A DNA stretch of 64,000 nt, taken from positions 5,729,501-5,793,500 of the forward strand of contig NZ_JBEJGX010000003.1 of the NCBI RefSeq assembly GCF_040253635.1. Direction: 5' to 3'. The notes under the pieces were generated by a model. The model was not told the origin of the DNA. It saw nothing but the letters and a program-made list of their open reading frames with translations, and did not search any database. The DNA comes from Streptomyces sp. Edi2. Its GTDB lineage: Bacteria > Actinomycetota > Actinomycetes > Streptomycetales > Streptomycetaceae. Both the position numbers and the translations under genes were made by a program. Below are positions 1-64,000 of the stretch, one piece after another. Every line of letters begins with the position of its first letter. The stretch's first letter is position 1.

Positions 1-218
1 GCAGGCTCGGTTCGTGTGCAAGAACCCCGACTGCGGATGGACCGGCAACGCCGACCACAACGGAGCCCGCAACGTCTTGTACCTGTACCGGATCGGCCAC
101 GTGGCGATCCCGGCTGCCGGGAGGGCAGTCGTCAGGCGCACTCGCGGCGTCAAGCCCGCCACCGCAAGGTAGACGGGAATCTCCTTCCTGAGCTTGCGAA
201 GGGAGGAGAGCACTTCAA
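1..218 (+). mobile_element. Right end of an IS200/IS605-family (TnpB-type) insertion sequence
   Basis: Seen: the 3' end of a TnpB-like gene is followed by a short non-coding tail with an imperfect inverted repeat (tctccttcc at 180-188 against gggaggaga at 201-209) and then CACTTCAA at 211-218. Known: IS200/IS605 elements end in subterminal hairpins, lack terminal inverted repeats and generally finish in a TCAA-like sequence. Inferred: the element ends at 218, because from 219 the sequence reads directly as the SAM-binding motif of a methyltransferase. The left end and any tnpA lie outside the window. Confidence 0.75.
2..172 (+). CDS. TnpB/OrfB-type RNA-guided nuclease, C-terminal fragment (5' end outside window)
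   Basis: The last 56 residues of a TnpB-like protein are visible. They hold the second half of a zinc ribbon (CKNPDC) followed by the C-terminal RuvC motif ADHNGARN, whose Asp is the third catalytic acidic residue of TnpB/Cas12-like nucleases. The reading frame is open to the window edge and ends in TAG at 170-172. In the family, TnpB is an omega-RNA-guided endonuclease that helps keep IS200/IS605 elements in place; the guide RNA normally overlaps the gene's 3' end and element right end, so 100-218 could contribute one. Whether the complete gene is intact cannot be judged here. Confidence 0.8.
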   Translation, partial: QARFVCKNPDCGWTGNADHNGARNVLYLYRIGHVAIPAAGRAVVRRTRGVKPATAR

Positions 219-1013
219 GAAGCAGGGGCCGGTAGTGGCTACAACGCCGCGATGCTCTGCCACCTCGCCGGTGACAAGCACGTCACCACCATGGATCGCT
301 CCGGCACCCTCACGACCCTGGCCCGCGAGCGGCTCAGCGGCGTCGGCTTCGACCCGCTCGTGATCCACGGCGACGGCGCACGGGATGTCCCGCCCGAGGC
401 GACGTACGACCGCATCATCGCCACGGCCTCGGTACGCCGCGTGCCGCCCTTGTGGCTGGAGCGATGCCGTATCGGCGGCATCCTCGTCGTGCCTCTCAAG
501 GGCACGCTCGCCGGGGGAATGATCGCCCGGCTCACGAAGCTGCCGGACGGCACGGCGGCCGGGCGCATTCTCCCTACGCCTGCCGCCTTCATGCCGCTCA
601 AGAGCGGTAGCGAAGCCGATGTGAAGGTACCCGAGATCCCCGACAGCCCATCGCGTGAGGCGGCGCTCTCCGGGCGTGTGCTGGATGACTGGACGTTCTC
701 GTTCTTCGCTCAGCTTCACATGCCGCGCAGCCTCCACCGTACCTACGGCCGGAGCGAGGACGGCCGTCACATCACGACGTTGCACGACCCTGTGGACGGC
801 TCGGCCACCCGCATCGAGGACATGCCCGAGGCGACGCCGCTGGTGAGCTCCACCGGACCGCGCGATCTGTGGGCACCGGTCGAAGACGCACACCAGCTTT
901 GGCGGCGACTCAACCGGCCACGACGTGAGTGGTTCGGTATCGAGGCCAGCCCCGCTGGGCAGACCGTGACCTACACATCACCGAACGGCCAGGAGCATCG
1001 CTGGACGGCATAG
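219..1013 (+). pseudogene. Protein-L-isoaspartate O-methyltransferase-like gene, 5' part removed by the IS insertion
   Basis: From 219 the frame reads EAGAGSGYNAAMLCHLAGD, the glycine-rich SAM-binding motif I of PCMT-type methyltransferases, followed by the rest of a methyltransferase fold (RIIATASVRRVPPLWLERC, then GGILVVPLKG) and a C-terminal extension of about 150 residues ending HRWTA. The N-terminal substrate-binding part is missing and sequence upstream of 219 is IS DNA. The first in-frame ATG (252) lies inside the motif, so any product starting there would lack the SAM loop. Inferred to be a disrupted gene. Homologues in Streptomyces are often isolated genes or sit near RiPP-type loci, but nothing here supports such a role. 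Confidence 0.8.
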
Positions 1014-1189
1014 CCATGAACCGGCGACAGGGCCGATGTGCTGCTCCCCGGGGACGAGCACTCCTCCTGGATTCTGGAAGCCGTCGGCGAGTCCCGCCCC
1101 CGGTCCAAAGCGCGCGGAGGTGGCCCGCAGGAAGTGCGCGGCGGAGAAGGCCAGGCGAGTTCCCGCTCAAGGCAACCCCCGCCAGGGGG
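1014..1189. other. Gene-free stretch after the disrupted methyltransferase
   Basis: About 175 bases with no supported gene. One frame (from about 1033) reads ADVLLPGDEHSSWILEAVG before becoming low complexity and stopping near 1192; it resembles no family I can name and may be a gene remnant linked to the rearranged left edge. No terminator with a T-run is visible. Confidence 0.4.
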
Positions 1190-1507
1190 TTAGCTCTCGT
1201 CCCCGCCCGCCGTACGCCGTGACTCCTCGACGATCTGCTGCAGGGCCGCCGCATGCGCCTCCAGTGCCGCCCGCCCGCCGTCGCTGAGATTCACCCAGGT
1301 GCGGGGGCGGTTGCCGACGTACCCCTTGCGCACCTCGACGTATCCGTGCGACTGCAGCGTACTGATCTGCTTGGACAGGGCGGAGGGGGACAGCCCCGCC
1401 GACTCCTTTACCCAGCCGAACTCGGCCCACTGCACGCTCGCGAGCAGCGAGACGATCGTCAGCCGGGTGGGGTCAAGGAGTACGGGATCGAAGTCAGCGC
1501 GTGCCAT
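1190..1507 (-). CDS. Winged-helix (MarR/ArsR-like) transcriptional regulator
   Basis: A 105-residue protein consisting almost only of a winged-helix DNA-binding domain: FDPVLLDPTRLTIVSLLAS, then SPSALSKQISTLQSHGYVEV (recognition helix) and a wing with KGYVGNRPRTWVNLSDGGRAAL. This is the compact HTH_34-type regulator often paired with a small membrane protein. The ATG start at 1507 lies inside the end of the upstream membrane-protein gene (14-base overlap), so the two are probably translationally coupled. It probably binds the palindrome at 2091-2114 and autoregulates; the ligand is unknown. Confidence 0.85.
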   Translation of the reverse strand: MARADFDPVLLDPTRLTIVSLLASVQWAEFGWVKESAGLSPSALSKQISTLQSHGYVEVRKGYVGNRPRTWVNLSDGGRAALEAHAAALQQIVEESRRTAGGDES

Positions 1508-2048
1508 CGACGGTGCTGCTTCCTGTGCGACTGCCGCTGCGTACGGCGACCTTGAGCAGCGCCCGCTGCCAGCGCGGCCCGAACACGGCCAGGGCGCCGC
1601 CGCCCACCACACCCACCGCGGTCCGCCAGTACGGCACGTCGAGGTGCCAGTCCGGTTGCAGCAGTTGGAGGGCGACGCCGGCCAGGACGACGGCAAGCAG
1701 CGTCAGCAGTGCGTAGCGGCGGAACGGCGCGGAGATGTCCTCCCTGCGCGGCCGGACGGGCTGGCCCAGCATTGCCGAGCCGCTGCGTGTGTTGAGCAGC
1801 GCGACATAGCCGACGGTGAGTATCGCGATGGCCGGTGAGGTCCAACCGGCCGCTTCCTGTCCGACGAAGTCGGGGGCTGCGAAGCCCGCGCCGAGCACGA
1901 CGCCGAACAGGACCGACACCCACCGGGAGTTGGTGGCCGAGTCGTGCGCCTGGTCCCGGTGCCGGTCCATGTCCCTGAGCGCCCGGGCCGCCTCGGCTGC
2001 CGAGGGGCGGGGGTCGCCGGGACCGGACGGCGATGACGTTGATGACAT
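1494..2048 (-). CDS. Small integral membrane protein cotranscribed with the winged-helix regulator
   Basis: 184 residues. The N-terminal 40 are polar and Ser/Pro/Asp-rich, followed by about four hydrophobic segments (WVSVLFGVVLGAGF, then SPAIAILTVGYVALL, YALLTLLAVVLAGVALQLL and TAVGVVGGGALAVFG). No enzyme motif is visible. Upstream-regulator/membrane-protein pairs of this kind are common in actinomycetes, and the membrane partner's function is generally unknown. The start at 2048 is preceded on the minus strand by a GAGGAGACAG ribosome-binding region. Transcription probably starts in the palindromic region 2091-2114. Confidence 0.8.
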   Translation of the reverse strand: MSSTSSPSGPGDPRPSAAEAARALRDMDRHRDQAHDSATNSRWVSVLFGVVLGAGFAAPDFVGQEAAGWTSPAIAILTVGYVALLNTRSGSAMLGQPVRPRREDISAPFRRYALLTLLAVVLAGVALQLLQPDWHLDVPYWRTAVGVVGGGALAVFGPRWQRALLKVAVRSGSRTGSSTVDGTR

Positions 2049-2090
2049 GACTGTCTCCTCGAAGGGGGCTCTGTTGCCTCGGTGGAATCA

Positions 2091-2114
2091 GTTTCCTGAG
2101 AAGAAACTAGTTTC
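2091..2114. promoter_or_regulatory. Candidate operator between the regulator operon and deoA
   Basis: GTTTC (2091-2095), GAAAC (2103-2107) and GTTTC (2110-2114) are arranged as nested inverted repeats; GAAACTAGTTTC at 2103-2114 is a perfect 12-bp palindrome. The patch is AT-rich compared with its surroundings and lies 43 bp upstream of the membrane-protein start, which fits an operator for the winged-helix regulator. Binding is inferred. Confidence 0.55.
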
Positions 2115-2215
2115 CCGCACCCGATTCGTCAACGGGGTGTCAGATGCGCCGGATCCTTCTCCGCCCCCGGTCCGGTCCCGGCCTCCGCCCCCGCCCTCCC
2201 TGGCCACCCCGCCGT

Positions 2216-2243
2216 CTATGCGTGTAGAACGGACCCATCCGTT
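2216..2243 (+). promoter_or_regulatory. deoA upstream region: variant nucleoside-gene palindrome and leader inverted repeat
   Basis: CTATGCGTGTAG at 2216-2227 matches 10 of 12 bases of the palindrome CTACGCGCGTAG found exactly at add, deoC and pnp. It is followed by a second inverted repeat, AACGGA-CCCA-TCCGTT (2228-2243), and a ribosome-binding site (AAAGGAA, 2246-2252) before the deoA ATG. Inferred to be the deoA operator. Confidence 0.55.
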
Positions 2244-2258
2244 CGAAAGGAACCCTCC

Positions 2259-3536
2259 ATGGACGTCATCTCCGTCATCCGTACCAAGCGCGACCGCGGT
2301 GAGCTGACCCCCGATCAGATCGACTGGGTCATCGACGCCTACACCCGCGGCGAGGTCGCCCACGAGCAGATGTCGTCCCTCGCGATGGCCATCTTCCTCA
2401 ACGGAATGAACCGCACGGAGATCGCTCGCTGGACGGCCGCGATGATCGCCTCCGGTGAGCGGATGGACTTCTCGTCCCTGCCCCGCCCCACTGCCGACAA
2501 GCACTCCACGGGCGGCGTCGGCGACAAGATCACGCTGCCGCTCGCCCCGCTCGTCGCCGCCTGCGGCGCGGCCGTCCCGCAGCTCTCCGGCCGGGGGCTC
2601 GGCCACACCGGCGGCACCCTCGACAAGCTCGAAGCGATCCCCGGCTGGCGCGCGAGCATCTCCAACGCCGAAATGCTGGACGTCCTGCGCGACGTCGGCT
2701 CCGTCATCTGCGCCGCCGGCGACGGCCTGGCCCCCGCCGACAAGAAGCTCTACGCACTCCGCGACGTCACCGGCACCGTCGAGGCCATCCCGCTGATCGC
2801 CTCCTCCATCATGTCCAAGAAGATCGCCGAGGGCACCGGCTCCCTCGTCCTGGACGTCAAGGTCGGCTCCGGCGCCTTCATGAAGGACCTCGCCAACGCC
2901 CGCGAACTGGCCGCCACGATGGTGGAGTTGGGCACGGACCACGGCGTGAAGACGGTCGCGCTGCTCACCGACATGGCCACCCCGCTCGGCCTGACCGCCG
3001 GGAACGCCCTCGAAGTCCGCGAATCCGTCGAGGTACTGGCCGGCGGCGGCCCCCAGGACGTCGTCGAGCTGACCCTCGCCCTCGCCCGCGAAATGCTCGA
3101 CGCGGCCGGGCTCAAGGACGCCGACCCGGCCAAGGCGCTCGCCGACGGCTCCGCCATGGACCACTGGCGCCGCATGATCAGCGCCCAGGGCGGCGACCCC
3201 GACGCGGCCCTCCCGGTGGCCCGCGAACAGCATGTCGTCACCGCGTCCTCCTCCGGCACCCTCACCACGCTCGACGCCTACGCCGTCGGCCTCGCCGCCT
3301 GGCGCCTGGGCGCCGGCCGCGCCCGCAAGGAGGACCCGGTCCAGGCAGGCGCGGGCGTCGAGATGCACGCCAAGCCGGGCGACACGGTCACCGCCGGCCA
3401 GCCCCTGCTGACCCTGCACACCGACACCCCCGAGAAGTTCCCCTACGCCCTGGAGGCCCTGGACGGCGGCGTCCTCGTCGGCCCGGAGGACGCGGCCTTC
3501 GCCGCCACCCCTGTGGTGCTGGAACGTATCTCCTGA
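2259..3536 (+). CDS. deoA: Thymidine phosphorylase (pyrimidine-nucleoside phosphorylase)
   Basis: 425 residues, full length. It phosphorolyses thymidine/deoxyuridine to the base and deoxyribose-1-phosphate in the cytosol. The N-terminal helical domain is followed by the phosphate-binding loop KHSTGGVGDK (81-90), the family signature SGRGLGHTGGTLDKLE (110-125), the SSIMSKKIAEG region and a C-terminal PYNP domain. The start is fixed by AAAGGAACCCTCC just upstream of ATG. Its product feeds phosphopentomutase and DeoC, and the promoter carries a variant of the palindrome shared with add, deoC and pnp. A stem-loop follows the gene. Confidence 0.96.
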   Translation: MDVISVIRTKRDRGELTPDQIDWVIDAYTRGEVAHEQMSSLAMAIFLNGMNRTEIARWTAAMIASGERMDFSSLPRPTADKHSTGGVGDKITLPLAPLVAACGAAVPQLSGRGLGHTGGTLDKLEAIPGWRASISNAEMLDVLRDVGSVICAAGDGLAPADKKLYALRDVTGTVEAIPLIASSIMSKKIAEGTGSLVLDVKVGSGAFMKDLANARELAATMVELGTDHGVKTVALLTDMATPLGLTAGNALEVRESVEVLAGGGPQDVVELTLALAREMLDAAGLKDADPAKALADGSAMDHWRRMISAQGGDPDAALPVAREQHVVTASSSGTLTTLDAYAVGLAAWRLGAGRARKEDPVQAGAGVEMHAKPGDTVTAGQPLLTLHTDTPEKFPYALEALDGGVLVGPEDAAFAATPVVLERIS

Positions 3537-3558
3537 CCTGGGGCTTTCCCATTCGGGT

Positions 3559-3592
3559 GAACGGGATCGGTGGACCATCACCGGTCCCGTTC
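3559..3592 (+). terminator. Stem-loop after deoA
   Basis: GAACGGGATCGGTG and CACCGGTCCCGTTC pair over 14 bp with one wobble and a 6-base loop, 23 bases after the deoA stop. There is no T-run, which is usual for Streptomyces terminators. Confidence 0.65.
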
Positions 3593-3632
3593 GGCATGCT
3601 GGATCGGTGACGTACCGATAGAGGAGACCGCC

Positions 3633-4226
3633 ATGGCAGCAGTCATCGCTGAGCGCCCCCACCCAGCCGATGAATCAGGCTGGGAAGAGGCGCTGAGGAT
3701 CTGGGAGCGGACCAACGCTCCGGAGGGCTGCAAGGTGGAGATCATCGAGGGGATCGTCACCGTGGCACCACCGCCGGAGAGCGACCACAACGACACCGCG
3801 GACGAGCTTCAGCGGCTGCTGTACACCGTCATCCCGCGGGACTGGGGGATCTACCAGACCCAGGGGCTGACCGTTCCCGGCAAACACGGGCTGTTCGTTC
3901 CCGACCTGGCCGTCATCCCCAAGAAGCTGCTGCCGCGTCCAGGTGAGCGCCGGACGGCTGATGTGGCTCAGCTCATCGTCGAGATCACCTCTCGTTCCAA
4001 CGCGAATCATGATCGCATCGAGAAACTGAACGGCTATGCGGCGGCCGGTGTCCCCTTGTACCTGCTCTTGGATCCCTGGCACTCCGGAAAGCCGACCGCA
4101 ACGCTGTACGGAGAGCCGGCGGGTGGTTTGTACCGTGTGCTCGAGACCATGAAGTACGGCGACGAGATGCACCTCCCCGAGCCGTTCGAGGTCACCGTCG
4201 ACACGGCACTCTTCCCCGCCGGCTGA
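3633..4226 (+). CDS. Uma2-family (DUF820) endonuclease-like protein
   Basis: 197 residues with the PD-(D/E)XK-like Uma2 fold: KVEIIEGIVTVAPPPESDHN near residues 31-50, PDLAVIPK (about 91-98) and LIVEITSRSNANHDRIEKLNGYAAAGVPLYLLLD, where the D, E and downstream K positions correspond to the nuclease core. Uma2 proteins are abundant in Streptomyces and cyanobacteria; their substrates are unknown. The ATG at 3633 has GAGGAG seven bases upstream. The gene is monocistronic, between two hairpins. Confidence 0.85.
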   Translation: MAAVIAERPHPADESGWEEALRIWERTNAPEGCKVEIIEGIVTVAPPPESDHNDTADELQRLLYTVIPRDWGIYQTQGLTVPGKHGLFVPDLAVIPKKLLPRPGERRTADVAQLIVEITSRSNANHDRIEKLNGYAAAGVPLYLLLDPWHSGKPTATLYGEPAGGLYRVLETMKYGDEMHLPEPFEVTVDTALFPAG

Positions 4227-4238
4227 GGGAGCTGACGA

Positions 4239-4283
4239 CGAAGGGCCCGCCCCACCAGGACAGGTGGAGGGACGGGCCCTTCG
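4239..4283. terminator. Bidirectional terminator between the Uma2 and MFS genes
   Basis: AAGGGCCCG (4241-4249) pairs with CGGGCCCTT (4273-4281), with an inner CCACC/GGTGG stem. It lies between convergent genes. Confidence 0.8.
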
Positions 4284-4299
4284 GTCTGAGGGGCGGCGG

Positions 4300-5619
4300 T
4301 TACGCGGCCTTCTCCAGGTGGAGGAGGCGGCGTTCGGCCACGGCCTTGCGGGTGGCGTAGAGGGTGATCGAGGCGGCGCCGACCATCGCGGCCAGGCCCA
4401 GGAGGACGGTGCCCTCCCAGCCGACGGCGTGGAAGGCGGCGGCGCCGAGGGCGCCGCCCAGGCTGCTGCCGACGTAGTAGGCGCACTGGTACAGCGCCGA
4501 CGCCTGGGCGCGCGCCGTCTTGGCGGTGCGGCTGACCGAGGACGAGGCGACCGCATGGCCCGCGAAGAAGCCCGCGGTGATCAGGACCAGGCCCGCCAGC
4601 ACCGCGTAGACGGAGTCGGAAAGGGAGAGCAGCAGGCCCGTGGAGGTGGTGCCGACGGCCAGGTAGAGGGCGCCGCGGCGGCCCGTGCGGGCGACCAGCT
4701 TGCCGGCCGCGGCCGAGGAGACCGTGCCGACCAGGTAGATCACGAAGATCGAACCGACGATGCCCTGCGGGAGGTTGAACGGTTCGGAGACCAGGCGGTA
4801 GCCGATGACCGTGTAGACCGCGCCGAAGACCGTCATGAACAGTCCGCCGATGGCGTAGAGGCGGCGCAGCAGCGGGTCGGCCAGGTGGCCGCCGAGCGTA
4901 CGGGCCAACGCCCGCGGGCCCACCGAACGGGGCGCGAAGTGCCGGGCCTTGGGGACCAGCAGCCGGAACGTCACCGCACACACCACGGCGAGCACACCCA
5001 CCGCGGCCAGCGCGGCCCGCCAGCCCCACGCCTGGGCGACCCAGCCGGTCACGATCCGGCCGGACATGCCGCCGATGCTGTTGCCCGCCACGAACAGTCC
5101 GATGGCCGCCACCAGCGCCTTGGCGCGCACCTCCTCGGCCAGAAAGGCCATCGCCGACGCCGGCAGTCCGGCCAGCGCCACACCCTGGATGCCGCGCAGC
5201 GCGATCAGCGCACCGAGCGACGGGGCGAACGGGACCAGCATGGCGATCAGCGCGGCGACCGAGAGGGACACCGTCATGACCGTGCGTCGCCCGAAGCGCT
5301 CGGAGACCGCGCTCAGCGGGATCACTCCGAGCGCCAGGCCGAAGGTAGCCGCGGACACGGTCCAGCTCGCCTGGTCCGGGCTGACCCCGAGGTCGGTGGA
5401 GATCGCGGGCAGCAGCGCCTGCGTGGAGTAGAGGAGGGCGAAGGTCGCCACTCCGGCGGCGAAGAGGGCAAAGCTCATCCGGCGGTAGCCGGGGCCGCCC
5501 GGCCGCAGCTTGTCCGACTCGGGGTCGGGGGCGGTGGCGGAAAGAGAAGTGTCAGTGGACGACGAGGGAGAGGCGGCCGCACGGTCGGTGACGGACGCCC
5601 CGGTATCAGCGGGAGGCAT
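4300..5619 (-). CDS. Major facilitator superfamily transporter (AraJ/YnfM-like drug or metabolite exporter)
   Basis: 439 residues with a 45-residue Ser/Asp/Pro-rich cytoplasmic N-terminus and about 12 membrane segments. The loop between segments 2 and 3 carries GVIPLSAVSERFGRRTVM, the MFS motif A equivalent, and a similar half repeats in the second domain (GKLVARTGRRGALYL). It is divergent from a LysR regulator with an intervening palindrome; such pairs are usually exporter and activator. The substrate cannot be deduced. Confidence 0.88.
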   Translation of the reverse strand: MPPADTGASVTDRAAASPSSSTDTSLSATAPDPESDKLRPGGPGYRRMSFALFAAGVATFALLYSTQALLPAISTDLGVSPDQASWTVSAATFGLALGVIPLSAVSERFGRRTVMTVSLSVAALIAMLVPFAPSLGALIALRGIQGVALAGLPASAMAFLAEEVRAKALVAAIGLFVAGNSIGGMSGRIVTGWVAQAWGWRAALAAVGVLAVVCAVTFRLLVPKARHFAPRSVGPRALARTLGGHLADPLLRRLYAIGGLFMTVFGAVYTVIGYRLVSEPFNLPQGIVGSIFVIYLVGTVSSAAAGKLVARTGRRGALYLAVGTTSTGLLLSLSDSVYAVLAGLVLITAGFFAGHAVASSSVSRTAKTARAQASALYQCAYYVGSSLGGALGAAAFHAVGWEGTVLLGLAAMVGAASITLYATRKAVAERRLLHLEKAA

Positions 5620-5650
5620 GCTTCGAAGGTAGGCCGCCGCGTTTCATGCG

Positions 5651-5663
5651 TCCAATGCATGGA
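5651..5663. promoter_or_regulatory. Putative LysR-type operator between the MFS and LysR genes
   Basis: TCCAATGCATGGA is an imperfect palindrome centred on ATGCAT and fits the T-N11-A form of LysR boxes. It lies 31 bases from the MFS start and 18 bases before the GTG at 5682. Confidence 0.5.
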
Positions 5664-5681
5664 AACGCCATAATCGATGCT

Positions 5682-6698
5682 GTGACACATGATCCCAGCT
5701 CGCAAGGGCCGCTGTTGCAAGGTCGCAACAGAAAAGATGTTGCCGGAGCACCGCGGGCCGGTGCGGAAACGGGGGAGGCGGCCGAGCTCGGGGGCGATTC
5801 CTGGGCGGTGGTCCTTGCCCCGCGGCTCGCCCAGTTCACCGCCGTCGCCCGGCACGAACACGTCACCCGCGCCGCGCTGGAGCTCGGCATGCCGCAGCCG
5901 ACGCTCAGCCGTGCCCTCGTCCGCCTGGAGGACGACCTCGGCGTCGCCCTCTTCGCCCGCCATGGCCGCACCCTCTCCCTCACCACGGCCGGCCGGGCCT
6001 TCCTCGCCTCCACCGAGCGCGCGTTGACGGATCTGGAGCGGGCCACGGAGTCCGTACGGGCCGATGTCGACCCCGCCGCCGGGAAGGTGGCCTTCGGCTT
6101 TCTGCACACCCTGGGCTCGGAGACCGTGCCCGGCCTGATCCGGAGCTTCCGTGCCGACCACCCGCGCGTCCGTTTCCAGCTCGTCCAGAACTACGGCGAG
6201 GCCATGATCGAGCGGATGCGCGCCGGCGGCCTCGATCTGTGCCTGACCTCGCCGGTCCCGGACTACCCGGACCTGGTCGCCCGCCGGCTCGACGAGCAGA
6301 AGCTGCGTCTGGTCGTCCCGGACGACCATGCGCTGGCCGGCCGGAAGCGGGTCCGGCTCGCCGAGGCCTCCGGCGAGCTGTTCGTCACCCTCGAACCCGG
6401 CTACGGGCTGCGCCGGATCACCGACGCGCTGTGCGCCGAGGCGGGCTTCACCCCGCGGATCGCCTTCGAGGGGGAGGAGGCCGAGACGCTGCGCGGCCTG
6501 GTCGCGGCAGGCCTCGGCGTGGCGCTGCTGCCGCCGCCCGCCGTACCGCGCCCCGGAGTCGCCGAGCTGACGGTGACGGCCCCGCGCGCGGTCCGCGAGA
6601 TCGGCGTCGCCTGGCTGGACGGGCAGCCCGACACCCCGCCGGTCGCCGAATTCAAGAAGTTCCTGCTGAGCCGGCGGGGGAAGCTGCTGCCCAGGTGA
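5682..6698 (+). CDS. LysR-family transcriptional regulator
   Basis: 338 residues from GTG 5682. A LysR N-terminal HTH (LAPRLAQFTAVARHEHVTRAALELGMPQPTLSRALVRLEDDLG) is followed by a periplasmic-binding-like effector domain (AAGKVAFGFLHTLGSETVPGLIRSFRADHP onward). About 45 residues precede the HTH, which is unusual. An ATG at 5646 would place the candidate operator inside the gene, and a GTG at 5808 directly before LAPRLAQF would give a normal LysR N-terminus, so the start is uncertain. It probably controls the divergent MFS exporter. Confidence 0.88.
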   Translation: MTHDPSSQGPLLQGRNRKDVAGAPRAGAETGEAAELGGDSWAVVLAPRLAQFTAVARHEHVTRAALELGMPQPTLSRALVRLEDDLGVALFARHGRTLSLTTAGRAFLASTERALTDLERATESVRADVDPAAGKVAFGFLHTLGSETVPGLIRSFRADHPRVRFQLVQNYGEAMIERMRAGGLDLCLTSPVPDYPDLVARRLDEQKLRLVVPDDHALAGRKRVRLAEASGELFVTLEPGYGLRRITDALCAEAGFTPRIAFEGEEAETLRGLVAAGLGVALLPPPAVPRPGVAELTVTAPRAVREIGVAWLDGQPDTPPVAEFKKFLLSRRGKLLPR

Positions 6699-6832
6699 GG
6701 GGCACCGGTGCGCCAGTGCCTTACCGCTTCACTCCCTCATCCTCACCCCGGTCCGGCCTCGCCCCCTCTCCTCGCTCCCTCTCCTCGGCGCCGCAGACTC
6801 GTAGTCCTTCGGTGCCTCACTCCCTCGGTCCC

Positions 6833-7651
6833 TCAATGCCGCAACGACGCCCCGAACCCCGCGGCCAGTGGCATGCGCAGGCCCAGCGGCGGGGGTGCGG
6901 CCAGGGCGTCCTTCACGGGGCGGGCGTAGTCGCGGGCGAAGAGGGAGCCGAGCATGAAGTCGGCGGCCAGGGAGAGAACTTCGGCGCGGTGCTGGTGCAG
7001 GGAGTGGCCGTCGGAGTGCACCTCGAAACGGCAGGTGTCGCGGTTGACCTTCTTGGCGCGCTCGGCGTAGCGGTAGGAGAGATCGGGGTCGGTGCGTTCG
7101 TCGTTGGTGCCGTGGACCAGCAGGACCTGCCGGCCGATGAGCTGTTTCACCGGATCGGGCCGCTCGTCGCTCCGGCCGGGGTCGGGCAGCCAAGGGGCCA
7201 GCGCCATCACGGAGTTGACGGCGGGGTGGCCCGCGGCGTGCAGGGCGGCGCGGGCGCCCATGCCCGTGCCGACGAGGCAGACCGGGACGTCGCCGTAGCG
7301 GCGGACCACCTCCTCCAGGGCCCAGGTGGCATCCCGTGCCGGGTGGGCGTCGGGTCCGTTCCAGCCGCTGCAGCGGTAGCGGACGACATGGGCCGTCAGG
7401 CCCTCGGGGCGCCCCGCCTTCGCCAGCCGGGCAGCCAGGGGACGCACCGCCAGCGCCGCTACCGGCGACGGACGCCGCACCCCGGTCGGTCCGCCTCCGG
7501 GCAGTAAAAGAGCGACCCCGCTCACCTCCCGGCCGGTGCCCCGACCGCCGCTACCCCGCCACCGGAACGCCTCGCGCGCCCCTTCCTTGCCGGCCGTTCC
7601 CAGCGGTTTTCCCAGCCGGGCCTCGCGCACCGGCAGTGCTTGCTGAGCCAT
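6833..7651 (-). CDS. Alpha/beta-hydrolase-fold protein lacking the nucleophile Ser
   Basis: 272 residues from ATG 7651. Fold markers include GVALLLPGGG near the oxyanion strand, VCLVGTGMGARAALHAAGH at the nucleophile elbow (about 125-143), LLVHGTNDERTDPDLSYRYAERA with the acid region and HSDGHSLHQHRAE with a candidate catalytic His. The elbow reads G-T-G-M-G, so the usual Ser/Cys/Asp nucleophile is Gly. The protein may be non-hydrolytic or use other residues. It is convergent with LysR across a pyrimidine-rich spacer (6699-6832) that contains GCACCGGTGC, and divergent from add. Confidence 0.75.
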   Translation of the reverse strand: MAQQALPVREARLGKPLGTAGKEGAREAFRWRGSGGRGTGREVSGVALLLPGGGPTGVRRPSPVAALAVRPLAARLAKAGRPEGLTAHVVRYRCSGWNGPDAHPARDATWALEEVVRRYGDVPVCLVGTGMGARAALHAAGHPAVNSVMALAPWLPDPGRSDERPDPVKQLIGRQVLLVHGTNDERTDPDLSYRYAERAKKVNRDTCRFEVHSDGHSLHQHRAEVLSLAADFMLGSLFARDYARPVKDALAAPPPLGLRMPLAAGFGASLRH

Positions 7652-7726
7652 GTGCAGAACGATGACAGAAGGTGGCGTGCCCGCCACCCCGTGGACGGGT
7701 CACTGTTACGTATCGTTCGATGAGTT

Positions 7727-7748
7727 CTACGCGCGTAGGGGCTAGAGT
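7727..7748 (+). promoter_or_regulatory. add promoter: palindromic operator and -10 hexamer
   Basis: CTACGCGCGTAG (7727-7738), a perfect palindrome, lies four bases upstream of TAGAGT (7743-7748), which is six bases from the add ATG. The spacing implies a leaderless mRNA and an operator over the -35/spacer region, as expected for repression. Identical palindromes stand at deoC and pnp. Confidence 0.7.
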
Positions 7749-7754
7749 GCCGAG

Positions 7755-8915
7755 ATGACGAGCGAGACCACCACACTCCCGACCAGTGAACAGATCCTCC
7801 GTGCCCCCAAGGTGCTGCTCCACGACCACCTCGACGGCGGGCTCCGGCCGGCCACGATCGTCGACCTGGCCCGTGAGACCGGCTACGAGGGCCTGCCCGA
7901 GACCGACCCGGAGAAGCTCGGGGTCTGGTTCCGTGAGGCCGCCGACTCCGGCTCGCTCGAGCGCTACCTGGAGACCTTCGCGCACACCTGCGCCGTCATG
8001 CAGACCCGTGACGCACTGGCCCGGGTGGCCGCCGAGTGCGCCGAAGACCTTGCCGCGGACGGTGTGGTCTATGCCGAGGTCAGGTACGCGCCCGAGCAGC
8101 ACCTCGAACAGGGGCTGACCCTCGAAGAGGTCGTCGAGGCGGTCAACGAGGGCTTCCGTGAGGGCGAGCGGCGGGCCCGCGAGAAGGGCCACCGCATCCG
8201 CGTCGGCGCCCTGCTCACCGCGATGCGGCACGCCGCCCGCGCCCTGGAGATCGCCGAACTCGCCAACCGCTACCGGGACACCGGCGTCGTCGGCTTCGAC
8301 ATCGCGGGTGCGGAGGCCGGTTACCCGCCCACCCGCCACCTCGACGCGTTCGAGTACCTCAAGCGGGAGAACAACCACTTCACCATCCACGCCGGTGAGG
8401 CCTTCGGTCTGCCGTCCATCTGGCAGGCCCTGCAGTGGTGCGGCGCCGACCGCCTCGGCCACGGTGTCCGGATCATCGACGACATCGAGGTCGCCGACGA
8501 CGGCTCGGTCAAGCTCGGCCGGCTCGCCTCGTACGTCCGGGACAAGCGCATCCCGCTGGAGATGTGCCCGAGCTCCAACCTGCAGACCGGGGCCGCCCCC
8601 TCCTATGCGGAGCACCCCATCGGCCTGTTGCGCCGACTGCAGTTCCGGCTCACGGTCAACACCGACAACCGGCTGATGAGCGGCACGGACATGTCCCGGG
8701 AATTCGAGCACCTGGTCAAGACCTTCCGATACACGCTCGATGACATGCAGTGGTTTACAGTCAATGCGATGAAATCAGCGTTCATTCCTTTCGATGAACG
8801 TCTGGGCATGATCAATGACGTCATCAAGCCCGGTTACGCGGAATTGCGGGCCGAATGGCTGTTCCGTCCCCAGGGCTCAACTGGCCCTGTGAACAGTGCT
8901 TCTGACTCTGCGTGA
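7755..8915 (+). CDS. add: Adenosine deaminase
   Basis: 386 residues, cytosolic, hydrolysing (deoxy)adenosine to (deoxy)inosine with a Zn-dependent TIM barrel. Visible are the metal ligands HDH (23-25, in LLHDHLDGG), the base-binding DIAGAE region, FTIHAGE with the catalytic Glu, RLGHGVRI, and NTDN near the C-terminal metal Asp. The ATG has no strong Shine-Dalgarno sequence; TAGAGT six bases upstream suggests leaderless translation. The product inosine would go to the purine nucleoside phosphorylase encoded at 23.2 kb, whose promoter carries the same operator. A strong terminator follows. Confidence 0.96.
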
Positions 8916-8940
8916 GGAGCTAGCGCGAGCTTATAGCGCA

Positions 8941-8972
8941 ACGGCCGGTGGAATGTCCACCGGCCGTTTTTT
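8941..8972 (+). terminator. Intrinsic terminator after add
   Basis: A 12-bp perfect stem (ACGGCCGGTGGA / TCCACCGGCCGT), 3-base loop and a run of T: the clearest canonical terminator in the window. Confidence 0.95.
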
Positions 8973-9057
8973 CTTTCCTCGTGGCTGTTTGCGGCGCCGG
9001 TTGCCGCATCAGTAGGTTGATTGGCCGGTCAAGCCCCCATCACGAGGACGTAATTCG

Positions 9058-9336
9058 ATGAAGCAGGGAACCATCAAGACTCTCGGTACCGTCGCGCTCG
9101 GTGCCGCCTTCGCCGTCACCGCCGCGGGCGTCGCCAGCGCCGCCCCGGCGATCGGCACCTCCGACACCACCGGGGTGCTGAAGAGCCTGCCGGTGAAGGA
9201 CGCCGCCAAGACCGTCTCCGGTCTCACCAAGGCCAAGCCGGCCGGCAAGAACGTCAAGAACGTCAAGACCAAGATGAACTCCCAGGGCAACAAGCTGCTG
9301 GGCGGCCTGCAGCCCGGAAGCCTCCTCGGCGGCTGA
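9058..9336 (+). CDS. Small secreted protein of unknown function
   Basis: 92 residues. A signal peptide (KTLGTVALGAAFAVTAAGVASAAPA, cleavage after ASA or nearby) is followed by a basic, Gly/Lys-rich mature part (KNVKNVKTKMNSQGNKLLGG). No cysteine and no known domain are visible. It shares a layout and a LPVK/LPVN stretch with the secreted protein at 15805-16203. ACGAGGACG about 8-15 bases upstream is the ribosome-binding site. A GC-rich hairpin (about 9340-9370) follows. Confidence 0.75.
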   Translation: MKQGTIKTLGTVALGAAFAVTAAGVASAAPAIGTSDTTGVLKSLPVKDAAKTVSGLTKAKPAGKNVKNVKTKMNSQGNKLLGGLQPGSLLGG

Positions 9337-9443
9337 CGCCGGACGCGGCCCGGCCCCCCGGGGGCCGGGTACCGCGCCGTGCCCCAGCCGTACGCCCTGG
9401 TGCGTACGGCCGGGGCATCGTCATGTGCGGCCGTACGGGCCGG

Positions 9444-9653
9444 TCACCAGGCGGCGGCGCCGGTGGCCTTCTCCTCCGAGGGGAGGAGTATCCACAGCGC
9501 CAGATAGAGCAGGAACTGAGGGCCGGGAAGCAGACACGACACCACGAAGAGCACGCGCATCGTCGTCGGGGTCGTACCGAAGCGACGGGCCAGGCCCGCG
9601 CACACTCCGGCGATCATTCGGTTGTTGCGGGGGCGGACCAGTGCGGCGGCCAT
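9444..9653 (-). CDS. PspC-domain membrane protein
   Basis: 69 residues: RPRNNRMIAGVCAGLARRFGTTPTTMRVLFVVSCLLPGPQFLLYLALWILLPSEE is a complete PspC domain with a cytosolic amphipathic part and one long hydrophobic segment. PspC-type proteins take part in envelope-stress responses, and in Streptomyces they also form the sensor part of some two-component systems; here the domain stands alone. AAAGGAG lies just upstream of the ATG. Confidence 0.88.
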   Translation of the reverse strand: MAAALVRPRNNRMIAGVCAGLARRFGTTPTTMRVLFVVSCLLPGPQFLLYLALWILLPSEEKATGAAAW

Positions 9654-9698
9654 GAGGACGGCTCCTTTGCGACTCGGTGGGGCGTTTGCCCCGATGTC

Positions 9699-10214
9699 TC
9701 AAAGGTAGGTCCGGCTGCCGGAGAGAGCATCAGCCTTCGGGGCCAGTCCAACCCTGGGGATTGTCGGGGTTGCATCCCCGAGATGCCCATGGCGGCGGCG
9801 CAGCCGGCAGCGCGCCCCGGGGACGACCGCCAGGTGCACCACGGCCACCCCGAAGGTGCCCAGCAGCACCGAGTCGATGTCCGGGACCCGGCCGGGCACC
9901 CCTGACTGCAGCAGCTCGATGGCCAGCGCGATCATCGCTCCGGCGAAAGCGGTACGGGTCAGGGACACCAGTGGCGAAACGTTCAGGCGGCCCGCGGAGA
10001 GGGGCAGCAGCACCCCCAGGGGCGCCAGCAACAGCACCGAGCCGCCCAGATGCTGGACGACGTCCCACGACCAGCCGCGCGCCAGCTCGGCACGGATCGT
10101 CGCCAGTGGTTCGAGATTCGCGGCCGGCACCCACGGCACCGTGCGGGAACGCAGTGTCAGCCAGGCGACGGTCGACAAATGCGCCACGAGGAGGAGAAGT
10201 CCGGTGACGCGCAT
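9699..10214 (-). CDS. VanZ-like family membrane protein
   Basis: 171 residues from ATG 10214 (a GTG at 10253 would add 13). Four hydrophobic segments and the VanZ pattern NLEPLATIRAELARG, then GGSVLLLAPLGVLLPL, AIELLQSGVPGRVPDIDSVLLGTFGV. VanZ itself gives low-level teicoplanin resistance, but most homologues are uncharacterised. It lies 45 bases upstream of the pspC-like gene on the same strand. Confidence 0.85.
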   Translation of the reverse strand: MRVTGLLLLVAHLSTVAWLTLRSRTVPWVPAANLEPLATIRAELARGWSWDVVQHLGGSVLLLAPLGVLLPLSAGRLNVSPLVSLTRTAFAGAMIALAIELLQSGVPGRVPDIDSVLLGTFGVAVVHLAVVPGARCRLRRRHGHLGDATPTIPRVGLAPKADALSGSRTYL

Positions 10215-10379
10215 ACGGGGAGCGGCGGTGGTGCCGGGGCCATGAGGCTGCACACAGGCCAGGACGCGGGGAGTGGGGGCTGCGGTTCCGCCCAGTTGCG
10301 CCCGTCTTGAGCCGCCCGATCGGCCGTGTCAGCAGCGTCGGACCCGTCGTGGTGACCCGTCTTCCCTCGACCGGTCACC

Positions 10380-10500
10380 CCTCTTCCGGCGCGACAGTCG
10401 TCCCTCCTCCGGCAGAGATCATCCCTCTTCCGGCGACGGGTCGTCCTTCCTCCGGCAGCGGGGCCCCCCTCTCCCGGCAGCGGGTCATCCCTCTTCCGAC
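10380..10500. repeat. Imperfect tandem repeat of about 22 bp running into the lipoprotein gene
   Basis: Six copies related to CCTCTTCCGGC begin near 10380, 10404, 10424, 10445, 10469 and 10490 and continue through the stop codon of the lipoprotein gene. The stretch 10254-10484 holds no other supported gene. Confidence 0.7.
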
Positions 10501-11135
10501 ATGGGATCGCCCCACCCGGCGTTCTCCGCGATGTCGGGATTGGCCAGCACGTCCGCCGAGCAGTCGTAACGGTGCGCCGTATCGTCGCCCGGCCCGCCCA
10601 GCACGGCCGCATGGGTGCGGCCCAGCGCCGGGCTTGCGCCGTAGGTGCACACGAGCTGCGCCAGCGCGAACGACGGCAGGTCGTCCGGCCGGATGCTCAG
10701 CCGCAGCGCATCCGCGGGGTCGCCGTCGCGCGGCCCCGTGACCTTGACGTCCCGGGGCAGTGCGCTGCTGAAGCCGGCCTTCTCTTCGTCCGCCGACGGA
10801 TCGCGCTGCAGCTCGTGGAGCAGGGCACGGGCGGTCGGCAGCCGTGGGTCGTCGGCCTTGGATGGGGGCACTGCCCGCTCGACCTGCGCCAGCGCCGAGC
10901 CGCACACCAGATACACGATCGCCTGCGAGCCCGGACCCGTGTCCGTGCCCGCGTCCGCGCCGGACGACGCCGATGCCGAGGGCGCCGGGCTCGCCGGGGC
11001 CTTGCAGCTCACCCGTGAGGGCGCGCCGCCCGCGTCGACCGGTACGGACGTGCCCCGGATCCCGCAGCCCGCGGCCGCGAGCGCGAGCACCGCCACGGCG
11101 GCGGTGCGCCGTCCTGTGCGCCTGCCCGGCCTCAT
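10485..11135 (-). CDS. Lipoprotein of the afsQ operon
   Basis: 216 residues with a lipobox (LALAAAGC) and a Ser/Ala/Asp-rich linker, then a folded domain containing IVYLVCGSALAQVERAVP and VCTYGASPALGRTHAAVLGG. Its start codon overlaps the stop of the sensor kinase (ATGA), so it is the third gene of the afsQ1-afsQ2-lipoprotein operon. Position outside the membrane next to a sensor kinase suggests a role in signal perception (inference). The C-terminus lies within a tandem DNA repeat, so its last residues may vary between strains. Confidence 0.8.
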   Translation of the reverse strand: MRPGRRTGRRTAAVAVLALAAAGCGIRGTSVPVDAGGAPSRVSCKAPASPAPSASASSGADAGTDTGPGSQAIVYLVCGSALAQVERAVPPSKADDPRLPTARALLHELQRDPSADEEKAGFSSALPRDVKVTGPRDGDPADALRLSIRPDDLPSFALAQLVCTYGASPALGRTHAAVLGGPGDDTAHRYDCSADVLANPDIAENAGWGDPMSEEG

Positions 11136-12985
11136 CGCCCGCCCTCCGTGCCCTCGTCGTCGGCCGTGTCGTCGTTCCGCCGGTCGCCGTCCGTCAGAGG
11201 GGAGGCGTCCATCGGCAGGTGCAGGGTGAAGACCGCGCCGCCCTCGGGGAGGTTGGCCGCGGTGATCTCTCCGCCGTGGATATGCGCGTTCTCCAGCGCG
11301 ATCGACAGGCCCAGACCGCTGCCCTCCGACCGCGGCCGGGAGGCGCTGGCCTTGTAGAAGCGGTCGAAGACGTGCGGGAGGACTTCCTCCGGGATGCCGG
11401 GGCCGTGATCCCGGACGCGGATCACCAGCTTCCCGCTCCCGGGCCGCCCCTCGCCCGACGCCTTGCCGGCCCGCTCCGGCCCGCCACCTTCCGTACCGGC
11501 CGCCGGCCCACCGGCCACATCAGCCTCGGCCGCGCCGCCTGAACCGCCTGAACGCCCTGAACTCCCAGGACCGCCTGAACCACCCGGACCGCCCGCACCA
11601 CCCGGACCGCCGCCGGCAGAGACGGCCGTGCTGCCCGTCCGGCCCCCGCCGTCGCTCGCCGGGCCTTCCGTGCTGACCGAAACCCGCACCGGCGAACCAC
11701 CGTGCTTGAGGGCGTTGCCGATCAGATTCGCCAGGATCACATCGAGCCGCCGCGGGTCCAGCCGGACCACGATGCCGCGGTCCGCGTCCAGTTCGACCGC
11801 GTCCAGCCAGGCCCGGGCGTCGATACAGGCGGTCACCTGGTCCGCGACATCGACATCGTCCAGCACGAGACGGGCCGTGCCCGCGTCGAAGCGGGTGACC
11901 TCCATCAGGTTCTCCACGAGGTCGTTGAGCCGCCGGGTCTCGCTGACCACCAGCTGCACGGCGGGCGCGATCATCGGGTCGAGGGAGTCGGCCTCCTCCT
12001 CCAGCACCTCGCTGACGGCGGTGATCGCGGTCAGCGGCGTCCGCAGCTCGTGCGACATATCGGCGACGAACCGCCGGGACGCCGCCTCGCGCCCGCTCAG
12101 CTCCTCGACCCGGTGCTCCAGACGCTCCGCCGTACGGTTGAACGTCCGGGAGAGGTCGGCGAGTTCATCCGTGCCGGTCACCCGCAGCCGGGTGTCCAGC
12201 CGCCCCTCGCCGAGCTGCCGTGCGGCATGCCCCAGCCGCTGTACGGGCCGCAGCACCGTCGTCGCGGCGGCCTGCGCCAGCAGGGCCGAGCCGACCAGCG
12301 CGAGCGCCGTGGCGATCCCCAGCGACCAGGCCAGTGAGGTGAGGTCCTGCCGCTCGGCGGCCAGGGACTTCATCATGTAGCCGGTGGGCCCGCCGCCGAT
12401 CACCTTTGCCCCGGCGACGAGGTAGGGCGTGTCCTCGACCTGCTTGCGCTGCCAGTAGAGGTGGTGCGCGTACCGGTTGGACTCGTCGACCGGACGCACC
12501 TCGTTGACCGCGTGGCGGAGCTGCACGGGCACGTTGTCGAGCGTCAGCAGGTCCTTGTCCGTGGTGGCCGCGCAGTCCTTGCCCTCGCGGTCCACGCCTA
12601 TCAGCAGCACCGTGTAGTTCTGCGGCCCTGCCGCCATCTGCCGGGCGGCATCCTGCAGTTCGGCGCACCGCGGATGCAGCGGCAGCGACCGCGTGTTGTC
12701 CTCCAGCGCCTTGCGGAAGTCCTTGAGGACGGCGTTTTGCGTGCGGTCCAGAACGGTGTTGCGGTTGAGCCAGTACGCGATGCCCGAGGCGGAGACCGCG
12801 GCGGTCAACGCCACCAGCGCAAAGACCACGACCAGCCGCAGCCGCAGGCTGGTCCAGCGCAGCAGCCCCGAGGGGCGGCCGAGCATCCGCAGCACCCGCC
12901 GGCCGGCCGCGGGCGCACCGTCGCCGCCGGCCCCGTCGCCCGCACCGTCCTCCGTCGTCGCACCGCCCGTGGAACGCTTGCTCAC
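11132..12985 (-). CDS. afsQ2: Sensor histidine kinase AfsQ2
   Basis: 617 residues from GTG 12985, which overlaps the afsQ1 stop (GTGA). Two transmembrane segments (about 49-73 and 219-242) flank an extracellular sensor domain; HAMP follows, then the H-box SHELRTPL (His312), N-box NLIGNALKHG (Asn424), DHGPGIP and GSGLGLSI. In S. coelicolor AfsQ1/Q2 responds to glutamate nitrogen supply and modulates antibiotic production. Odd: about 78 Gly/Ser/Ala-rich residues (442-519) are inserted in the ATPase domain between the N and G1 boxes. Confidence 0.92.
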   Translation of the reverse strand: MSKRSTGGATTEDGAGDGAGGDGAPAAGRRVLRMLGRPSGLLRWTSLRLRLVVVFALVALTAAVSASGIAYWLNRNTVLDRTQNAVLKDFRKALEDNTRSLPLHPRCAELQDAARQMAAGPQNYTVLLIGVDREGKDCAATTDKDLLTLDNVPVQLRHAVNEVRPVDESNRYAHHLYWQRKQVEDTPYLVAGAKVIGGGPTGYMMKSLAAERQDLTSLAWSLGIATALALVGSALLAQAAATTVLRPVQRLGHAARQLGEGRLDTRLRVTGTDELADLSRTFNRTAERLEHRVEELSGREAASRRFVADMSHELRTPLTAITAVSEVLEEEADSLDPMIAPAVQLVVSETRRLNDLVENLMEVTRFDAGTARLVLDDVDVADQVTACIDARAWLDAVELDADRGIVVRLDPRRLDVILANLIGNALKHGGSPVRVSVSTEGPASDGGGRTGSTAVSAGGGPGGAGGPGGSGGPGSSGRSGGSGGAAEADVAGGPAAGTEGGGPERAGKASGEGRPGSGKLVIRVRDHGPGIPEEVLPHVFDRFYKASASRPRSEGSGLGLSIALENAHIHGGEITAANLPEGGAVFTLHLPMDASPLTDGDRRNDDTADDEGTEGGR

Positions 12986-13668
12986 TGCGGCGAGTCCAGC
13001 CGGTAGCCGACGCCGCGGACCGTACGGATCAGGGTCGGGGAGGACGGTACGTCCTCCACCTTCGCGCGCAGCCGCTGTACACACGCGTCCACCAGGCGCG
13101 AGTCGCCGAGGTAGTCGTGCTCCCACACCAGCCGCAACAACTGCTGCCGGGACAGGGCCTGGCCGGGCCGGCGGCTCAACTCCAGCAGCAATCGCAGCTC
13201 GGTCGGCGTCAGTTGCAGATCCTCGCCGTTCTTGGTCACCGTCATCGCCGACCGGTCGATCATCAGCGAGCCGAACGTCGCGGAGTCACTGGACTCGCGC
13301 TCGCCACGGCGCAGTACGGCCCGGATCCGGGCGTCCAGCACCCTTCCCTGCACGGGTTTGACGACATAGTCGTCGGCGCCGGACTCCAGGCCCACCACGA
13401 CATCGATATCGTCGTTACGCGCGGTGAGCAGGATGATGGGCAGCTGGTCCGTACGCCTGATCCGCCGGCACACCTCGAAACCGTCGATGCCCGGCAGCAT
13501 CACATCCAGCACGATCAGGTCCGGGCGCTGCTCGCGCAGCAGCTTCAGGCCGTCCTCGCCCGTCGCCGCGGTCACCACACGGTGACCCTGGCGCGACAGC
13601 GAGAGTTCGAGGGCCGTGCGGATGGCGTCGTCGTCCTCGATCAGCAACAGGAAAGGCACGTCAGCCAT
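12982..13668 (-). CDS. afsQ1: Response regulator AfsQ1
   Basis: 228 residues, OmpR/PhoB type. Receiver domain with acidic pocket EDD (11-13), phosphoacceptor Asp55 in LIVLDVMLPG and Lys104 in YVVKP; C-terminal winged helix with LTPTELRLLLELSRRPGQALSR and VDACVQRLRAKVE. The ATG at 13668 gives the normal family length. It is first in the operon and divergent from sigQ; a direct repeat fitting the AfsQ1 box lies between. Confidence 0.94.
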   Translation of the reverse strand: MADVPFLLLIEDDDAIRTALELSLSRQGHRVVTAATGEDGLKLLREQRPDLIVLDVMLPGIDGFEVCRRIRRTDQLPIILLTARNDDIDVVVGLESGADDYVVKPVQGRVLDARIRAVLRRGERESSDSATFGSLMIDRSAMTVTKNGEDLQLTPTELRLLLELSRRPGQALSRQQLLRLVWEHDYLGDSRLVDACVQRLRAKVEDVPSSPTLIRTVRGVGYRLDSPQ

Positions 13669-13762
13669 TCTGGCCCATGGGACGCCTGGAGATCGACCAG
13701 TGGCGCTCTCGTACACAAGGCCCGCACCCGTGCGGCGTCCGCGACGCGCCGCACCGGCCCCT

Positions 13763-13778
13763 GTGACAGGCCTGTGAC
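13763..13778. promoter_or_regulatory. AfsQ1-type binding box (GTnAC-n6-GTnAC)
   Basis: GTGAC (13763-13767) and GTGAC (13774-13778) are separated by exactly six bases, matching the published AfsQ1 consensus GTnAC-n6-GTnAC. It lies in the afsQ1/sigQ divergent region, 94 bases from the afsQ1 start and 115 from the sigQ start. Confidence 0.85.
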
Positions 13779-13893
13779 AGTCGGCGGACAACGCGATGAA
13801 ACTGGGTTGGCAGTCTTTGGGGCATCGGGAGAGATCAACACCCGGACAGCACGAACGAACCGAACGAGCTGGCTCTACGACGGGGGGCGCGAG

Positions 13894-14694
13894 ATGAACA
13901 CACTGCACGGCACCACTACCAGCGCAGTTATCACGCGGCTCCATGACGTCAGGACCGGCGAGAAGTCCGGTGCAGGCCGGGTGTGCACCCGCAGCATCGG
14001 GCGCCAGCGGCCGCCGTACATGGTGGCCATCGACGCCACGACGGTCACGCAGGTCGGGGCCGACGGGGAAAACCGGGGGCACGGGGGCAACGCCGCCCAC
14101 GGGGGAAACAACGGGGGAACGGAGTACAGGGAGGACACGGGGGAACGGCGCTCCGCGTCGGAGACGGCAGAGGCCGAAGCGGCCTTCACCGCCTACGTCC
14201 AGGAGCGCCGCGCCTCCCTGTACGCCACCGCCTACCACCTGACCGGCGACCGCTACGAGGCCGAGGACCTGCTGCAGAGTGCGCTGTTCTCGACCTACCG
14301 GGCGTGGGACCGGATCAGCGACAAGGCGGCGCTCGGCGGCTATCTGCGCCGCACCATGACGAACCTGCACATCAGCGCCTGGCGCCGGCGCAAGCTCAAC
14401 GAGTACCCGACCGAGGAGCTGCCGGAGACGGCGGCCGACGTGGACGCGATGCGCGGCACCGAGCTGCGCGCCGTGCTGTGGCAGGCGCTGGTCCGGCTGC
14501 CCGAGACGCAGCGCACGATGCTGGTGCTGCGCTACTACGAGGGCCGTACGGACCCGGAGATCGCGGACATTCTCGACATCAGTGTCGGCACGGTGAAGTC
14601 GAGCATCTGGCGCGCCCTGCGCCGGCTGCGCGAGGACGAGGTCCTCAGCTTCGGCCGTGACCAGGAAGAGTCCTTCGGCGAGCTGGTGGCCTGA
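13894..14694 (+). CDS. sigQ: RNA polymerase ECF-type sigma factor SigQ
   Basis: 266 residues, SigE-family ECF sigma factor. An N-terminal extension of about 95 residues is Gly/Asn/Glu-rich and encoded by repeated CGGGGG-type DNA; region 2 (AFTAYVQERRASLYATAYHLTGDRYEAEDLLQSALFSTYRAWD) and region 4 (LVRLPETQRTMLVLRYYEGRTDPEIADILDISVGTVKSSIWRALRRLRE) follow. In S. coelicolor sigQ is an AfsQ1 target. The ATG at 13894 follows a GGGGGGCGCGAG stretch. Divergent from afsQ1. Confidence 0.92.
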   Translation: MNTLHGTTTSAVITRLHDVRTGEKSGAGRVCTRSIGRQRPPYMVAIDATTVTQVGADGENRGHGGNAAHGGNNGGTEYREDTGERRSASETAEAEAAFTAYVQERRASLYATAYHLTGDRYEAEDLLQSALFSTYRAWDRISDKAALGGYLRRTMTNLHISAWRRRKLNEYPTEELPETAADVDAMRGTELRAVLWQALVRLPETQRTMLVLRYYEGRTDPEIADILDISVGTVKSSIWRALRRLREDEVLSFGRDQEESFGELVA

Positions 14695-14698
14695 GGAT

Positions 14699-14808
14699 CG
14701 GGGGAGCCCGAGGGGGATCGGGGGAACCGGGGGGAACGCCCGAGGGGGTAAAGGGGATACCCGGGGTACCGGGGATACGGGGGAAAGTAAGGGGAATACG
14801 GGGGAAGA
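14699..14808. repeat. G-run-rich spacer after sigQ
   Basis: At least ten runs of four or more G on the + strand (GGGGGA-type), directly after the sigQ stop. The arrangement could form G-quadruplexes in DNA or in the sigQ mRNA tail. No coding sense was found. Confidence 0.65.
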
Positions 14809-14811
14809 GGG

Positions 14812-14853
14812 AGCGGGTTCGGGCGGCCGGGGGGTCTGCCCGAGCCCGCTTCT
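14812..14853. terminator. Terminator between sigQ and the convergent kinase gene
   Basis: AGCGGGTTCGGGC (14812-14824) pairs with GCCCGAGCCCGCT (14838-14850) over 13 bp with one wobble. Confidence 0.75.
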
Positions 14854-14919
14854 TCGTGTGTGGGGCCCGCCCCGGGACGGCCCGTCCCCGGTGCGGCCCC
14901 GGCGGCGACCGGCCTCGCT

Positions 14920-15654
14920 CTACGCGTCCACCGCATCCACCACGTCCGCCGCCCGGTCCGCTCGCGCCGCCGATATACGGGCCAGGGCCTCCGGCTTGGC
15001 ACAGGGGTGTGCGCCCAGCGCGGCGTGCCGGGCGACGACGGACCTCTCGTTGCGCAGCAGGCGCAGGCCCCGGCGGACGAGGTAGGGGGCCGACTTGCGG
15101 CCCTCGCGCAGATCCCGTGCCAGCCGGCGGCGGAAGGTGGTGCCCGGGCGGCCGCGCAGGCACAGCGCGTCGGCCAGCAGTCCCGCCGCATGGCAGTCCG
15201 CGATGACATCGGCGGCGAAGATGCCCTCCGCGATGAACAGCGGGGCGCCGCCGAGGTCCAGCCCCGACACGCCGACCCGGGCGCTGGTTGCGATGTCGTA
15301 GACCGGCACGTCGGTGCGCCCCGAACGGCACAGCGCGTCGATGGCCGCGACCGCGGCGGCGGCGTCCCAGGACAGCGGCGCGTCCCAGTCGGCGCCGCCG
15401 CCGTCGGGCAGTTGCGGCAGCGTCGGGTCCGTCCCCTCCTTGTAGAAGTCGTCGAGACGGAGGACGGGCAGTCCGCTGCGTGCGGCCAGGGAGGTCTTGC
15501 CGGAGCCCGAGGGGCCGGTCAGCAGAATGACCCGGGCGCGGGCGCCTCCTTGCTCATGGGGGTCCTCCCGCTCGGGCGAAGCCGAGCGCGGGGGAGGGGC
15601 CGGGAGCGCGGGGGAGGGCGGCGGCTGGGTGCGGGAGTGGGAGCTCACGGGCAC
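14920..15654 (-). CDS. Uridine kinase-like P-loop kinase
   Basis: 244 residues from GTG 15654. Walker A is GPSGSGKT (47-54); VLRLDDFYKEGTDPTLPQL is the uridine-kinase-type substrate region and PLFIAEGIFAADVI the Walker B equivalent. RGRPGTTFRRRLARDLREGRKS resembles the lid. The first 40 residues are Pro/Ser-rich and partly encoded by a hairpin repeat (15557-15597), so the real start may differ. Nucleoside kinase specificity is inferred; it fits the nucleoside genes nearby. Confidence 0.82.
   Translation of the reverse strand: MPVSSHSRTQPPPSPALPAPPPRSASPEREDPHEQGGARARVILLTGPSGSGKTSLAARSGLPVLRLDDFYKEGTDPTLPQLPDGGGADWDAPLSWDAAAAVAAIDALCRSGRTDVPVYDIATSARVGVSGLDLGGAPLFIAEGIFAADVIADCHAAGLLADALCLRGRPGTTFRRRLARDLREGRKSAPYLVRRGLRLLRNERSVVARHAALGAHPCAKPEALARISAARADRAADVVDAVDA
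15557..15597. repeat. Dispersed GC-rich hairpin repeat at the 5' end of the kinase gene
   Basis: On the minus strand it reads CCTCCCCCGCGCTCGG, a short loop, then CCGAGCGGGAGGACCCCCA, the same layout as the repeat in deoC (19584-19617) and in both long inverted-repeat arms (46660-46692, 49323-49355). Confidence 0.6.
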
Positions 15655-15804
15655 CCATTGTCGCGTATGGGGCCGTGTGGGGTACCCCTGGCGCGCGAGG
15701 TGGATCGGCTCCCCCGCCTCAACTACTCTACGGAGTCAATCGATTACTCGACCGCTCTCGCTCGCGCAGCGCTTCGACCCCTCCGAATCCCCAGGCAGGT
15801 GCCC

Positions 15805-16203
15805 ATGCCCTCCCATGCACGTCTCAAGTCCAGCCGCATTCCGCGCACTCTGCTGCGGGCGGGGCTGGTGATCTCCGCGGCCGGTGCCGCGATCGCGGCG
15901 GGTGGTGCTGCCACGGCGTCCGCCGCGCCCGCCGCCGCGGAACGCCCCTCCGACACCGGCGCCACCGCCTCGGCACTGACCGGCGCACTGCTGAACTCCG
16001 CGGCCGGCCTCAGCACGGTCAAGAACCTCCCGGTGAACCCGCTGGCCAACACCCCCGTCGACCCGCTGGCCAACACCGTCAGCACCCAGATCGCCGACTT
16101 CAAGCCGGTGAGCACGTCGCTGCTGACCGGCGCGCTCTCGCACGGCGGTGCGCTCAGGGATCTGCCGCTGGTGGGGACGTTGACGAGGGTGCTGCCGGGC
16201 TGA
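15805..16203 (+). CDS. Small secreted protein with an NPLANTPVDPLANT repeat
   Basis: 132 residues. A basic N-terminus (MPSHARLKSSRIPR) and hydrophobic core form a signal peptide ending in TASAAPAAA. The mature part contains two copies of a PLANT unit (NPLANTPVDPLANTV) and no cysteine. AGGCAGGT lies upstream of the ATG. Function unknown; similar in plan to the protein at 9058-9336, so both may be envelope-associated. A tandem DNA repeat follows. Confidence 0.75.
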   Translation: MPSHARLKSSRIPRTLLRAGLVISAAGAAIAAGGAATASAAPAAAERPSDTGATASALTGALLNSAAGLSTVKNLPVNPLANTPVDPLANTVSTQIADFKPVSTSLLTGALSHGGALRDLPLVGTLTRVLPG

Positions 16204-16228
16204 GGGGCGGTGCGGGCGGCGGGCGCTG

Positions 16229-16318
16229 CCGGTTGCGCCCGCCGCCCGTGCCGGTTGCGGTCGCCGCCGAGGTGGTTGCGCCCGCTGCCGGGCCGGTTGC
16301 GCCCGCCGTCGTGCCGGT
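16229..16318. repeat. Four tandem copies of a 21-22-bp GGTTGCGCCCGCCG-like unit
   Basis: GGTTGC begins at 16231, 16253, 16274 and 16295. The repeat fills the space between convergent genes; no hairpin terminator is clearer here. Confidence 0.75.
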
Positions 16319-16324
16319 CCCGGA

Positions 16325-16648
16325 TCAGCGCCCGTGGAAGGCCGTGACCATCGCCTGCATGTCCTCCTGGAACGAACAGCTCAGCGCGAGCCACGAGCCG
16401 TCGACGAAGACCAGGTCGAAGCGGCCGCGGGGGAACGTCATGCGCGGCCTGGGCCGCAGCTCCGCAATGTTCGAGAGCTGTACCTGGGCGGCGACTTCCA
16501 GCTCGGGCTCGTGCTCCCGCCACCCGGTGGCCTGGTCCGTCAGCACGAACAGCCGCCGGTCGGTGAGCGCCTGGTGCCGGGGCGAGCCGCCCGCGTTGGT
16601 GACCTGGACGAGGAACCGGCCGGCCATGCTGGTCCAGCTGCCCTCCAT
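16325..16648 (-). CDS. Conserved small hypothetical protein
   Basis: 107 residues from ATG 16648 (an ATG at 16627 is an alternative). The sequence RFLVQVTNAGGSPRHQALTDRRLFVLTD and FDLVFVDGSWLALSCSFQEDMQAMVTAFHG suggests a small beta-rich, PH-like fold; no catalytic motif. Upstream, TACTAT on the minus strand near 16728-16733 could be its -10, so the mRNA may have a leader of about 70 bases. I do not recognise a function. Confidence 0.6.
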   Translation of the reverse strand: MEGSWTSMAGRFLVQVTNAGGSPRHQALTDRRLFVLTDQATGWREHEPELEVAAQVQLSNIAELRPRPRMTFPRGRFDLVFVDGSWLALSCSFQEDMQAMVTAFHGR

Positions 16649-16750
16649 GGGCTTGGATCGCGGAGTTGCCGGGCGGCGGCCGGGCGGGCCACCGGCCGGG
16701 ATGCCGTCGTCGTGCGGCGAGTCAATAGTAGTTAAAGATGCGGACAGCAG

Positions 16751-16783
16751 TGTGGGGCCCCGCCCAAAAGCGGGGCCCCACAA
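16751..16783. terminator. Terminator after the aldehyde dehydrogenase operon
   Basis: TGTGGGGCCCCGC (16751-16763) pairs perfectly with GCGGGGCCCCACA (16770-16782) around a 6-base loop. Confidence 0.88.
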
Positions 16784-16846
16784 GGGCATTGGTGACGGTG
16801 CGCCGTAAGACGGCCGGAACAGGCCCGGCGCAGCCCTCCGTCAGGC

Positions 16847-17713
16847 TTAGACGCCCATTGGATGCCACACGGTCTTCGTCTCCAGGAAGCTCAGCAGGCG
16901 GCCGGTGCCGGGGTCGGCGGTCCAGTTCACCGTCCCCGGGCGGAGCACCCGCTTGAGGTTGTCGGCCGCGGCCTTCTCCAGCTCCGTCGCCAGCTCCTGG
17001 CCGGCACCCGCGAGATCGAGGGCGTTGACGTCCTGGTGGGCGGCGAGCGGAGCGCCCAGCTCCGCCGTACGGCCCGAGAGGATGTTGACCACGCCGCCCG
17101 GGAGATCGGACGTGGCGAGCACCTCGGCCAGCGACAGGGCGGGCAGCGGGGCGTCCTCGGCGGCCGCCACGACCACCGTGTTGCCGGTGACGATCGCCGG
17201 GGCGATCACCGAGACGAGGCCGAGGAACGATGAGTCCTGGGGGGCCAGGACCGCGACCACACCGGTCGGCTCCGGGGAGGAGAGGTTGAAGTACGGCCCG
17301 GCCACCGGGTTGGCGCTGCCGGCGATCTGGGCGACTTTGTCGGACCAGCCCGCGTACCAGACCCAGCGGTCGATGGCCGCGTCGACCTGGGCGGCGGCCT
17401 TCGCCTTCGACAGGCCCTCGGCGGCGGCCACCTCGGCGGTGAACTGGTCGCGGCGGCCCTCCAGCATCTCGGCGACGCGGTAGAGGATCTGTCCGCGGTT
17501 GTAGGCCGTGGCGCCCGACCAGCCGCCGAACGCCTTACGGGCGGCGGTCACCGCGTCCCGGGCGTCCTTGCGGGAGGCCAGCGGCGCGTTGGCGAGCCAT
17601 GTGCCCTTGGAGTCGGTCACCTCGTACACCCGCCCGCTCTCGGACCGGGGGAACTTGCCCCCGACGTACAGCTTGTAGGTCTTGAGCACACTCAAGCGGT
17701 CAACAGTGTTCAT
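16847..17713 (-). CDS. Truncated aldehyde dehydrogenase-family protein without cysteine
   Basis: 288 residues, about 60% of a normal aldehyde dehydrogenase. The N-terminal and NAD-binding parts are recognisable (YVGGKFPRSESGRVYEV, then GVVAVLAPQDSSFLGLVSVIAPAIVTGNTVVV), but the ELGGK motif is degraded to ALDLAGAGQEL and the catalytic domain is absent. The protein contains no cysteine at all, so it cannot form the thiohemiacetal. Its start overlaps the stop of the complete enzyme (TGATG), suggesting a coupled partner or pseudo-subunit rather than an independent enzyme (inference). Confidence 0.85.
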   Translation of the reverse strand: MNTVDRLSVLKTYKLYVGGKFPRSESGRVYEVTDSKGTWLANAPLASRKDARDAVTAARKAFGGWSGATAYNRGQILYRVAEMLEGRRDQFTAEVAAAEGLSKAKAAAQVDAAIDRWVWYAGWSDKVAQIAGSANPVAGPYFNLSSPEPTGVVAVLAPQDSSFLGLVSVIAPAIVTGNTVVVAAAEDAPLPALSLAEVLATSDLPGGVVNILSGRTAELGAPLAAHQDVNALDLAGAGQELATELEKAAADNLKRVLRPGTVNWTADPGTGRLLSFLETKTVWHPMGV

Positions 17714-19164
17714 CAGCGCGCGCCCTCCGGGCTCGACGGGGCGAGGTACGCCTCCAGACCGTGCCGGCCGCCCTCGCGGCCGTAGCCCGACTCCTTGTAG
17801 CCGCCGAAGGGCGAGGCCGGGTCGAACTTGTTGAACGTGTTGGACCAGACGATGCCCGCACGCAGCTTGTTCGCCATCCACAGCATCCGCGAGCCCTTCT
17901 CCGTCCAGATGCCGGCGGAGAGTCCGTACGGGGTGTTGTTGGCCTTCTCCACGGCCTCCGCGGGGGTGCGGAAGGTCAGCACGGACAGCACCGGGCCGAA
18001 GATCTCCTCGCGGGCGATGCGGTGCGCCTGGGTGACGCCGGTGAACAGCGTCGGGGCGAACCAGTAGCCGGAGGAGGGGAGCTCGCAGGACGGCGACCAG
18101 CGCTCGGCGCCCTCGGCCTCGCCCGCGTCGGCCAGCGCGGTGATCCGGGCCAGCTGCTCCGCGGAGTTGATGGCGCCGATGTCGGTGTTCTTGTCGAGCG
18201 GGTCGCCCACGCGCAGGGTCCGCATCCGGCGCTTGAGGGCGTCCAGCAGCTCGTCGGCCACCGACTCCTGGACCAGCAGGCGCGAGCCCGCGCAGCAGAC
18301 GTGGCCCTGGTTGAAGAAGATGCCGTTGACGATGCCCTCGACGGCCTGGTCGAGCGGCGCGTCGTCGAAGACGATGTTCGCCGCCTTGCCGCCCAGCTCC
18401 AGGGTGACCTTCTTGTCGGTGCCGGCGACCGTACGGGCGATGGCCTTGCCGACCTCGGTGGAGCCGGTGAAGGCCACCTTGTCGATGCCGGGGTGCCCGA
18501 CCAGGGAGGCGCCCGTGGAGCCGTCGCCGGTGAGGATGTTGACGACACCCTTGGGCAGGCCCGCCTGGCGGCAGATGTCCGCGAAGAACAGAGCGGACAG
18601 CGGGGTCGTCTCGGCGGGCTTGAGGACCACGGTGTTGCCGGTCGCCAGCGCCGGGGCGATCTTCCACGCGAGCATCAGGAGGGGGAAGTTCCAGGGGATG
18701 ACCTGGCCGGCGACGCCCAGGGGGCGCGGGTTGGCGCCGTACCCCGCGTGGTCGAGCTTGTCGGCCCAGCCCGCGTAGTAGAAGAAGTGCGCGGCGACCA
18801 GCGGCAGGTCGGCGTCCCGGGACTCGCGGATCGGCTTGCCGTTGTCCAGGGACTCCAGCACGGCCAGCTCGCGCGAGCGCTCCTGGATGATCCGGGCGAT
18901 CCGGAAGAGGTACTTGGCCCGCTCGGCGCCGGGCAGCGCGGACCACTTCTCGAAGGCCTTGCGGGCGGCCTTCACGGCACGGTCGACGTCCTCGGCGCTC
19001 GCCTGGGCGACCTCGGAGAGGACTTCCTCGGACGACGGGGAGACGGTCTTGAAGACCTTGCCGTCGGAGGCCGGGGCGAACTCGCCGTCGATGAACAGGC
19101 CGTAGGACGGCGCGATGTCGACGACCGCGCGGGACTCGGGTGCGGGTGCGTAATCGAAGGTCAT
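17713..19164 (-). CDS. NAD(P)-dependent aldehyde dehydrogenase
   Basis: 483 residues, complete. Visible are GQVIPWNFP (153-161), the nucleotide loop FTGSTEVGK (232-240), the general base Glu256 in TLELGGK and Cys290 in FFNQGHVCCAGSR, where the usual Gln two residues before Cys is His. It lies 7 bases after deoC in the same operon, so acetaldehyde released by deoxyribose-phosphate aldolase is a plausible substrate (inference). Confidence 0.93.
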   Translation of the reverse strand: MTFDYAPAPESRAVVDIAPSYGLFIDGEFAPASDGKVFKTVSPSSEEVLSEVAQASAEDVDRAVKAARKAFEKWSALPGAERAKYLFRIARIIQERSRELAVLESLDNGKPIRESRDADLPLVAAHFFYYAGWADKLDHAGYGANPRPLGVAGQVIPWNFPLLMLAWKIAPALATGNTVVLKPAETTPLSALFFADICRQAGLPKGVVNILTGDGSTGASLVGHPGIDKVAFTGSTEVGKAIARTVAGTDKKVTLELGGKAANIVFDDAPLDQAVEGIVNGIFFNQGHVCCAGSRLLVQESVADELLDALKRRMRTLRVGDPLDKNTDIGAINSAEQLARITALADAGEAEGAERWSPSCELPSSGYWFAPTLFTGVTQAHRIAREEIFGPVLSVLTFRTPAEAVEKANNTPYGLSAGIWTEKGSRMLWMANKLRAGIVWSNTFNKFDPASPFGGYKESGYGREGGRHGLEAYLAPSSPEGAR

Positions 19165-19171
19165 GGGAGCC

Positions 19172-20200
19172 TCAGTCCACCGTGACGTAGTCGGGGCCGG
19201 AGTAGCGGCCGGTGCTGAGCTTCTGGCGCTGCATCAGCAGGTCGTTGAGGAGGCTGGAGGCGCCGAAGCGGAACCAGTCGGCGGTCAGCCAGGGCTCGCC
19301 GAGGGTTTCGTTGACCATGACCAGGTACTTGATCGCGTCCTTGGTCGTACGGATACCGCCGGCCGGCTTCACCCCGACCTGGACGCCGGTCGTGGCGTGG
19401 AAGTCGCGGACCGCCTCCAGCATCAGGAGGGTGACCGGCGGGGTGGCGTTGACGGCGACCTTGCCGGTGGAGGTCTTGATGAAGTCGGCGCCCGCGAGCA
19501 TCGCCAGCCAGGAGACCCGGCGGACGTTGTCGTACGTCTGGAGCTCGCCGGTCTCGAAGATGACCTTGAGGTGCGCGGCCGTGCCTCCCCCAGTCTCCGA
19601 CCGGGAGGTGCCCCCAGGGCGGGCGCAGGCCTCCTTGACGGCCTTGATCTCCTCGAAGACGTCCATGTAGCGGCCGGAGAGGAAGGCGCCCCGGTCGATC
19701 ACCATGTCGATCTCGTCGGCGCCGGCCGCGACCGCGTCACGGGTGTCGGCGAGCTTGACCGGCAGCGCGGCGCGGCCGGCCGGGAAGGCGGTGGCGACGG
19801 ACGCGACGTGGATACCCGAGTCGCCGAGCGCTTCCTTGGCCGTGGCGACCATGTCCGGGTAGACGCAGATCGCCGCGACCTTGGGGCTGGTGCGGTCGGT
19901 GGGGTCCGGGTGGACGCCCTTGGCGCACAGCGCCCGGACCTTGCCCGGGGTGTCCGCGCCTTCGAGGGTCGTCAGGTCGATCATCGAGATGGCGAGATCG
20001 ATGGCGTACGCCTTCGCCGTCGTCTTGATCGAGCGGGTGCCGAGGGTGGCGGCGCGGGCTTCGAGGCCGACCGCGTCGACACCGGGGAGGCCGTGGAGGA
20101 AGCGGCGCAGCGCACCGTCGTCGGCGGTCACGTCCGCCATTGACGCCAGACGCCCCGCGGCTTCCTTGCCGTATGCGGGAACAGTGATGGGCATGGTCAC
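19172..20200 (-). CDS. deoC: Deoxyribose-phosphate aldolase
   Basis: 342 residues from GTG 20200 (ATG 20194 is the alternative). It splits 2-deoxyribose-5-phosphate into glyceraldehyde-3-phosphate and acetaldehyde. The TIM-barrel motifs are VAAICVYPDMV, DEIDMVIDRGAFLSG and the Schiff-base Lys in GADFIKTSTGK. Odd: an Arg/Gly/Ser/Thr-rich stretch (RPGGTSRSETGGGT, about residues 194-207) interrupts the usual run from KEAC to AHLKVIFETGEL and is encoded by a dispersed hairpin repeat. First gene of deoC-aldehyde dehydrogenase-truncated aldehyde dehydrogenase. Confidence 0.95.
   Translation of the reverse strand: MTMPITVPAYGKEAAGRLASMADVTADDGALRRFLHGLPGVDAVGLEARAATLGTRSIKTTAKAYAIDLAISMIDLTTLEGADTPGKVRALCAKGVHPDPTDRTSPKVAAICVYPDMVATAKEALGDSGIHVASVATAFPAGRAALPVKLADTRDAVAAGADEIDMVIDRGAFLSGRYMDVFEEIKAVKEACARPGGTSRSETGGGTAAHLKVIFETGELQTYDNVRRVSWLAMLAGADFIKTSTGKVAVNATPPVTLLMLEAVRDFHATTGVQVGVKPAGGIRTTKDAIKYLVMVNETLGEPWLTADWFRFGASSLLNDLLMQRQKLSTGRYSGPDYVTVD
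19584..19617. repeat. Dispersed hairpin repeat inserted in the deoC coding region
   Basis: CCTCCCCCAG (19584-19593), a spacer, CCGGGAGG (19601-19608) and TGCCCCCAG follow the same order as the intergenic copies at 46660-46692 and 49323-49355. Its length keeps deoC in frame. Confidence 0.8.
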
Positions 20201-20206
20201 GAGGTG

Positions 20207-20225
20207 AGCATATCTACGCGCGTAG
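20207..20225 (-). promoter_or_regulatory. deoC promoter: palindromic operator and -10 hexamer
   Basis: CTACGCGCGTAG (20214-20225) is followed on the minus strand after one base by TATGCT (20212-20207), then six bases to GTG at 20200. This suggests a leaderless deoC mRNA with an operator abutting the -10. Confidence 0.7.
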
Positions 20226-20442
20226 CGCCATGTCATCCCCTTCGGCTGTCCGAATCCGGCCGGACGGGGGCGGGGGAGAGGGGGAGCCGGCGGCCCCCAC
20301 GTGCCCGGTTACCAGCCCCTGCACGCCCGGTCACCGGCGCCGGATGCGACCGTACCCGGGCCCCGAGGCGCTCCCCGTCCCGCGTGCGAATGATGCCGTA
20401 ACGCAATGTCCGGCATCCGGACGGTCAGGCAGAATCGGCGGC

Positions 20443-21069
20443 ATGACGACCCAGGACCGGTCCACCCCGCCCCAGCAGCAGTACGCGGAGCGCAGCTACC
20501 GCTCGCCCGCGGCCCTCGCGGGCGGCGTACTGCTCCTCCTGCTCGGCGGCTGGCTCGGCGGCGACGCGCTGCTGCGGGGCGCCGCGCACACCAAGCTGAT
20601 GGCGGTCTTCGCGCTGCTCATCGGCGTGCCGCTGGTGGTCGCCTACACCCTGCGGCCGCTGGTGCGGGCGGGCGATGACCGGCTGATGGTGCGCAATCCG
20701 TTCCGTACGGTCACGCTGCCGTGGGGCGCGGTGGAGACGCTGCGCGCGGCGTTCTCGACCGAGGCGGTCAGCAGCTCCGGCACGACGTACCAGCTGTGGG
20801 CGATCCCGGTCTCGCTGCGGCAGCGGAAGAAGGCCGGCCGGCAGGCGCGGCGGGGTGCCGCGCCCGGGCCCCGGTTCGGACCGCAGGCCGACGCCGGCCC
20901 GGCGCCGCTCGCGCTGGCCGACCAGGCCCTCGCGGAGCTCCGTGAGGTGCGGGAGCGCGCCGAGGGCCGCGAGAGTGCCCAGGGCGAGCCGGTGGTGCGC
21001 TGGGCGTACGCGATCATCGCGCCGGTCGTGGTGGGCGCGGCCGGGCTGGCCGTGATGGTGGCGCTGTAA
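20443..21069 (+). CDS. PH-domain-like membrane protein
   Basis: 208 residues. Two hydrophobic segments near the N-terminus (PAALAGGVLLLLLGGWLGG and KLMAVFALLIGVPLVVAYTL), a bacterial PH-like beta domain (DDRLMVRNPFRTVTLPWGAVETL, TTYQLWAIPVSL), a charged linker and a C-terminal membrane segment (RWAYAIIAPVVVGAAGLAVMVAL). Function unknown. Monocistronic, divergent from deoC. Confidence 0.75.
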   Translation: MTTQDRSTPPQQQYAERSYRSPAALAGGVLLLLLGGWLGGDALLRGAAHTKLMAVFALLIGVPLVVAYTLRPLVRAGDDRLMVRNPFRTVTLPWGAVETLRAAFSTEAVSSSGTTYQLWAIPVSLRQRKKAGRQARRGAAPGPRFGPQADAGPAPLALADQALAELREVRERAEGRESAQGEPVVRWAYAIIAPVVVGAAGLAVMVAL

Positions 21070-21208
21070 GGGCGGTGCTGTAAGAGCGGCGCTGTAAGGG
21101 CGGCGCACCGTCACCCCGCCCCTCAGCAAACCCCTGAGAAAACCCCGGGAGCCCCCTCAGCAAACCCCGGGGGGCCTCCGGAAACCCCGGAAGCCCCCGG
21201 AACACCCC
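21063..21208. repeat. Tandem repeats between the PH-like gene and the mutase gene
   Basis: Three copies of a 14-bp unit (GCTGTAAGGGCGGT) begin at 21063, 21077 and 21091; the first contains the upstream gene's stop codon. 21123-21205 then carries AC-rich units related to CCCCTCAGCAAACCCC. Confidence 0.7.
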
Positions 21209-22903
21209 TCAGATTCCGGCCGCCGCCGCCATGTCCCGCTTGAGGGACGCCAGCGCCGTGGCGGCCTTCGTCCGGGCCGCGAGCAGCGCCTCGGGAGAGG
21301 CCACCGGGACCACGACCTCCAGGTAGCACTTGAGCTTGGGCTCGGTGCCGCTGGGACGGACCACCACGCGGGCGGCCTCGATACCGGCCTCCGGCGAACC
21401 GGACAGGTAGTAGCGCAGGCCATCGGTCGGCGGCAGCGTCTCCGTGCCCTGGTTCAGGTCGTCGGCCCGGGCCACGGCCAGGCCCGCCAGCGCGGTCGGC
21501 GGCTGCTCGCGCAGCGTGCGCATCGCGTCGGCGATCAGCGACAGGTCCTCGACGCGGACCGAGAGCTGGTCGGTGGCGTGCAGCCCGAATTCCAGCGCCA
21601 GGTCGTCGAGCAGGTCGGCGAGGGTGCGCCCGGACTGCTTGAGCTCCGCGGCCAGCTCGGTGATCAGCAGTGCGGCGGTGATGCCGTCCTTGTCGCGTAC
21701 ACCCTCCGGGTCGACGCAGTAGCCGAGCGCTTCCTCGAAGGCGTACCGCAGGCCGTCCACCCGCGCCAGCCACTTGAAGCCGGTCAGCGTCTCCTCGTAC
21801 GGGAGCGACGAGGCGGCCGCGATACGGGACATCAGCTGGGAGGAGACGATGGTCGTCGCGAAGGTGCCGGACGCGCGCTTGCTCACCAGATGGGCGGCGA
21901 GCAGCGCGCCGACCTCGTCGCCGCGCAGCATCCGCCAGCCGTCCGGCGTACCGGGGTCGGGGACGGCGACGGCGCAGCGGTCCGCGTCGGGGTCGTTGGC
22001 GATCACGATGTCGGCGTCCGCGGCCCGGTCGCGGGCGGTGGCGAACGCGAGGTCCATCGCGCCCGGCTCCTCCGGGTTGGGGAAGGCGACCGTCGGGAAG
22101 TCCGGGTCCGGCTCGGCCTGTTCCGTGACGACCACCGGGGCCGGGAACCCGGCCCGGGCGAAGGCGCCGACGAGGGTGTCCCGGCCGACGCCGTGCATCG
22201 GGGTGTAGACGACCTTGGTGTCCCGGGGAGAGCCGGGCGTCAGGACCGCGTCGGTACGCGCCAGATAGGCGTGCAGGACCGCCTCGTCGAGGGTTTCCCA
22301 GCCGGCCTCGGGGCGCGGTACGCCGGCCAGCGGGCCGACCGCGGCGATCTCGGCGGCGATCTCGCCGTCCGCGGGCGGCACGATCTGTGAACCGTCGCCC
22401 AGGTAGACCTTGTAGCCGTTGTCGCGCGGCGGGTTGTGGCTGGCGGTGACCTCGACACCGGCCACCGCGCCCAGGTGCCTGATCGCGAAGGCCAGGACCG
22501 GGGTGGGCAGCGGGTGCGGCAGCACCGCGGCGCGCAGGCCCGCGCCGACCATCACGGCCGCCGTGTCGCGGGCGAAGTCGGCGCTCTTGTGGCGGGCGTC
22601 GTAGCCGATGACGACCAGCCCGGCGCCGTCGCCCTGCGCCTTGAGGTACGCGGCGAGACCGGCCGCGGCGCGGATGACCACCGAGCGGTTCATCCGCATC
22701 GGGCCCGCGCCCAGCTCCCCGCGCAGCCCGGCGGTGCCGAACTGGAGGGTGCCGGCGAACCGCGCGGCCAGCTCGGCCGCGATTCGGTCGTCGCCGGCGG
22801 CGGCCTCGATGAGCTTGGACAGCTCCTCGCGGGTCTCCGGGTCGGGGTCCTCGGCCAGCCATGCCTGGGCCCGGTTGATCAGCTCCGCGGGATCGGTAGC
22901 CAC
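21209..22903 (-). CDS. Phosphomannomutase/phosphoglucomutase-type phosphosugar mutase
   Basis: 564 residues from GTG 22903 with AGGAG ten bases upstream. Alpha-D-phosphohexomutase motifs: QFGTAGLRGELGAG, the phosphoserine loop EVTASHNPPRDNGYKV, the Mg-binding loop IANDPDADRCAV, and the C-terminal phosphate-binding RPSGTEPKLKCYLEV. Because it follows pnp on the same strand, 315 bases away, and near deoC, it may act as the phosphopentomutase (ribose/deoxyribose-1-phosphate to 5-phosphate) of nucleoside catabolism; that substrate is inference. Confidence 0.92.
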   Translation of the reverse strand: MATDPAELINRAQAWLAEDPDPETREELSKLIEAAAGDDRIAAELAARFAGTLQFGTAGLRGELGAGPMRMNRSVVIRAAAGLAAYLKAQGDGAGLVVIGYDARHKSADFARDTAAVMVGAGLRAAVLPHPLPTPVLAFAIRHLGAVAGVEVTASHNPPRDNGYKVYLGDGSQIVPPADGEIAAEIAAVGPLAGVPRPEAGWETLDEAVLHAYLARTDAVLTPGSPRDTKVVYTPMHGVGRDTLVGAFARAGFPAPVVVTEQAEPDPDFPTVAFPNPEEPGAMDLAFATARDRAADADIVIANDPDADRCAVAVPDPGTPDGWRMLRGDEVGALLAAHLVSKRASGTFATTIVSSQLMSRIAAASSLPYEETLTGFKWLARVDGLRYAFEEALGYCVDPEGVRDKDGITAALLITELAAELKQSGRTLADLLDDLALEFGLHATDQLSVRVEDLSLIADAMRTLREQPPTALAGLAVARADDLNQGTETLPPTDGLRYYLSGSPEAGIEAARVVVRPSGTEPKLKCYLEVVVPVASPEALLAARTKAATALASLKRDMAAAAGI

Positions 22904-23217
22904 GTGATGCTCCTGACGGTGAATGCGGGTGGGGGCGCGCTGGGGGCAGCTGCCGGGGGAGACCCCGCCCGGCTCGTCACGCATACCCGCCCAGCGCATG
23001 AGGGGAGCCGCAGAACCGGCCAATGCCGCTGGATGGCAGCGTGCGGGAGACGGCGGCGCCGCACGGCGGGGCGGGCCGGCCGGCGGCCCGGGCGGTGCGG
23101 CGGGCGCCCGGCCGGTGCGGTGGGGACGGCGGGGGGCGGCCCGGCGGGTATGTCGCGCACCCGCCGCGGCCGTCGCCCGTCATCGCCCCGGGTCCGGCGC
23201 CGGAGCGCCGGGGTGCC
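22904..23217. other. Spacer between pnp and the mutase gene
   Basis: About 315 bases of very high GC without a supported gene. A CCCCGG...CCGGGG stem-loop (about 23187-23213) sits just after the pnp stop and may weaken readthrough. Confidence 0.5.
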
Positions 23218-24039
23218 TCAGAGCTTGCCGAGCACCTGGGCGAGCAGGCTGCCCATCCGGGTCGCGGAGTCGCGGCCGGCCTGCAGCACCTCTTCGTGGT
23301 TGAGCGGTTCGCCCGTCATACCGGCGGCGAGGTTCGTCACCAGCGACAGCCCGAGCACCTCGGCGCCGGCCTCCCGCGCCGCGATGGCCTCCAGGACCGT
23401 GGACATGCCGACCAGGTCGGCGCCCAGCGTCCGGATCATCTTGATCTCGGCCGGGGTCTCGTAGTGCGGGCCGGGGAACTGGGCGTAGACGCCCTCCTCC
23501 AGGCTCGGGTCGACCTCCTTGCACAGCGCGCGCAGCCGCGGCGAGTACAGGTCCGTCAGGTCGACGAAGTTCGCGCCGGCGATCGGGGAGGTGGCGGTCA
23601 GGTTGAGGTGGTCGCTGATGAGGACCGGCTGGCCGGGGCGCATGCCGTCGCGCAGACCGCCGCACCCGTTGGTGAGCACGATGGTCTTGCAGCCGGCCGC
23701 GGCGGCGGTACGGACGCCGTGCGCGACCGCGGCGACGCCACGGCCCTCGTAGTAGTGCGTACGGCCCAGGAAGACCAGCGCCCGCTTGTCGCCGATCCGG
23801 TACGAGCGGATCGTGCCGCCGTGTCCGGCGACGGCCGGCGGCGGGAAGCCGGGCAGCTCGGTGACGGGGAATTCGTGCTCGGGCGCGCCCAGGGCCTCGG
23901 CGGCCGGCGCCCAGCCGGAGCCCATCACCAGGGCGACGTCATGGGTCTCGGCGCCGGTCAGCTGGCGCAGACGGGCGGCGGCGTCGGCGGCGGCGCCCTG
24001 CGGGTCGCGCGCGATGTCCGGGGTAACAGATGCGTTCAC
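23218..24039 (-). CDS. Purine nucleoside phosphorylase
   Basis: 273 residues from GTG 24039, trimeric PNP/MTAP family: [15 protein letters not shown] (phosphate loop), [39 protein letters not shown] and [32 protein letters not shown]. It phosphorolyses inosine/guanosine and deoxy forms to base and (deoxy)ribose-1-phosphate, the step after Add. The promoter carries the shared palindrome and a -10 seven bases from the GTG. Confidence 0.95.
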
Positions 24040-24046
24040 GCGGACG

Positions 24047-24076
24047 AGGGTAGCCGGTAATCCCCTACGCGCGTAG
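24047..24076 (-). promoter_or_regulatory. pnp promoter: palindromic operator and -10 hexamer
   Basis: On the minus strand CTACGCGCGTAG (24076-24065) is followed by 12 bases, TACCCT (24052-24047) and seven bases before GTG 24039, implying a leaderless mRNA. Confidence 0.7.
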
Positions 24077-24242
24077 ATGTGTCTGCTCACGGGACCGGGA
24101 TCGTTCTCTTGTGGTTTTTGCCAAAGGCGTCGTCCCGGGCGCGTCGCGGCACCCGTACGGCGGTGCGTCCCGGGGTACGCCCGGCGCGCGTCCGGCCCGC
24201 GTCCCGTGGTGCGCCCGGCGGTGCCCCCGCCCCGGCCGCCCC

Positions 24243-24680
24243 TCAGCAGGGCCGCTTGCGCAGCTCCATCACATAGTCGTGCGGTGCGCCCGCCGACTCC
24301 GCGGCGTCCGCGATCTCGCCCAGATAGCGGGCGGACGGCAGACCGCCCTCATAGCCGTTGAGGACGTAGATCCACGCCGTCTCGTCGCCGTCGAGGGTGT
24401 GCACCCGCACCCGCATCCGGCGGTAGATGTCCATGCCCACGCCCTCCCAGCGGTCCATGGACTCCTCGTCCATGGGCGCGATGTCGTAGAGCGCGACGAA
24501 GAGCTGGGAGGCGGGGGATTCGACGACCGTCGCCAGCGCGCCCTCCCAGCCCATCTGCTCGCCGCCGAAGGTGAGCCGCCAGCCGTCCAGCCAGCCGGTG
24601 CCGCGCAGCGGCGAGTGCGGTGCGCGGCGGGACATCAGCCGCGCGTCGAGGTTGCCGGCGTACGCGGCGTAGAGCGACAT
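24243..24680 (-). CDS. Gamma-glutamylcyclotransferase-like (AIG2/GGCT fold) protein
   Basis: 145 residues. The N-terminal YAAYAGNLD is the GGCT substrate loop (Y-G-S-N-L type, here Y-A-G-N-L), and [13 protein letters not shown] holds the conserved acidic catalytic region; the rest fits the small beta-barrel fold. Family members release 5-oxoproline from gamma-glutamyl compounds, but bacterial stand-alone members are mostly uncharacterised. Divergent from the flavoprotein gene. Confidence 0.8.
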
Positions 24681-24820
24681 GGTTCCGAGGGTACGGGAGG
24701 TTGACCGCCGGGCCCGTGGTACCGGAGGTTCGCACAAGAGGCCTGGCCGGACGCGCCCCGGCTGCCCGTGGAGGGCACAGGCCGCCCCCGGGGGAGAGCG
24801 GCGTACGGGTGTGCGGGACA

Positions 24821-26266
24821 ATGGAGTACGTGACTCGGATCGTGATCATCGGTGGCGGACCCGGCGGATACGAAGCGGCCCTGGTGGCCGCCTCTCTCGG
24901 CGCGGAGGTGACCGTCGTCGACTGCGACGGTCTGGGCGGGGCGTCGGTGCTGACCGACTGCGTGCCGTCGAAGACTCTTATCGCCACGGCCGAGGTGATG
25001 ACCACCTTCGATTCGTCGTACGAAGAGCTCGGCATCATCGTCGAGGACGACACCCCGTACAAGGACCGGCCCGCCCGGGTCGTCGGCGTCGACCTCGGCA
25101 AGGTCAACCGACGGGTCAAGCGCCTCGCGCTCGCCCAGTCGCACGACATCACCGCCTCCGTCACCCGGGCCGGTGGCCGGGTCATGCGCGGCCGCGGCCG
25201 GCTGGAGCCGGGCCAGGCGCCGGACGGCTCCCGCAAGGTGACGGTCACCGCCGCCGACGGTACGACCGAGGGTCTGATCGCGGACGCGGTGCTGATCGCC
25301 ACCGGCGCGCACCCCCGCGAGATCCCCGACGCGCTCCCCGACGGCGAGCGGATCCTGAACTGGACGCAGGTCTACGACCTCGACGAGCTGCCCGAAGAGC
25401 TGATCGTGGTCGGCTCCGGTGTCACCGGTGCCGAGTTCGCCGGTGCCTACCAGGCGCTCGGCTCCCGCGTCACCCTCGTCTCCTCCCGTGACCGCGTGCT
25501 GCCGGGCGAGGACCCGGACGCGGCCGCCGTCCTGGAGGACGTCTTCCGCCGCCGCGGCATGAACGTCATGTCGCGCTCCCGGGCCCAGTCCGCCAAACGG
25601 GTCGGCGACCGCGTCGAGGTCACCCTGGCCGACGGCCGCACGATCTCCGGTACGCACTGCCTGATGGCGGTCGGCTCCATCCCCAACACCGAGGACATCG
25701 GCCTGGAAGCGGCCGGCGTCAAGCTCAAGGAGTCCGGCCACGTCTGGACCGACAAGGTCTCCCGCACCACCGCCCCCGGTGTGTACGCGGCGGGCGACTG
25801 CACCGGCATCTTCGCGCTGGCGTCGGTCGCCGCGATGCAGGGCCGGATCGCGATGTACCACTTCCTCGGCGACGCGGTCACGCCGCTGAACCTCAAGACC
25901 GTCTCCGCGAACGTCTTCACCGACCCGGAGATCGCCACCGTCGGCTACTCCCAGGCCGACGTGGACAGCGGCAGGATCGACGCCCGGGTCGTGAAGCTCC
26001 CGCTGCTGCGCAACCCGCGCGCCAAGATGCAGGGCATCCGCGACGGCTTCGTGAAGCTGTTCTGCCGCCCCGGCACCGGCATCGTCGTCGGCGGTGTGGT
26101 CGTCTCCCCGCGCGCCAGTGAGCTGATCCACCCCATCTCGATCGCGGTCGACAACAATCTGACCGTCGAGCAGATCGCCAACACGTTCACGGTCTACCCG
26201 TCACTGTCCGGCTCGATCGCCGAGGTCGCCCGCCAGCTGCACGTCCGCAAGACGGCCGGCGAGTAG
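24821..26266 (+). CDS. NAD(P)H-quinone reductase of the LpdA (lipoamide dehydrogenase-like) family
   Basis: 481 residues; pyridine nucleotide-disulfide oxidoreductase fold. FAD-binding GGGPGG (11-16), NAD-binding VVGSGVTGAEFA, and AAGDCTGIFALASVAAMQGR. The redox centre reads GLGGASVLTDCVPSK: the first Cys of the CxxxxC pair is Ser42, leaving only Cys47, as in Mycobacterium LpdA/Rv3303c, which reduces quinones rather than lipoamide. No lipoyl-complex genes are adjacent. GTG 24833 is an alternative start. Confidence 0.88.
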   Translation: MEYVTRIVIIGGGPGGYEAALVAASLGAEVTVVDCDGLGGASVLTDCVPSKTLIATAEVMTTFDSSYEELGIIVEDDTPYKDRPARVVGVDLGKVNRRVKRLALAQSHDITASVTRAGGRVMRGRGRLEPGQAPDGSRKVTVTAADGTTEGLIADAVLIATGAHPREIPDALPDGERILNWTQVYDLDELPEELIVVGSGVTGAEFAGAYQALGSRVTLVSSRDRVLPGEDPDAAAVLEDVFRRRGMNVMSRSRAQSAKRVGDRVEVTLADGRTISGTHCLMAVGSIPNTEDIGLEAAGVKLKESGHVWTDKVSRTTAPGVYAAGDCTGIFALASVAAMQGRIAMYHFLGDAVTPLNLKTVSANVFTDPEIATVGYSQADVDSGRIDARVVKLPLLRNPRAKMQGIRDGFVKLFCRPGTGIVVGGVVVSPRASELIHPISIAVDNNLTVEQIANTFTVYPSLSGSIAEVARQLHVRKTAGE

Positions 26267-26599
26267 ACCGGCAACGACTGGACGGGCGGCGAGCAGACCG
26301 GCAGCGGGACGACAATCGGACGACGGCGGTCGGGCGATGGGAATGTTTGTGCCACTGCTGAGCACTGCGGATGAAACGTGCCTGCGCCGGCCGGGGACCG
26401 GTCCGGCCCGCCGGACCGTCGCCGCGGGAGCCTCGCACGGCGGCTGACCAGGCGCCGAGCGGGTCCCGCCGCGCGGCCGTTCGGCGTCCGCACGACATAT
26501 GCATACCGCATACCACGTCACGCTCCGCGGTGCGCAGAACTTCCGTTAATTGGTGCAACCTGCTGAAAACAGACGGTCGTTGGCGTTACTGTCAGTTTC
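26267..26599. other. Spacer before deoR with a candidate promoter
   Basis: About 330 bases without a supported gene. The 3' third is AT-richer (around 26495-26515 and 26540-26592). TACTGT at 26587-26592 lies seven bases before the deoR GTG and can serve as -10 for a leaderless mRNA. GGACCGGTCC (about 26396-26405) is a perfect short palindrome. Confidence 0.5.
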
Positions 26600-27586
26600 G
26601 TGTTCGCTGCAGAACGTCGCCAATTGATCCTTGAAATGGTGCGCGCCAATGGAGCCGTATCGCTCCGGGAGCTCGCCCGCGTCGTCCAGACCTCCGAAGT
26701 AACCGTACGGCGGGACGTGCGGGCGCTGGAGGCAGAAGGGCTGCTCGACCGCCGCCACGGCGGTGCGGTCCTCCCGGGAGGCTTTACTCGCGAATCCGGA
26801 TTCCCACAGAAGTCCCATCTAGCGACCGCGGAGAAGACGGCCATCGCCGATCTCGCGGCCGGCTTCGTCGAAGAGGGCGAGGCCATCGTCGTCGGCGCCG
26901 GAACGACCACCCAGGAGCTGGCCCGCCGGCTCGCCCGGGTCCCCGGTCTGACCGTCGTCACCAACTCCCTACTGGTCGCCCAGGCGTTGGCCCATGCCAA
27001 CCGCGTCGAGGTCGTGATGACCGGCGGCACCCTGCGCGGCTCCAACTATGCGCTGGTCGGCAGCGGTGCCGAGCAGTCCCTCCAGGGCCTGCGGGTGTCC
27101 CGCGCCTTCCTGTCGGGCAGTGGCCTGACCGCCGAGCGCGGCCTGTCCACCTCCAACATGCTCTCCGCCAGCGTCGACCGGGCGCTGGTGCAGGCGGCGG
27201 GGGAGGTGGTGGTGCTCGCCGACCACACCAAGCTCGGGTCCGACACGATGTTCCAGACCGTGCCGACGGATGTGATCACGCGACTCGTCACGGACGAGCC
27301 GCCGGGCCACGACGACCGCGCCGCCACGGAGCTGCAGGCGCTGGCCGACCAGGGCGTGCAGATCGCCGTCGCCGGCGGCCCGGCCGCGGGCCGCGGTCCG
27401 GGACAGCCCGGGATGGAGGGGGGTGCCGGGGACCGGAGAGGCCCCCGGCGGGACGTCCCGCTGCCCGGCCAGCGGCGCAGCCATGCGCCGGGCGGCGGGG
27501 GCGGCGGCCCGCAGCTCCGCTCGGCCACCCCCCTGTCCGAGGCCTCGGGCGGCCGGGTCGCCGACCTGGCTCCGCGACGGCGCTGA
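26600..27586 (+). CDS. DeoR/GlpR-family transcriptional regulator
   Basis: 328 residues from GTG 26600. The DeoR N-terminal HTH (ERRQLILEMVRANGAVSLRELARVVQTSEVTVRRDVRALEAEGLLDRRHGGAV) is followed by a DeoRC sugar-phosphate-sensing domain (IADLAAGFVEEGEAIVVGAGTTTQELARRL, VMTGGTLRGSNYALVGSGAE, VVLADHTKLGS). The last 60 residues are Gly/Arg/Pro-rich and disordered. Phosphosugar effectors are typical, so it is the best candidate in the window for control of the CTACGCGCGTAG genes (inference). Its own upstream region lacks that palindrome. Confidence 0.9.
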   Translation: MFAAERRQLILEMVRANGAVSLRELARVVQTSEVTVRRDVRALEAEGLLDRRHGGAVLPGGFTRESGFPQKSHLATAEKTAIADLAAGFVEEGEAIVVGAGTTTQELARRLARVPGLTVVTNSLLVAQALAHANRVEVVMTGGTLRGSNYALVGSGAEQSLQGLRVSRAFLSGSGLTAERGLSTSNMLSASVDRALVQAAGEVVVLADHTKLGSDTMFQTVPTDVITRLVTDEPPGHDDRAATELQALADQGVQIAVAGGPAAGRGPGQPGMEGGAGDRRGPRRDVPLPGQRRSHAPGGGGGGPQLRSATPLSEASGGRVADLAPRRR

Positions 27587-27600
27587 CCCCAGGAGCCGGA

Positions 27601-27621
27601 GGCGCGCCGCCCGGGCGCGCC
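27601..27621. terminator. Stem-loop between convergent deoR-type and TetR genes
   Basis: GGCGCGCC (27601-27608) and GGCGCGCC (27614-27621), itself palindromic, form an 8-bp stem with a 5-base loop. Confidence 0.55.
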
Positions 27622-27649
27622 GCCCCGGCCCGGGGGCGTCGGCACACTC

Positions 27650-28294
27650 CTACGGCTTCCGCGCGCCGCCCTTCAGCCCGCTCAGGGTGAGGGTCAGCAG
27701 CCGGTCGGCGAGCTGGGGGTCGTCCGGAGACTCCTCCACGGCCAGTGAGATGCCGTTGGTCAGCTGCATCAGATCGCTGATGCTCACATCGGGGCGTACC
27801 GCCCCGGCCTGCTGGGCGCGGGTCAGCAGCGCGTCACCGGCCTCCCGCATCGGCACGCTGCACCGCGCCATCCCCGAACTGTCGTCCGCCGATGCCGTCA
27901 TCAGCGCACGCGACAGCCCGCGGTAGGTACTGGCGTGGGTGATGATCGCGCGCAGCCATTCCACCAGCGCGGCGCACGGCTGCGGCGCGTCCGCGAGCTC
28001 CCTGGCGTGCGTCAGCAGGGCGTCCACCTCGCCCTGGAAGACCGCGCCCATCAGCGCCGTCCGGTTCGGGAAGTGGCGGTAGAGGGTCCCGATGCCGACG
28101 CCGGCCCGGCGCGCGATGTCCTCCAGCGAGGTGTCCGTGCCGTGCTCGGTGAAGGCCGTACGGGCCTCGGTCAGCAGCCGCTCGTAATTGCGGCGCGCAT
28201 CGGCCCGCATGGGGCGCACCTCCGGTGTCCGCGCCGCTCCGTCCGGCACCGGCCCCCGCCCCGACTGCCGCTGCCCTGCCGTCTCGGTCCCCAT
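27650..28294 (-). CDS. TetR-family transcriptional regulator
   Basis: 214 residues from ATG 28294, which has GGAGGA six bases upstream; ATG 28210 would begin at the HTH. The TetR HTH is NYERLLTEARTAFTEHGTDTSLEDIARRAGVGIGTLYRHFPNRTALMGAVF; the C-terminal part has the SBP-type TetR_C layout (ALVEWLRAIITHASTYRGLSRALM). The target is unknown; the unrecognised membrane-protein gene upstream on the same strand and the esterase are the nearest candidates. Confidence 0.88.
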   Translation of the reverse strand: MGTETAGQRQSGRGPVPDGAARTPEVRPMRADARRNYERLLTEARTAFTEHGTDTSLEDIARRAGVGIGTLYRHFPNRTALMGAVFQGEVDALLTHARELADAPQPCAALVEWLRAIITHASTYRGLSRALMTASADDSSGMARCSVPMREAGDALLTRAQQAGAVRPDVSISDLMQLTNGISLAVEESPDDPQLADRLLTLTLSGLKGGARKP

Positions 28295-28626
28295 CGCCGT
28301 CCTCCCTCGACCGGGCCGGTCGCGGCCCGGTGGGTCCAGGATGCCATTGCGCACCAGGGAGCAGCTCAGGCAGCCGGTCTGCTGCTCCGCGCGGCCACGC
28401 AATCCGGGTCGTGGCACCGGACGACCGGTGCGCCCACCGGCCGTCTCCGCCGCACCCGGCCGCTGAGCGCGGCGGCGGCGAACGGCGGGTGCTTTCGCGG
28501 ACCGCCGTCCACGTTGTCCGTGTCCTCTTCGGCGGATGTTGTTGCGGCCTGCCGAGGGGCCTCTCTCAACTGCCCTTATGCGAGGCCCACTTGGATGCTC
28601 GGAGCCCTCCCTGTGGCACCGCGACG
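28295..28626. other. Gene-free spacer between TetR and the unknown membrane-protein gene
   Basis: 330 bases of slightly lower coding bias. No frame reads as a recognisable protein on either strand. It should contain the tetR promoter and the end of the upstream transcript. Confidence 0.4.
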
Positions 28627-29898
28627 TCAGTCCTCCAGTCTCCTGACGCGGTCGCGGAGGGCCGACAGGACGAGGCGGCCGTAGCGGCTGGTGAAGGCGA
28701 TGGCTGTGACCAGGGTGGCTGCGCCCAGGGCGGCGAGCAGGTGGCCGGGGGCGTGGTCGTCGAGTACCTGGAGGATGCTCAGGGCTGTGCCCAGGGGGAG
28801 GCCGAGGATGGTGAGGACGCCGAGGGCGCCGGCGATCTGCTGGCTGTCCTGGGTCTGGACGAGCCGGGCGTAGTCGGCCGCCTCGGAGAGGATTTCCGCG
28901 AAGCGGGTCGGCAGGCGGTACTGCGCCTGGTAGGCCAGAAGCAGTTCGTTCGCCGGGCCGTGGGCGGTCAGATGCTGCCGCCAGTACGTGCTGCGGAAGC
29001 CGGCGATGTGCCGTTCCAGCGCGGAGACACGGGAGCCGAGCTTCGGGCCGTCGAAGACCCCGGAGAGCGAATCGGTGAGTTCGTCGATGTGGTCGCGCTG
29101 AACGGTGCCGAGCAGCAGCGCGTCGAGGTAGATCGTGCGGTGGTGCAGGGCCGCGAAGTCGTAGAAGTCGCCGTCGCCCCGGTCGGGGCGGTGTCCGAGG
29201 AACGCCGCGCCGTGGCGGAGCACGAGAGCGCTCCAGTCGGCGGATATCCGCACGGTGTGCTCCGTCTGGGACGGCAGGTTCTCCGGCGCTGCGGGGTAGT
29301 CGGTGCCCGTGGACCGGGATGCCAGCTGCCACAGCCAGCCGTCGGCCGTCCGGGGGAGCCGCCCGCCCTGGCGTAGAGCGGCCGTGTGCTCCGCTCCCGG
29401 GGTGAGGAACGCGATGGTGTACGGGCGCGCGATGGCAAAGGGCGACTCGACGGCCCTGGGTTCCGCCGCGCCGGCGAGAAGGGCGGCCGGATCCAGAGGG
29501 CCGTCGAGGGGATCGGCATCCGCCGTGTGGCGGTGTCCGATGGCCCGCAGGGTCTCCAGGAGCGCGGGGCCTGCCACGGTGAAGTGCAGGACCGCCAGCG
29601 CGTGCCGGCGGTGCCGGTCGGTCACGGTGCGCATCACTTCCATGCCGTGCAGATGCAGCGCGCCGTGGGAGATGTCCGCGAAGCGGTGCCAGCGGCAGGG
29701 GCGCCCCGGTGTTCCGTACAGGACCCGGGCCGCGGCCGGCGTGAAGTACGTCTGCCGGGTGGGAGTGTCGGTGCGGCGGCTGCCGAGCTCGAACGGTAAC
29801 GGTCCCTCGGCCCACGAGGGCAGAGCGGGGAGCTGGACGGGGAGGATGACGGTGATCGCCTGGCGGACGCCCGTCAGGGAGCCGAGTTCCATGGTCAC
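28627..29898 (-). CDS. Unrecognised protein with two C-terminal membrane segments
   Basis: 423 residues from GTG 29898, which has GGAGG about ten bases upstream (ATG 29892 is an alternative). Most of the protein is soluble-like, with several His/Tyr/Trp motifs (PCRWHRFADISHGALHLHG, HHRTIYLDALLLGTVQRDHIDELTDSLS), followed by two hydrophobic segments near the C-terminus (IAGALGVLTILGLPLGTALSILQVL and LLAALGAATLVTAIAFTS) and a short basic tail. The region before the membrane segments (ALERHIAGFRSTYW to ILSEAADYARLVQTQDSQQ) resembles the helical stalk plus membrane anchor arrangement of CorA-like or effector-type proteins, but no GxN motif is present. Function unknown. Confidence 0.7.
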   Translation of the reverse strand: MTMELGSLTGVRQAITVILPVQLPALPSWAEGPLPFELGSRRTDTPTRQTYFTPAAARVLYGTPGRPCRWHRFADISHGALHLHGMEVMRTVTDRHRRHALAVLHFTVAGPALLETLRAIGHRHTADADPLDGPLDPAALLAGAAEPRAVESPFAIARPYTIAFLTPGAEHTAALRQGGRLPRTADGWLWQLASRSTGTDYPAAPENLPSQTEHTVRISADWSALVLRHGAAFLGHRPDRGDGDFYDFAALHHRTIYLDALLLGTVQRDHIDELTDSLSGVFDGPKLGSRVSALERHIAGFRSTYWRQHLTAHGPANELLLAYQAQYRLPTRFAEILSEAADYARLVQTQDSQQIAGALGVLTILGLPLGTALSILQVLDDHAPGHLLAALGAATLVTAIAFTSRYGRLVLSALRDRVRRLED

Positions 29899-30309
29899 GG
29901 GCTGGGTGCCTCCTCCTGCCTGCGCCTTCCGGCGCCGGCGTGATCTGCGTGGGGCCTGGGAACGGTTCCTTGTCCCCACGCGAGGACGCCGCACGCCGCC
30001 GCCCCGTTCCCGTCGCCGGCCAGAGGCGCCCCGACGCGGTGAACCGTCTCGGGCGGTCCTCCTGGCCGGTGACTCGCCGGTGCGGCGTGTCCGGCCCGCC
30101 GGGTGGACGCGCGGAAGAGGGCCGGTGAAGCCCCGGCGTCCCCCCGTGGTCGCGCAGCCGAACACCGTGCCGGGGCCGCAACGTCCCGCCGCGAGTGGTC
30201 ATCAAACCAGGCGCAACGAGGTCTTCCGGGGGTTTCCGGAGGCTCTGGAATACGCCGTGACGGGCCGCCGGGGAAGCGGAGCGCGGCGCGGAACACCTGA
30301 GGAAGAGTC
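29899..30309. other. Divergent spacer with a nested palindrome
   Basis: The spacer between the unknown gene and the esterase contains GCGTGGGG (29947-29954) and CCCCACGC (29974-29981) enclosing the palindrome GGAACGGTTCC (29959-29969). The nested symmetry is a good operator candidate for the nearby TetR protein (inference). No other gene is supported. Confidence 0.5.
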
Positions 30310-31494
30310 ATGGGACTGACCAGCCGATCGCTGTTGTATGCCGTGGCCGCGGTCGCCGTGGTCTGCGTGGGGCTCACGCTCTGGCTGTGGCCGCGGTTCG
30401 CCGGGCGCGGGCCGCGGGCGCTGCTGGGGCGGCTGGGGGTGATCGCCGCGACGCAGCTGGCCGTCGTGGCGGCGCTCGGGCTTGCCGTGAACGCCAATTT
30501 CCAGTTCTACGGCTCCTGGCACGAACTGCTCGGGCTGTACGACGATGCGCCGGCCGCCGTCGGCAAATGGGGCGACGCGGGGACGGCCGGGCCCGCCGGC
30601 GACCCGTCGAAGGGCCTGGTGCAGGCCTCGGGGGCGGACGGGCTGGACAAGGTGCACGGTCTGCCGAAGGGGGAGCCGTCCCTGGTGGGCAAGGTCGAGC
30701 CCGTGCGGATCGTCGGAAAGCGGACCCGGGCGGTGGACCCGGCGTACGTCTACCTGCCGCCGCAGTACTTCCAGCCCCAGTACGCCCGCCAGCGGTTCCC
30801 CGTCATCGTCGCGCTCAGCGGCTATCCGGGGGGCACCTTCCTGCTGGGCCAGCACCTGCGGCTGCCGCAGACCGCCGGCCGGCTGATCCGGGAAGGCCGG
30901 ATGCAGCCGACCGTCATCGTGATGCTGCGGCCCACCATCGCGCCGCCGCGCGACACCCAGTGCGTCGATGTGCCGGGCGGCCCGCAGGCCGAGACCTTCT
31001 TCGCCCGCGATGTGCCGGACGCGCTCAAGTCCCGCTACCGCGTCGGCCACGACCCCGGCGGCTGGGGCGTCATGGGCTACTCGTCGGGCGGCAGCTGCGC
31101 GCTCCAGCTCGCGATGCGGCATGACCGTACGTACACCTCGGCGGCCGCCCTCTCGCCCGACTACAACGTCAGCAACGACCCCACTACCGGCAATCTCTTC
31201 GGCGAGGGACGGGGCCGGGTCCGCAACCGCCAGGAGCACGACCTGATGTGGCGGCTGCGGCACCTGCCCGCTCCCCGGGTGGACGTCCTGGTGGGCACGA
31301 GCCGCACCGGCGAGAAGAACTACCCGGCGGCCCGGGCCTTCCTCGCCGCGGTCCGGCCTCCGATGAAGGCGGACTCGATCGTCCTCGCCCACGGCAGCCA
31401 CAACTTCGCCACCTGGCGGCGCGAACTGCCCGCCGCGCTGCAGTGGATGAGCCGGTCACTGAGCTTTCCGGAGGACGTGGTGGGCAACTCGTAG
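30310..31494 (+). CDS. Membrane-anchored alpha/beta-hydrolase esterase (esterase D/antigen 85-like)
   Basis: 394 residues. Two N-terminal hydrophobic segments (LLYAVAAVAVVCVGLTLWLW and VIAATQLAVVAALGLAV) anchor an extracytoplasmic domain of the PF00756 type: FPVIVALSGYPGG (oxyanion region), the nucleophile elbow GYSSGG with Ser258, and a C-terminal HGSHNFATWRRELP with the catalytic His. Relatives include mycolyltransferases and feruloyl esterases; Streptomyces has no mycolic acids, so the substrate is unknown. Start ATG after GAGGAAGAGTC-like Shine-Dalgarno. Confidence 0.85.
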   Translation: MGLTSRSLLYAVAAVAVVCVGLTLWLWPRFAGRGPRALLGRLGVIAATQLAVVAALGLAVNANFQFYGSWHELLGLYDDAPAAVGKWGDAGTAGPAGDPSKGLVQASGADGLDKVHGLPKGEPSLVGKVEPVRIVGKRTRAVDPAYVYLPPQYFQPQYARQRFPVIVALSGYPGGTFLLGQHLRLPQTAGRLIREGRMQPTVIVMLRPTIAPPRDTQCVDVPGGPQAETFFARDVPDALKSRYRVGHDPGGWGVMGYSSGGSCALQLAMRHDRTYTSAAALSPDYNVSNDPTTGNLFGEGRGRVRNRQEHDLMWRLRHLPAPRVDVLVGTSRTGEKNYPAARAFLAAVRPPMKADSIVLAHGSHNFATWRRELPAALQWMSRSLSFPEDVVGNS

Positions 31495-31510
31495 CGGGGC
31501 GGAACGGATG

Positions 31511-31544
31511 CGAGGGGCCCCCGGCCGGTGCCGGGGGCCCCTCG
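31511..31544. terminator. Strong bidirectional terminator between esterase and accA2
   Basis: A 15-bp perfect stem (31511-31525 with 31530-31544) and CGGT loop between convergent genes. Confidence 0.9.
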
Positions 31545-31567
31545 CGCGTGGACGGGACGCCGTCGCG

Positions 31568-33337
31568 TCAGTCCTTGATCTCGCAGATCACGGCGCCGGA
31601 CGTGAGGGCGGCGCCGACCTCGGCGGTCAGGCCCTTGATGGTGCCGGCGCGGTGCGCGTTGAGCGGCTGCTCCATCTTCATGGCCTCCAGGACGACGACC
31701 AGCTCGCCCTCGGCGACCTGCTGGCCCTCCTCGACGGCCACCTTGACGATGGTGCCCTGCATCGGGGAGGCGAGCGCGTCGCCGGACGCGGCGGAGCCGG
31801 ACTTCTTGGCGGCCTTGCGCTTGGGCTTGGCACCGCCGGCGACCGCGGCCCGGGCCAGCGGCATGCCCAGCGAGGACGGCAGCGAGACCTCCAGGCGCTT
31901 GCCGCCGACCTCGACGACGACCGTCTCGCGGGAGTCGGCCTCGCCCTCGTCCGCGCCCGGTGCGGCGAACGGGGGAATCTCGTTGGCGAACTCGGTCTCG
32001 ATCCAGCGGGTGTGGACCGTGAACGGCTCCTTGGAACCGGTGAGTTCGGGTGCGAACGCCGGGTCCGTGACGACCGCGCGGTGGAAGGGGATGGCGGTGG
32101 CCATGCCCTCGACGGTGAACTCCGCCAGCGCACGGGCGGCACGCTGCAGGGCCTGCTCACGGCTGGCGCCGGTGACGATCAGCTTGGCGAGGAGGGAGTC
32201 CCAGGCCGGGCCGATGACGGAACCGGACTCCACGCCCGCGTCCAGGCGCACGCCCGGACCGGCCGGGGCGGCGAAGGCGGTGACCGTGCCGGGGGCCGGG
32301 AGGAAGTTGCGGCCCGGGTCCTCGCCGTTGATACGGAACTCGAACGAATGGCCGCGGACGGCCGGGTCGTCGTAGCCGAGCTCCTCGCCGTCGGCGATCC
32401 GGAACATCTCGCGGACCAGGTCGAGGCCGGTGACCTCTTCGGTGACCGGGTGCTCGACCTGGAGGCGGGTGTTGACCTCCAGGAAGGAGATGGTGCCGTC
32501 CTGGCCGACGAGGAATTCACAGGTGCCGGCGCCCTCGTAGCCGGCCTCCTTGAGGATGGCCTTGGAGGCGCGGTACAGCTCGGCGTTCTGCTCCTTGGTC
32601 AGGAACGGGGCCGGGGCCTCCTCCACCAGCTTCTGGTGGCGGCGCTGCAGCGAGCAGTCACGGGTCGAGACCACGACGACATTGCCGTGCTTGTCGGCCA
32701 GGCACTGGGTCTCGACGTGCCGCGGGCGGTCGAGGTACCGCTCGACGAAGCACTCGCCGCGGCCGAACGCGGCAACCGCCTCGCGCACCGCGGAGTCATA
32801 CAGCTCCGGGACCTCGTCGAGGGTCCGGGCGACCTTCAGACCACGGCCGCCGCCACCGAAGGCCGCCTTGATCGCGATCGGCAGACCGTGCTCCTTGGCG
32901 AAGGCCACGACCTCCTCCGAACCGGAGACCGGGTCGGGGGTGCCGGCGACCAGCGGGGCACCGGCCCGCTGGGCGATGTGCCGGGCCGCGACCTTGTCAC
33001 CGAGGTCGCGGATGGCCTGCGGGGGCGGCCCGATCCACGTCAGCCCCGCGTCCAGGACGGCCTGCGCGAACTCGGCGTTCTCCGACAGGAAGCCGTATCC
33101 CGGGTGGATGGCGTCCGCACCCGAATCGGCGGCGGCAGCCAGGACCTTGGCGATGTCCAGGTAACTGGTGGCAGGAGTGTCACCGCCCAAGGCGTACGCC
33201 TCGTCTGCCGCGCGTACGTGCAGTGCGTCCCGGTCGGGGTCGGCGTAGACGGCCACGCTTCCGATCCCCGCGTCCCGGCATGCACGGGCAACGCGAACAG
33301 CGATTTCGCCACGGTTGGCGATGAGCACCTTGCGCAC
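31568..33337 (-). CDS. accA2: Acyl-CoA carboxylase alpha subunit (biotin carboxylase plus BCCP)
   Basis: 589 residues from GTG 33337 with AAGGAAGGA upstream. Biotin carboxylase domain ([23 protein letters not shown], the ATP-grasp loop [29 protein letters not shown]) fused to a C-terminal biotinyl domain with the biotinylated Lys554 in EAMKMEQ. In S. coelicolor AccA1/A2 are shared alpha subunits of acetyl- and propionyl-CoA carboxylases, working with AccB or PccB and an epsilon subunit. PccB, PccE and the biotin ligase are encoded at 43.4-46.3 kb. Confidence 0.95.
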
Positions 33338-33859
33338 GATGGGTCCTTCCTTGGCGCTTCGCCGTAACAAATGGATGCGGCGATTTTAGGGACTGGCGAC
33401 ACCGCGTGCCGACCCGTTCCCTGGGGTGAGCTTGCCCACACGGAGTGTGCTCGGGGCGCCAGTGAGGAACCTAAGTCCCCTGGTATCCCAGGGTAGGCCT
33501 GGATTCCTGGGCTTCGCGTCGCGCCCCGGTGTGGCTTAGGTCTCGCGCTTCGGGCGTCCAGCGGATCGTCAATTCTTTGTGGAGTCCCTACGAATGGGCG
33601 AAGGAAACTTTGCGGGCGGCTCGGTCCGTCGGCGTGCCGTCACCCATCCGGTCGCCGTCGCCCGCACCCGCCCGCGCACAACCCTTGCCCAGCTTTTACC
33701 TTCCGCAGAACTCTTCCCCAGGAGGGGGGACCCCCATGTAGCGTGCGCGATGTCCTGTACCCCGCGGTAACAGGGGCGTCAGCGGCATCTGTGGCAGCAG
33801 TGGCATCAACGGCATGAGGCGTCGGCAGGGCGCGTCGGCCCGGCACATGGCGGAAGTGG
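33338..33859. promoter_or_regulatory. accA2 upstream region and spacer
   Basis: On the minus strand TAAAAT (33388-33383) is a good -10 for accA2, giving a leader of about 40 bases with the ribosome-binding site. CCCTGGTATCCCAGGG (about 33478-33494) is a hairpin or operator candidate. 33590-33780 holds GCAGTGGCAT-type short repeats and CCAGGAGGGGGGACCCCCAT, related to the dispersed hairpin repeats. No gene is supported. Confidence 0.5.
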
Positions 33860-34372
33860 GTGGACGTGGTGGTGGCACGACGGCCGGTGGCCTTGGCCGC
33901 GGCGGTGGTACTGGTCCTGGAAGCGTTCGGGATCGTGCTGCTCAACTGGATTCTGAGCATCGTCGTGGACAGGCAGCAGATGTCCCTGGCCGGGCTGCAG
34001 CCCCGCGCGATGTCCGCCGGCTCGTGGGTCGGCGGCATCGTCTTCGGCCTCTACCTGCTGTTCTGCGCCGCCGTTCTGCTCCGCACCGCGATACGCGACC
34101 GCGCCCCCGGCGGCTTCACCCGGATCGCCCTCATCAGCTGCGCGGTGGTGCACGGCGTGCTGGGCGCCTTCGCCGTCGGCCTGGTCGGCTGGGTGGCCTT
34201 CCTCGCGATGACGGTGGTGCTGGCGCTGCTGGTGCTGACCCTGGTGGCGTACGGGGAGGGGCGTCCGGGTGAGGAGCGCGGGGCCCCGGAGAACGGCACG
34301 AACTCCCCGAATGCCCCGAACACCCCGAACTCCCCGAATGGAGCATCGCCCGCGGCCCCTTCGTCCGCCTGA
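33860..34372 (+). CDS. Small membrane protein with an Asn-Pro-rich tail
   Basis: 170 residues from GTG 33860 with GGAAG upstream. Four hydrophobic segments (ALAAAVVLVLEAFGIVLLNWILSIVV, WVGGIVFGLYLLFCAAVLL, IALISCAVVHGVLGAFAVGLVGW, LAMTVVLALLVLTLVAY). The C-terminal tail has NSPNAPNTPNSPNG, from a 9-bp DNA repeat. Function unknown. Same strand as the kinase cluster, 120 bases upstream. Confidence 0.78.
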   Translation: MDVVVARRPVALAAAVVLVLEAFGIVLLNWILSIVVDRQQMSLAGLQPRAMSAGSWVGGIVFGLYLLFCAAVLLRTAIRDRAPGGFTRIALISCAVVHGVLGAFAVGLVGWVAFLAMTVVLALLVLTLVAYGEGRPGEERGAPENGTNSPNAPNTPNSPNGASPAAPSSA

Positions 34373-34492
34373 CCGCCCCGGACACCACCGGCCGAGCAGG
34401 CCCGAACTCCGGCCGCAGTGGGCCGGATCGAGGCCGTCCGGAGCCCCGCGACACGCCCGGGTAGGCTCACGCGCGGTGTCGTCGGACGGGGG

Positions 34493-35503
34493 ATGGTGCG
34501 GATGTATGCGCCAGTTGCGGGTGAAGCGGGCGGGGCGAGAGCCGGGTACGGGGGACTGATCGGTCCGTACGTGGTGCTCCGCCCTCTGGATGACGAGCGG
34601 TCCGGGGTGCCCGTACCGGAGCAGCGGTTCATCGGGCGGAGCGCGGACGGGGACCGTACGGTGCTGATCGGCGTCCCGCTGCCGGAGACCGACCCCGGGC
34701 GGTTCCTCGCCGAGGCGGAGGCCTCGCGCTATCTGCTCGGGCCGTGGGCCGCACCGGCCGCCGAACTCGCCGCGCCCGGCGACGCGCCCTGGCACGCCCG
34801 CCCCTACCTCCCCGCGATCCCGCTGCCCACCGCGCTCGCCCTGTACGGCGGGCCGCTGCCCGAGCGGACCGTACGGGCGCTCGGCGCGGCCCTGATGGAG
34901 ACCCTGATCGTCGGGCACGGGCAGGGCCTGGCCCATGCCGGTGTGTCGCCCGCCGCCGTGCTGCTGGCCGCCGACGGGCCCCGGCTCACCTGCTTCGGGG
35001 CGGTGCGCGCCGCGGCCGAGGACGGCACGCCGCGCTCCGGGCTGCCCGGCCTGGAGTCGGGGAGCCTGCCGCCGGAGCAGGCCGCCGGCGGGCGGCCGCA
35101 GCCGATGGGCGATGTCTACGCACTCGGCGCGACCCTCGCGTACGCCGCCACCGGGTACACCGTGCCGGAGCGGGAAGAGCTCCCCGCCGCCCTGCGGACC
35201 GTCGTCACGGGCTGCCTCTCCCGGGACCCGGCGGCCCGGCCGCGCCCCGCCGAGGTGCTGGACGCGCTCAGCCCGATTGCCGACGAGGGCGCGCGAGTAC
35301 CCGGGCCCGAAGCTGCGGGTGGCGCCGCCGGCCCCCTGCCGCCCGCCACCGTGCTCGACGCCGCCGGAAACCCCGCGGGCCGCGCCGCCGCCGCGCTCGG
35401 CCCCGGTTGGCTGCCAGGACGGCTCATCGCGGCCCTCGCCCGCCAGTCGGCCGAGGTGCTCGCCGCCACCCTCCCGACTCCGCCCGCCGCACGCCAGGAC
35501 TGA
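34493..35503 (+). CDS. Catalytically dead Ser/Thr protein kinase homologue (pseudokinase)
   Basis: 336 residues. The C-lobe layout of a Hanks-type kinase is clear (HAGVSPAAVLLAADGPRLTCFGAVRAA, LPPEQAAGG, DVYALGATLAYAATGY, CLSRDPAARPRPAEVLDAL), but the catalytic loop HRDLKPxN is HAGVSPAA (148-155), DFG is CFG (167-169), and no Gly-rich loop or VAIK lysine is seen. The start ATG 34493 follows GACGGGGG. It ends 8 bases before the active kinase gene, so the two are probably cotranscribed and the pseudokinase may scaffold or regulate the kinase (inference). Confidence 0.82.
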   Translation: MVRMYAPVAGEAGGARAGYGGLIGPYVVLRPLDDERSGVPVPEQRFIGRSADGDRTVLIGVPLPETDPGRFLAEAEASRYLLGPWAAPAAELAAPGDAPWHARPYLPAIPLPTALALYGGPLPERTVRALGAALMETLIVGHGQGLAHAGVSPAAVLLAADGPRLTCFGAVRAAAEDGTPRSGLPGLESGSLPPEQAAGGRPQPMGDVYALGATLAYAATGYTVPEREELPAALRTVVTGCLSRDPAARPRPAEVLDALSPIADEGARVPGPEAAGGAAGPLPPATVLDAAGNPAGRAAAALGPGWLPGRLIAALARQSAEVLAATLPTPPAARQD

Positions 35504-35511
35504 CGCCCGCC

Positions 35512-37752
35512 ATGCCCTTTCCCCTCGCCCATGACGACCCGCCCGGCCTCGGCCCGTACCGCCTCATCGCCCGGCTGGGCAGCGGCGGCATGGGCACCGT
35601 CTACCTGGCCCGCTCGCCGGGCGGCCGGACCCTGGCGCTCAAGACGATGCACGCCCGGATCGCCACGGAGACCGCATTCCGTACCCGCTTCCGGCTGGAG
35701 GCGGATGCCGCCCGGGTCATCGGCGGCCGGTACGGCGCCCAGGTCGTCGACGCCGATCCGCTCGCCGAAACCCCGTGGATGGCCACCGAGTACGTCCTCG
35801 GCCCGCCGCTCGACGAGGCGGTGGAGCAGGCCGGTCCGCTGCCCGAGGCGACGGTGCGCGCCCTCGGGGCGGCGCTGTGCGGGGCGCTCGGGCAACTGCA
35901 CCAGTCGGATGTCGTCCACCGCGACCTCAAGCCGTCCAACATCATGGTCACCGCGCACGGCCCGAAGGTCATCGACTTCGGCATCGCCCGGGCCCTCGGC
36001 GACGACCGGCTGACCCACGCCGGTGCCGCGGTCGGCACCCCGGCCTTCATGTCGCCGGAGCAGGCCACCGGAGAGGAACACGCCCCGGCCGGGGACGTCT
36101 TCGCGCTCGCCGGGGTCCTGGTCTTCGCCGCCACCGGCCGCGGCCCGTTCGGCAACGGGCAGCCGGCCGACCTCCTCTACCGGGTGCGCTACAGCGAGCC
36201 GGACCTCACCGGCGTGCCCGCGGCCCTGGTCCCCGTCCTGTCCCACTGTCTGGCCAAGGATGCCGCGCAGCGTCCGACGACCGCCGAGCTGGCAGCTCAA
36301 CTGCACGACGGCACGGGGGAGTTCGCCGACCAGTTGCCGGACGTGGTGCTCGCCGAGATCGGGCGGCGGGCGAGCGAGGTCTGGCAGGTGGTCCCGCAGC
36401 GGCTGCCCGCACCGCCCGGCCCGCCGCCGACCGTGCCGTCCGCCGGCGCCCCCGCCCGCCGCCTGTCCCGCCGGGGGCTGCTGATGGCGGGCGCCGGGTC
36501 GGTGCTCGGCGTCGCGGGGGCCGGGGCGGGGGTGTGGGCCTGGCTGGGCGCGAGCGCGCCGGCGCCGGGGCCCGGCACCGGGCCCGGGTACACCGAGCCG
36601 AAGCCGGGGCCGAGCGTCAGCGCGGTGAAGAAGAAAAAGCTGGACTCGGTGTGGCAGAAGCAGTACGGCGGCCCGGATGACGACCAGAACCCCGAAGTGC
36701 CCCTGCTCGCCGGTGACCAGGTGGTCCTGGTGGCCAATGCAGGGGCGCGCGGTGTGGACGCGAAGTCCGGGGCGTCCCGGTGGACGTTCTCGCTGTACGC
36801 GGATGACTCGTGGCAGGTCGCCTCGGACGGCACCCGTGTCTATCAGATCGCGAGGGACGAGCATCGTGACGCGAACGGCTCGCTGCGGTCCGTCTCGTGG
36901 TTCCTCGCCCGCGTGGACCTCGTCACGGGCAAGGCAGGCAAGCGCCTCGCCCCGGTGTCGGACGACCGGGACAACGGCCTCATCAGCCGGTTGCTGGCCG
37001 TCGCCGGCGACACGGCCTACCTGGCGATCTCACACGGGAAGGTCAAGCGGTACGAACGGCAGCTGCCCTGGTCCGTGAGGGCGGTGAACCTCCGCACGGG
37101 GAGCCCGGAGTGGACCGACCCGCTGCCGTTCCACTCCGCCGAGAGCGACGAGAACCACTTCCTGTCCGCCAAGGTCGTCGGCCACCTCCTGGTGGTCCTG
37201 CAGCAGATGAACGACGGCACGGTCCGGATCGCGGCCCGCGACACCCGTACCGGGAGGGTGGTCTGGGACAAGCCGTGGAAGGGCGCCGACCGGCGGCTCG
37301 TACGGGATCCGCTCACGGCCGACGACCAGCATCTCTACCTGGGCTACGGCCCGTTGCGGGCGCTGCGGCTGAGCGACGGCGGGCAGGCGTGGGACACGGC
37401 CGCCACCCGCCCCGGGAAGACGTACGGGCCGCCGGCCCTCAAGGGCGGGGTGCTGTACGCGGTGGAGAAGGGCCTCGGCCTGGTCGCGTTCGGCACCGGA
37501 AGCGGAAAGCCGCGATGGGCGGAGAAGAGCGCGGAGGGCCCGCGGGCGGACCACGTCGTCCATCCGGTGATCGGTTCCGCGTACGCCTACACCTACAGCC
37601 ACACCGACCAGCTCCTCCGGGCCGTCGGCCTCACCTCGCACACCACCGAGCAGTTGTACAAGACCAGCGGGACCCGGTTCACCGCCCATGAGAAGAGCGG
37701 GATGGTCATCGCCTCCGGCCCCGACTTCCTCGCCGGCTTCCCCCTCCGCTGA
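35512..37752 (+). CDS. Membrane Ser/Thr protein kinase with extracellular PQQ-type beta-propeller
   Basis: 746 residues. Cytosolic kinase domain: Gly loop RLGSGGMGTVY (21-31), Lys44, HRDLKPSN (136-143), DFG (155-157), SPEQ and DVFALAGVL. A Pro-rich juxtamembrane stretch leads to RRLSRRGLLMAGAG and a membrane segment (about 322-346). The outer part has WD/PQQ-like blades (GVDAKSGASRWTF, VDLVTGKAGKRLAPV, RDTRTGRVVWDKPW). The Arg pairs before the segment resemble a twin-arginine motif. Ligand unknown. Confidence 0.92.
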   Translation: MPFPLAHDDPPGLGPYRLIARLGSGGMGTVYLARSPGGRTLALKTMHARIATETAFRTRFRLEADAARVIGGRYGAQVVDADPLAETPWMATEYVLGPPLDEAVEQAGPLPEATVRALGAALCGALGQLHQSDVVHRDLKPSNIMVTAHGPKVIDFGIARALGDDRLTHAGAAVGTPAFMSPEQATGEEHAPAGDVFALAGVLVFAATGRGPFGNGQPADLLYRVRYSEPDLTGVPAALVPVLSHCLAKDAAQRPTTAELAAQLHDGTGEFADQLPDVVLAEIGRRASEVWQVVPQRLPAPPGPPPTVPSAGAPARRLSRRGLLMAGAGSVLGVAGAGAGVWAWLGASAPAPGPGTGPGYTEPKPGPSVSAVKKKKLDSVWQKQYGGPDDDQNPEVPLLAGDQVVLVANAGARGVDAKSGASRWTFSLYADDSWQVASDGTRVYQIARDEHRDANGSLRSVSWFLARVDLVTGKAGKRLAPVSDDRDNGLISRLLAVAGDTAYLAISHGKVKRYERQLPWSVRAVNLRTGSPEWTDPLPFHSAESDENHFLSAKVVGHLLVVLQQMNDGTVRIAARDTRTGRVVWDKPWKGADRRLVRDPLTADDQHLYLGYGPLRALRLSDGGQAWDTAATRPGKTYGPPALKGGVLYAVEKGLGLVAFGTGSGKPRWAEKSAEGPRADHVVHPVIGSAYAYTYSHTDQLLRAVGLTSHTTEQLYKTSGTRFTAHEKSGMVIASGPDFLAGFPLR

Positions 37753-37862
37753 ACGCGCCACCACGCGATACGACCCGCCACGACCCGCCACGACGCGCCT
37801 GATCCTGCTGAACCCGCCTGCACCTGCCTGCATCTGCCTGAACCGCCTGAAGGACACCGCCC

Positions 37863-39962
37863 ATGAACCCCCTCGGCACCGGCGATCCCCTCCGCCTCGG
37901 CCCGTACCGCCTGCTCGGTGTGCTCGGCGAAGGCGGTATGGGCAAGGTCTACGTCGGCCAGGACACCGAAGGCACCGTGGCCGCGGTCAAGGTGCTGCGG
38001 CCCGAACTCGCCGACGCGCCGCAGCTCGCCCAGCGCTTCGTCCGCGAGGCGCAGGCCGCACGGGCCGTGACGAGCACGGGCGTGGCGGGCGTCCTGGGGG
38101 CGCAGACCGAGGGCGGCCGCCCGTGGATCGCCACCGAGTTCCTGGCCGGGCCGACCCTCGATGAGGCCGTCGAGGCGTACGGCCCCCTCGACGAACCGGC
38201 CCTGCGCGCCCTCGCCGCGTCGATCGCACGCACCCTGGCGGACATTCACGCCACCGGCCTGATCCACCGCGACCTCAAACCCCCGAACATCGTCCTGACG
38301 TCGGCCGGCCCCCGCGTCATCGACTTCGGGATCGCCCGCCCCGAGCACGGCCTCACCCTCACCTCCACCGGCCAGGTCCCGGTCACCCCCGGCTACGGCG
38401 CCCCCGAACAGGTCCTGGGCCGGCGCGTGGCCTCCTCGGCCGATGTCTTCTCCCTGGGCGCGGTCCTGGTGTACGCGGCCAGCGGGCATCGCGCCTACGA
38501 CGCCTCCCACATCGCCGCCCTCCAGTACAAGGTCGTCCACGACGAACCCGACCTGGACGGCGTCCCGGAAGCCCTGCGGCACCTCATCGCCCCCTGCCTC
38601 GCCAAGGACCCGGCCGCCCGGCCCGCGCCCGCCGAGATCGCCGCCGCCTTCGCACCACCGCGCGGCGCCGAACGGGCCTGGGGGCGCGGCCCGGTGGCCG
38701 AGGCGATCAAGGAGCGGGAACGCGGCATCCACGATCTGACCGCGCCGACCCTGCCCGACGGCGGCTCCGGTCGTCCGGTGACCCGGCGCAGGCTGCTGAC
38801 GGGCCTGGCGGCGGGCGGAGCGGTGCTGGCCGCGGGCGGCGGCGCCGCGGCGGTCTGGTGGCCCCGTGAGCCGCGGCAACCGGCCGCGAAGCGCGATCTC
38901 TTCGCCTTTCCGCCCGCCGCCAGGACCCCGAAGGCGCATGTGCTCGACGCGGACAACGGCGACTACCTCAGCGGCGGCGAGGTGAAGCCGCTGTGGGGCC
39001 CGGTCGACGTCCTCGCCGACGACACGCCCGCGCCGCTGCCCGTACGGGACGTCATCGTCTTCGGCGCCCGCGGCGGCGGGATCGCCGCCCACAACGTCGT
39101 GGACGGCAAACGCCGTTGGGCCGCCCGCGGCGTCAGCGCGACCGGCCGCTACCTCTCCCTCTCGGACCGGCTGATCGCCGCCCTCGACACGAAGGGCACG
39201 ATCCGCACGTTCGTCGCGTCGACGGGCGAGCCCCGCTGGACCGCCGACGCCGGGGCGAGCGTCCTGCTGGCCGCCGACGACGAGGCGGTCTACGTCCTGA
39301 CGAAGGACCATCAACTCCGCGCCGTCCGGAGCTCCGACGCCACGATCCGCTGGACGGCGAAGATCGCCGCCGGCTACCGCACCAAGGTCGAGCCGCCGGG
39401 CGCCGTCGCCCACGGCCGCCTGGTCCTGTCCACCGGCGACGGCAATGTGTTCGCCGTCGACACGGCCGACGGCCACCAGGTGTGGGACCTGCCGGGCCAA
39501 GGGGGCGGCCTGATCCGCCCGGCCGTCCACGGCACCACCGTCTACCTCAACGGCAAGACGCTCACCGCCCGCCGGATCCGCGACGGCAAGAAGCTGTGGT
39601 CGGTCGACAAGCGGGATGCCTGGGACAAGCACGAGGACTGGGGTCCGGCGACGGTCTTCGACGACCGCACCGTCTGCGCCGCGCACGGCAGATGGCCCAG
39701 CATCAGGAAGACCGGCGACGGCAGCGAGATCCAGGGCGGGAACGGGGAGAGCATCCTCGGGCTCCCGGTGTTCATCCACGGGCGCGCCCTCTGGTCCATC
39801 GAGGGCGACCCCTGGTACAAGGTGTTCGCCGCGGATCTGTCGACCGACGTCCCCGTCCTGACGTACAAGCTCCCCGCGGCCGAGCGTTCCTGGCTGGTGG
39901 CGGACGGCAACCGGGTGTTCGTCCTCCACGGCACGTCGCTCTACGCGCTGCCGGTGCCCTGA
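37863..39962 (+). CDS. Second membrane Ser/Thr protein kinase with PQQ-type beta-propeller
   Basis: 699 residues with the same plan as the preceding gene: VLGEGGMGKVY (20-30), Lys43, HRDLKPPN (135-142), DFG (154-156), YGAPEQ, then RRRLLTGLAAGGAVLAAGGGAAAVWW (308-333) with three arginines before the membrane segment, and propeller blades (NVVDGKRRWAARG, ASTGEPRWTADAG, DTADGHQVWDLPG, RDGKKLWSVDK). Probably a tandem duplicate that has diverged. The 110-base gap before it consists of CCTGCA/CCTGAA and ACGACCCGCC repeats. Confidence 0.92.
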   Translation: MNPLGTGDPLRLGPYRLLGVLGEGGMGKVYVGQDTEGTVAAVKVLRPELADAPQLAQRFVREAQAARAVTSTGVAGVLGAQTEGGRPWIATEFLAGPTLDEAVEAYGPLDEPALRALAASIARTLADIHATGLIHRDLKPPNIVLTSAGPRVIDFGIARPEHGLTLTSTGQVPVTPGYGAPEQVLGRRVASSADVFSLGAVLVYAASGHRAYDASHIAALQYKVVHDEPDLDGVPEALRHLIAPCLAKDPAARPAPAEIAAAFAPPRGAERAWGRGPVAEAIKERERGIHDLTAPTLPDGGSGRPVTRRRLLTGLAAGGAVLAAGGGAAAVWWPREPRQPAAKRDLFAFPPAARTPKAHVLDADNGDYLSGGEVKPLWGPVDVLADDTPAPLPVRDVIVFGARGGGIAAHNVVDGKRRWAARGVSATGRYLSLSDRLIAALDTKGTIRTFVASTGEPRWTADAGASVLLAADDEAVYVLTKDHQLRAVRSSDATIRWTAKIAAGYRTKVEPPGAVAHGRLVLSTGDGNVFAVDTADGHQVWDLPGQGGGLIRPAVHGTTVYLNGKTLTARRIRDGKKLWSVDKRDAWDKHEDWGPATVFDDRTVCAAHGRWPSIRKTGDGSEIQGGNGESILGLPVFIHGRALWSIEGDPWYKVFAADLSTDVPVLTYKLPAAERSWLVADGNRVFVLHGTSLYALPVP

Positions 39963-40056
39963 GTGCCAGGGTGCGCCGGGGCCCGGGGGTGCCGGGGACG
40001 GGCCTCGGTCCGGCCGGGGCCGGTGCCCGGCCGGACCGCATGGGGGGCCGGGCCGC

Positions 40057-40623
40057 TCAGCCCTTCACCGGCGCATGCTCCCGCAGCACCTCCATGAACG
40101 CCCGCATCCACTCCGGCTGGTCGTTCCACGCCCGCGCCGAGACGACCTTGCCGTCGACGACCGCAGGGCCGTCGACGAAGATCCCGCCGCCCATCGCCAC
40201 ATCCGGCGCGCAGGCGGGGTAGGCGGCGGTCCGGCGGCCCTTGAGGACGCCGAGGGGGGCCAGGGTGGTGGCCGCGTGACAGATGTGGGCGACGGGCTTG
40301 TCCTCGTCGAAGAAGTGGGTGACCACCCGGCGGTAGTCGGAGTCGTTGCGCAGGTACTCCGGCGCCCGGCCGCCCGGGAGGACCAGCGCGGCGTACTCCT
40401 GCGGGTCGACCTCGGACAGGGCGAGGTCGGACGGCCAGGAGTGGCCCTCGCGCTCGACGTAGGTGTCGAAGCCCTCGACGAAGTCGTGCACCACGAACCG
40501 CAGCTTCTTCCGCGACGGGGCCGCGACCTGCGTCTCGTACCCCTCCTCCAGCATCCGCTGGTAGGGGTAGAAGAACTCCAGGTCCTCGGTGGCGTCACCG
40601 GCGATGATCAGGATCTTGGGCAT
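40057..40623 (-). CDS. DJ-1/PfpI-family protein
   Basis: 188 residues. The nucleophile elbow HICHAATTL contains Cys115, with LVLPGGRAPEYLRND and the acidic DATEDLEF (Glu near 13-16) completing the family's Cys site. Family members are glyoxalases, deglycases or proteases, often stress-related. It is flanked by the kinase cluster and maf and is probably monocistronic. The activity cannot be specified. Confidence 0.88.
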   Translation of the reverse strand: MPKILIIAGDATEDLEFFYPYQRMLEEGYETQVAAPSRKKLRFVVHDFVEGFDTYVEREGHSWPSDLALSEVDPQEYAALVLPGGRAPEYLRNDSDYRRVVTHFFDEDKPVAHICHAATTLAPLGVLKGRRTAAYPACAPDVAMGGGIFVDGPAVVDGKVVSARAWNDQPEWMRAFMEVLREHAPVKG

Positions 40624-40854
40624 GGTGCGGACTCCTCACAGGACAGGGGCCGTATCGGATCCATCGGTTCCCCACTCGGCGCCCTCGAATGCGTCGTCCG
40701 CCCACGCGCCCGCCCACGCGCCGTCCCGCTCGCCCACACGCCCGTCCCGCCCGTTCACACGCCCGGCCCGTCGGCCCGCCGACGCGCCCGCCCCGCCCGC
40801 CGGCGCCCCGGACCTACCCGCCCGCCGGCCCGCCCCGGAGCCGGGCAGCGCCGC
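40624..40854. other. GC-rich low-complexity spacer
   Basis: About 230 bases between maf and the PfpI gene; 40690-40845 is made of CGCCCGCCCACGCG/CCCGTCCCG-like units with almost no A or T. No gene seen. Confidence 0.5.
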
Positions 40855-41478
40855 TCAGGTCCACAGCTCCGTGATCGCCACGTCCAGGCCGGCCAGCAGA
40901 CGGCGCAGCAGCGGCAGGGAGAGGCCGATGACATTGCCGGGGTCGCCGTCGATGCCGTCGATGAAGGGGGCGGAGCGGCCGTCGAGGGTGAAGGCGCCCG
41001 CGACGAACAGCGGTTCGCCGCTCTCGACGTAGGCGGCGATCTCGGCGTCGGTGGGCTCGCCGAAGCGGACCGTGGTCGAGGCGGTGGCGGAGACCTGGCG
41101 GCCGCCCGCCGCCGTGTCGATGACGCAGTGCCCGGTCTGCAGGATGCCGGAGCGGCCGCGCATGGACTTCCAGCGGGCGGTGGCATCCTCGGCATCGGCG
41201 GGCTTGCCGAGCGCCCGCCCGTCCAGCTCCAGGACCGAGTCGCAGCCGACGACCAGCGCACCGGCGGCCTCCGGGCGGGCGGCGACCGCGGTGGCCTTGG
41301 CCTCGGCCAGGACACGGGCCAGCTCACCGGGCGTGGCGGCGGTGAGCGCATCCTCGTCGACGCCGCTGACGATGACCTCGGGCGCCAGCCCGGCCTGGCG
41401 CAGCAGGGCCAGCCGGGCGGGGGACTGGGAGGCGAGGACGAGACGGCGGGGGCGGGGCTCTTCGGTCATGTCCGCCAT
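40855..41478 (-). CDS. maf: Maf-family nucleoside triphosphate pyrophosphatase
   Basis: 207 residues (an ATG at 41469 is a possible start). The Maf signature [19 protein letters not shown] is followed by [33 protein letters not shown] and a C-terminal [19 protein letters not shown]. Maf proteins hydrolyse dTTP/UTP or modified NTPs and are linked with septum control in some bacteria. It sits downstream of a PBP gene on the same strand. Confidence 0.92.
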
Positions 41479-41513
41479 CGTACGGAGCCGCGGGCCCCGC
41501 CGGGGCGCCCGGA

Positions 41514-42998
41514 CTACTTGTTCAGCACCGCCTCCATCACGGACTTCGCGATCGGCCCGCCCAGCTTGCCGCCGGCGATCTCCGACCGGGGGATGTCCAT
41601 GTCCTTGGGGTCGACGAAGACGGCGACCGCGACCGGGGAGGAGCCGTCGCTCTGCTTGGCGTAGGAGACGAACCAGGCGTAGGGGCGCTCGTCGTTGACG
41701 TTCGCGCCGTGCTGGGCGGTGCCGGTCTTGCCGCCGACCGTCACGCCGTCGATCTTGGCCTTCGAGGCGGTGCCCTCGTTGGCCGTGTACTCCATCATCT
41801 GCTGCACCTTCTTCGCCGTGTCGGCGGAGACGGCCTGGGACTTCAGCTTCGGCTTGATCTTCTCGATCGTCGACAGGTCGGGGCCGCGCAGCTCGTCGAC
41901 GATGTGCGGCATCATCACCTTGCCGTCATTGGCGAGCCCGGCGGCCACCATCGCCATCTGCATCGGGGTGCTGGTGAGGCTGCCCTGGCCCATACCGGTC
42001 AGCGCGGTCTGCGGCTTGTCGAGCTTGTCCGGGTAGAGGCTCTTGCTGGCCAGCATGTCCCCGAGCTCCTTGTCGTAGACGTCGGAGTTGAAGCCGAACT
42101 TCTCCGCGGTCTCGCGCATCTTGTCCTTGCCGACCTTCAGCGCGGTGTCGAGGAAGACGTTGTTGCACGACCACTGCATGCCGGTCTTCAGCGAGGCCTT
42201 GTCGCAGGGCGCGCCCGGGACATCGTTGCCGATCTTCGTCGTGCTCTGCGGGAGCTGGTACGGAGCGGGTGCGTTCGAGGGGGCGTCGATGTCCGACACC
42301 ACGCCGTTCTCCAGGGCCGCCGCCGCGGTGAGGATCTTGAAGGTGGAGCCGGGCGCATAGGTCTCGCGCAGCGCCCGGTTGCTCAGCGGCTTGGTCTTGT
42401 CGGTGTCCATCTCCTTGAACTTCCGGCTCTCGGCGTTGGAGATGCCGGCGAACACCGACGGGTCGTAGGAGGGGGTGGAGGCGAGCGCGAGGACCCGGCC
42501 GTCGCGCGGGTCGAGGGCGACCACCGCACCCTTGGCGTTGAGGTCGGTCAGCCCCTTGTACGCGGCCTTCTGCGCCTTGGGGTCGATAGTGGTGACGACA
42601 TCGCCGCCGCGCGGCTTCTTGCCGGTCAGGATGTCCTGGGCGCGGTTGAAGGCGAGCCGGTCGTCCTTGCCGCTGAGCACCTTGTTGTAGATGCCCTCCA
42701 GGAAGGTCGTGCCCTGCGCCTGCGAGGCGAAGCCGGTGATCGGCGCGTACATCGGGCCGTCCTTGTACGTCCGCTTGTACTTGAAGTCACCTGAGGTCGC
42801 CACCGAGCCGGTGACCGGCTTGCCGCCGACGATGATGTTGCCGCGCGGGTAGGAGAACGCCTCGATCTTGACGCGCCGGTTGTGGGGATCGTTGGCGAGT
42901 TCGTCGCCCTGGACGAACTGGACCCATGTCGCGCGGGCCAGCAGGGCCAGCACCAGCACCCCGCAGAAGACGGCTATATGCCTCAGCGGCCTGTTCAT
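41514..42998 (-). CDS. Class B penicillin-binding protein (PbpA-like transpeptidase)
   Basis: 494 residues from ATG 42998 (GGGAGAG upstream). One N-terminal membrane segment ([22 protein letters not shown]), a PBP dimerisation-like part, and the transpeptidase motifs APGSTFK (SxxK), SCNN (SxN) and [10 protein letters not shown] (KTG). It resembles the PbpA/PBP2 proteins that Streptomyces keep in several copies. The neighbourhood (maf) is consistent with a cell-wall function; no rodA/ftsW is adjacent. Confidence 0.92.
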
Positions 42999-43134
42999 CG
43001 CTCTCCCACTCCCGGCTGGACGCCGCTCCGCGGCCGGCCGCCCGAATTGCACTGTCGAGAGAGAAAGAGGCTGTTTCAGCGGTGATGGTTGCGAGCGGAA
43101 ACTGTGAGGGTTACCTCCCCGCGGACGGGAACGG

Positions 43135-43263
43135 CTACCTCCCCGAGATCAGAACCATCAGCACCACCGCGACCACGGCCAGCACGATGCCCATTCTGCG
43201 GAGCTTGGCCTGCACATCGCGCAGCTCCTCAGGAGGCTCATCGGGCGGATCTGACCACAGCAT
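43135..43263 (-). CDS. 42-residue single-span membrane protein
   Basis: MLWSDPPDEPPEELRDVQ followed by a basic KLRRM and a hydrophobic stretch GIVLAVVAVVLMVLISGR forms a tail-anchored micro-protein. AGGATCGAG lies upstream of the ATG. It sits between pccE and the PBP on the same strand; a 44-bp perfect palindrome begins 21 bases upstream of its start. The acidic cytosolic head resembles micro-proteins conserved next to acyl-CoA carboxylase genes in Streptomyces, but the function is unknown. Confidence 0.75.
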   Translation of the reverse strand: MLWSDPPDEPPEELRDVQAKLRRMGIVLAVVAVVLMVLISGR

Positions 43264-43283
43264 GTCTCGATCCTGAGCCCGAT

Positions 43284-43327
43284 GTGCCCGTGGCGCCTGA
43301 GTACGCGTACTCAGGCGCCACGGGCAC
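43284..43327. repeat. Perfect 44-bp palindrome upstream of the micro-protein gene
   Basis: Two 22-base arms starting GTGCCCGTGG and centred on ACGCGT are perfect reverse complements with no loop. It lies after the pccE stop and directly upstream of the micro-protein gene. It may act as a terminator for pccE, an operator or a cruciform; no T-run follows on either strand. Confidence 0.9.
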
Positions 43328-43392
43328 AATGGACTAGTCAATGCACTATGCACCGACCTGACGCGGCCGGTCACCGCGCCCATACCGGCCGG

Positions 43393-43605
43393 TCAGTGCG
43401 GCCAGTAGCTCGTCCGCCAGGCCCGCGGGCCGGGGTGCGGCATCCGCGCCCGCGCCGGAACCGTGGACGCGGGATCCGACCACTCGGTGCCGCGATCGGC
43501 TCCCTCGGGCGCGACGGAAGCGGCAGCCGCCGCGCGGACCTGCACCACCGCCAGTGCGGCGGCCAGCTCCTCGGGTGTGGGATTGCCCCGTACGACCCTG
43601 ATCAC
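43393..43605 (-). CDS. pccE: Acyl-CoA carboxylase epsilon subunit
   Basis: 70 residues. IRVVRGNPTPEELAAALAVVQVRAAA is the conserved epsilon-subunit helix, and the C-terminus WRTSYWPH is characteristic. Epsilon subunits strengthen the alpha-beta complex of actinobacterial acyl-CoA carboxylases. It starts 37 bases after pccB on the same strand. Confidence 0.93.
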   Translation of the reverse strand: MIRVVRGNPTPEELAAALAVVQVRAAAAASVAPEGADRGTEWSDPASTVPARARMPHPGPRAWRTSYWPH

Positions 43606-43642
43606 CGAAACGGCCCTCCTTCGCTGGTTCTGGTTGTGCCGG

Positions 43643-45232
43643 TCAGAGCGGAATGTTGCCGTGCTTCTTCGGCGGCAGCGCCTCGCGCTTGTTGCGCAGC
43701 GTGCGCAGCCCGCGCACGATGTGCCGGCGCGTCTCGGACGGCATGATCACCGCGTCGATGTAGCCGCGCTCGGCCGCGACATACGGGTTGAGCAGGGCGT
43801 CCTCGTACTCCTGGATCAGCTCCTGGCGCCGCTCGTCCTGCGCGGCCTGGTCCTCGATCGAGGCCAGCGTGCGGCGGTGCAGGATGTTGACCGCGCCCTG
43901 GGCGCCCATGACGGCGATCTGCGCGGTCGGCCAGGCCAGGTTGAGGTCCGCCCCCAGGTGCTTGGAGCCCATGACGTCGTACGCGCCGCCGAACGCCTTG
44001 CGCGTGATGACCGTGATCAGCGGGACCGTCGCCTCCGCGTAGGCATAGATCAGCTTGGCGCCGCGCCGGATGATCCCGTCCCACTCCTGGTCGGTGCCGG
44101 GCAGGAAGCCGGGCACGTCCACGAAGGTGATTACCGGAACGTTGAACGCGTCGCAGGTCCGCACGAACCGCGCGGCCTTCTCCGAGGCCTTGATGTCCAG
44201 GATGCCCGCGAACTGCATCGGCTGGTTGGCGACCACACCGACCGCATGGCCCTCGACCCGCCCGAAGCCGGTCAGGATGTTCGGCGCGAACAGCGCCTGG
44301 GTCTCCAGGAACTCGTTGTCATCCAGGACATGCTCGATCGCGACATGCATGTCGTACGGCTGATTGGCCGAATCCGGGATCAGGACGTCCAGCTCGCGGT
44401 CCGTGTCCGAGGTCTCCAGGTCCGCCTCCTCCGGGAAGGCCGGCGCCTCGGAGAGGTTGTTGGACGGCAGGTAGGACAGCAGGCCCTTGACGTACTCGAT
44501 GGCGTCCTTCTCGTCCCCCGCCATGTGGTGCGCCACACCGGAGGTGGTGTTGTGCGTACGGGCGCCGCCCAGCTCCTCGAAGCCGACGTCCTCACCGGTC
44601 ACCGTCTTGATGACGTCCGGACCGGTGATGAACATGTGCGAGGTCTGGTCCACCATGACCGTGAAGTCGGTGATGGCGGGGGAGTAGACCGCGCCGCCCG
44701 CACACGGGCCGACGATCAGGCTGATCTGCGGGATCACACCGGAAGCATGGGTGTTGCGGCGGAAGATCTCGCCGTACATGCCCAGCGAGGCCACGCCTTC
44801 CTGGATGCGCGCGCCGCCGGAGTCGTTGATGCCGATGACCGGGCAGCCGGTCTTGAGCGCGAAGTCCATCACCTTGACGATCTTCTCGCCGAAGACCTCG
44901 CCCAGCGCCCCGCCGAAGACCGTGAAGTCCTGGGAGAAGACGGCCACCGGGCGGCCGTCGACCGTGCCGTAGCCGGACACCACACCGTCGCCGTAGGGGC
45001 GGGTCTGGTCCAGCCCGAAATTGGTCGACCGGTGCCGCGCGAACTCGTCCAGCTCGACGAACGAGCCCTCGTCCAGCAGCAGATCGATGCGCTCACGCGC
45101 CGTCAACTTTCCCTTTGCGTGCTGCTTTTCCACCGCACGGGCGGAACCGGCATGCGTGGCCTCTTCGACCCGCCGCTGCAGGTCCGCCAGTTTGCCCGCG
45201 GTGGTGTGGATGTTTGCTTCCGGCTCGGACAT
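43643..45232 (-). CDS. pccB: Propionyl-CoA carboxylase beta (carboxyltransferase) subunit
   Basis: 529 residues with the full crotonase-type carboxyltransferase tandem domains. Landmarks: [21 protein letters not shown], the oxyanion loop [39 protein letters not shown] and [19 protein letters not shown]. It makes methylmalonyl-CoA from propionyl-CoA together with AccA2/AccA1 and PccE, supplying polyketide extender units. AGGAGC precedes the ATG. Divergent from birA. Confidence 0.96.
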
Positions 45233-45295
45233 CGGGATGCGGCTCCTGCTCGTCCTGGACTGGTGCTCGTACTGAGGGTGGTACGGGATTGGCTA

Positions 45296-45357
45296 CCGAT
45301 CCGTAGCGTATCGGCGGGACTGCTCAGCGGCACTGCGTCGTTGACCACACCTAGGCT
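45296..45357. promoter_or_regulatory. pccB-birA divergent promoter region
   Basis: TAGGCT (45352-45357) lies six bases before the birA ATG and suggests a leaderless transcript. CCGAT (45296-45300) and ATCGG (45310-45314) form an interrupted palindrome that may control pccB or both genes. Confidence 0.5.
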
Positions 45358-45363
45358 GGCCCC

Positions 45364-46266
45364 ATGACGTCTCAACCACCGGAAAACCGGGACAAAGATG
45401 CCGGTCGCTGGAGCGATCTGGGCCGCCCTCCGCTGAACGCCACGGCGTTGCGCCGCGCCCTCGTACGGCCCGACTCGCTCTGGACCGCCCTGGACGTCGT
45501 CTCCGCCACCGGCTCCACCAATACCGACCTGGCGGCCCGCGCGGCACAAGGGGAGGCAGAGGGCGCCGTCCTCATCGCGGAGGAGCAGTCGGCCGGCCGC
45601 GGCCGCCTCGACCGCACCTGGTCGGCGCCCCCGCGCTCGGGCCTCTTCCTCTCCGTCTACCTCATCCCCCAAGTCCCCGTGGCGCGCTGGGGCTGGCTCC
45701 CCCTGCTCACCGGAGTCGCCACCGCCGCCGCCCTCTCCCGGACGGCCGGCGTCGACACGGCCCTCAAGTGGCCCAACGACCTGCTGGTAACTTCCGCGGA
45801 CTCCGACGCCCTGCGTCCCGGGGGCACCCTCACGGAACGCAAGGTGGGCGGCATCCTCGCCGAACGCGCCGGCCCCGGCGTCGTCATCGGCATCGGCCTC
45901 AACGTCTCCCTCACCGCCGCCGAACTCCCGGTGCCCGCCGCGGGCTCACTGACCCTGGCCGGCGCCAGTACCACCGACCGTGACCCGCTGCTGCGCGCCG
46001 TACTCCGCTCCCTGGAGCACTGGTACACCCAGTGGCAGTCCGCCGACGGCGACCCCGCCACCAGCGGCCTCCACGAGGCCTACGCCGCAGGCTGCGCCAC
46101 CCTCGGCCGCTCCGTACGCGCCGAGCTCCCCGGCGACACCGCCATCACCGGCGAGGCCGTAGCCATCGACGCCGACGGCCGCCTGGTACTGGCCACCGCA
46201 AACGGCGTACAGCAGCCGGTGGGCGCAGGGGACATCGTCCATTTGCGCCCGGCTACGGAGGCGTAG
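45364..46266 (+). CDS. birA: Biotin-[acetyl-CoA-carboxylase] ligase
   Basis: 300 residues. GRGRLDRTW (78-86) is the biotinyl-5'-AMP loop, KWPNDL and GGILAER (near 137-170) the biotin-binding and catalytic Lys regions, and GIGLNV follows. There is no N-terminal HTH, so it is a ligase without repressor function. It would biotinylate Lys554 of AccA2. Confidence 0.93.
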   Translation: MTSQPPENRDKDAGRWSDLGRPPLNATALRRALVRPDSLWTALDVVSATGSTNTDLAARAAQGEAEGAVLIAEEQSAGRGRLDRTWSAPPRSGLFLSVYLIPQVPVARWGWLPLLTGVATAAALSRTAGVDTALKWPNDLLVTSADSDALRPGGTLTERKVGGILAERAGPGVVIGIGLNVSLTAAELPVPAAGSLTLAGASTTDRDPLLRAVLRSLEHWYTQWQSADGDPATSGLHEAYAAGCATLGRSVRAELPGDTAITGEAVAIDADGRLVLATANGVQQPVGAGDIVHLRPATEA

Positions 46267-46320
46267 CGGCAGATCGGGCGGGGCGCCCACCGGGGGCTGT
46301 ATGAGTGACGGCTACCGGGG

Positions 46321-46754
46321 CGGCCGCCGTTGTTCGTCTCCGTGACGGCACCGGGGGCGGCGGGACGGCCGCCGACGGAGTGGGGTGGGCCGCCCGGCGG
46401 CGCCCGTGTCAGTGACGGCAACGGGTACGGCGGGACGGCCGCCGACGGAGTCGGGTGGGACACCCGCGACGCCTGTGTCAGTGACGGCAACGGGTACGGG
46501 GGACGGCCGCCGACGCCCATGTCGGTTGTCTGTGACGGCAATGGGTACGGCGGGAGGGCCGCCGACGACGTAGGCCGGAGGGGATGCCCGGTGCCCCGCC
46601 CGCAGGACCGGAGCGAACGCCGGGGCACTCTATGCCACGTACCAGGGCCGCCCGCGCCGTGGGGGCACCTCCCGGCCGAAGGCTGGGGGAGGGGTACCGG
46701 GCGTCCCCTCCGGCCCCCCACCCACGGCGGATACGCGCGACACCGGCCCCCACC
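46321..46754 (+). repeat. Left arm of a long inverted repeat
   Basis: 434 bp nearly identical, in reverse complement, to 49261-49624. The outer half consists of units beginning GTGACGGCAACGGGTACGG (starts at 46342, 46412, 46481 and 46532); the inner half carries the dispersed hairpin repeat (46660-46692). It has one more 69-bp unit than the right arm. Confidence 0.88.
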
Positions 46755-46955
46755 ACCCGCTGAACAGCACTGAACCGCACCGAACCACACCCCCCGCCGC
46801 GCCGACCCACCCCCACCACTTCCTTGTCCATAGCCAACATGTGAGAGTGAGCCAGAGCACACCTGCCGTATCGTTGAGGCGGTCCGCCAGGGAGCGGACC
46901 ACCGGCGAGCAGTGATCGGAAGGGCAGTGCGCAGGGATCGGACAGGGAGCGGCCG

Positions 46956-48161
46956 GTGACCGCCGACGACTCGGGCGCCACCCCGCGCGACATGGACACC
47001 GAGGACGACGCCGTGCGCGACGTCCCCGTCGACGATCCCGCACGCGGCTGGGGCGACACCGCCACCGGCAGGGGCGAGACCACCGCCAACGGCGACGAGA
47101 ACAACATCGCCGTCCGCCTCGAACATCTCATCCTCGGCGCCGACCGCCGCTACACACCGTTCCAGGCGGCCCGCGCCGCCGGCGTCTCCATGGACCTCGC
47201 GGCCCGCTTCTGGCGGGCCATGGGCTTCGCCGACATCGGCCAGGTCAAGGCCCTCACCGAGGCCGATGTGCTGGCCCTGCGCCGGCTCGCCGGCCTCGTC
47301 GAGGCCGGCCTGCTGAGCGAGGCCATGGCCGTACAGGTCGCCCGCTCCACGGGCCAGACCACCGCCCGTCTCGCCGACTGGCAGATCGACTCCTTCCTGG
47401 AGGGCCTGACCGAGCCGCAGGACTCCGGCCTGACCCGGACGGAGATCACCTACCCGCTGGTCGAGCTGCTGCTCCCCGAGCTGGAGGAGTTCCTGGTCTA
47501 CGTCTGGCGCCGCCAGCTCGCCGCCGCCACCGGCCGCGTCGTCCGGGCCCAGGACGACGCGGAAATGGTCGACCGCCGCCTCGCCGTCGGCTTCGCCGAC
47601 CTGGTCGGTTTCACCCGTCTGACCCGCCGCCTGGAGGAGGAGGAGCTGGGCGAGCTGGTGGAGGCGTTCGAGACGACCTGCTCCGACCTGGTGGCCGCGC
47701 ATGGCGGCCGGCTCATCAAGACCCTCGGCGACGAGGTCCTTTTCTCCGCCGACGACGCGGGTATCGCCGCCGAGATCGGGCTCCGGCTGATCGAGACGAT
47801 GACCAATGACGAGACGATGCCTGAGCTGCGGGTCGGCATCGCTTTCGGCACCGTCACGACCCGGATGGGCGATGTCTTCGGTACGACGGTCAACCTCGCC
47901 AGCCGCCTCACCTCGATAGCGCCGAAGGACACCGTGCTGGTGGACGAGGCGTTCGCCGAGGAACTGGGCCGTATCGGTGACGCGCCGGTCTCCGAGGCCG
48001 ACGCCGCGGCCGCGGAGAAGGCGGCCGCGGAGGGCACCGGCGCCCCGCCGCCGTCGTACCGCTTCGCCCTCCAGCCGATGTGGCAGCGACCGGTGCGAGG
48101 CCTGGGTGTGGTCGAACCCTGGCTGCTGAGCCGCCGCCCAGTTCAGGGCACCGGCGACTGA
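46956..48161 (+). CDS. cya: Adenylate cyclase (class III)
   Basis: 401 residues from GTG 46956 (GGGAGC upstream). An acidic N-terminus leads to a helical sensory part (RLEHLILGADRRYTPFQAARAAGVSMDLAARFWRAMGF) and a class III catalytic domain: VGFADLVGFTRLTR (metal Asp), LIKTLGDEVLFSADD, VGIAFGTVTTRMGDVFGTTVNLASRL (transition-state Asn/Arg). In S. coelicolor the single Cya makes cAMP for germination and development through Crp. No membrane segment. Located between the inverted repeats. Confidence 0.93.
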   Translation: MTADDSGATPRDMDTEDDAVRDVPVDDPARGWGDTATGRGETTANGDENNIAVRLEHLILGADRRYTPFQAARAAGVSMDLAARFWRAMGFADIGQVKALTEADVLALRRLAGLVEAGLLSEAMAVQVARSTGQTTARLADWQIDSFLEGLTEPQDSGLTRTEITYPLVELLLPELEEFLVYVWRRQLAAATGRVVRAQDDAEMVDRRLAVGFADLVGFTRLTRRLEEEELGELVEAFETTCSDLVAAHGGRLIKTLGDEVLFSADDAGIAAEIGLRLIETMTNDETMPELRVGIAFGTVTTRMGDVFGTTVNLASRLTSIAPKDTVLVDEAFAEELGRIGDAPVSEADAAAAEKAAAEGTGAPPPSYRFALQPMWQRPVRGLGVVEPWLLSRRPVQGTGD

Positions 48162-48167
48162 GCCGCA

Positions 48168-48236
48168 GGCTCGGCCTCAGGCCCAGCCCCAGGCCCAGCC
48201 TCAGGCCCAGCCCCAGCCCCAGCCCCAACCCAGAGA
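48168..48236. repeat. CAGGCCCAGCC-type tandem repeat
   Basis: About six copies of a degenerate 6-12-bp unit (CAGGCCCAGCCC/CAGCCC) directly after the cya stop. Confidence 0.7.
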
Positions 48237-48334
48237 GCCCTCCGGCCCGAGCCGCCGTCCCGTCCCTGTCCCCCAGGCCACCCACCTGGCATGATCCCCA
48301 CGTCAGGTCAACGCCCGTTAACAGGGAGGGTTGC

Positions 48335-49156
48335 ATGGAACGGCAGGGGCAACGGCAACAATTCGGCGCGGACGGCTGGGTGGCCGTCGAGCGCCACGGC
48401 CACAACGGCCACGTGGCGGAGCTGATCATGGACCGCCCGAAGGCCATGAACGCCGTCTCGACGGCCATGGCCGACAGCTTGGCGCAGGCCTGCGCCGAGC
48501 TGGCCGCGGACCGCTCCGTACGGGCGGTGGTCCTCAGCTCCACCCACGAGCGGGCGTTCTGCGTGGGCGCGGACCTCAAGGAGCGCAACTCCTTCACGGA
48601 CGCGGACCTGATGCGCCAGCGTCCGCACACCCGCGCCGCGTACACCGGCGTACTGGAGCTGCCGATGCCCACCATCGCGGCGGTGCACGGCTTCGCGCTC
48701 GGCGGCGGCTTCGAGCTGGCGCTCGCCTGCGATCTGATCGTCGCGGACGGTACGGCGGAGGTGGGGCTGCCGGAGGTGTCGGTGGGCGTCATCCCCGGCG
48801 GTGGGGGCACCCAGCTGCTGCCGCGCCGGGTGGGTGCGGCGCGGGCCGCCGAGCTGGTTTTCACCGCGCGGCGGGTACGGGCGGCCGAGGCCGCGGAGCT
48901 GGGCCTGGTGGACCGGCTGGTCGCGGACGGGCAGGACCGGGCCGGGGCGCTGGAGCTGGCGGCCACGATCGCGCGTCATTCGCCGGTCGGGCTGCGTGCC
49001 GCCAAGCGTGCGATGCGTCTCGGGCACGGGCTGGATCTGCGGGCCGGTCTGGAGGTGGAGGACGGCGCCTGGCGCAGTGTGGCCTTCTCCGGGGATCGGG
49101 CGGAGGGTGTGGCGGCCTTCAACGAGAAGCGTGAACCGGAGTGGCCTGGGGAGTGA
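48335..49156 (+). CDS. Enoyl-CoA hydratase/isomerase-family protein
   Basis: 273 residues from ATG 48335 (AGGGAGGG upstream). Crotonase fold: VAELIMDRPKAMNAVS, AFCVGADLKERNSF (oxyanion), AAVHGFALGGGFELALACDLIVA with the catalytic Glu regions GLPEVSVGVIPGGGGTQLLPR. Substrate unknown. Same strand as cya, 173 bases away, both inside the inverted repeats. A promoter patch (TTGACC... on the opposite sense near 48300) lies in the gap. Confidence 0.9.
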   Translation: MERQGQRQQFGADGWVAVERHGHNGHVAELIMDRPKAMNAVSTAMADSLAQACAELAADRSVRAVVLSSTHERAFCVGADLKERNSFTDADLMRQRPHTRAAYTGVLELPMPTIAAVHGFALGGGFELALACDLIVADGTAEVGLPEVSVGVIPGGGGTQLLPRRVGAARAAELVFTARRVRAAEAAELGLVDRLVADGQDRAGALELAATIARHSPVGLRAAKRAMRLGHGLDLRAGLEVEDGAWRSVAFSGDRAEGVAAFNEKREPEWPGE

Positions 49157-49182
49157 CGTTGGCCGGTGGGGGCTGCCGTTGC

Positions 49183-49303
49183 GCGTCTCCGCCGTGGGTG
49201 GGGGCCGGCGTCGGGCGTCTCCGCCGTGGGTGGGGGCCGGCGTCGGGCGTCTCCGCCGTGGGTGGGGGCCGGTGTCGCGCGTCTCCGCCGTGGGTGGGGG
49301 GCC
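49183..49303 (+). repeat. 32-bp tandem repeat, nearly four copies
   Basis: GCGTCTCCGCCGTGGGTGGG begins at 49183, 49215, 49247 and 49279. One copy lies in the right inverted-repeat arm; the left arm holds a single copy (about 46719-46738). Confidence 0.85.
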
Positions 49304-49624
49304 GGAGGGGATGCCCGGTACCCCTCCCCCAGCCTTCGGCCGGGAGGTGCCCCCACGGCGCGGGCGGCCCTGGTACGTGGCATAGAGTGCCCCGGCGTTC
49401 GCTCCGGTCCTGCGGGCGGGGCACCGGGCATCCCCTCCGGCCTATGTCGTCGGCGGCTGTCCCGCCGTACCCATTGCCGTCACAGACAACCGACATGGGC
49501 GTTGGCGGCCGTCCCCCGTACCCGTTGCCGTCACTGACACGGGCGTCGCAGGTTTCCCGGCCAACTCCGTCGGCGGCCGTCCCACCGTCCCCGTTGCCGT
49601 CACCGAGACGAACAACGGCGGCCG
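49261..49624 (-). repeat. Right arm of a long inverted repeat
   Basis: Reverse complement of 46321-46754 with few mismatches but one 69-70-bp internal unit fewer. Contains the dispersed hairpin repeat at 49323-49355. The two arms enclose about 2.5 kb with cya and the enoyl-CoA hydratase gene. Confidence 0.88.
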
Positions 49625-49776
49625 TCCCGTCCCGCCCCTGGGCCAGGAGCGACCCGAGGAGCCAAGCGACGAGCGGCGCCGATAACGACGCGAATAACGC
49701 CTAGGTGTCAATCACCTACGGAAAGGGGCGAAAGGGGTTAAACATTCCTACGCTGTAATAACGGAGCGTGCTCACG

Positions 49777-51033
49777 GTGACGGAATGCGAGGATCCGGTG
49801 ACGGGCGAGGGCGATGCGAGGCTGCGGGCCGTGGTGGAGCTGGCGCAGGCGATGGCGGCCGCGCATACACCGCGCGACTCGGCGCACGCCGCGGCGCAGG
49901 GAGTGCGCCAGGCCCTGGGGGGATCCTTCGCGGCCATCTCGAAGTGGGAGCGCGAGCTGGGCAAGCTGCGCGTGCTGGTCAACGTAGGCGAACTCGCCGC
50001 CGACGAGGAGGAGTTCCCGGACGACGAGAGCTACCCCGTCCATGAATTCCCGGAGATCGTCGGCTTCCTGCACGAGCAGTGGGCGGGCGGTGGCGAGCCC
50101 AGTGCCTGGGTGGAGACCGCTGAGGAGCCGCACGACGGCCCGGTGCCCGCGGCCGCGGCGCAGTGGCGGGGCGGGGACGGAGGCGGGGGTGGAAACGGGA
50201 GTAGCGGTAGAAGCGGGGTCAGGGACGGGGTCGGCGGCGCCAACCCGCAGCGGGTGGCCGCGCTGCGCCGTCGCGGACGGGGTTGCTGCGTGGTCGCGCC
50301 GATCGTGCTGCACGGCCGGGCGTGGGGCGAGCTGTATGTCGCGCGGCGGACGGGCGAGCCGGTCTTCGGCCGGCCGGACGCCGACTTCGCGAGTGTGCTC
50401 GCCGCGGTGACGGCCGCCGGGATCGCCCAGACCGAGCGGCTGGCGGAGGTCCGCCGGCTGGCCTTCACGGACTCCCTGACCGGCCTCGCCAACCGTCGTG
50501 CCGTCGATATGCGGCTGGACGAGGCGCTGGAGCTGCACCGCAGGGACGAGGTGGTGGTCAGCCTGGTGGTGTGTGACCTCAACGGGCTGAAGCGGGTGAA
50601 CGACTCGCGCGGCCATGCGGTCGGGGACCGCTTGCTGGAGCGCTTCGGGTCGGTGCTGTCCCTGTGCGGGGCGATGCTGCCGGGCATGCTGGCCGCCCGG
50701 CTCGGCGGCGATGAGTTCTGCCTGCTCGCGGTGGGCCCGCCGGCCGACGAGGTGGTCAAGGTGGCCGGTGAACTGTGCGACCGGGCGGGGGAGTTGGACC
50801 TCGGTGAAGGGGTGGCGGTCGGAGTCGCCTCGACCGGCGACCCGATCGGGCCGGTGCGCAGCGCCCGCCGGCTCTTCCGGCTCGCGGACGCCGCGCAGTA
50901 CAAGGCCAAGGCGGCGCGGTCGGGTGAGCCGGTGGTCGCCGGGCGGCACGGCGGCAAGGATGACCCCGTCGTCCGGCTCGCGGACGCCCCGGACCGGCGG
51001 TCGGGGCCGGAGCGCCGCCGCTTCCGGAGGTGA
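49777..51033 (+). CDS. GGDEF-domain diguanylate cyclase with N-terminal GAF-like domain
   Basis: 418 residues from GTG 49777; GGAG lies about nine bases upstream (GTG 49768 is too close to it). The N-terminal half is GAF-like (LAQAMAAAHTPRDSAHAAAQGVRQALGG, then CCVVAPIVLHGRAWGELYVARR) with a Gly/Ser-rich linker; the GGDEF domain has DSLTGLANRRAVD and an intact GGDEF (310-314). No EAL domain and no RxxD I-site directly before GGDEF. It would synthesise c-di-GMP, the brake on Streptomyces development through BldD. Confidence 0.9.
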   Translation: MTECEDPVTGEGDARLRAVVELAQAMAAAHTPRDSAHAAAQGVRQALGGSFAAISKWERELGKLRVLVNVGELAADEEEFPDDESYPVHEFPEIVGFLHEQWAGGGEPSAWVETAEEPHDGPVPAAAAQWRGGDGGGGGNGSSGRSGVRDGVGGANPQRVAALRRRGRGCCVVAPIVLHGRAWGELYVARRTGEPVFGRPDADFASVLAAVTAAGIAQTERLAEVRRLAFTDSLTGLANRRAVDMRLDEALELHRRDEVVVSLVVCDLNGLKRVNDSRGHAVGDRLLERFGSVLSLCGAMLPGMLAARLGGDEFCLLAVGPPADEVVKVAGELCDRAGELDLGEGVAVGVASTGDPIGPVRSARRLFRLADAAQYKAKAARSGEPVVAGRHGGKDDPVVRLADAPDRRSGPERRRFRR

Positions 51034-51119
51034 GTGCCATGTTCCGTGCCATGTTCCTTGCGCAGGCCCGGGTTCCTTGCCTACGCCCCGTAAGGGGTGA
51101 TCCCCAAACCTGGTGGTGA

Positions 51120-51144
51120 CATCCGGCGATTCAGTCTCTAGGGT
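51120..51144 (+). promoter_or_regulatory. hutH promoter
   Basis: TAGGGT (51139-51144) lies eight bases before the hutH ATG, so the mRNA is probably leaderless. GGGGTGATCCCC (about 51095-51106) upstream is a perfect inverted repeat. Confidence 0.5.
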
Positions 51145-51152
51145 GCCTGAAT

Positions 51153-52697
51153 ATGGATATGCACACTGTGGTGCTGGGAACCTCCGGCACGACCGCACAG
51201 GACGTCATCGCGGTGGCCCGCGGCGCGGCCCGGATCGAGCTGTCCGAGGAGGCCCTTGCGGCCGTTGCCACCTCCCGCGCCTTCATCGACGAACTCGCCG
51301 CCAAGCCCGACCCCGTCTACGGCGTCTCCACCGGCTTCGGGGCGCTCGCCGTACGGCACATCAGCCCCGAGCTGCGTGTGCAGCTCCAGCGCAACATCGT
51401 GCGCTCGCACGCGGCCGGCATGGGCCCGCGGGTCGAGCGTGAGGTCGTCCGCGCGCTGATGTTCCTGCGGCTGAAGACGCTCGCCTCCGGGCGCACCGGC
51501 GTCCGCCCGCTCGTCGTCGAGACCATGGCCGCCATACTCAACGCCGGCATCACGCCCGTCGTGCACGAATACGGCTCGCTCGGCTGCTCCGGTGACCTGG
51601 CGCCGCTGTCGCACTGTGCCCTGACGCTGATGGGCGAGGGCGATGCGGAGGGCCCCGACGGCGTCGTGCGGCCGGCCGGCGAGCTGCTGGCCGTGCACGG
51701 CATCGAGCCCGTCGAACTGCGCGAGAAGGAGGGGCTGGCCCTCCTCAACGGCACCGACGGCATGCTCGGCATGCTCGTGATGGCCTGCGCGGATCTCGCC
51801 CGGCTGTTCACCTCGGCGGACATCACCGCGGCCCTCTCCCTGGAGGCGCTGCTCGGCACGGACAAGGTCCTCGCGCCCGAGCTGCACGCCATCCGCCCGC
51901 ACCCCGGGCAGGCCGCCTCGGCGGGCAACATGTCCAAGGTGCTGGCGGGCTCGGGCTTCACCGGCCACCACCAGGACGACGCCCCGCGCGTCCAGGACGC
52001 CTACTCCATCCGCTGCGCCCCGCAGGTCGCCGGCGCCGGCCGGGACACCCTCGACCACGCCCGCCTGGTCGCCGACCGCGAGCTCGCCGCGGCCGTCGAC
52101 AACCCGGTGGTGCTGCCGGACGGACGGGTCGAGTCCAACGGCAACTTCCACGGCGCCCCGGTTGCCTACGTCCTGGACTTTCTGGCCATCGCCGCGGCCG
52201 ACCTCGGTTCGATCGCCGAGCGCCGTACGGACCGGCTGCTGGACAAGAACCGTTCGCACGGACTGCCCGCCTTCCTGGCCGGGGACCCGGGTGTCGACTC
52301 CGGGCTGATGATCGCCCAGTACACCCAGGCCGCCCTGGTCAGCGAGCTGAAGCGACTGGCCGCGCCCGCCTCGGTGGACTCCATCCCGTCCTCCGCCATG
52401 CAGGAGGACCATGTCTCGATGGGCTGGTCGGCGGCGCGCAAGCTGCGTACCGCGGTCGACAACCTGACCCGGATCGTCGCCGTCGAGCTCTACGCGGCGA
52501 CCCGCGCCATCGAGATGCGCGAGGGGCTGACGCCTGCCCCCGCCACCCGCGCCGTGCTGGACGCGGTGCGCGCGGCCGGTATCCAGGGCCCGGGCGGGGA
52601 CCGTTTCCTGGCGCCGGATCTGGAGGGCGCGTATGCGTTCGTGCGGGCCGGGAAGCTGGTGGCGGCCGTGGAGTCGGTCACGGGCGAGCTGGCGTAA
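51153..52697 (+). CDS. hutH: Histidine ammonia-lyase
   Basis: 514 residues. It deaminates histidine to urocanate through a self-formed MIO group. The active-site loop reads HEYGSLGCSGDLAPLSH, so MIO would form from Cys145-Ser146-Gly147 instead of the common Ala-Ser-Gly. YGVSTGFG holds the catalytic Tyr, and SIRCAPQVAGAGRDTLDHA and SNGNFHG follow. Other hut genes are not adjacent, as in other Streptomyces where hut genes are dispersed. Confidence 0.95.
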   Translation: MDMHTVVLGTSGTTAQDVIAVARGAARIELSEEALAAVATSRAFIDELAAKPDPVYGVSTGFGALAVRHISPELRVQLQRNIVRSHAAGMGPRVEREVVRALMFLRLKTLASGRTGVRPLVVETMAAILNAGITPVVHEYGSLGCSGDLAPLSHCALTLMGEGDAEGPDGVVRPAGELLAVHGIEPVELREKEGLALLNGTDGMLGMLVMACADLARLFTSADITAALSLEALLGTDKVLAPELHAIRPHPGQAASAGNMSKVLAGSGFTGHHQDDAPRVQDAYSIRCAPQVAGAGRDTLDHARLVADRELAAAVDNPVVLPDGRVESNGNFHGAPVAYVLDFLAIAAADLGSIAERRTDRLLDKNRSHGLPAFLAGDPGVDSGLMIAQYTQAALVSELKRLAAPASVDSIPSSAMQEDHVSMGWSAARKLRTAVDNLTRIVAVELYAATRAIEMREGLTPAPATRAVLDAVRAAGIQGPGGDRFLAPDLEGAYAFVRAGKLVAAVESVTGELA

Positions 52698-52884
52698 CGA
52701 CGGGGTCGGGGCCGGGGCCGGGGTGCCCCGCCGTCCTCCCCAGGGGTGGCGTCCCTAAGGGGTGTCTCCCTTACGGGGTCTCCCCGCGCTCCGTCTCTAA
52801 GGGGTCTCGCCGTGCTCCGCCCCTGGTAGGGGGTTCCCGCTCGCCGTCCCCAGGGGGTCTTCCCGATCTCCGGGGGGGGGAGGC
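52698..52884. repeat. Degenerate CTAAGGGGTCTC-type repeats between hutH and the surface protein gene
   Basis: CCTAAGGGGT/CTTACGGGGT/CTCTAAGGGGTC/CTGGTAGGGGGT motifs recur at about 25-40-base intervals, ending in an eight-G run near 52872. No gene seen; a terminator role is possible for the convergent genes. Confidence 0.55.
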
Positions 52885-53319
52885 TCAGGCAGCGTCGTCG
52901 CGGGTGCGGCGGACCGAGTAGCTGACCAGCCCGGCGCCGAGCGCGAGACAGGCGGCGCCGCCGATCACGTACGGCGTGGTGTCCGGGCTGCCGGTGTCGG
53001 CGAGGAGGTGCGGCCGGGTGCCGGTGGAGCCGCCGTCGTCGGCGTCGGAGACCGCTCCGGTGCCCGTGCCCGTCCCGGAGCCGGTGCCCGTGCCGCTGTG
53101 GTGCGGGGTGGTCGTCGTGGAACCGCCGCCGGGGCCCGCTGCCGCCCTGCTGCTCAGCCGGTCGGCCAGGCCGGGACCGGTCGCGGCGGATGCCGTCCGC
53201 AGACCGGAATCTGTCGCTCCGTCATGTCCCGCGCTCGCATTGGCGGAGGGGACGAACCACAGGGCGAACAGTACCGATCCCGCGGCTGCGGCGGTCAGCA
53301 GTGGACGTCGTGCGGTCAC
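52885..53319 (-). CDS. Cell-wall-anchored protein with a LADTG sortase signal
   Basis: 144 residues from GTG 53319 (GGGGGA upstream). Signal peptide (RRPLLTAAAAGSVLFALWFVPSANASA), a Ser/Thr/Gly-rich stalk with repeated GTG units (GTGTGSGTGTGTG), then LADTGS, a hydrophobic segment (VIGGAACLALGAGLVSYSV) and RRTRDD. LAxTG is the motif cut by class E sortases of Streptomyces, which anchor long chaplins. The short mature part suggests a surface stalk or spacer protein. Confidence 0.85.
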   Translation of the reverse strand: MTARRPLLTAAAAGSVLFALWFVPSANASAGHDGATDSGLRTASAATGPGLADRLSSRAAAGPGGGSTTTTPHHSGTGTGSGTGTGTGAVSDADDGGSTGTRPHLLADTGSPDTTPYVIGGAACLALGAGLVSYSVRRTRDDAA

Positions 53320-53428
53320 GGAAGCGATCCCCCTTGTGGGTTCGGCGAATTGGCCGTTGACCTCAGATGTTAGTGACCGCCGCGGGTCGCGGGGAAGTCA
53401 GGACCCGTCCATGCCTAACCTCCGTGCT

Positions 53429-53767
53429 ATGAGCAATGGTGAGACATCACGTTTTGTGCGCCTTCATGTGGAACTGATCATGGAGGTTGCCGACGCCCCG
53501 CAGCTGACCGGCGCGGCCCTCGATCACATCAACGGCGACCCGTCGCTGCCCGACGAGGAGCGCAGACAGTCCCTGGAGACGGTCAAGGAGGATCCGGCGG
53601 AGGCACTGGCCCACCTGATCGATCCGTTCGACCTCGTCTCCTCGGTGCCGGGCACCGAACTGGCCCAGGCCTCGTGGAGCAGTGAGGAGCTGACCGACTA
53701 CGACCCCGACGCCGAGTGGAACGCGGCGGAGTGGGATCTGGCGGACGACGCGGACGGGGAGGGCTGA
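53429..53767 (+). CDS. Conserved acidic hypothetical protein
   Basis: 112 residues, very acidic C-terminus (LTDYDPDAEWNAAEWDLADDADGEG). No known motif; ELIMEVADAPQLTGAALDHINGD looks helical. TAACCT (53416-53421) lies seven bases before the ATG, so a leaderless mRNA is likely. Divergent from the LADTG protein gene and followed by a strong terminator. Function unknown. Confidence 0.75.
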   Translation: MSNGETSRFVRLHVELIMEVADAPQLTGAALDHINGDPSLPDEERRQSLETVKEDPAEALAHLIDPFDLVSSVPGTELAQASWSSEELTDYDPDAEWNAAEWDLADDADGEG

Positions 53768-53800
53768 CCGCCGCACCTCGTCCCGCCGCCCGAACCCATA

Positions 53801-53835
53801 GGGCCCCCGTACGGCTGCGCGCCGTACGGGGGCCC
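53801..53835 (+). terminator. Strong terminator after the acidic hypothetical gene
   Basis: A 15-bp perfect stem (GGGCCCCCGTACGGC with its complement) and a 5-base loop. Confidence 0.92.
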
Positions 53836-54175
53836 ATGACGTGGCCGGTGTGGCCGATGCCGGGGTGTGGCTGGTGTGACCGGTGTGGCTGTCGGCTGCC
53901 GGGTAGCCCGGCAGCCCGGCACATCGGCAGTCGGGCGGTCCAGCAGGTCGGTAGTCCAGCAGGTCCGGCACGTCCGACTTCGGACTGTGTGTGCCCTGTG
54001 ACCGATCTACGGGCATAAGTGGCCTTCCCCACACTTCATGGAGGCATGGAACGGGTGAAACGGAAAAGGCGTTTATATGGCGTCGGCAGGAATGCCTACG
54101 TCCGGATATGCCTGCGTTCAGTTGGCAGCTCGCTCGGGGAATGATGCGAAATCGGTAGTTACGGAGATGCGTGTG
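53836..54175. other. Spacer with hairpins upstream of the L,D-transpeptidase gene
   Basis: GCCGGTGTGGC-like short repeats (53840-53890) and a CTGCCGGG-TA-GCCCGGCAG hairpin (53898-53916) precede an AT-richer stretch (54030-54120) that probably contains the promoter. No gene seen. Confidence 0.5.
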
Positions 54176-55447
54176 ATGACGGACAGCCAGCGCCGGAAGG
54201 GGCTCATAGCCAGCGCCACGCTGCTCGGGGGCGTACTCACGCTCGCAGCGTGTGGCGGCAGCACAGCAGCTGACCAAGGCGACGGCGGCGCTGACGGGCC
54301 CCGGCACGAGAACACCCAGCAGGTGGACGAGGCGGCCGCGAAGGACGCCTCGCAAGCCAAGATCAAAATTCTGCCGGAGGACGGCGCGACCGGTGCCGGC
54401 GTCAACAACGACGCCAAGGTCACGGTCAGTGCCGGAAAGCTCACCGACGTCACCCTGACCTCGGCCGAGTCCAAGCAGAAGGTCGGCGGAACCCTCTCCG
54501 CCGACGGCACCTCCTGGAAGCCGGACAAGGCGCTGGACCGCTCGACGAAGTACAAGGTCACCGCGCATGCGAAGGACTCCCGCGGGCGCACGGCCGTGGA
54601 GAACTCCAGCTTCACCACCGTCGCCCCGGAGAACAGCTTCGTCGGGAACTTCACGCCGGAGAACGGCTCGACCGTCGGCGTCGGTATGCCGGTGTCGATC
54701 AAGTTCGACAAGCCGGTCAAGAACAAGGCCGCCGTCCAGTCCGCGATCAAGGTCGCGTCCAGCAGCAACCAGCAGATCGTCGGCCACTGGTTCGGTGACA
54801 AGCGGCTGGACTTCCGCCCCCAGGAGTACTGGAAGGCGCACTCCAAGGTCACCTTGAAGCTCGGTCTCGACGGTGTCGAGGCGTCGCCGGGCGTCAAGGG
54901 CATCCAGAACAAGACGGTCAGTTTCAACGTCGGTCACTCGCAGGTCAGCACCCTCGACTCCGCGGAGCACGTGATGTACGTGGTGCGGGACGGCGAGCTC
55001 ATCCAGACCCTCCCGGTCTCGGCCGGCAGCGACGACCATGCGACCTACAACGGCCAGATGGTCATCTCCGAGCGGTTCGAGCAGACCCGGATGGACGGCT
55101 CGACCGTCGGCTTCAAGAAGAAGGACGGCAAGGGCGAGTACGACATCCCCGATGTGCCGCACGCCCAGCGCCTGTCGGACTCCGGCACCTTCATCCACGG
55201 CAACTACTGGGGCAAGGGCGTCTTCGGCAAGGCCAACACCAGCCACGGCTGCATCGGCCTGGAGGACGCCAAGGGCGCCAAGGACCCGAAGACGCCCGGC
55301 GCGTGGTTCTACAACAACTCGCAGATCGGCGACGTGGTGGACGTCGTCAACTCGCCTGACCAGACCGTCAAGCCGGACAACGGCCTGAACGGCTGGAACA
55401 TGGACTGGTCGCAGTGGGTGACCGGCAGTGCGGTGCCGGTGCAGTAG
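54176..55447 (+). CDS. L,D-transpeptidase lipoprotein
   Basis: 423 residues from ATG 54176 (GGAG eight bases upstream). Lipobox LTLAACGG with Cys26; two Ig-like domains (residues about 70-170 and 175-270); YkuD catalytic domain with HGNYWGKGVFGKANTSHGCIGL, nucleophile Cys359. Such enzymes form 3-3 cross-links in peptidoglycan and are carbapenem-sensitive. The Ig-Ig-YkuD layout matches actinobacterial LdtMt2-like proteins. Monocistronic. Confidence 0.94.
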   Translation: MTDSQRRKGLIASATLLGGVLTLAACGGSTAADQGDGGADGPRHENTQQVDEAAAKDASQAKIKILPEDGATGAGVNNDAKVTVSAGKLTDVTLTSAESKQKVGGTLSADGTSWKPDKALDRSTKYKVTAHAKDSRGRTAVENSSFTTVAPENSFVGNFTPENGSTVGVGMPVSIKFDKPVKNKAAVQSAIKVASSSNQQIVGHWFGDKRLDFRPQEYWKAHSKVTLKLGLDGVEASPGVKGIQNKTVSFNVGHSQVSTLDSAEHVMYVVRDGELIQTLPVSAGSDDHATYNGQMVISERFEQTRMDGSTVGFKKKDGKGEYDIPDVPHAQRLSDSGTFIHGNYWGKGVFGKANTSHGCIGLEDAKGAKDPKTPGAWFYNNSQIGDVVDVVNSPDQTVKPDNGLNGWNMDWSQWVTGSAVPVQ

Positions 55448-55777
55448 TCCGGACTGGCCTGCTGCCCGGCTGCCCGGCATTCCGGTTGTCCGGCAGTCGG
55501 GCATTCCGGCTGCCCGACGTGGGACGGCTGGACAGCCGGTGGTGATTCCGCCATGAAGTGACCGACGCCCGGTGGCGCCCCGATCAGGGCACCACCGGGC
55601 GTCGTGGTGGCTGCGCGGAGGCCCCGCCGCCGACCATCACCGCGATGCGGGCCAAACCCACCGTGGTGCGGGCCCCGAACCACCGGGAGGTGGGCCCCGA
55701 ACCACCGCGATGCGGGCCCCAGCCACCGCCCAGCCACCGGGACGCGGGCCCCGAGGCGCCCTCCGTACAGTGAGCGG
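55448..55777. repeat. Repeat-rich spacer before the DUF2786 gene
   Basis: 55450-55540 holds GCTGCCCGGC/CATTCCGG-type repeats; 55640-55760 holds four copies of a degenerate GCGGGCCCCGAACCACCG unit of 20-25 bp. TACAGT (55766-55771) lies six bases before the GTG of the next gene and can be its -10. Confidence 0.6.
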
Positions 55778-57211
55778 GTGAGTGAGCGCAGGAGCAAGGG
55801 ACGCGGGAGCGACGGGCGCGGGAGCGAGGGACGCGGAAGCAAGGGACGCCGGAGCGAAGGACCCGGTGGGCCGTCGTCGGCGGACGCGGCTCGTGAACTG
55901 GTCGGGCAGGTGCTCGGCAGCGTCCGCTACGCGCCGGACGGTGCGCAGGCCGAGGACGCTATCGAGGCGGGCGCCTCGATGCTGGCCGCGGCCGAGGCCG
56001 GCTGGGAGGCGGTGAGCGCGGCGGTGGTCGCCGCCGCCGTGGCGGGCGTGCGGCAGTGCTGGGCGGGTGGCTGGCAGCCCGCCGACCTGGAGCGGATCGT
56101 CCGACGGGACGCATCCGGCACATCAGTCACATCCGGCGCATCCGACGCCTCCCTGGTGGCCGTGGTCGTCGACGCCGTCGCGGCCGACGCGGCCCGGCCG
56201 CCGGCCCCGCGGCCTGTCCGGGACACCCGCTGGGCCGAGCAGCTGCGGCAGCTCGGTGCCGAGGTCTGGTGGGCGTCCGACGCCGGCTACCTCGACGCAC
56301 TGGCCAAGCGCCGCCGCGCCTCCCGCTTCGAGACCGCGTACGACCTACTGACGGCGCTGCGCGCGCTCGCCCGCCTGCCCCGAATCACCCCGCTGCCGGC
56401 CCCGCCGCAGCCCGGCCGGGGAAACGGCCCGGCCGGCGCCGCCGCCTCACGTGCCCTCGGGCGGATCCGCGGGCTGCTCGCCAAGGCCGAGGCGACCGAC
56501 TACGCCGAGGAGGCGGAGGCGCTGTCCGCCAAGGCACAGAAGCTGATGGCCCGGCACAGCATCGACGAGGCGCTGCTCGACAGCGCCGCCGCAGCGGACG
56601 GGCAGGCCGGTGGCCCCTCCGCGGTCCGCATCGGCATCGAGGGCCCGTACGAACAGGCCAAGGCGCTGCTGCTCGACGCGGTGGCGGCCGCCAACCGCTG
56701 CCAGGCCGTCTGGGCCGCCGACGTCGGCTTCTCGACCCTCGTCGGCTTCGCGCCCGACCTGGAGGCGGCCGAGATGCTCTACACCTCGCTGCTGCTCCAG
56801 GCCACCGCCGCGATGCACCGCGCGGGCGACGACCACCATCGCGCTCTCAAGCAGCAGGAGCAGGACCGAGCTCCCAAGGAACGGGGCGGAACCCCCGTCG
56901 CCCGCGGCTCCCGCCGTACCCGGGACTTCCGCCAGACCTTCCTCGTCGCCTACGCCGCCCGCATCCGCGACCGGCTCGGGGCGGCCACCGCCGCGGCCAC
57001 GGCCGCCGCCACCGCCGAGTCCGCCGAAGCGGCCCCCGGCCTCCTCCCGGTCCTCGCCGCCCGCGAACTCGCCGTGGCACAGACCACCGGCGCCCTCTTC
57101 CCCGACACCGCCCCGGTCCGCCTCCGCGGCGTACGCGACGCGGACGGCTGGCACCAGGGCAGAGCGGCAGCGGACCGGGCACGACTGGGCGGGGGCGACG
57201 GGGAGGGGTGA
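55778..57211 (+). CDS. DUF2786-domain protein
   Basis: 477 residues from GTG 55778. The N-terminus is a low-complexity basic repeat (RGSDGRGSEGRGSKGRRSEG) from a 15-bp DNA repeat. A helical domain follows, then the DUF2786 motif SRALGRIRGLLAKAEATDYAEEAEALSAKAQKLMARHSID near residues 225-265 and a helical C-terminal domain with RRTRDFRQTFLVAYAARIRDRL. The domain occurs in bacterial and phage proteins of unknown role. Likely leaderless. Convergent with the response regulator. Confidence 0.8.
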   Translation: MSERRSKGRGSDGRGSEGRGSKGRRSEGPGGPSSADAARELVGQVLGSVRYAPDGAQAEDAIEAGASMLAAAEAGWEAVSAAVVAAAVAGVRQCWAGGWQPADLERIVRRDASGTSVTSGASDASLVAVVVDAVAADAARPPAPRPVRDTRWAEQLRQLGAEVWWASDAGYLDALAKRRRASRFETAYDLLTALRALARLPRITPLPAPPQPGRGNGPAGAAASRALGRIRGLLAKAEATDYAEEAEALSAKAQKLMARHSIDEALLDSAAAADGQAGGPSAVRIGIEGPYEQAKALLLDAVAAANRCQAVWAADVGFSTLVGFAPDLEAAEMLYTSLLLQATAAMHRAGDDHHRALKQQEQDRAPKERGGTPVARGSRRTRDFRQTFLVAYAARIRDRLGAATAAATAAATAESAEAAPGLLPVLAARELAVAQTTGALFPDTAPVRLRGVRDADGWHQGRAAADRARLGGGDGEG

Positions 57212-57283
57212 GCCACGACGAGGCTCCCGTACGCCCTCTACCTACGTGACCCGCGCGCCCCATACGCACGATCCGCGTGTCCG

Positions 57284-57925
57284 CTAAGACAGCAACCCGC
57301 GCTCCAGAGCCGTGATCACGGCCGCCGTGCGGTCCGACACCTCCAGCTTCTTGAAGGCACGCAGGAGATGGGTCTTCACCGTCGCCTCACCGATGAACAG
57401 CTCCCGGCCGATGTCGGCATTGGTCAGTCCCTGGCTGACCAGCCGCAGGACCTCGCACTCCCGGGCGGACAGCGGCGGCGGCTCCACCGCCCGCGCCCGG
57501 AACAGCTTGGTGGCCAGCGACGGGGTCAGCACGGTCGCCCCGCGCGCCGCGCCGTGGACGGCCTCGATCAGCTCGGCCCGGGAACTGCCCTTGAGGAGAT
57601 AGCCGGCCGCGCCCGCCTCCACGGCCCGCAGGATGTCGGAGTCGTCCTCGTAGGTGGTGACGATGACCACCTTGCTGCGCGGCGCCTGCCGCAGGATGTG
57701 CCCCGTCGCCGCGACCCCGTCCATCCCGCCCATCCGCAGGTCGAGCAGCACGACGTCCGGCAACAGCCGGGTCGCCAGCGTCACGGCTTCCTCGCCGGAG
57801 CCCGCCTGCCCCACCACGTCGATGCCCGGGTCGGACTCCAGGATCGCGCACAGGCCCTCGCGTACGACGGGGTGATCGTCGGCGAGCAGCACCCGCACCG
57901 CGACCGTGTCCTCAGCGCTCATCAT
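57284..57925 (-). CDS. NarL/FixJ-type response regulator
   Basis: 213 residues. Receiver with ADDH and phosphoacceptor Asp62 (VVLLDLRMGGMDG) and Lys in LLKGSS; C-terminal LuxR HTH (LSARECEVLRLVSQGLTNADIGRELFIGEATVKTHLLRAFKKLEVSDRTAAV). Its start overlaps the end of the sensor kinase by 14 bases. Likely to control the small membrane protein gene upstream (59743) or its own operon (inference). Confidence 0.94.
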   Translation of the reverse strand: MMSAEDTVAVRVLLADDHPVVREGLCAILESDPGIDVVGQAGSGEEAVTLATRLLPDVVLLDLRMGGMDGVAATGHILRQAPRSKVVIVTTYEDDSDILRAVEAGAAGYLLKGSSRAELIEAVHGAARGATVLTPSLATKLFRARAVEPPPLSARECEVLRLVSQGLTNADIGRELFIGEATVKTHLLRAFKKLEVSDRTAAVITALERGLLS

Positions 57926-59348
57926 CCGCCGCCTTCCCCCGATGCCCGGCCGCCCTGTCCACGGCCTCGTCCTCGGCCCCGGTCCCGTACGCGGTCTCCT
58001 CCCCGGTCCCGTACGCGGTCTCCTCCACGGCCCCGTACGCGGTCTCCTCCACGGGCACCGTCACCTCGACGGTGGTGCCCACCCCCGGCTCGCTCACCAC
58101 GCTCAGCACCCCACCGGTCTGTGCCACCCGCGCCGCCATGCCCCGCAGCCCGAAGCCCCCGCCGTCCCCCTGGCCCTGCCCCGCCGCACCGCGCTCCTGT
58201 TCCCTCCCGGCCGCTCCCGCTGCTGCCGTTCCCGCTGCCACTTCCGCCCCCGCCCCCGCCGCCGCATCGAACCCCTTGCCATCATCGGCAACACGGAGCA
58301 CGACCTGCCCCGCGTCGTACCGGAGCATCAGCTCCACCGCGCGGGCATCGGCGTGCTTGCGCACATTCGCCCCGGCCTCCTGTGCGGCACGCAGCAGTAC
58401 GACGTTGACCGCCATCGGCAGCGGCCGCTCGTCCCCCTCGACGGCGAACCGCACCAACAGCCCGCTCTCCGCGATCAGCCCGTCCGCCTGCCGCCGCAGC
58501 GCCTGCGCCAAGGAGCTCTCCTGCAGGGACGCGGGCGTCCGGTCGGCCACGAAGGCGCGCGCCTCGACCAGGCTCTCCTTGGCCACCCTCCCGACCAGCG
58601 CGAGGTGCTTCCGGGCGACGGCGGGGGCGCCCTCCACCTCCGAATCCGCGGCCTGCACCAGGCTGATGATGCTGGTCAGGCTCTGGGCGAGGGTGTCATG
58701 GATCTCCCGTGCCAGCCGCTCGCGTTCGGCGAAGATCCCGGCCTGGTGCGACAGGCGGGCCACCTGCTCGCGGTTCCGCCGCAGCTCCTCGATCAGTTCG
58801 GCGTGCTCCTTGTTCTGCCGTACGACGCGTTTGATCCACAGCCCGAGGAGTGCCGACAGGGCGATCCCGAGCAGCGACGCCAGCAGCACGAACAGCACGG
58901 TCGGGCCCGCGGCGCCGCCGCGCAGCCACAGGATCGTCACGGGGACGAGATTGCCGAGAACGCCGGCCACCAGCGCCGGCCTGGTCGCCAGACTCATCAT
59001 CAGCATCGGGATGAGGGCGAACAGCGCGAAAGAGCTCATCAGATCGACGGCAGTGGCGACCCCGAACAGCACGAAGAGTCCGACGGGGAAGACGATGTTC
59101 CGCCGGTCGCTCTCATGACGCAGCATCAACGGCCGCCCGAGCCCCGCATACCAGGGCACGATCAGCGTCAGCGCGGCGATGGCGATTACCCGGCCGCCCT
59201 CCGGGACCCCGGAAACCTCGGAACCCGCAGAGGCCCCGGAGGCGAACAGCAGCCCCGTGGTGACCAGGTAGCAGATCACGAAGTAGCTGTCCCACAGCCC
59301 GAACCAGCGCACCCGCGCCTCGGGCGCGTGCCGCGCCTCAGCCGTCAC
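57912..59348 (-). CDS. NarL-class sensor histidine kinase
   Basis: 478 residues from GTG 59348 with AGGGGGAC upstream. About five to six membrane segments (20-165), coiled coil (175-200), HisKA_3 with His217 in REIHDTLAQ, and a HATPase with NVRKHADA and VADDGKGFD. An Ala/Gly-rich insert lies before GFGLRGMAARV. The C-terminus has three EETAYG(T/A)(G/V) repeats from a 24-bp DNA repeat, followed by an acidic tail. Confidence 0.92.
   Translation of the reverse strand: MTAEARHAPEARVRWFGLWDSYFVICYLVTTGLLFASGASAGSEVSGVPEGGRVIAIAALTLIVPWYAGLGRPLMLRHESDRRNIVFPVGLFVLFGVATAVDLMSSFALFALIPMLMMSLATRPALVAGVLGNLVPVTILWLRGGAAGPTVLFVLLASLLGIALSALLGLWIKRVVRQNKEHAELIEELRRNREQVARLSHQAGIFAERERLAREIHDTLAQSLTSIISLVQAADSEVEGAPAVARKHLALVGRVAKESLVEARAFVADRTPASLQESSLAQALRRQADGLIAESGLLVRFAVEGDERPLPMAVNVVLLRAAQEAGANVRKHADARAVELMLRYDAGQVVLRVADDGKGFDAAAGAGAEVAAGTAAAGAAGREQERGAAGQGQGDGGGFGLRGMAARVAQTGGVLSVVSEPGVGTTVEVTVPVEETAYGAVEETAYGTGEETAYGTGAEDEAVDRAAGHRGKAADDER
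57981..58052. repeat. Three exact-length 24-bp tandem repeats in the kinase C-terminus
   Basis: Units begin at 57981, 58005 and 58029 (CCGTACGCGGTCTCCTCC core), giving three EETAYG repeats. Copy number can change without breaking the frame. Confidence 0.85.
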
Positions 59349-59350
59349 CG

Positions 59351-59384
59351 TGTCCCCCTGGATACCACTGTGTCCCCCTGGATA
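59351..59384. repeat. Direct repeat TGTCCCCCTGGATA over the kinase ribosome-binding site
   Basis: Copies at 59351-59364 and 59371-59384, 20 bases apart, each supplying an AGGGGGACA Shine-Dalgarno-like sequence on the minus strand. Confidence 0.65.
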
Positions 59385-59742
59385 TGAGCACCGCGCACCT
59401 GGAAGCGGGTGCGGCCGCGCGCCCAGTCCTATCACCCTGCTCCCGGTGCCGCGCTGTCCACCGACCGGTGGACAGCCGAATCCACCGGTCGGTCGTCCCG
59501 CAGCAACCTGCCTTCCCCATAACGTCGTTGATGCCCCCTCCGCGGACCTCGGAGAAGACCCAGGGAAAGGCCTAGGACAAGACCCCGGAAAGGCCTCGGG
59601 AAAGGCCCCGGACAGGTCCCTGGACAGGAACGGGGAAGAGAATCCGCAGACCGTCGGGAATTCCCGCAAGGGGAACCCTCCGAACCGCAGCGCACCCGCC
59701 GAGCAAGAGAATTCGCAGCACCGCAGAAAGGCCCGGATTTCC
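59385..59742. other. Divergent spacer upstream of the small membrane protein
   Basis: ACCGACCGGTGGA (59459-59471) and CCACCGGTCGGT (59479-59490) form an interrupted inverted repeat suited to a response-regulator site. 59560-59640 has AAGACCCCGGAAAGGCC-type tandem units of about 15 bp. No gene seen. Confidence 0.5.
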
Positions 59743-60294
59743 ATGGACCACCTGAGTCAGTTCGCCGCTGCTCTCATCGCCAGCGCCACCATCCTCACCA
59801 TCATCCTGGCGACCGACCTGGGCCGCCGCCGGGTCACCAACATGCGCATGCTGCGCTCCGTGATAGCGGTCGGCATCATCATTCCGCTCTTCGTGCACTC
59901 CTTCCCGACGTCCGGGAACGCGCCTTCATTTCAGCTCATAGGCTGTGGCGTGGGCGTGATCTGCGGCCTGATCGCCGGCGTACTTCTCCCCGCGCACCGC
60001 GGCAGTGACGGCCAGATCTACACCACCGGCGGATTCGGCTACGCCCTGGTCTGGGTCGTCCTTTCCTCCGCCCGCGTCCTTTTCGCCTACGGTGCCGAGC
60101 ACTGGTTCGCCGAAGGCCTGATCCGCTTCAGCATCGAAAACCAGCTCAGCGGCCCCGATGTCTACGCCAATGCCTTTGTCTTCATGTCACTCGCCATGGT
60201 TCTCACCCGGACCGCGGTCCTCGTGACAAAGCGCCGCCGTATCCGTCACGCGGCCACCGACCCGGCAGCCACGGAGCAGCCGGCTGCGGTCTGA
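59743..60294 (+). CDS. Hypothetical membrane protein next to the two-component system
   Basis: 183 residues from ATG 59743. Five hydrophobic segments (FAAALIASATILTIILA, LRSVIAVGIIIPLFVHSF, LIGCGVGVICGLIAGVLL, GGFGYALVWVVLSSARVLFAY, VFMSLAMVLTRTAVLV) and a basic tail. It resembles DUF1453/CcdC-like membrane proteins in layout, but I am not certain of the family. Divergent from the sensor kinase and a likely target of the response regulator. Confidence 0.72.
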   Translation: MDHLSQFAAALIASATILTIILATDLGRRRVTNMRMLRSVIAVGIIIPLFVHSFPTSGNAPSFQLIGCGVGVICGLIAGVLLPAHRGSDGQIYTTGGFGYALVWVVLSSARVLFAYGAEHWFAEGLIRFSIENQLSGPDVYANAFVFMSLAMVLTRTAVLVTKRRRIRHAATDPAATEQPAAV

Positions 60295-60456
60295 CGGCTC
60301 CCCTTTCCCCCGCCGCCGCTCGCAGCGTCCTTCTGTGCTCCATTGCCGGCTGATTGAACGCACACCTCCGGTTGGCCGTACAGATAGCGACGGCGCCGAC
60401 CTCCCGAGTCCGGTCCGCCGCGCCACCACCGGGCCTCGCACGGAAGGACCTTCGGG

Positions 60457-62457
60457 TTGTCGCACTTCACGCGCTCTGACCAACTGCCACAGGAGAAGAA
60501 GGCACCCCCGACCGGGGACTTGCCGCACGACGGCCCCCACAGCCCCAACGGCCCCCCGGAGCACGCACGGGATGCCAGGGACGCGCCGGATGCCGTGGCC
60601 ACGCCAGATGCCGCCGCCCGGGCTGCCGTGCCCGCGCCGGACACCACGGCCACGGCATCGGAACAGAAGTCCGCCCCGGAACAGAAGTCCGCCCCGGAAG
60701 AGAAGTCCACTCCGGCCAGGCCCACGGACCACGCCACCACCCCGGACAAAGCCACCGACCACGCCCCCCTCCCCACCCACGGCTGGCGCGCCCGCCACCC
60801 GGCCGTGGCGCGGGCAGCAGCATGGACCACCACCGTCCTGGCCGCCGCCCTGGTGCTCGTCACCCTCCTCCTGCCGAACGACCCCAACCGCCTCACCCTC
60901 GCCGAATTCGTCCGCATACCGGTGGAGGGGATAGCCGGCGCCGCCCTGCTGCTCCTCCTGCCACAGAGGGCACGGCGGTGGGCCGCGGTGCTCGCGGGAG
61001 TCGTGCTCGGCCTGCTGACCCTCCTGGACCTCCTCGACATCGGCTTCGTCGAGGTGCTGGGCCGAGGGTTCAACGTGGTGTTCGACTGGGCCCTGCTCGG
61101 CGACGGCGCCTCCTTCCTCCAGGACTCCATAGGCCGGACGGGCACGATCGGAGTCGAGATCGCGGCCGTACTCCTCGTCCTCGCCCTGCTCGTTCTCCCC
61201 GCACTGGCGGTCGTCCGGCTCAGCAACCTCATGGCCCGACACGCCACCAGGACGGCCGGCACCACCCTCGTCCTCGGTACCGCCTGGGCCCTCTCCGCGG
61301 CCCTCGGCCTGCAGATCGCCGGTGCGCCGGTCGCCTCCCGCAGCACCTCCGACCTCGTCCAGGCTCGTATGGACGGCGTGAGCGCGACCCTGAAGGACGA
61401 GCGGGCATTCGCCAAGGAAGCGGCGAGCGACCCTTACCACCACACCCCGGGAAGCAACCTGCTCACCGGGCTGCGCGGCAAGGACGTCATCTTCACCTTC
61501 ATAGAGAGCTACGGACGCAGCGCCGTCCAGGACAGGCTGATGGCTCCGGGCGTCGACGCCACGCTCGCAAAGGGGACCGAACGGCTGCGGGCGGCCGGCT
61601 ACTCCGCCCGCAGCGGCTGGCTCACCTCGGCGACGTACGGCGGCGGCAGCTGGCTGGGCCACTCCACCTTCCTGTCCGGCCTGTGGATCGACAACCAGCA
61701 GCGCTACCGCACCGTCACCGCGGGCGATCACCTGACCCTCACCAGCGCCTTCAAGCGCACCGGAGCCTGGCGCACCGTCGGCATCATGCCCGGCGTCACC
61801 AAGAGCTGGCCGGAGGGCAAGTTCTACGGCCTCGACCACATCTACGACTCCCGGGAGCTCGGCTACAAGGGACCCAAGTTCAGCTGGTCGACCATGCCCG
61901 ACCAGTACAGCCTCGCCGCCTTCGAGCGCCTGGAGCACGGCAAACCGCACGACAAGCCTCTGATGTCCGAGATCATCCTGACCTCCAGCCACAACCCCTG
62001 GGCGCCCCTCCCCAAGACGATCGGCTGGGACAAGGTCGGCGACGGCTCCGTCTACAACGGCATCGAGAAGGCCGGCAAGCGCCCCGTGGACGTGTGGCAG
62101 CAGACCGACAAGGTGCGCACCGAGTACGGCAAGTCCATCCAGTACTCCCTGAACAGCCTCATCTCGTACGTCGAGAAGTACGGCAACAAGAACACCGTGC
62201 TCGTTTTCCTCGGCGACCACCAGCCGGTCGCCAAGGTCTCCGGCGACCACGCCAGCAGGGACGTCCCGGTCGCGATCGTCGCCCATGACCCCGACGTCCT
62301 GAAGCGCATCTCCGACTGGCACTGGACGCCCAGCCTCAACCCCGGCCACAAAGCCCCGGTCTGGCGGATGGACACCTTCCGCGACCGCTTCCTGAAGGCC
62401 TACGGCTCACACCCCGGCCCCGCCACCACACCTCCGGCCTCCCACACCGGCCGCTGA
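60457..62457 (+). CDS. LtaS-like membrane sulfatase/phosphoglycerol transferase-type protein
   Basis: 666 residues from TTG 60457 with GGAAGGA upstream. A long disordered N-terminus with EQKSAPEQKSAPEEKS repeats, about five membrane segments (123-285) and an extracellular alkaline-phosphatase-superfamily domain: VIFTFIESYGRSAVQ (nucleophile region), GGGSWLGHSTFLSG, LVFLGDHQPV (metal-binding DH) and a second metal site region. The fold suits transfer or hydrolysis of phosphodiesters on wall polymers. The exact reaction is unknown. Confidence 0.82.
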   Translation: MSHFTRSDQLPQEKKAPPTGDLPHDGPHSPNGPPEHARDARDAPDAVATPDAAARAAVPAPDTTATASEQKSAPEQKSAPEEKSTPARPTDHATTPDKATDHAPLPTHGWRARHPAVARAAAWTTTVLAAALVLVTLLLPNDPNRLTLAEFVRIPVEGIAGAALLLLLPQRARRWAAVLAGVVLGLLTLLDLLDIGFVEVLGRGFNVVFDWALLGDGASFLQDSIGRTGTIGVEIAAVLLVLALLVLPALAVVRLSNLMARHATRTAGTTLVLGTAWALSAALGLQIAGAPVASRSTSDLVQARMDGVSATLKDERAFAKEAASDPYHHTPGSNLLTGLRGKDVIFTFIESYGRSAVQDRLMAPGVDATLAKGTERLRAAGYSARSGWLTSATYGGGSWLGHSTFLSGLWIDNQQRYRTVTAGDHLTLTSAFKRTGAWRTVGIMPGVTKSWPEGKFYGLDHIYDSRELGYKGPKFSWSTMPDQYSLAAFERLEHGKPHDKPLMSEIILTSSHNPWAPLPKTIGWDKVGDGSVYNGIEKAGKRPVDVWQQTDKVRTEYGKSIQYSLNSLISYVEKYGNKNTVLVFLGDHQPVAKVSGDHASRDVPVAIVAHDPDVLKRISDWHWTPSLNPGHKAPVWRMDTFRDRFLKAYGSHPGPATTPPASHTGR

Positions 62458-62476
62458 TGCCTGCTGCCAACTGCCC

Positions 62477-63379
62477 TCAAACGCTCTCCGGCACCCGGGG
62501 CTCACCACGGAAAACCTGCGCGGTATGCCAGGTGATGTAGTCGGGGGCGACCTCTGCGCTGCCCCGCTGCGGCCCGACCACGGCCTGTCCGGAGAGGCCG
62601 AGCACGTGCTCGCGCGCGGCCCGGCTGTGCCCGATGAACTCCTGGGAGACCGTGATCCGCCGGCCGGGATCCAGGCCCAGCACCCCTCTGTCGAACAGCT
62701 TGTGGTGCAGTGAGCACAGGCACAGACAGTTGGCGAGTTCATCGGGCCCGCGGAAGGCCCACCATTGGACGTGGGCGGCCTCCAGCCCGACCGGCACCCG
62801 GCCGATCGAACCGTCGAAGCCGCAGAAGGCGCACCGGTATTCGTAGGCGATGAGCACCCGCCTGCGCAGCTCGGCCGCCCGCCGACGCCCCGGGACCGTC
62901 CCGGAGGCGACCGGTATCCCCTCCGCCGTCTCCAGGTCGAGCCCCACGGCCGCGGCGATGTCCGGATGGGCCGACGGCGGGAAGTGCCGGTCCAGCAGCA
63001 GTTGGGCCAACTGCCCGAGCAACGCCGGATCAGCCGCGAGCGCACCGCGCAGCCCCGCGGCCAGCCGCCCCCGCGCCCCGCTCTCCCGCAGCGCCCGCAC
63101 CCCTGTCCCCGGACTGCCGTCCCCGCTGTCGGTACGCACCTCCCACACCCCGTCACTGACGAGATGGTGGAACGGATAGGAGGGCGACGTCCGGTGCGTG
63201 GGGCCGTAATCCCGCAGCAGCTCGCTCAGCTCGTGCTCGATCTCGGAGTAGCGCATCGGCTGCTGCGGCACATGCTGAAACCGCCCCAACGCATAGAGCA
63301 TCAGCAACGGCTTGTGCGGCGCCCGCGCTCCGTTCTGCGCCCACTGCCGCAGATTCCCCACCCGCTCCACCCAATCCAT
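62477..63379 (-). CDS. SBD-HNH restriction endonuclease (type IV, phosphorothioated-DNA type)
   Basis: 300 residues. The N-terminal sulfur-binding-domain pattern is visible: RAPHKPLLMLYALGRFQ (19-35), SYPFHHLVSDGVWEV (67-81). The C-terminal HNH domain is CAFCGFDGSIGRVPVGLEAAHVQWWAFRGPDELANCLCLCSLHHKLFDRGVL with C183/C186 and H203, H225 or H226. Relatives such as ScoMcrA cut near phosphorothioate-modified or methylated DNA. No dnd genes are in the window, consistent with a solitary defence gene. A hexanucleotide array lies 35 bases upstream of its start. Confidence 0.87.
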   Translation of the reverse strand: MDWVERVGNLRQWAQNGARAPHKPLLMLYALGRFQHVPQQPMRYSEIEHELSELLRDYGPTHRTSPSYPFHHLVSDGVWEVRTDSGDGSPGTGVRALRESGARGRLAAGLRGALAADPALLGQLAQLLLDRHFPPSAHPDIAAAVGLDLETAEGIPVASGTVPGRRRAAELRRRVLIAYEYRCAFCGFDGSIGRVPVGLEAAHVQWWAFRGPDELANCLCLCSLHHKLFDRGVLGLDPGRRITVSQEFIGHSRAAREHVLGLSGQAVVGPQRGSAEVAPDYITWHTAQVFRGEPRVPESV

Positions 63380-63414
63380 AACAGGACTCTAGGCCGAGGC
63401 CCCCACGCCAACCA

Positions 63415-63513
63415 TGGAGACGGAGACGGAGACGGAGACGGAGAGGGGGATGGAGACGGAGACGGGGACGGAGACGGGGATGGAGACGGGGATGGAGATG
63501 GAGACGGGGACGG
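63415..63513. repeat. GGAGAC hexanucleotide tandem array
   Basis: About 16 units of GGAGAC with GGGGAC/GGGGAT/GGAGAT variants, all on a 6-base period, between the divergent endonuclease and GNAT genes. Confidence 0.92.
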
Positions 63514-63589
63514 GAACAACTCGGAGGCCATCTCACGCGACGCGACAACCACTTGGAAAACCCAAGCACCATGAATACGCTGTGCCCTC

Positions 63590-63964
63590 ATGATCACGAG
63601 CGGTGAAAACCACGGGTACGAGCTCTCTATGGACCCGGATCGCCTCGACGTGGAACTAGTGCACCGATGGCTCTCGACGGACGCGTTCTGGGCCCTGGGG
63701 CGCACCCGGGAAACCGTCGAAGAGTCGGTGCGCGGCTCGCTGAACTTCGCCCTCTACGACGCCGGCGGCAACCAGGCCGCTTATGCTCGCGTGGTCACGG
63801 GACTTGGGACGTGGCTTGCGACAGCAGTTCGCGACCACCTTGCCCCCTACCGGCTCAAGCGCGTTCTCCTGTCGACCCTGGACGCGCACCAGGTCTACGC
63901 GAAGGCCGGATTCGTCCCGGTCCCGAACCCCGAGAACTTCATGATCCTCAACGCCGAGGGGTGA
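63590..63964 (+). pseudogene. GNAT N-acetyltransferase with an internal deletion
   Basis: 124 residues from ATG 63590. The start (YELSMDPDRLDVELVHRWLSTDAFWALGRTRETVEESVRGSLNFALYD) and the end (LGTWLATAVRDHLAPYRLKRVLLSTLDAHQVYAKAGFVPVPNPENFMIL) belong to one well-known Streptomyces GNAT family, but AAYARVVT (63-70) joins directly to GLGTWL. The usual beta4 strand and most of the acetyl-CoA loop (about 20 residues) are missing, in frame. Likely inactive. TACGCT eight bases before ATG fits a leaderless promoter. Confidence 0.72.
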
Positions 63965-64000
63965 GGGGAGCGAACAGTCTGCGGTAACAAATGAGAGCGC

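Follow-up and report, generated by a model that had tools for sequence, protein, structure and literature searches.

The window analysed here, a stretch of 64,000 nucleotides from Streptomyces sp. Edi2, contains two long inverted arms on either side of a pair of genes. The left arm is probably one half of a non-coding element that is old and dispersed in Streptomyces, and the right arm a later, flipped copy of the left. The unexpected part is the family itself, whose members sit at fixed sites and have sequences that are homogenised within each genome.

Architecture of the inverted arms

The two enclosed genes are cya (46956..48161, + strand), a class III adenylate/guanylate cyclase gene (Pfam Guanylate_cyc, PF00211), and ech (48335..49156, + strand), an enoyl-CoA hydratase/isomerase gene (Pfam ECH_1, PF00378); their outer neighbours were identified by Pfam search as birA (BPL) and a GGDEF gene (ggdef). 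The left arm (46316..46763, + strand) occupies the birA/cya gap (46267-46955) and the right arm (49252..49638, - strand) the ech/ggdef gap (49157-49767), confirming the inverted repeats that the preliminary description had placed around cya and ech at 46321-46754 and 49261-49624. Positions 46377-46763 and 49252-49638 form a gap-free match of 387 nt that is 92% complementary, with the two copies 2488 nt apart; by eye, a match of this length and identity is well above chance. A second inverted match (46316-46389 against 49556-49629; 74 nt, 89%) is offset by an extra ~70-bp unit in the left arm and, together with an array of period 70 in the left gap (46335-46515, 2.6 copies), bears out the additional 69-70-bp unit that had been proposed for this arm.

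Each arm consists of outer GTGACGG-starting units and an inner imperfect palindrome of ~150 bp. In the left arm, the GTGACGG-starting units lie in tandem at 46335..46567 (+ strand), with a period of about 70/51, followed by a B-type hairpin unit with a palindromic core (46568..46720, + strand), whose 33-nt stems are at 46573-46605 and 46683-46715. The equivalent unit in the right arm (49295..49447, - strand; stems at 49300-49332 and 49410-49442) is 99% identical to it. An optional inner mini-hairpin, GTGGGGGCACCTCCC...GGGGGAG, lies at 46660..46691; of the 52 units in the alignment, 21 have it. We additionally identified a 32-bp tandem array (49165..49305; 4.4 copies) at the right arm's inner end, which was absent from the preliminary description. 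The arms are unlike the double placement of one sequence by an assembler, because their substitutions, the ~70-bp unit and the 32-bp array differ between them, and an assembly artefact was accordingly set aside.

No sigma-70-like promoter was identified in 46200-49800, although this is a weak test in a GC-rich genome. Searches of Rfam with positions 45600-50400 (E<=1) returned a single weak match, below the gathering threshold and inside ech, and six element loci searched in the same database gave 0 matches.

A family of hairpin units at shared sites

The host genome (9.8 Mb in 6 contigs) contains 11 copies of the 153-nt (~150-bp) core, all on contig C3, which outside the window are arranged as four pairs and one single unit. 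Further copies of the arm in the genome, as envisaged in the preliminary description, were therefore found for the hairpin part, but not for the GTGACGG part, which had no further strong match (next best E value 1.7e-4). We surveyed units in this genome and in fetched loci of eight further genomes, obtaining 61 units (one locus, L176, gave none). The usual form is an outward-facing pair flanking a non-coding spacer: all 22 of the two-unit loci, including one that is degenerate (L157), read minus...plus, and 15 of the loci surveyed contain one unit. The window is the sole plus...minus pair among them, and has genes inside it.

Units are about 120-170 nt long, and fall into two classes, A and B, that are distinct in stem and flanks. 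Both arms of the window are B-type, and the 5' flank of the B unit resembles the tandem GTGACGG units of the window. The spacers of the pairs in the host genome, and of several other pairs, contain a variable number of CCTGCCAAGG-like repeats. The left arm would represent one half of this element, a B-type hairpin unit whose 5' flank has been multiplied in tandem, while the element in its usual form comprises two outward-facing hairpin units around a spacer, kept at fixed intergenic sites.

The core was detected in at least 8 of 392 genomes of the genus, the host included (E<=1e-12), which is a lower bound because two candidates were scored per genome. A search with a short pattern matched 70 of the 392 genomes, six of which had three or more forward-plus-reverse matches; single matches mean little here, because the backward control matches many genomes as well. 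Of 20 named genomes scanned, three have clear units: S. inhibens, with five pairs, sp. CT34, with two pairs as well as additional units, and sp. MspMP-M5. Units are weaker in S. rhizoryzae and S. kronopolitis, and in three others (S. lydicus, S. noursei and NRRL S-337) the mini-hairpin stretch alone is present. A covariance model applied to 21 genomes around G414 found units in one, namely G414 itself. The best named relatives of the cya of the window are from Streptomyces, and 79 of 80 named cya loci had no match to either unit model, the element being present only in that of sp. MspMP-M5 (L051). We found no description of the element by title or abstract opening in the literature searched, in which subscription journals are thinly covered.

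By comparison of flanks, all six sites in the host genome match sites in other genomes on both sides, each in at least three genomes. The birA/cya site is common to G414, G335 and sp. MspMP-M5; those of L024, L021 and L022 are each common to G088, G414 and G372; that of L023 to G088, G414, G372 and G318; and that of L025 to G088, G414 and G215. The flank groups of birA/cya and L024, which were linked via a paralogous carboxylase gene, were separated by hand. S. inhibens has the sites of both L023 and L025, and S. kronopolitis that of L023. Two further sites are common to other genomes (G088 and G318; G215 and G199), and nine loci had no matching site elsewhere in this comparison. The distance from the element to the neighbouring gene is 437-447 nt at the L024 site in four genomes and 140-175 nt at the L023 site in five genomes, and pair orientation is consistent wherever two units remain (5/5 at the L023 site, 3/3 at L021, 2/2 at L022). 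Judged by these shared flanks, the positions of the element are old.

We compared unit identities across five sites in four genomes, using 29 of 31 units (two of unclear class were left out) and one genome per species. Mean identity was 0.920 for units in the same genome at different sites (n=41), against 0.861 at the same site in different genomes (n=32), and 0.859 where both site and genome differed (n=123). The observed identity was reached in 0 of 1000 shuffles of the genome labels and in 463 of 1000 shuffles of the site labels. The two units of one locus have an identity of 0.827 (n=13), indicating that pairs are not homogenised internally. On these identities, the sites retain the element but not its sequence: positions are old and copies are homogenised. 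Orthologous positions with sequences homogenised within genomes constitute a pattern of concerted evolution, and we infer that copies overwrite each other at fixed positions by gene conversion. The pattern suggests that copies have exchanged sequence over distances of as much as ~4 Mb along a single contig.

Origin of the right arm

The closest element-bearing genomes by the genes of this locus are G414 and G372, with cya at 97% in both. The birA/cya gap of G414 contains a B unit (97%) and some GTGACGG units, providing a counterpart to the left, older arm at the same place. Elsewhere, this gap retains no more than the terminal 34 nt of the unit in G372 and a 30-nt stretch resembling the outer arm in G318, and contains one minus unit in G335 and two units in sp. 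MspMP-M5. The ech/ggdef gap, in contrast, is without an arm in all seven element-bearing genomes examined (G414, G372, G088, G318, G215, G199 and G335). The earlier suggestion that arms composed of GTGACGG units and a dispersed hairpin had grown by repeat expansion agrees with the tandem arrangement of the unit and with its fewer copies in G414.

In the gap-free columns of an alignment of both arms with G414, the two arms agree against G414 in 24, the left arm agrees with G414 against the right in 21, the right arm agrees with G414 against the left in 3, and all three differ in 8. By this count (21 vs 3 columns), the right arm appears to have changed faster than the left. Probably, then, the right arm was copied from the left in inverted form within this lineage, after the split from G414: all seven relatives lack it, and 24 bases are common to both arms against G414. 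Two older arms that exchange sequence by conversion, the right one having been lost in G414, could also produce this arrangement, as conversion would likewise yield the 24 shared bases. Two independent insertions were set aside: both arms carry the tandem units specific to this locus, indicating that one was copied from the other. On the simplest account, the left arm was copied non-reciprocally, in flipped form, to the neighbouring gap 2.5 kb away, and this would have come about either through ectopic copying akin to conversion or through a template switch during replication.

Working mode, mobility and orientation

We examined the fold in an alignment of 52 of the 61 units, from which the truncated or odd units of L157 (twice), L163, L172 and L174 were omitted, as were four G088 units, one each of L148, L150, L151 and L156. 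In the consensus stem, 98.9% of cells are paired (90.3 in shuffles), 147 cells are double changes (53.4 in shuffles; 0/500) and 11 of 33 pairs are compensated (6.7 in shuffles; 0/500). Further pair types were no better than in shuffles (24 vs 22.2; 69/500), and many double changes track the split between A and B, so that independent events are fewer than cells. On the outward-reading strand there are 154 G.T cells against 4 A.C cells, 116 of the former coming from three alignment columns. This excess on one strand suggests that the folded form is a single strand, either RNA or single-stranded DNA.

A selfish, single-strand working mode of the element falls, in our estimation, just short of an even chance; the element would then be a selfish repeat that acts slowly, in the manner of a REPIN, rather than a switch of cya. 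Strand-specific G.T pairs are noted in REP families too (PMC3116915, PMC3733652), and REP doublets (REPINs, BIME-like) resemble the element in being extragenic, dispersed pairs of inverted hairpins with a spacer. REP sequences are described as short palindromes of 20-40 bp, often in more than 100 copies per genome (PMC3733652, PMC2817692), whereas the element has units of about 120-170 nt and 11 copies against the hundreds of REPs. Of the tags GTAG and CGTC that mark one end of the REP stem, GTAG is not conserved here (GTAGG is found at the stem start in 10 of 52 units), and the element differs further in occupying the same sites across species with sequences homogenised within the genome. Given its size, copy number and tag, and the distribution of the Y1 transposase, we have not filed the element as a REPIN.

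Alternatively, the units may be transcribed and kept under selection as two-way terminators, RNase III targets or stabilisers of mRNA 3' ends, a possible but rather unlikely role. It accords with the stem covariation and one-sided G.T pairs, with the conservation of sites across species, and with the outward-facing layout, in which a polymerase crossing a pair either way meets the second unit in sense orientation. The fold of a composite is much better than that of shuffled sequences (z -11.5), as expected for a palindrome. The genes flanking 38 loci were called as tandem in 19 cases, convergent in 14 and divergent in 1, with 4 unclear; these calls are rough, several listed neighbours being ~1 kb or more off and nearer genes having been missed. 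In many bacteria, stem-loops located between genes are concentrated towards the 3' ends of those genes (PMC1590033). However, the L025 site in all three genomes has a single unit that runs antisense to the genes on either side, the distribution of the element is patchy, there is no T-rich tail, neither of the terminator-like sites found falls within the arms, and conversion within genomes requires no RNA role.

Dispersed bacterial repeats are usually attributed to transposition. We attach a slightly lower probability again to a large double-hairpin element whose sites are kept and whose copies would be overwritten by strand-specific copying without a Y1 transposase, the window then representing a flipped copy at a new site. 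It is improbable that the element is an active mobile one, namely a MITE or REPIN mobilised by a trans-acting transposase, with the arms as two insertions. The 33-nt terminal inverted repeats of the unit (88-91% in both units of the window) are those of a MITE, and inverted doublets with a spacer match the REPIN layout (PMC3116915). Against this, both arms contain locus-specific tandem units, so that one was copied from the other, and all six sites in the host genome are old. The birA/cya locus shows no clean empty site or target duplication, the gap being too diverged from that of five element-free relatives to define an empty site. Of 11 element-bearing genomes, just 2 have a match to the Y1 transposase (PF01797), in one case a partial match, against 5 of 9 others, and this transposase was rejected as a partner. 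The phage collection contained no match to the element, and six records of the plasmid collection matched only pieces amounting to 5-9% of the query; neither collection yielded a parent transposon with the same ends.

Correia and ERIC repeats measure about 100-150 bp, and these and the Ype/Efa palindromic repeats resemble the element, by description, as intergenic stem-loop DNA of ~100-150 bp from other bacteria. A position close to the 3' ends of genes is likewise described for Ype/Efa and comparable repeats (PMC1590033). Relative to MITEs and to all of these repeats, the element adds the doublet layout and the conservation of sites across species.

Finally, recombination between the arms, flipping the 2.5-kb cya-ech segment and altering expression, had been proposed in the preliminary description, and is very improbable. 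Inverted arms of ~390 nt at 92% flank both genes, as in invertible DNA switches, and suffice for homologous recombination. However, all four genes (birA, cya, ech and ggdef) are visible in 70 of the 80 named loci fetched, and 69 of those 70 have the gene order and orientation of the window; the exception, L071 (S. albus F-4971), is a different inversion, which affects ech and ggdef but leaves cya as it is. The order is likewise kept in the seven element-bearing genomes that lack the second arm, and thus the comparison of cya and ech orientation, as previously advised, yielded no relative with the segment flipped. Only one of the 80 named loci (L061) has an inverted pair, with arms of 50 nt or more, across the two gaps, and it is a different repeat. 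No recombinase gene was identified among six neighbouring genes, and the right arm changes faster, as expected of an unselected copy. The segment includes the conserved leader of cya but not the conserved stretch before ggdef, so that an inversion would presumably move whole units rather than split a gene from its promoter.

If distant copies do exchange sequence in this way, these elements would serve as natural markers of ectopic recombination in Streptomyces. They would equally give rise to long inverted repeats next to core genes, and need not be mistaken for switches.

Gene order and repeats at the cya loci of relatives

Across the 70 loci carrying all four genes (birA, cya, ech and ggdef), we identified a single change of order, an inversion at the cya locus of S. 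albus F-4971, in which a block of ech and the GGDEF gene, located between cya and hutH, is flipped. A search of this locus for inverted repeats of at least 50 nt found none.

At the cya locus of Streptomyces sp. PsTaAH-137, we additionally noted a 77-nt inverted repeat (90% identity; locus positions 5821-5895 and 7982-8058), lying in both gaps around cya-ech and differing from the arm repeat of the window. It contains the stretch GCAGTTCCCCGCGCCCC, which also adjoins the class A unit of the dispersed hairpin element at Edi2 loci such as L023 and L024.

A mini-hairpin within the units

A mini-hairpin (GTGGGGGCACCTCCC...GGGGGAG) was identified inside 21 of the 52 aligned units; in the window it occurs at 46660-46691, at 19584-19632 and at approximately 49324-49356. 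It was also found standing alone elsewhere in the Edi2 genome and in many other Streptomyces genomes, and so appears to be a dispersed repeat in its own right that is nested within the unit.

Element sites and a transposase domain in the Edi2 genome

Two pairs of element sites on the 9.1-Mb Edi2 contig (2181600/6451000 and 2385850/6259100) are near-symmetric about 4.32 Mb, an arrangement that could be coincidental or could stem from rearrangement about a replication origin presumed to lie there. The only Y1_Tnp match of this genome (an IS200/IS605-type transposase domain; contig positions 5727913-5728275) lies just outside the window, about 1.2 kb ahead of it.

The leader of cya

The cya leader (window 46819-46955; about 110-145 nt ahead of the start) retains 92-97% identity in several named relatives, in which the sequence upstream of it gave no alignment, suggesting that it is a conserved regulatory leader.
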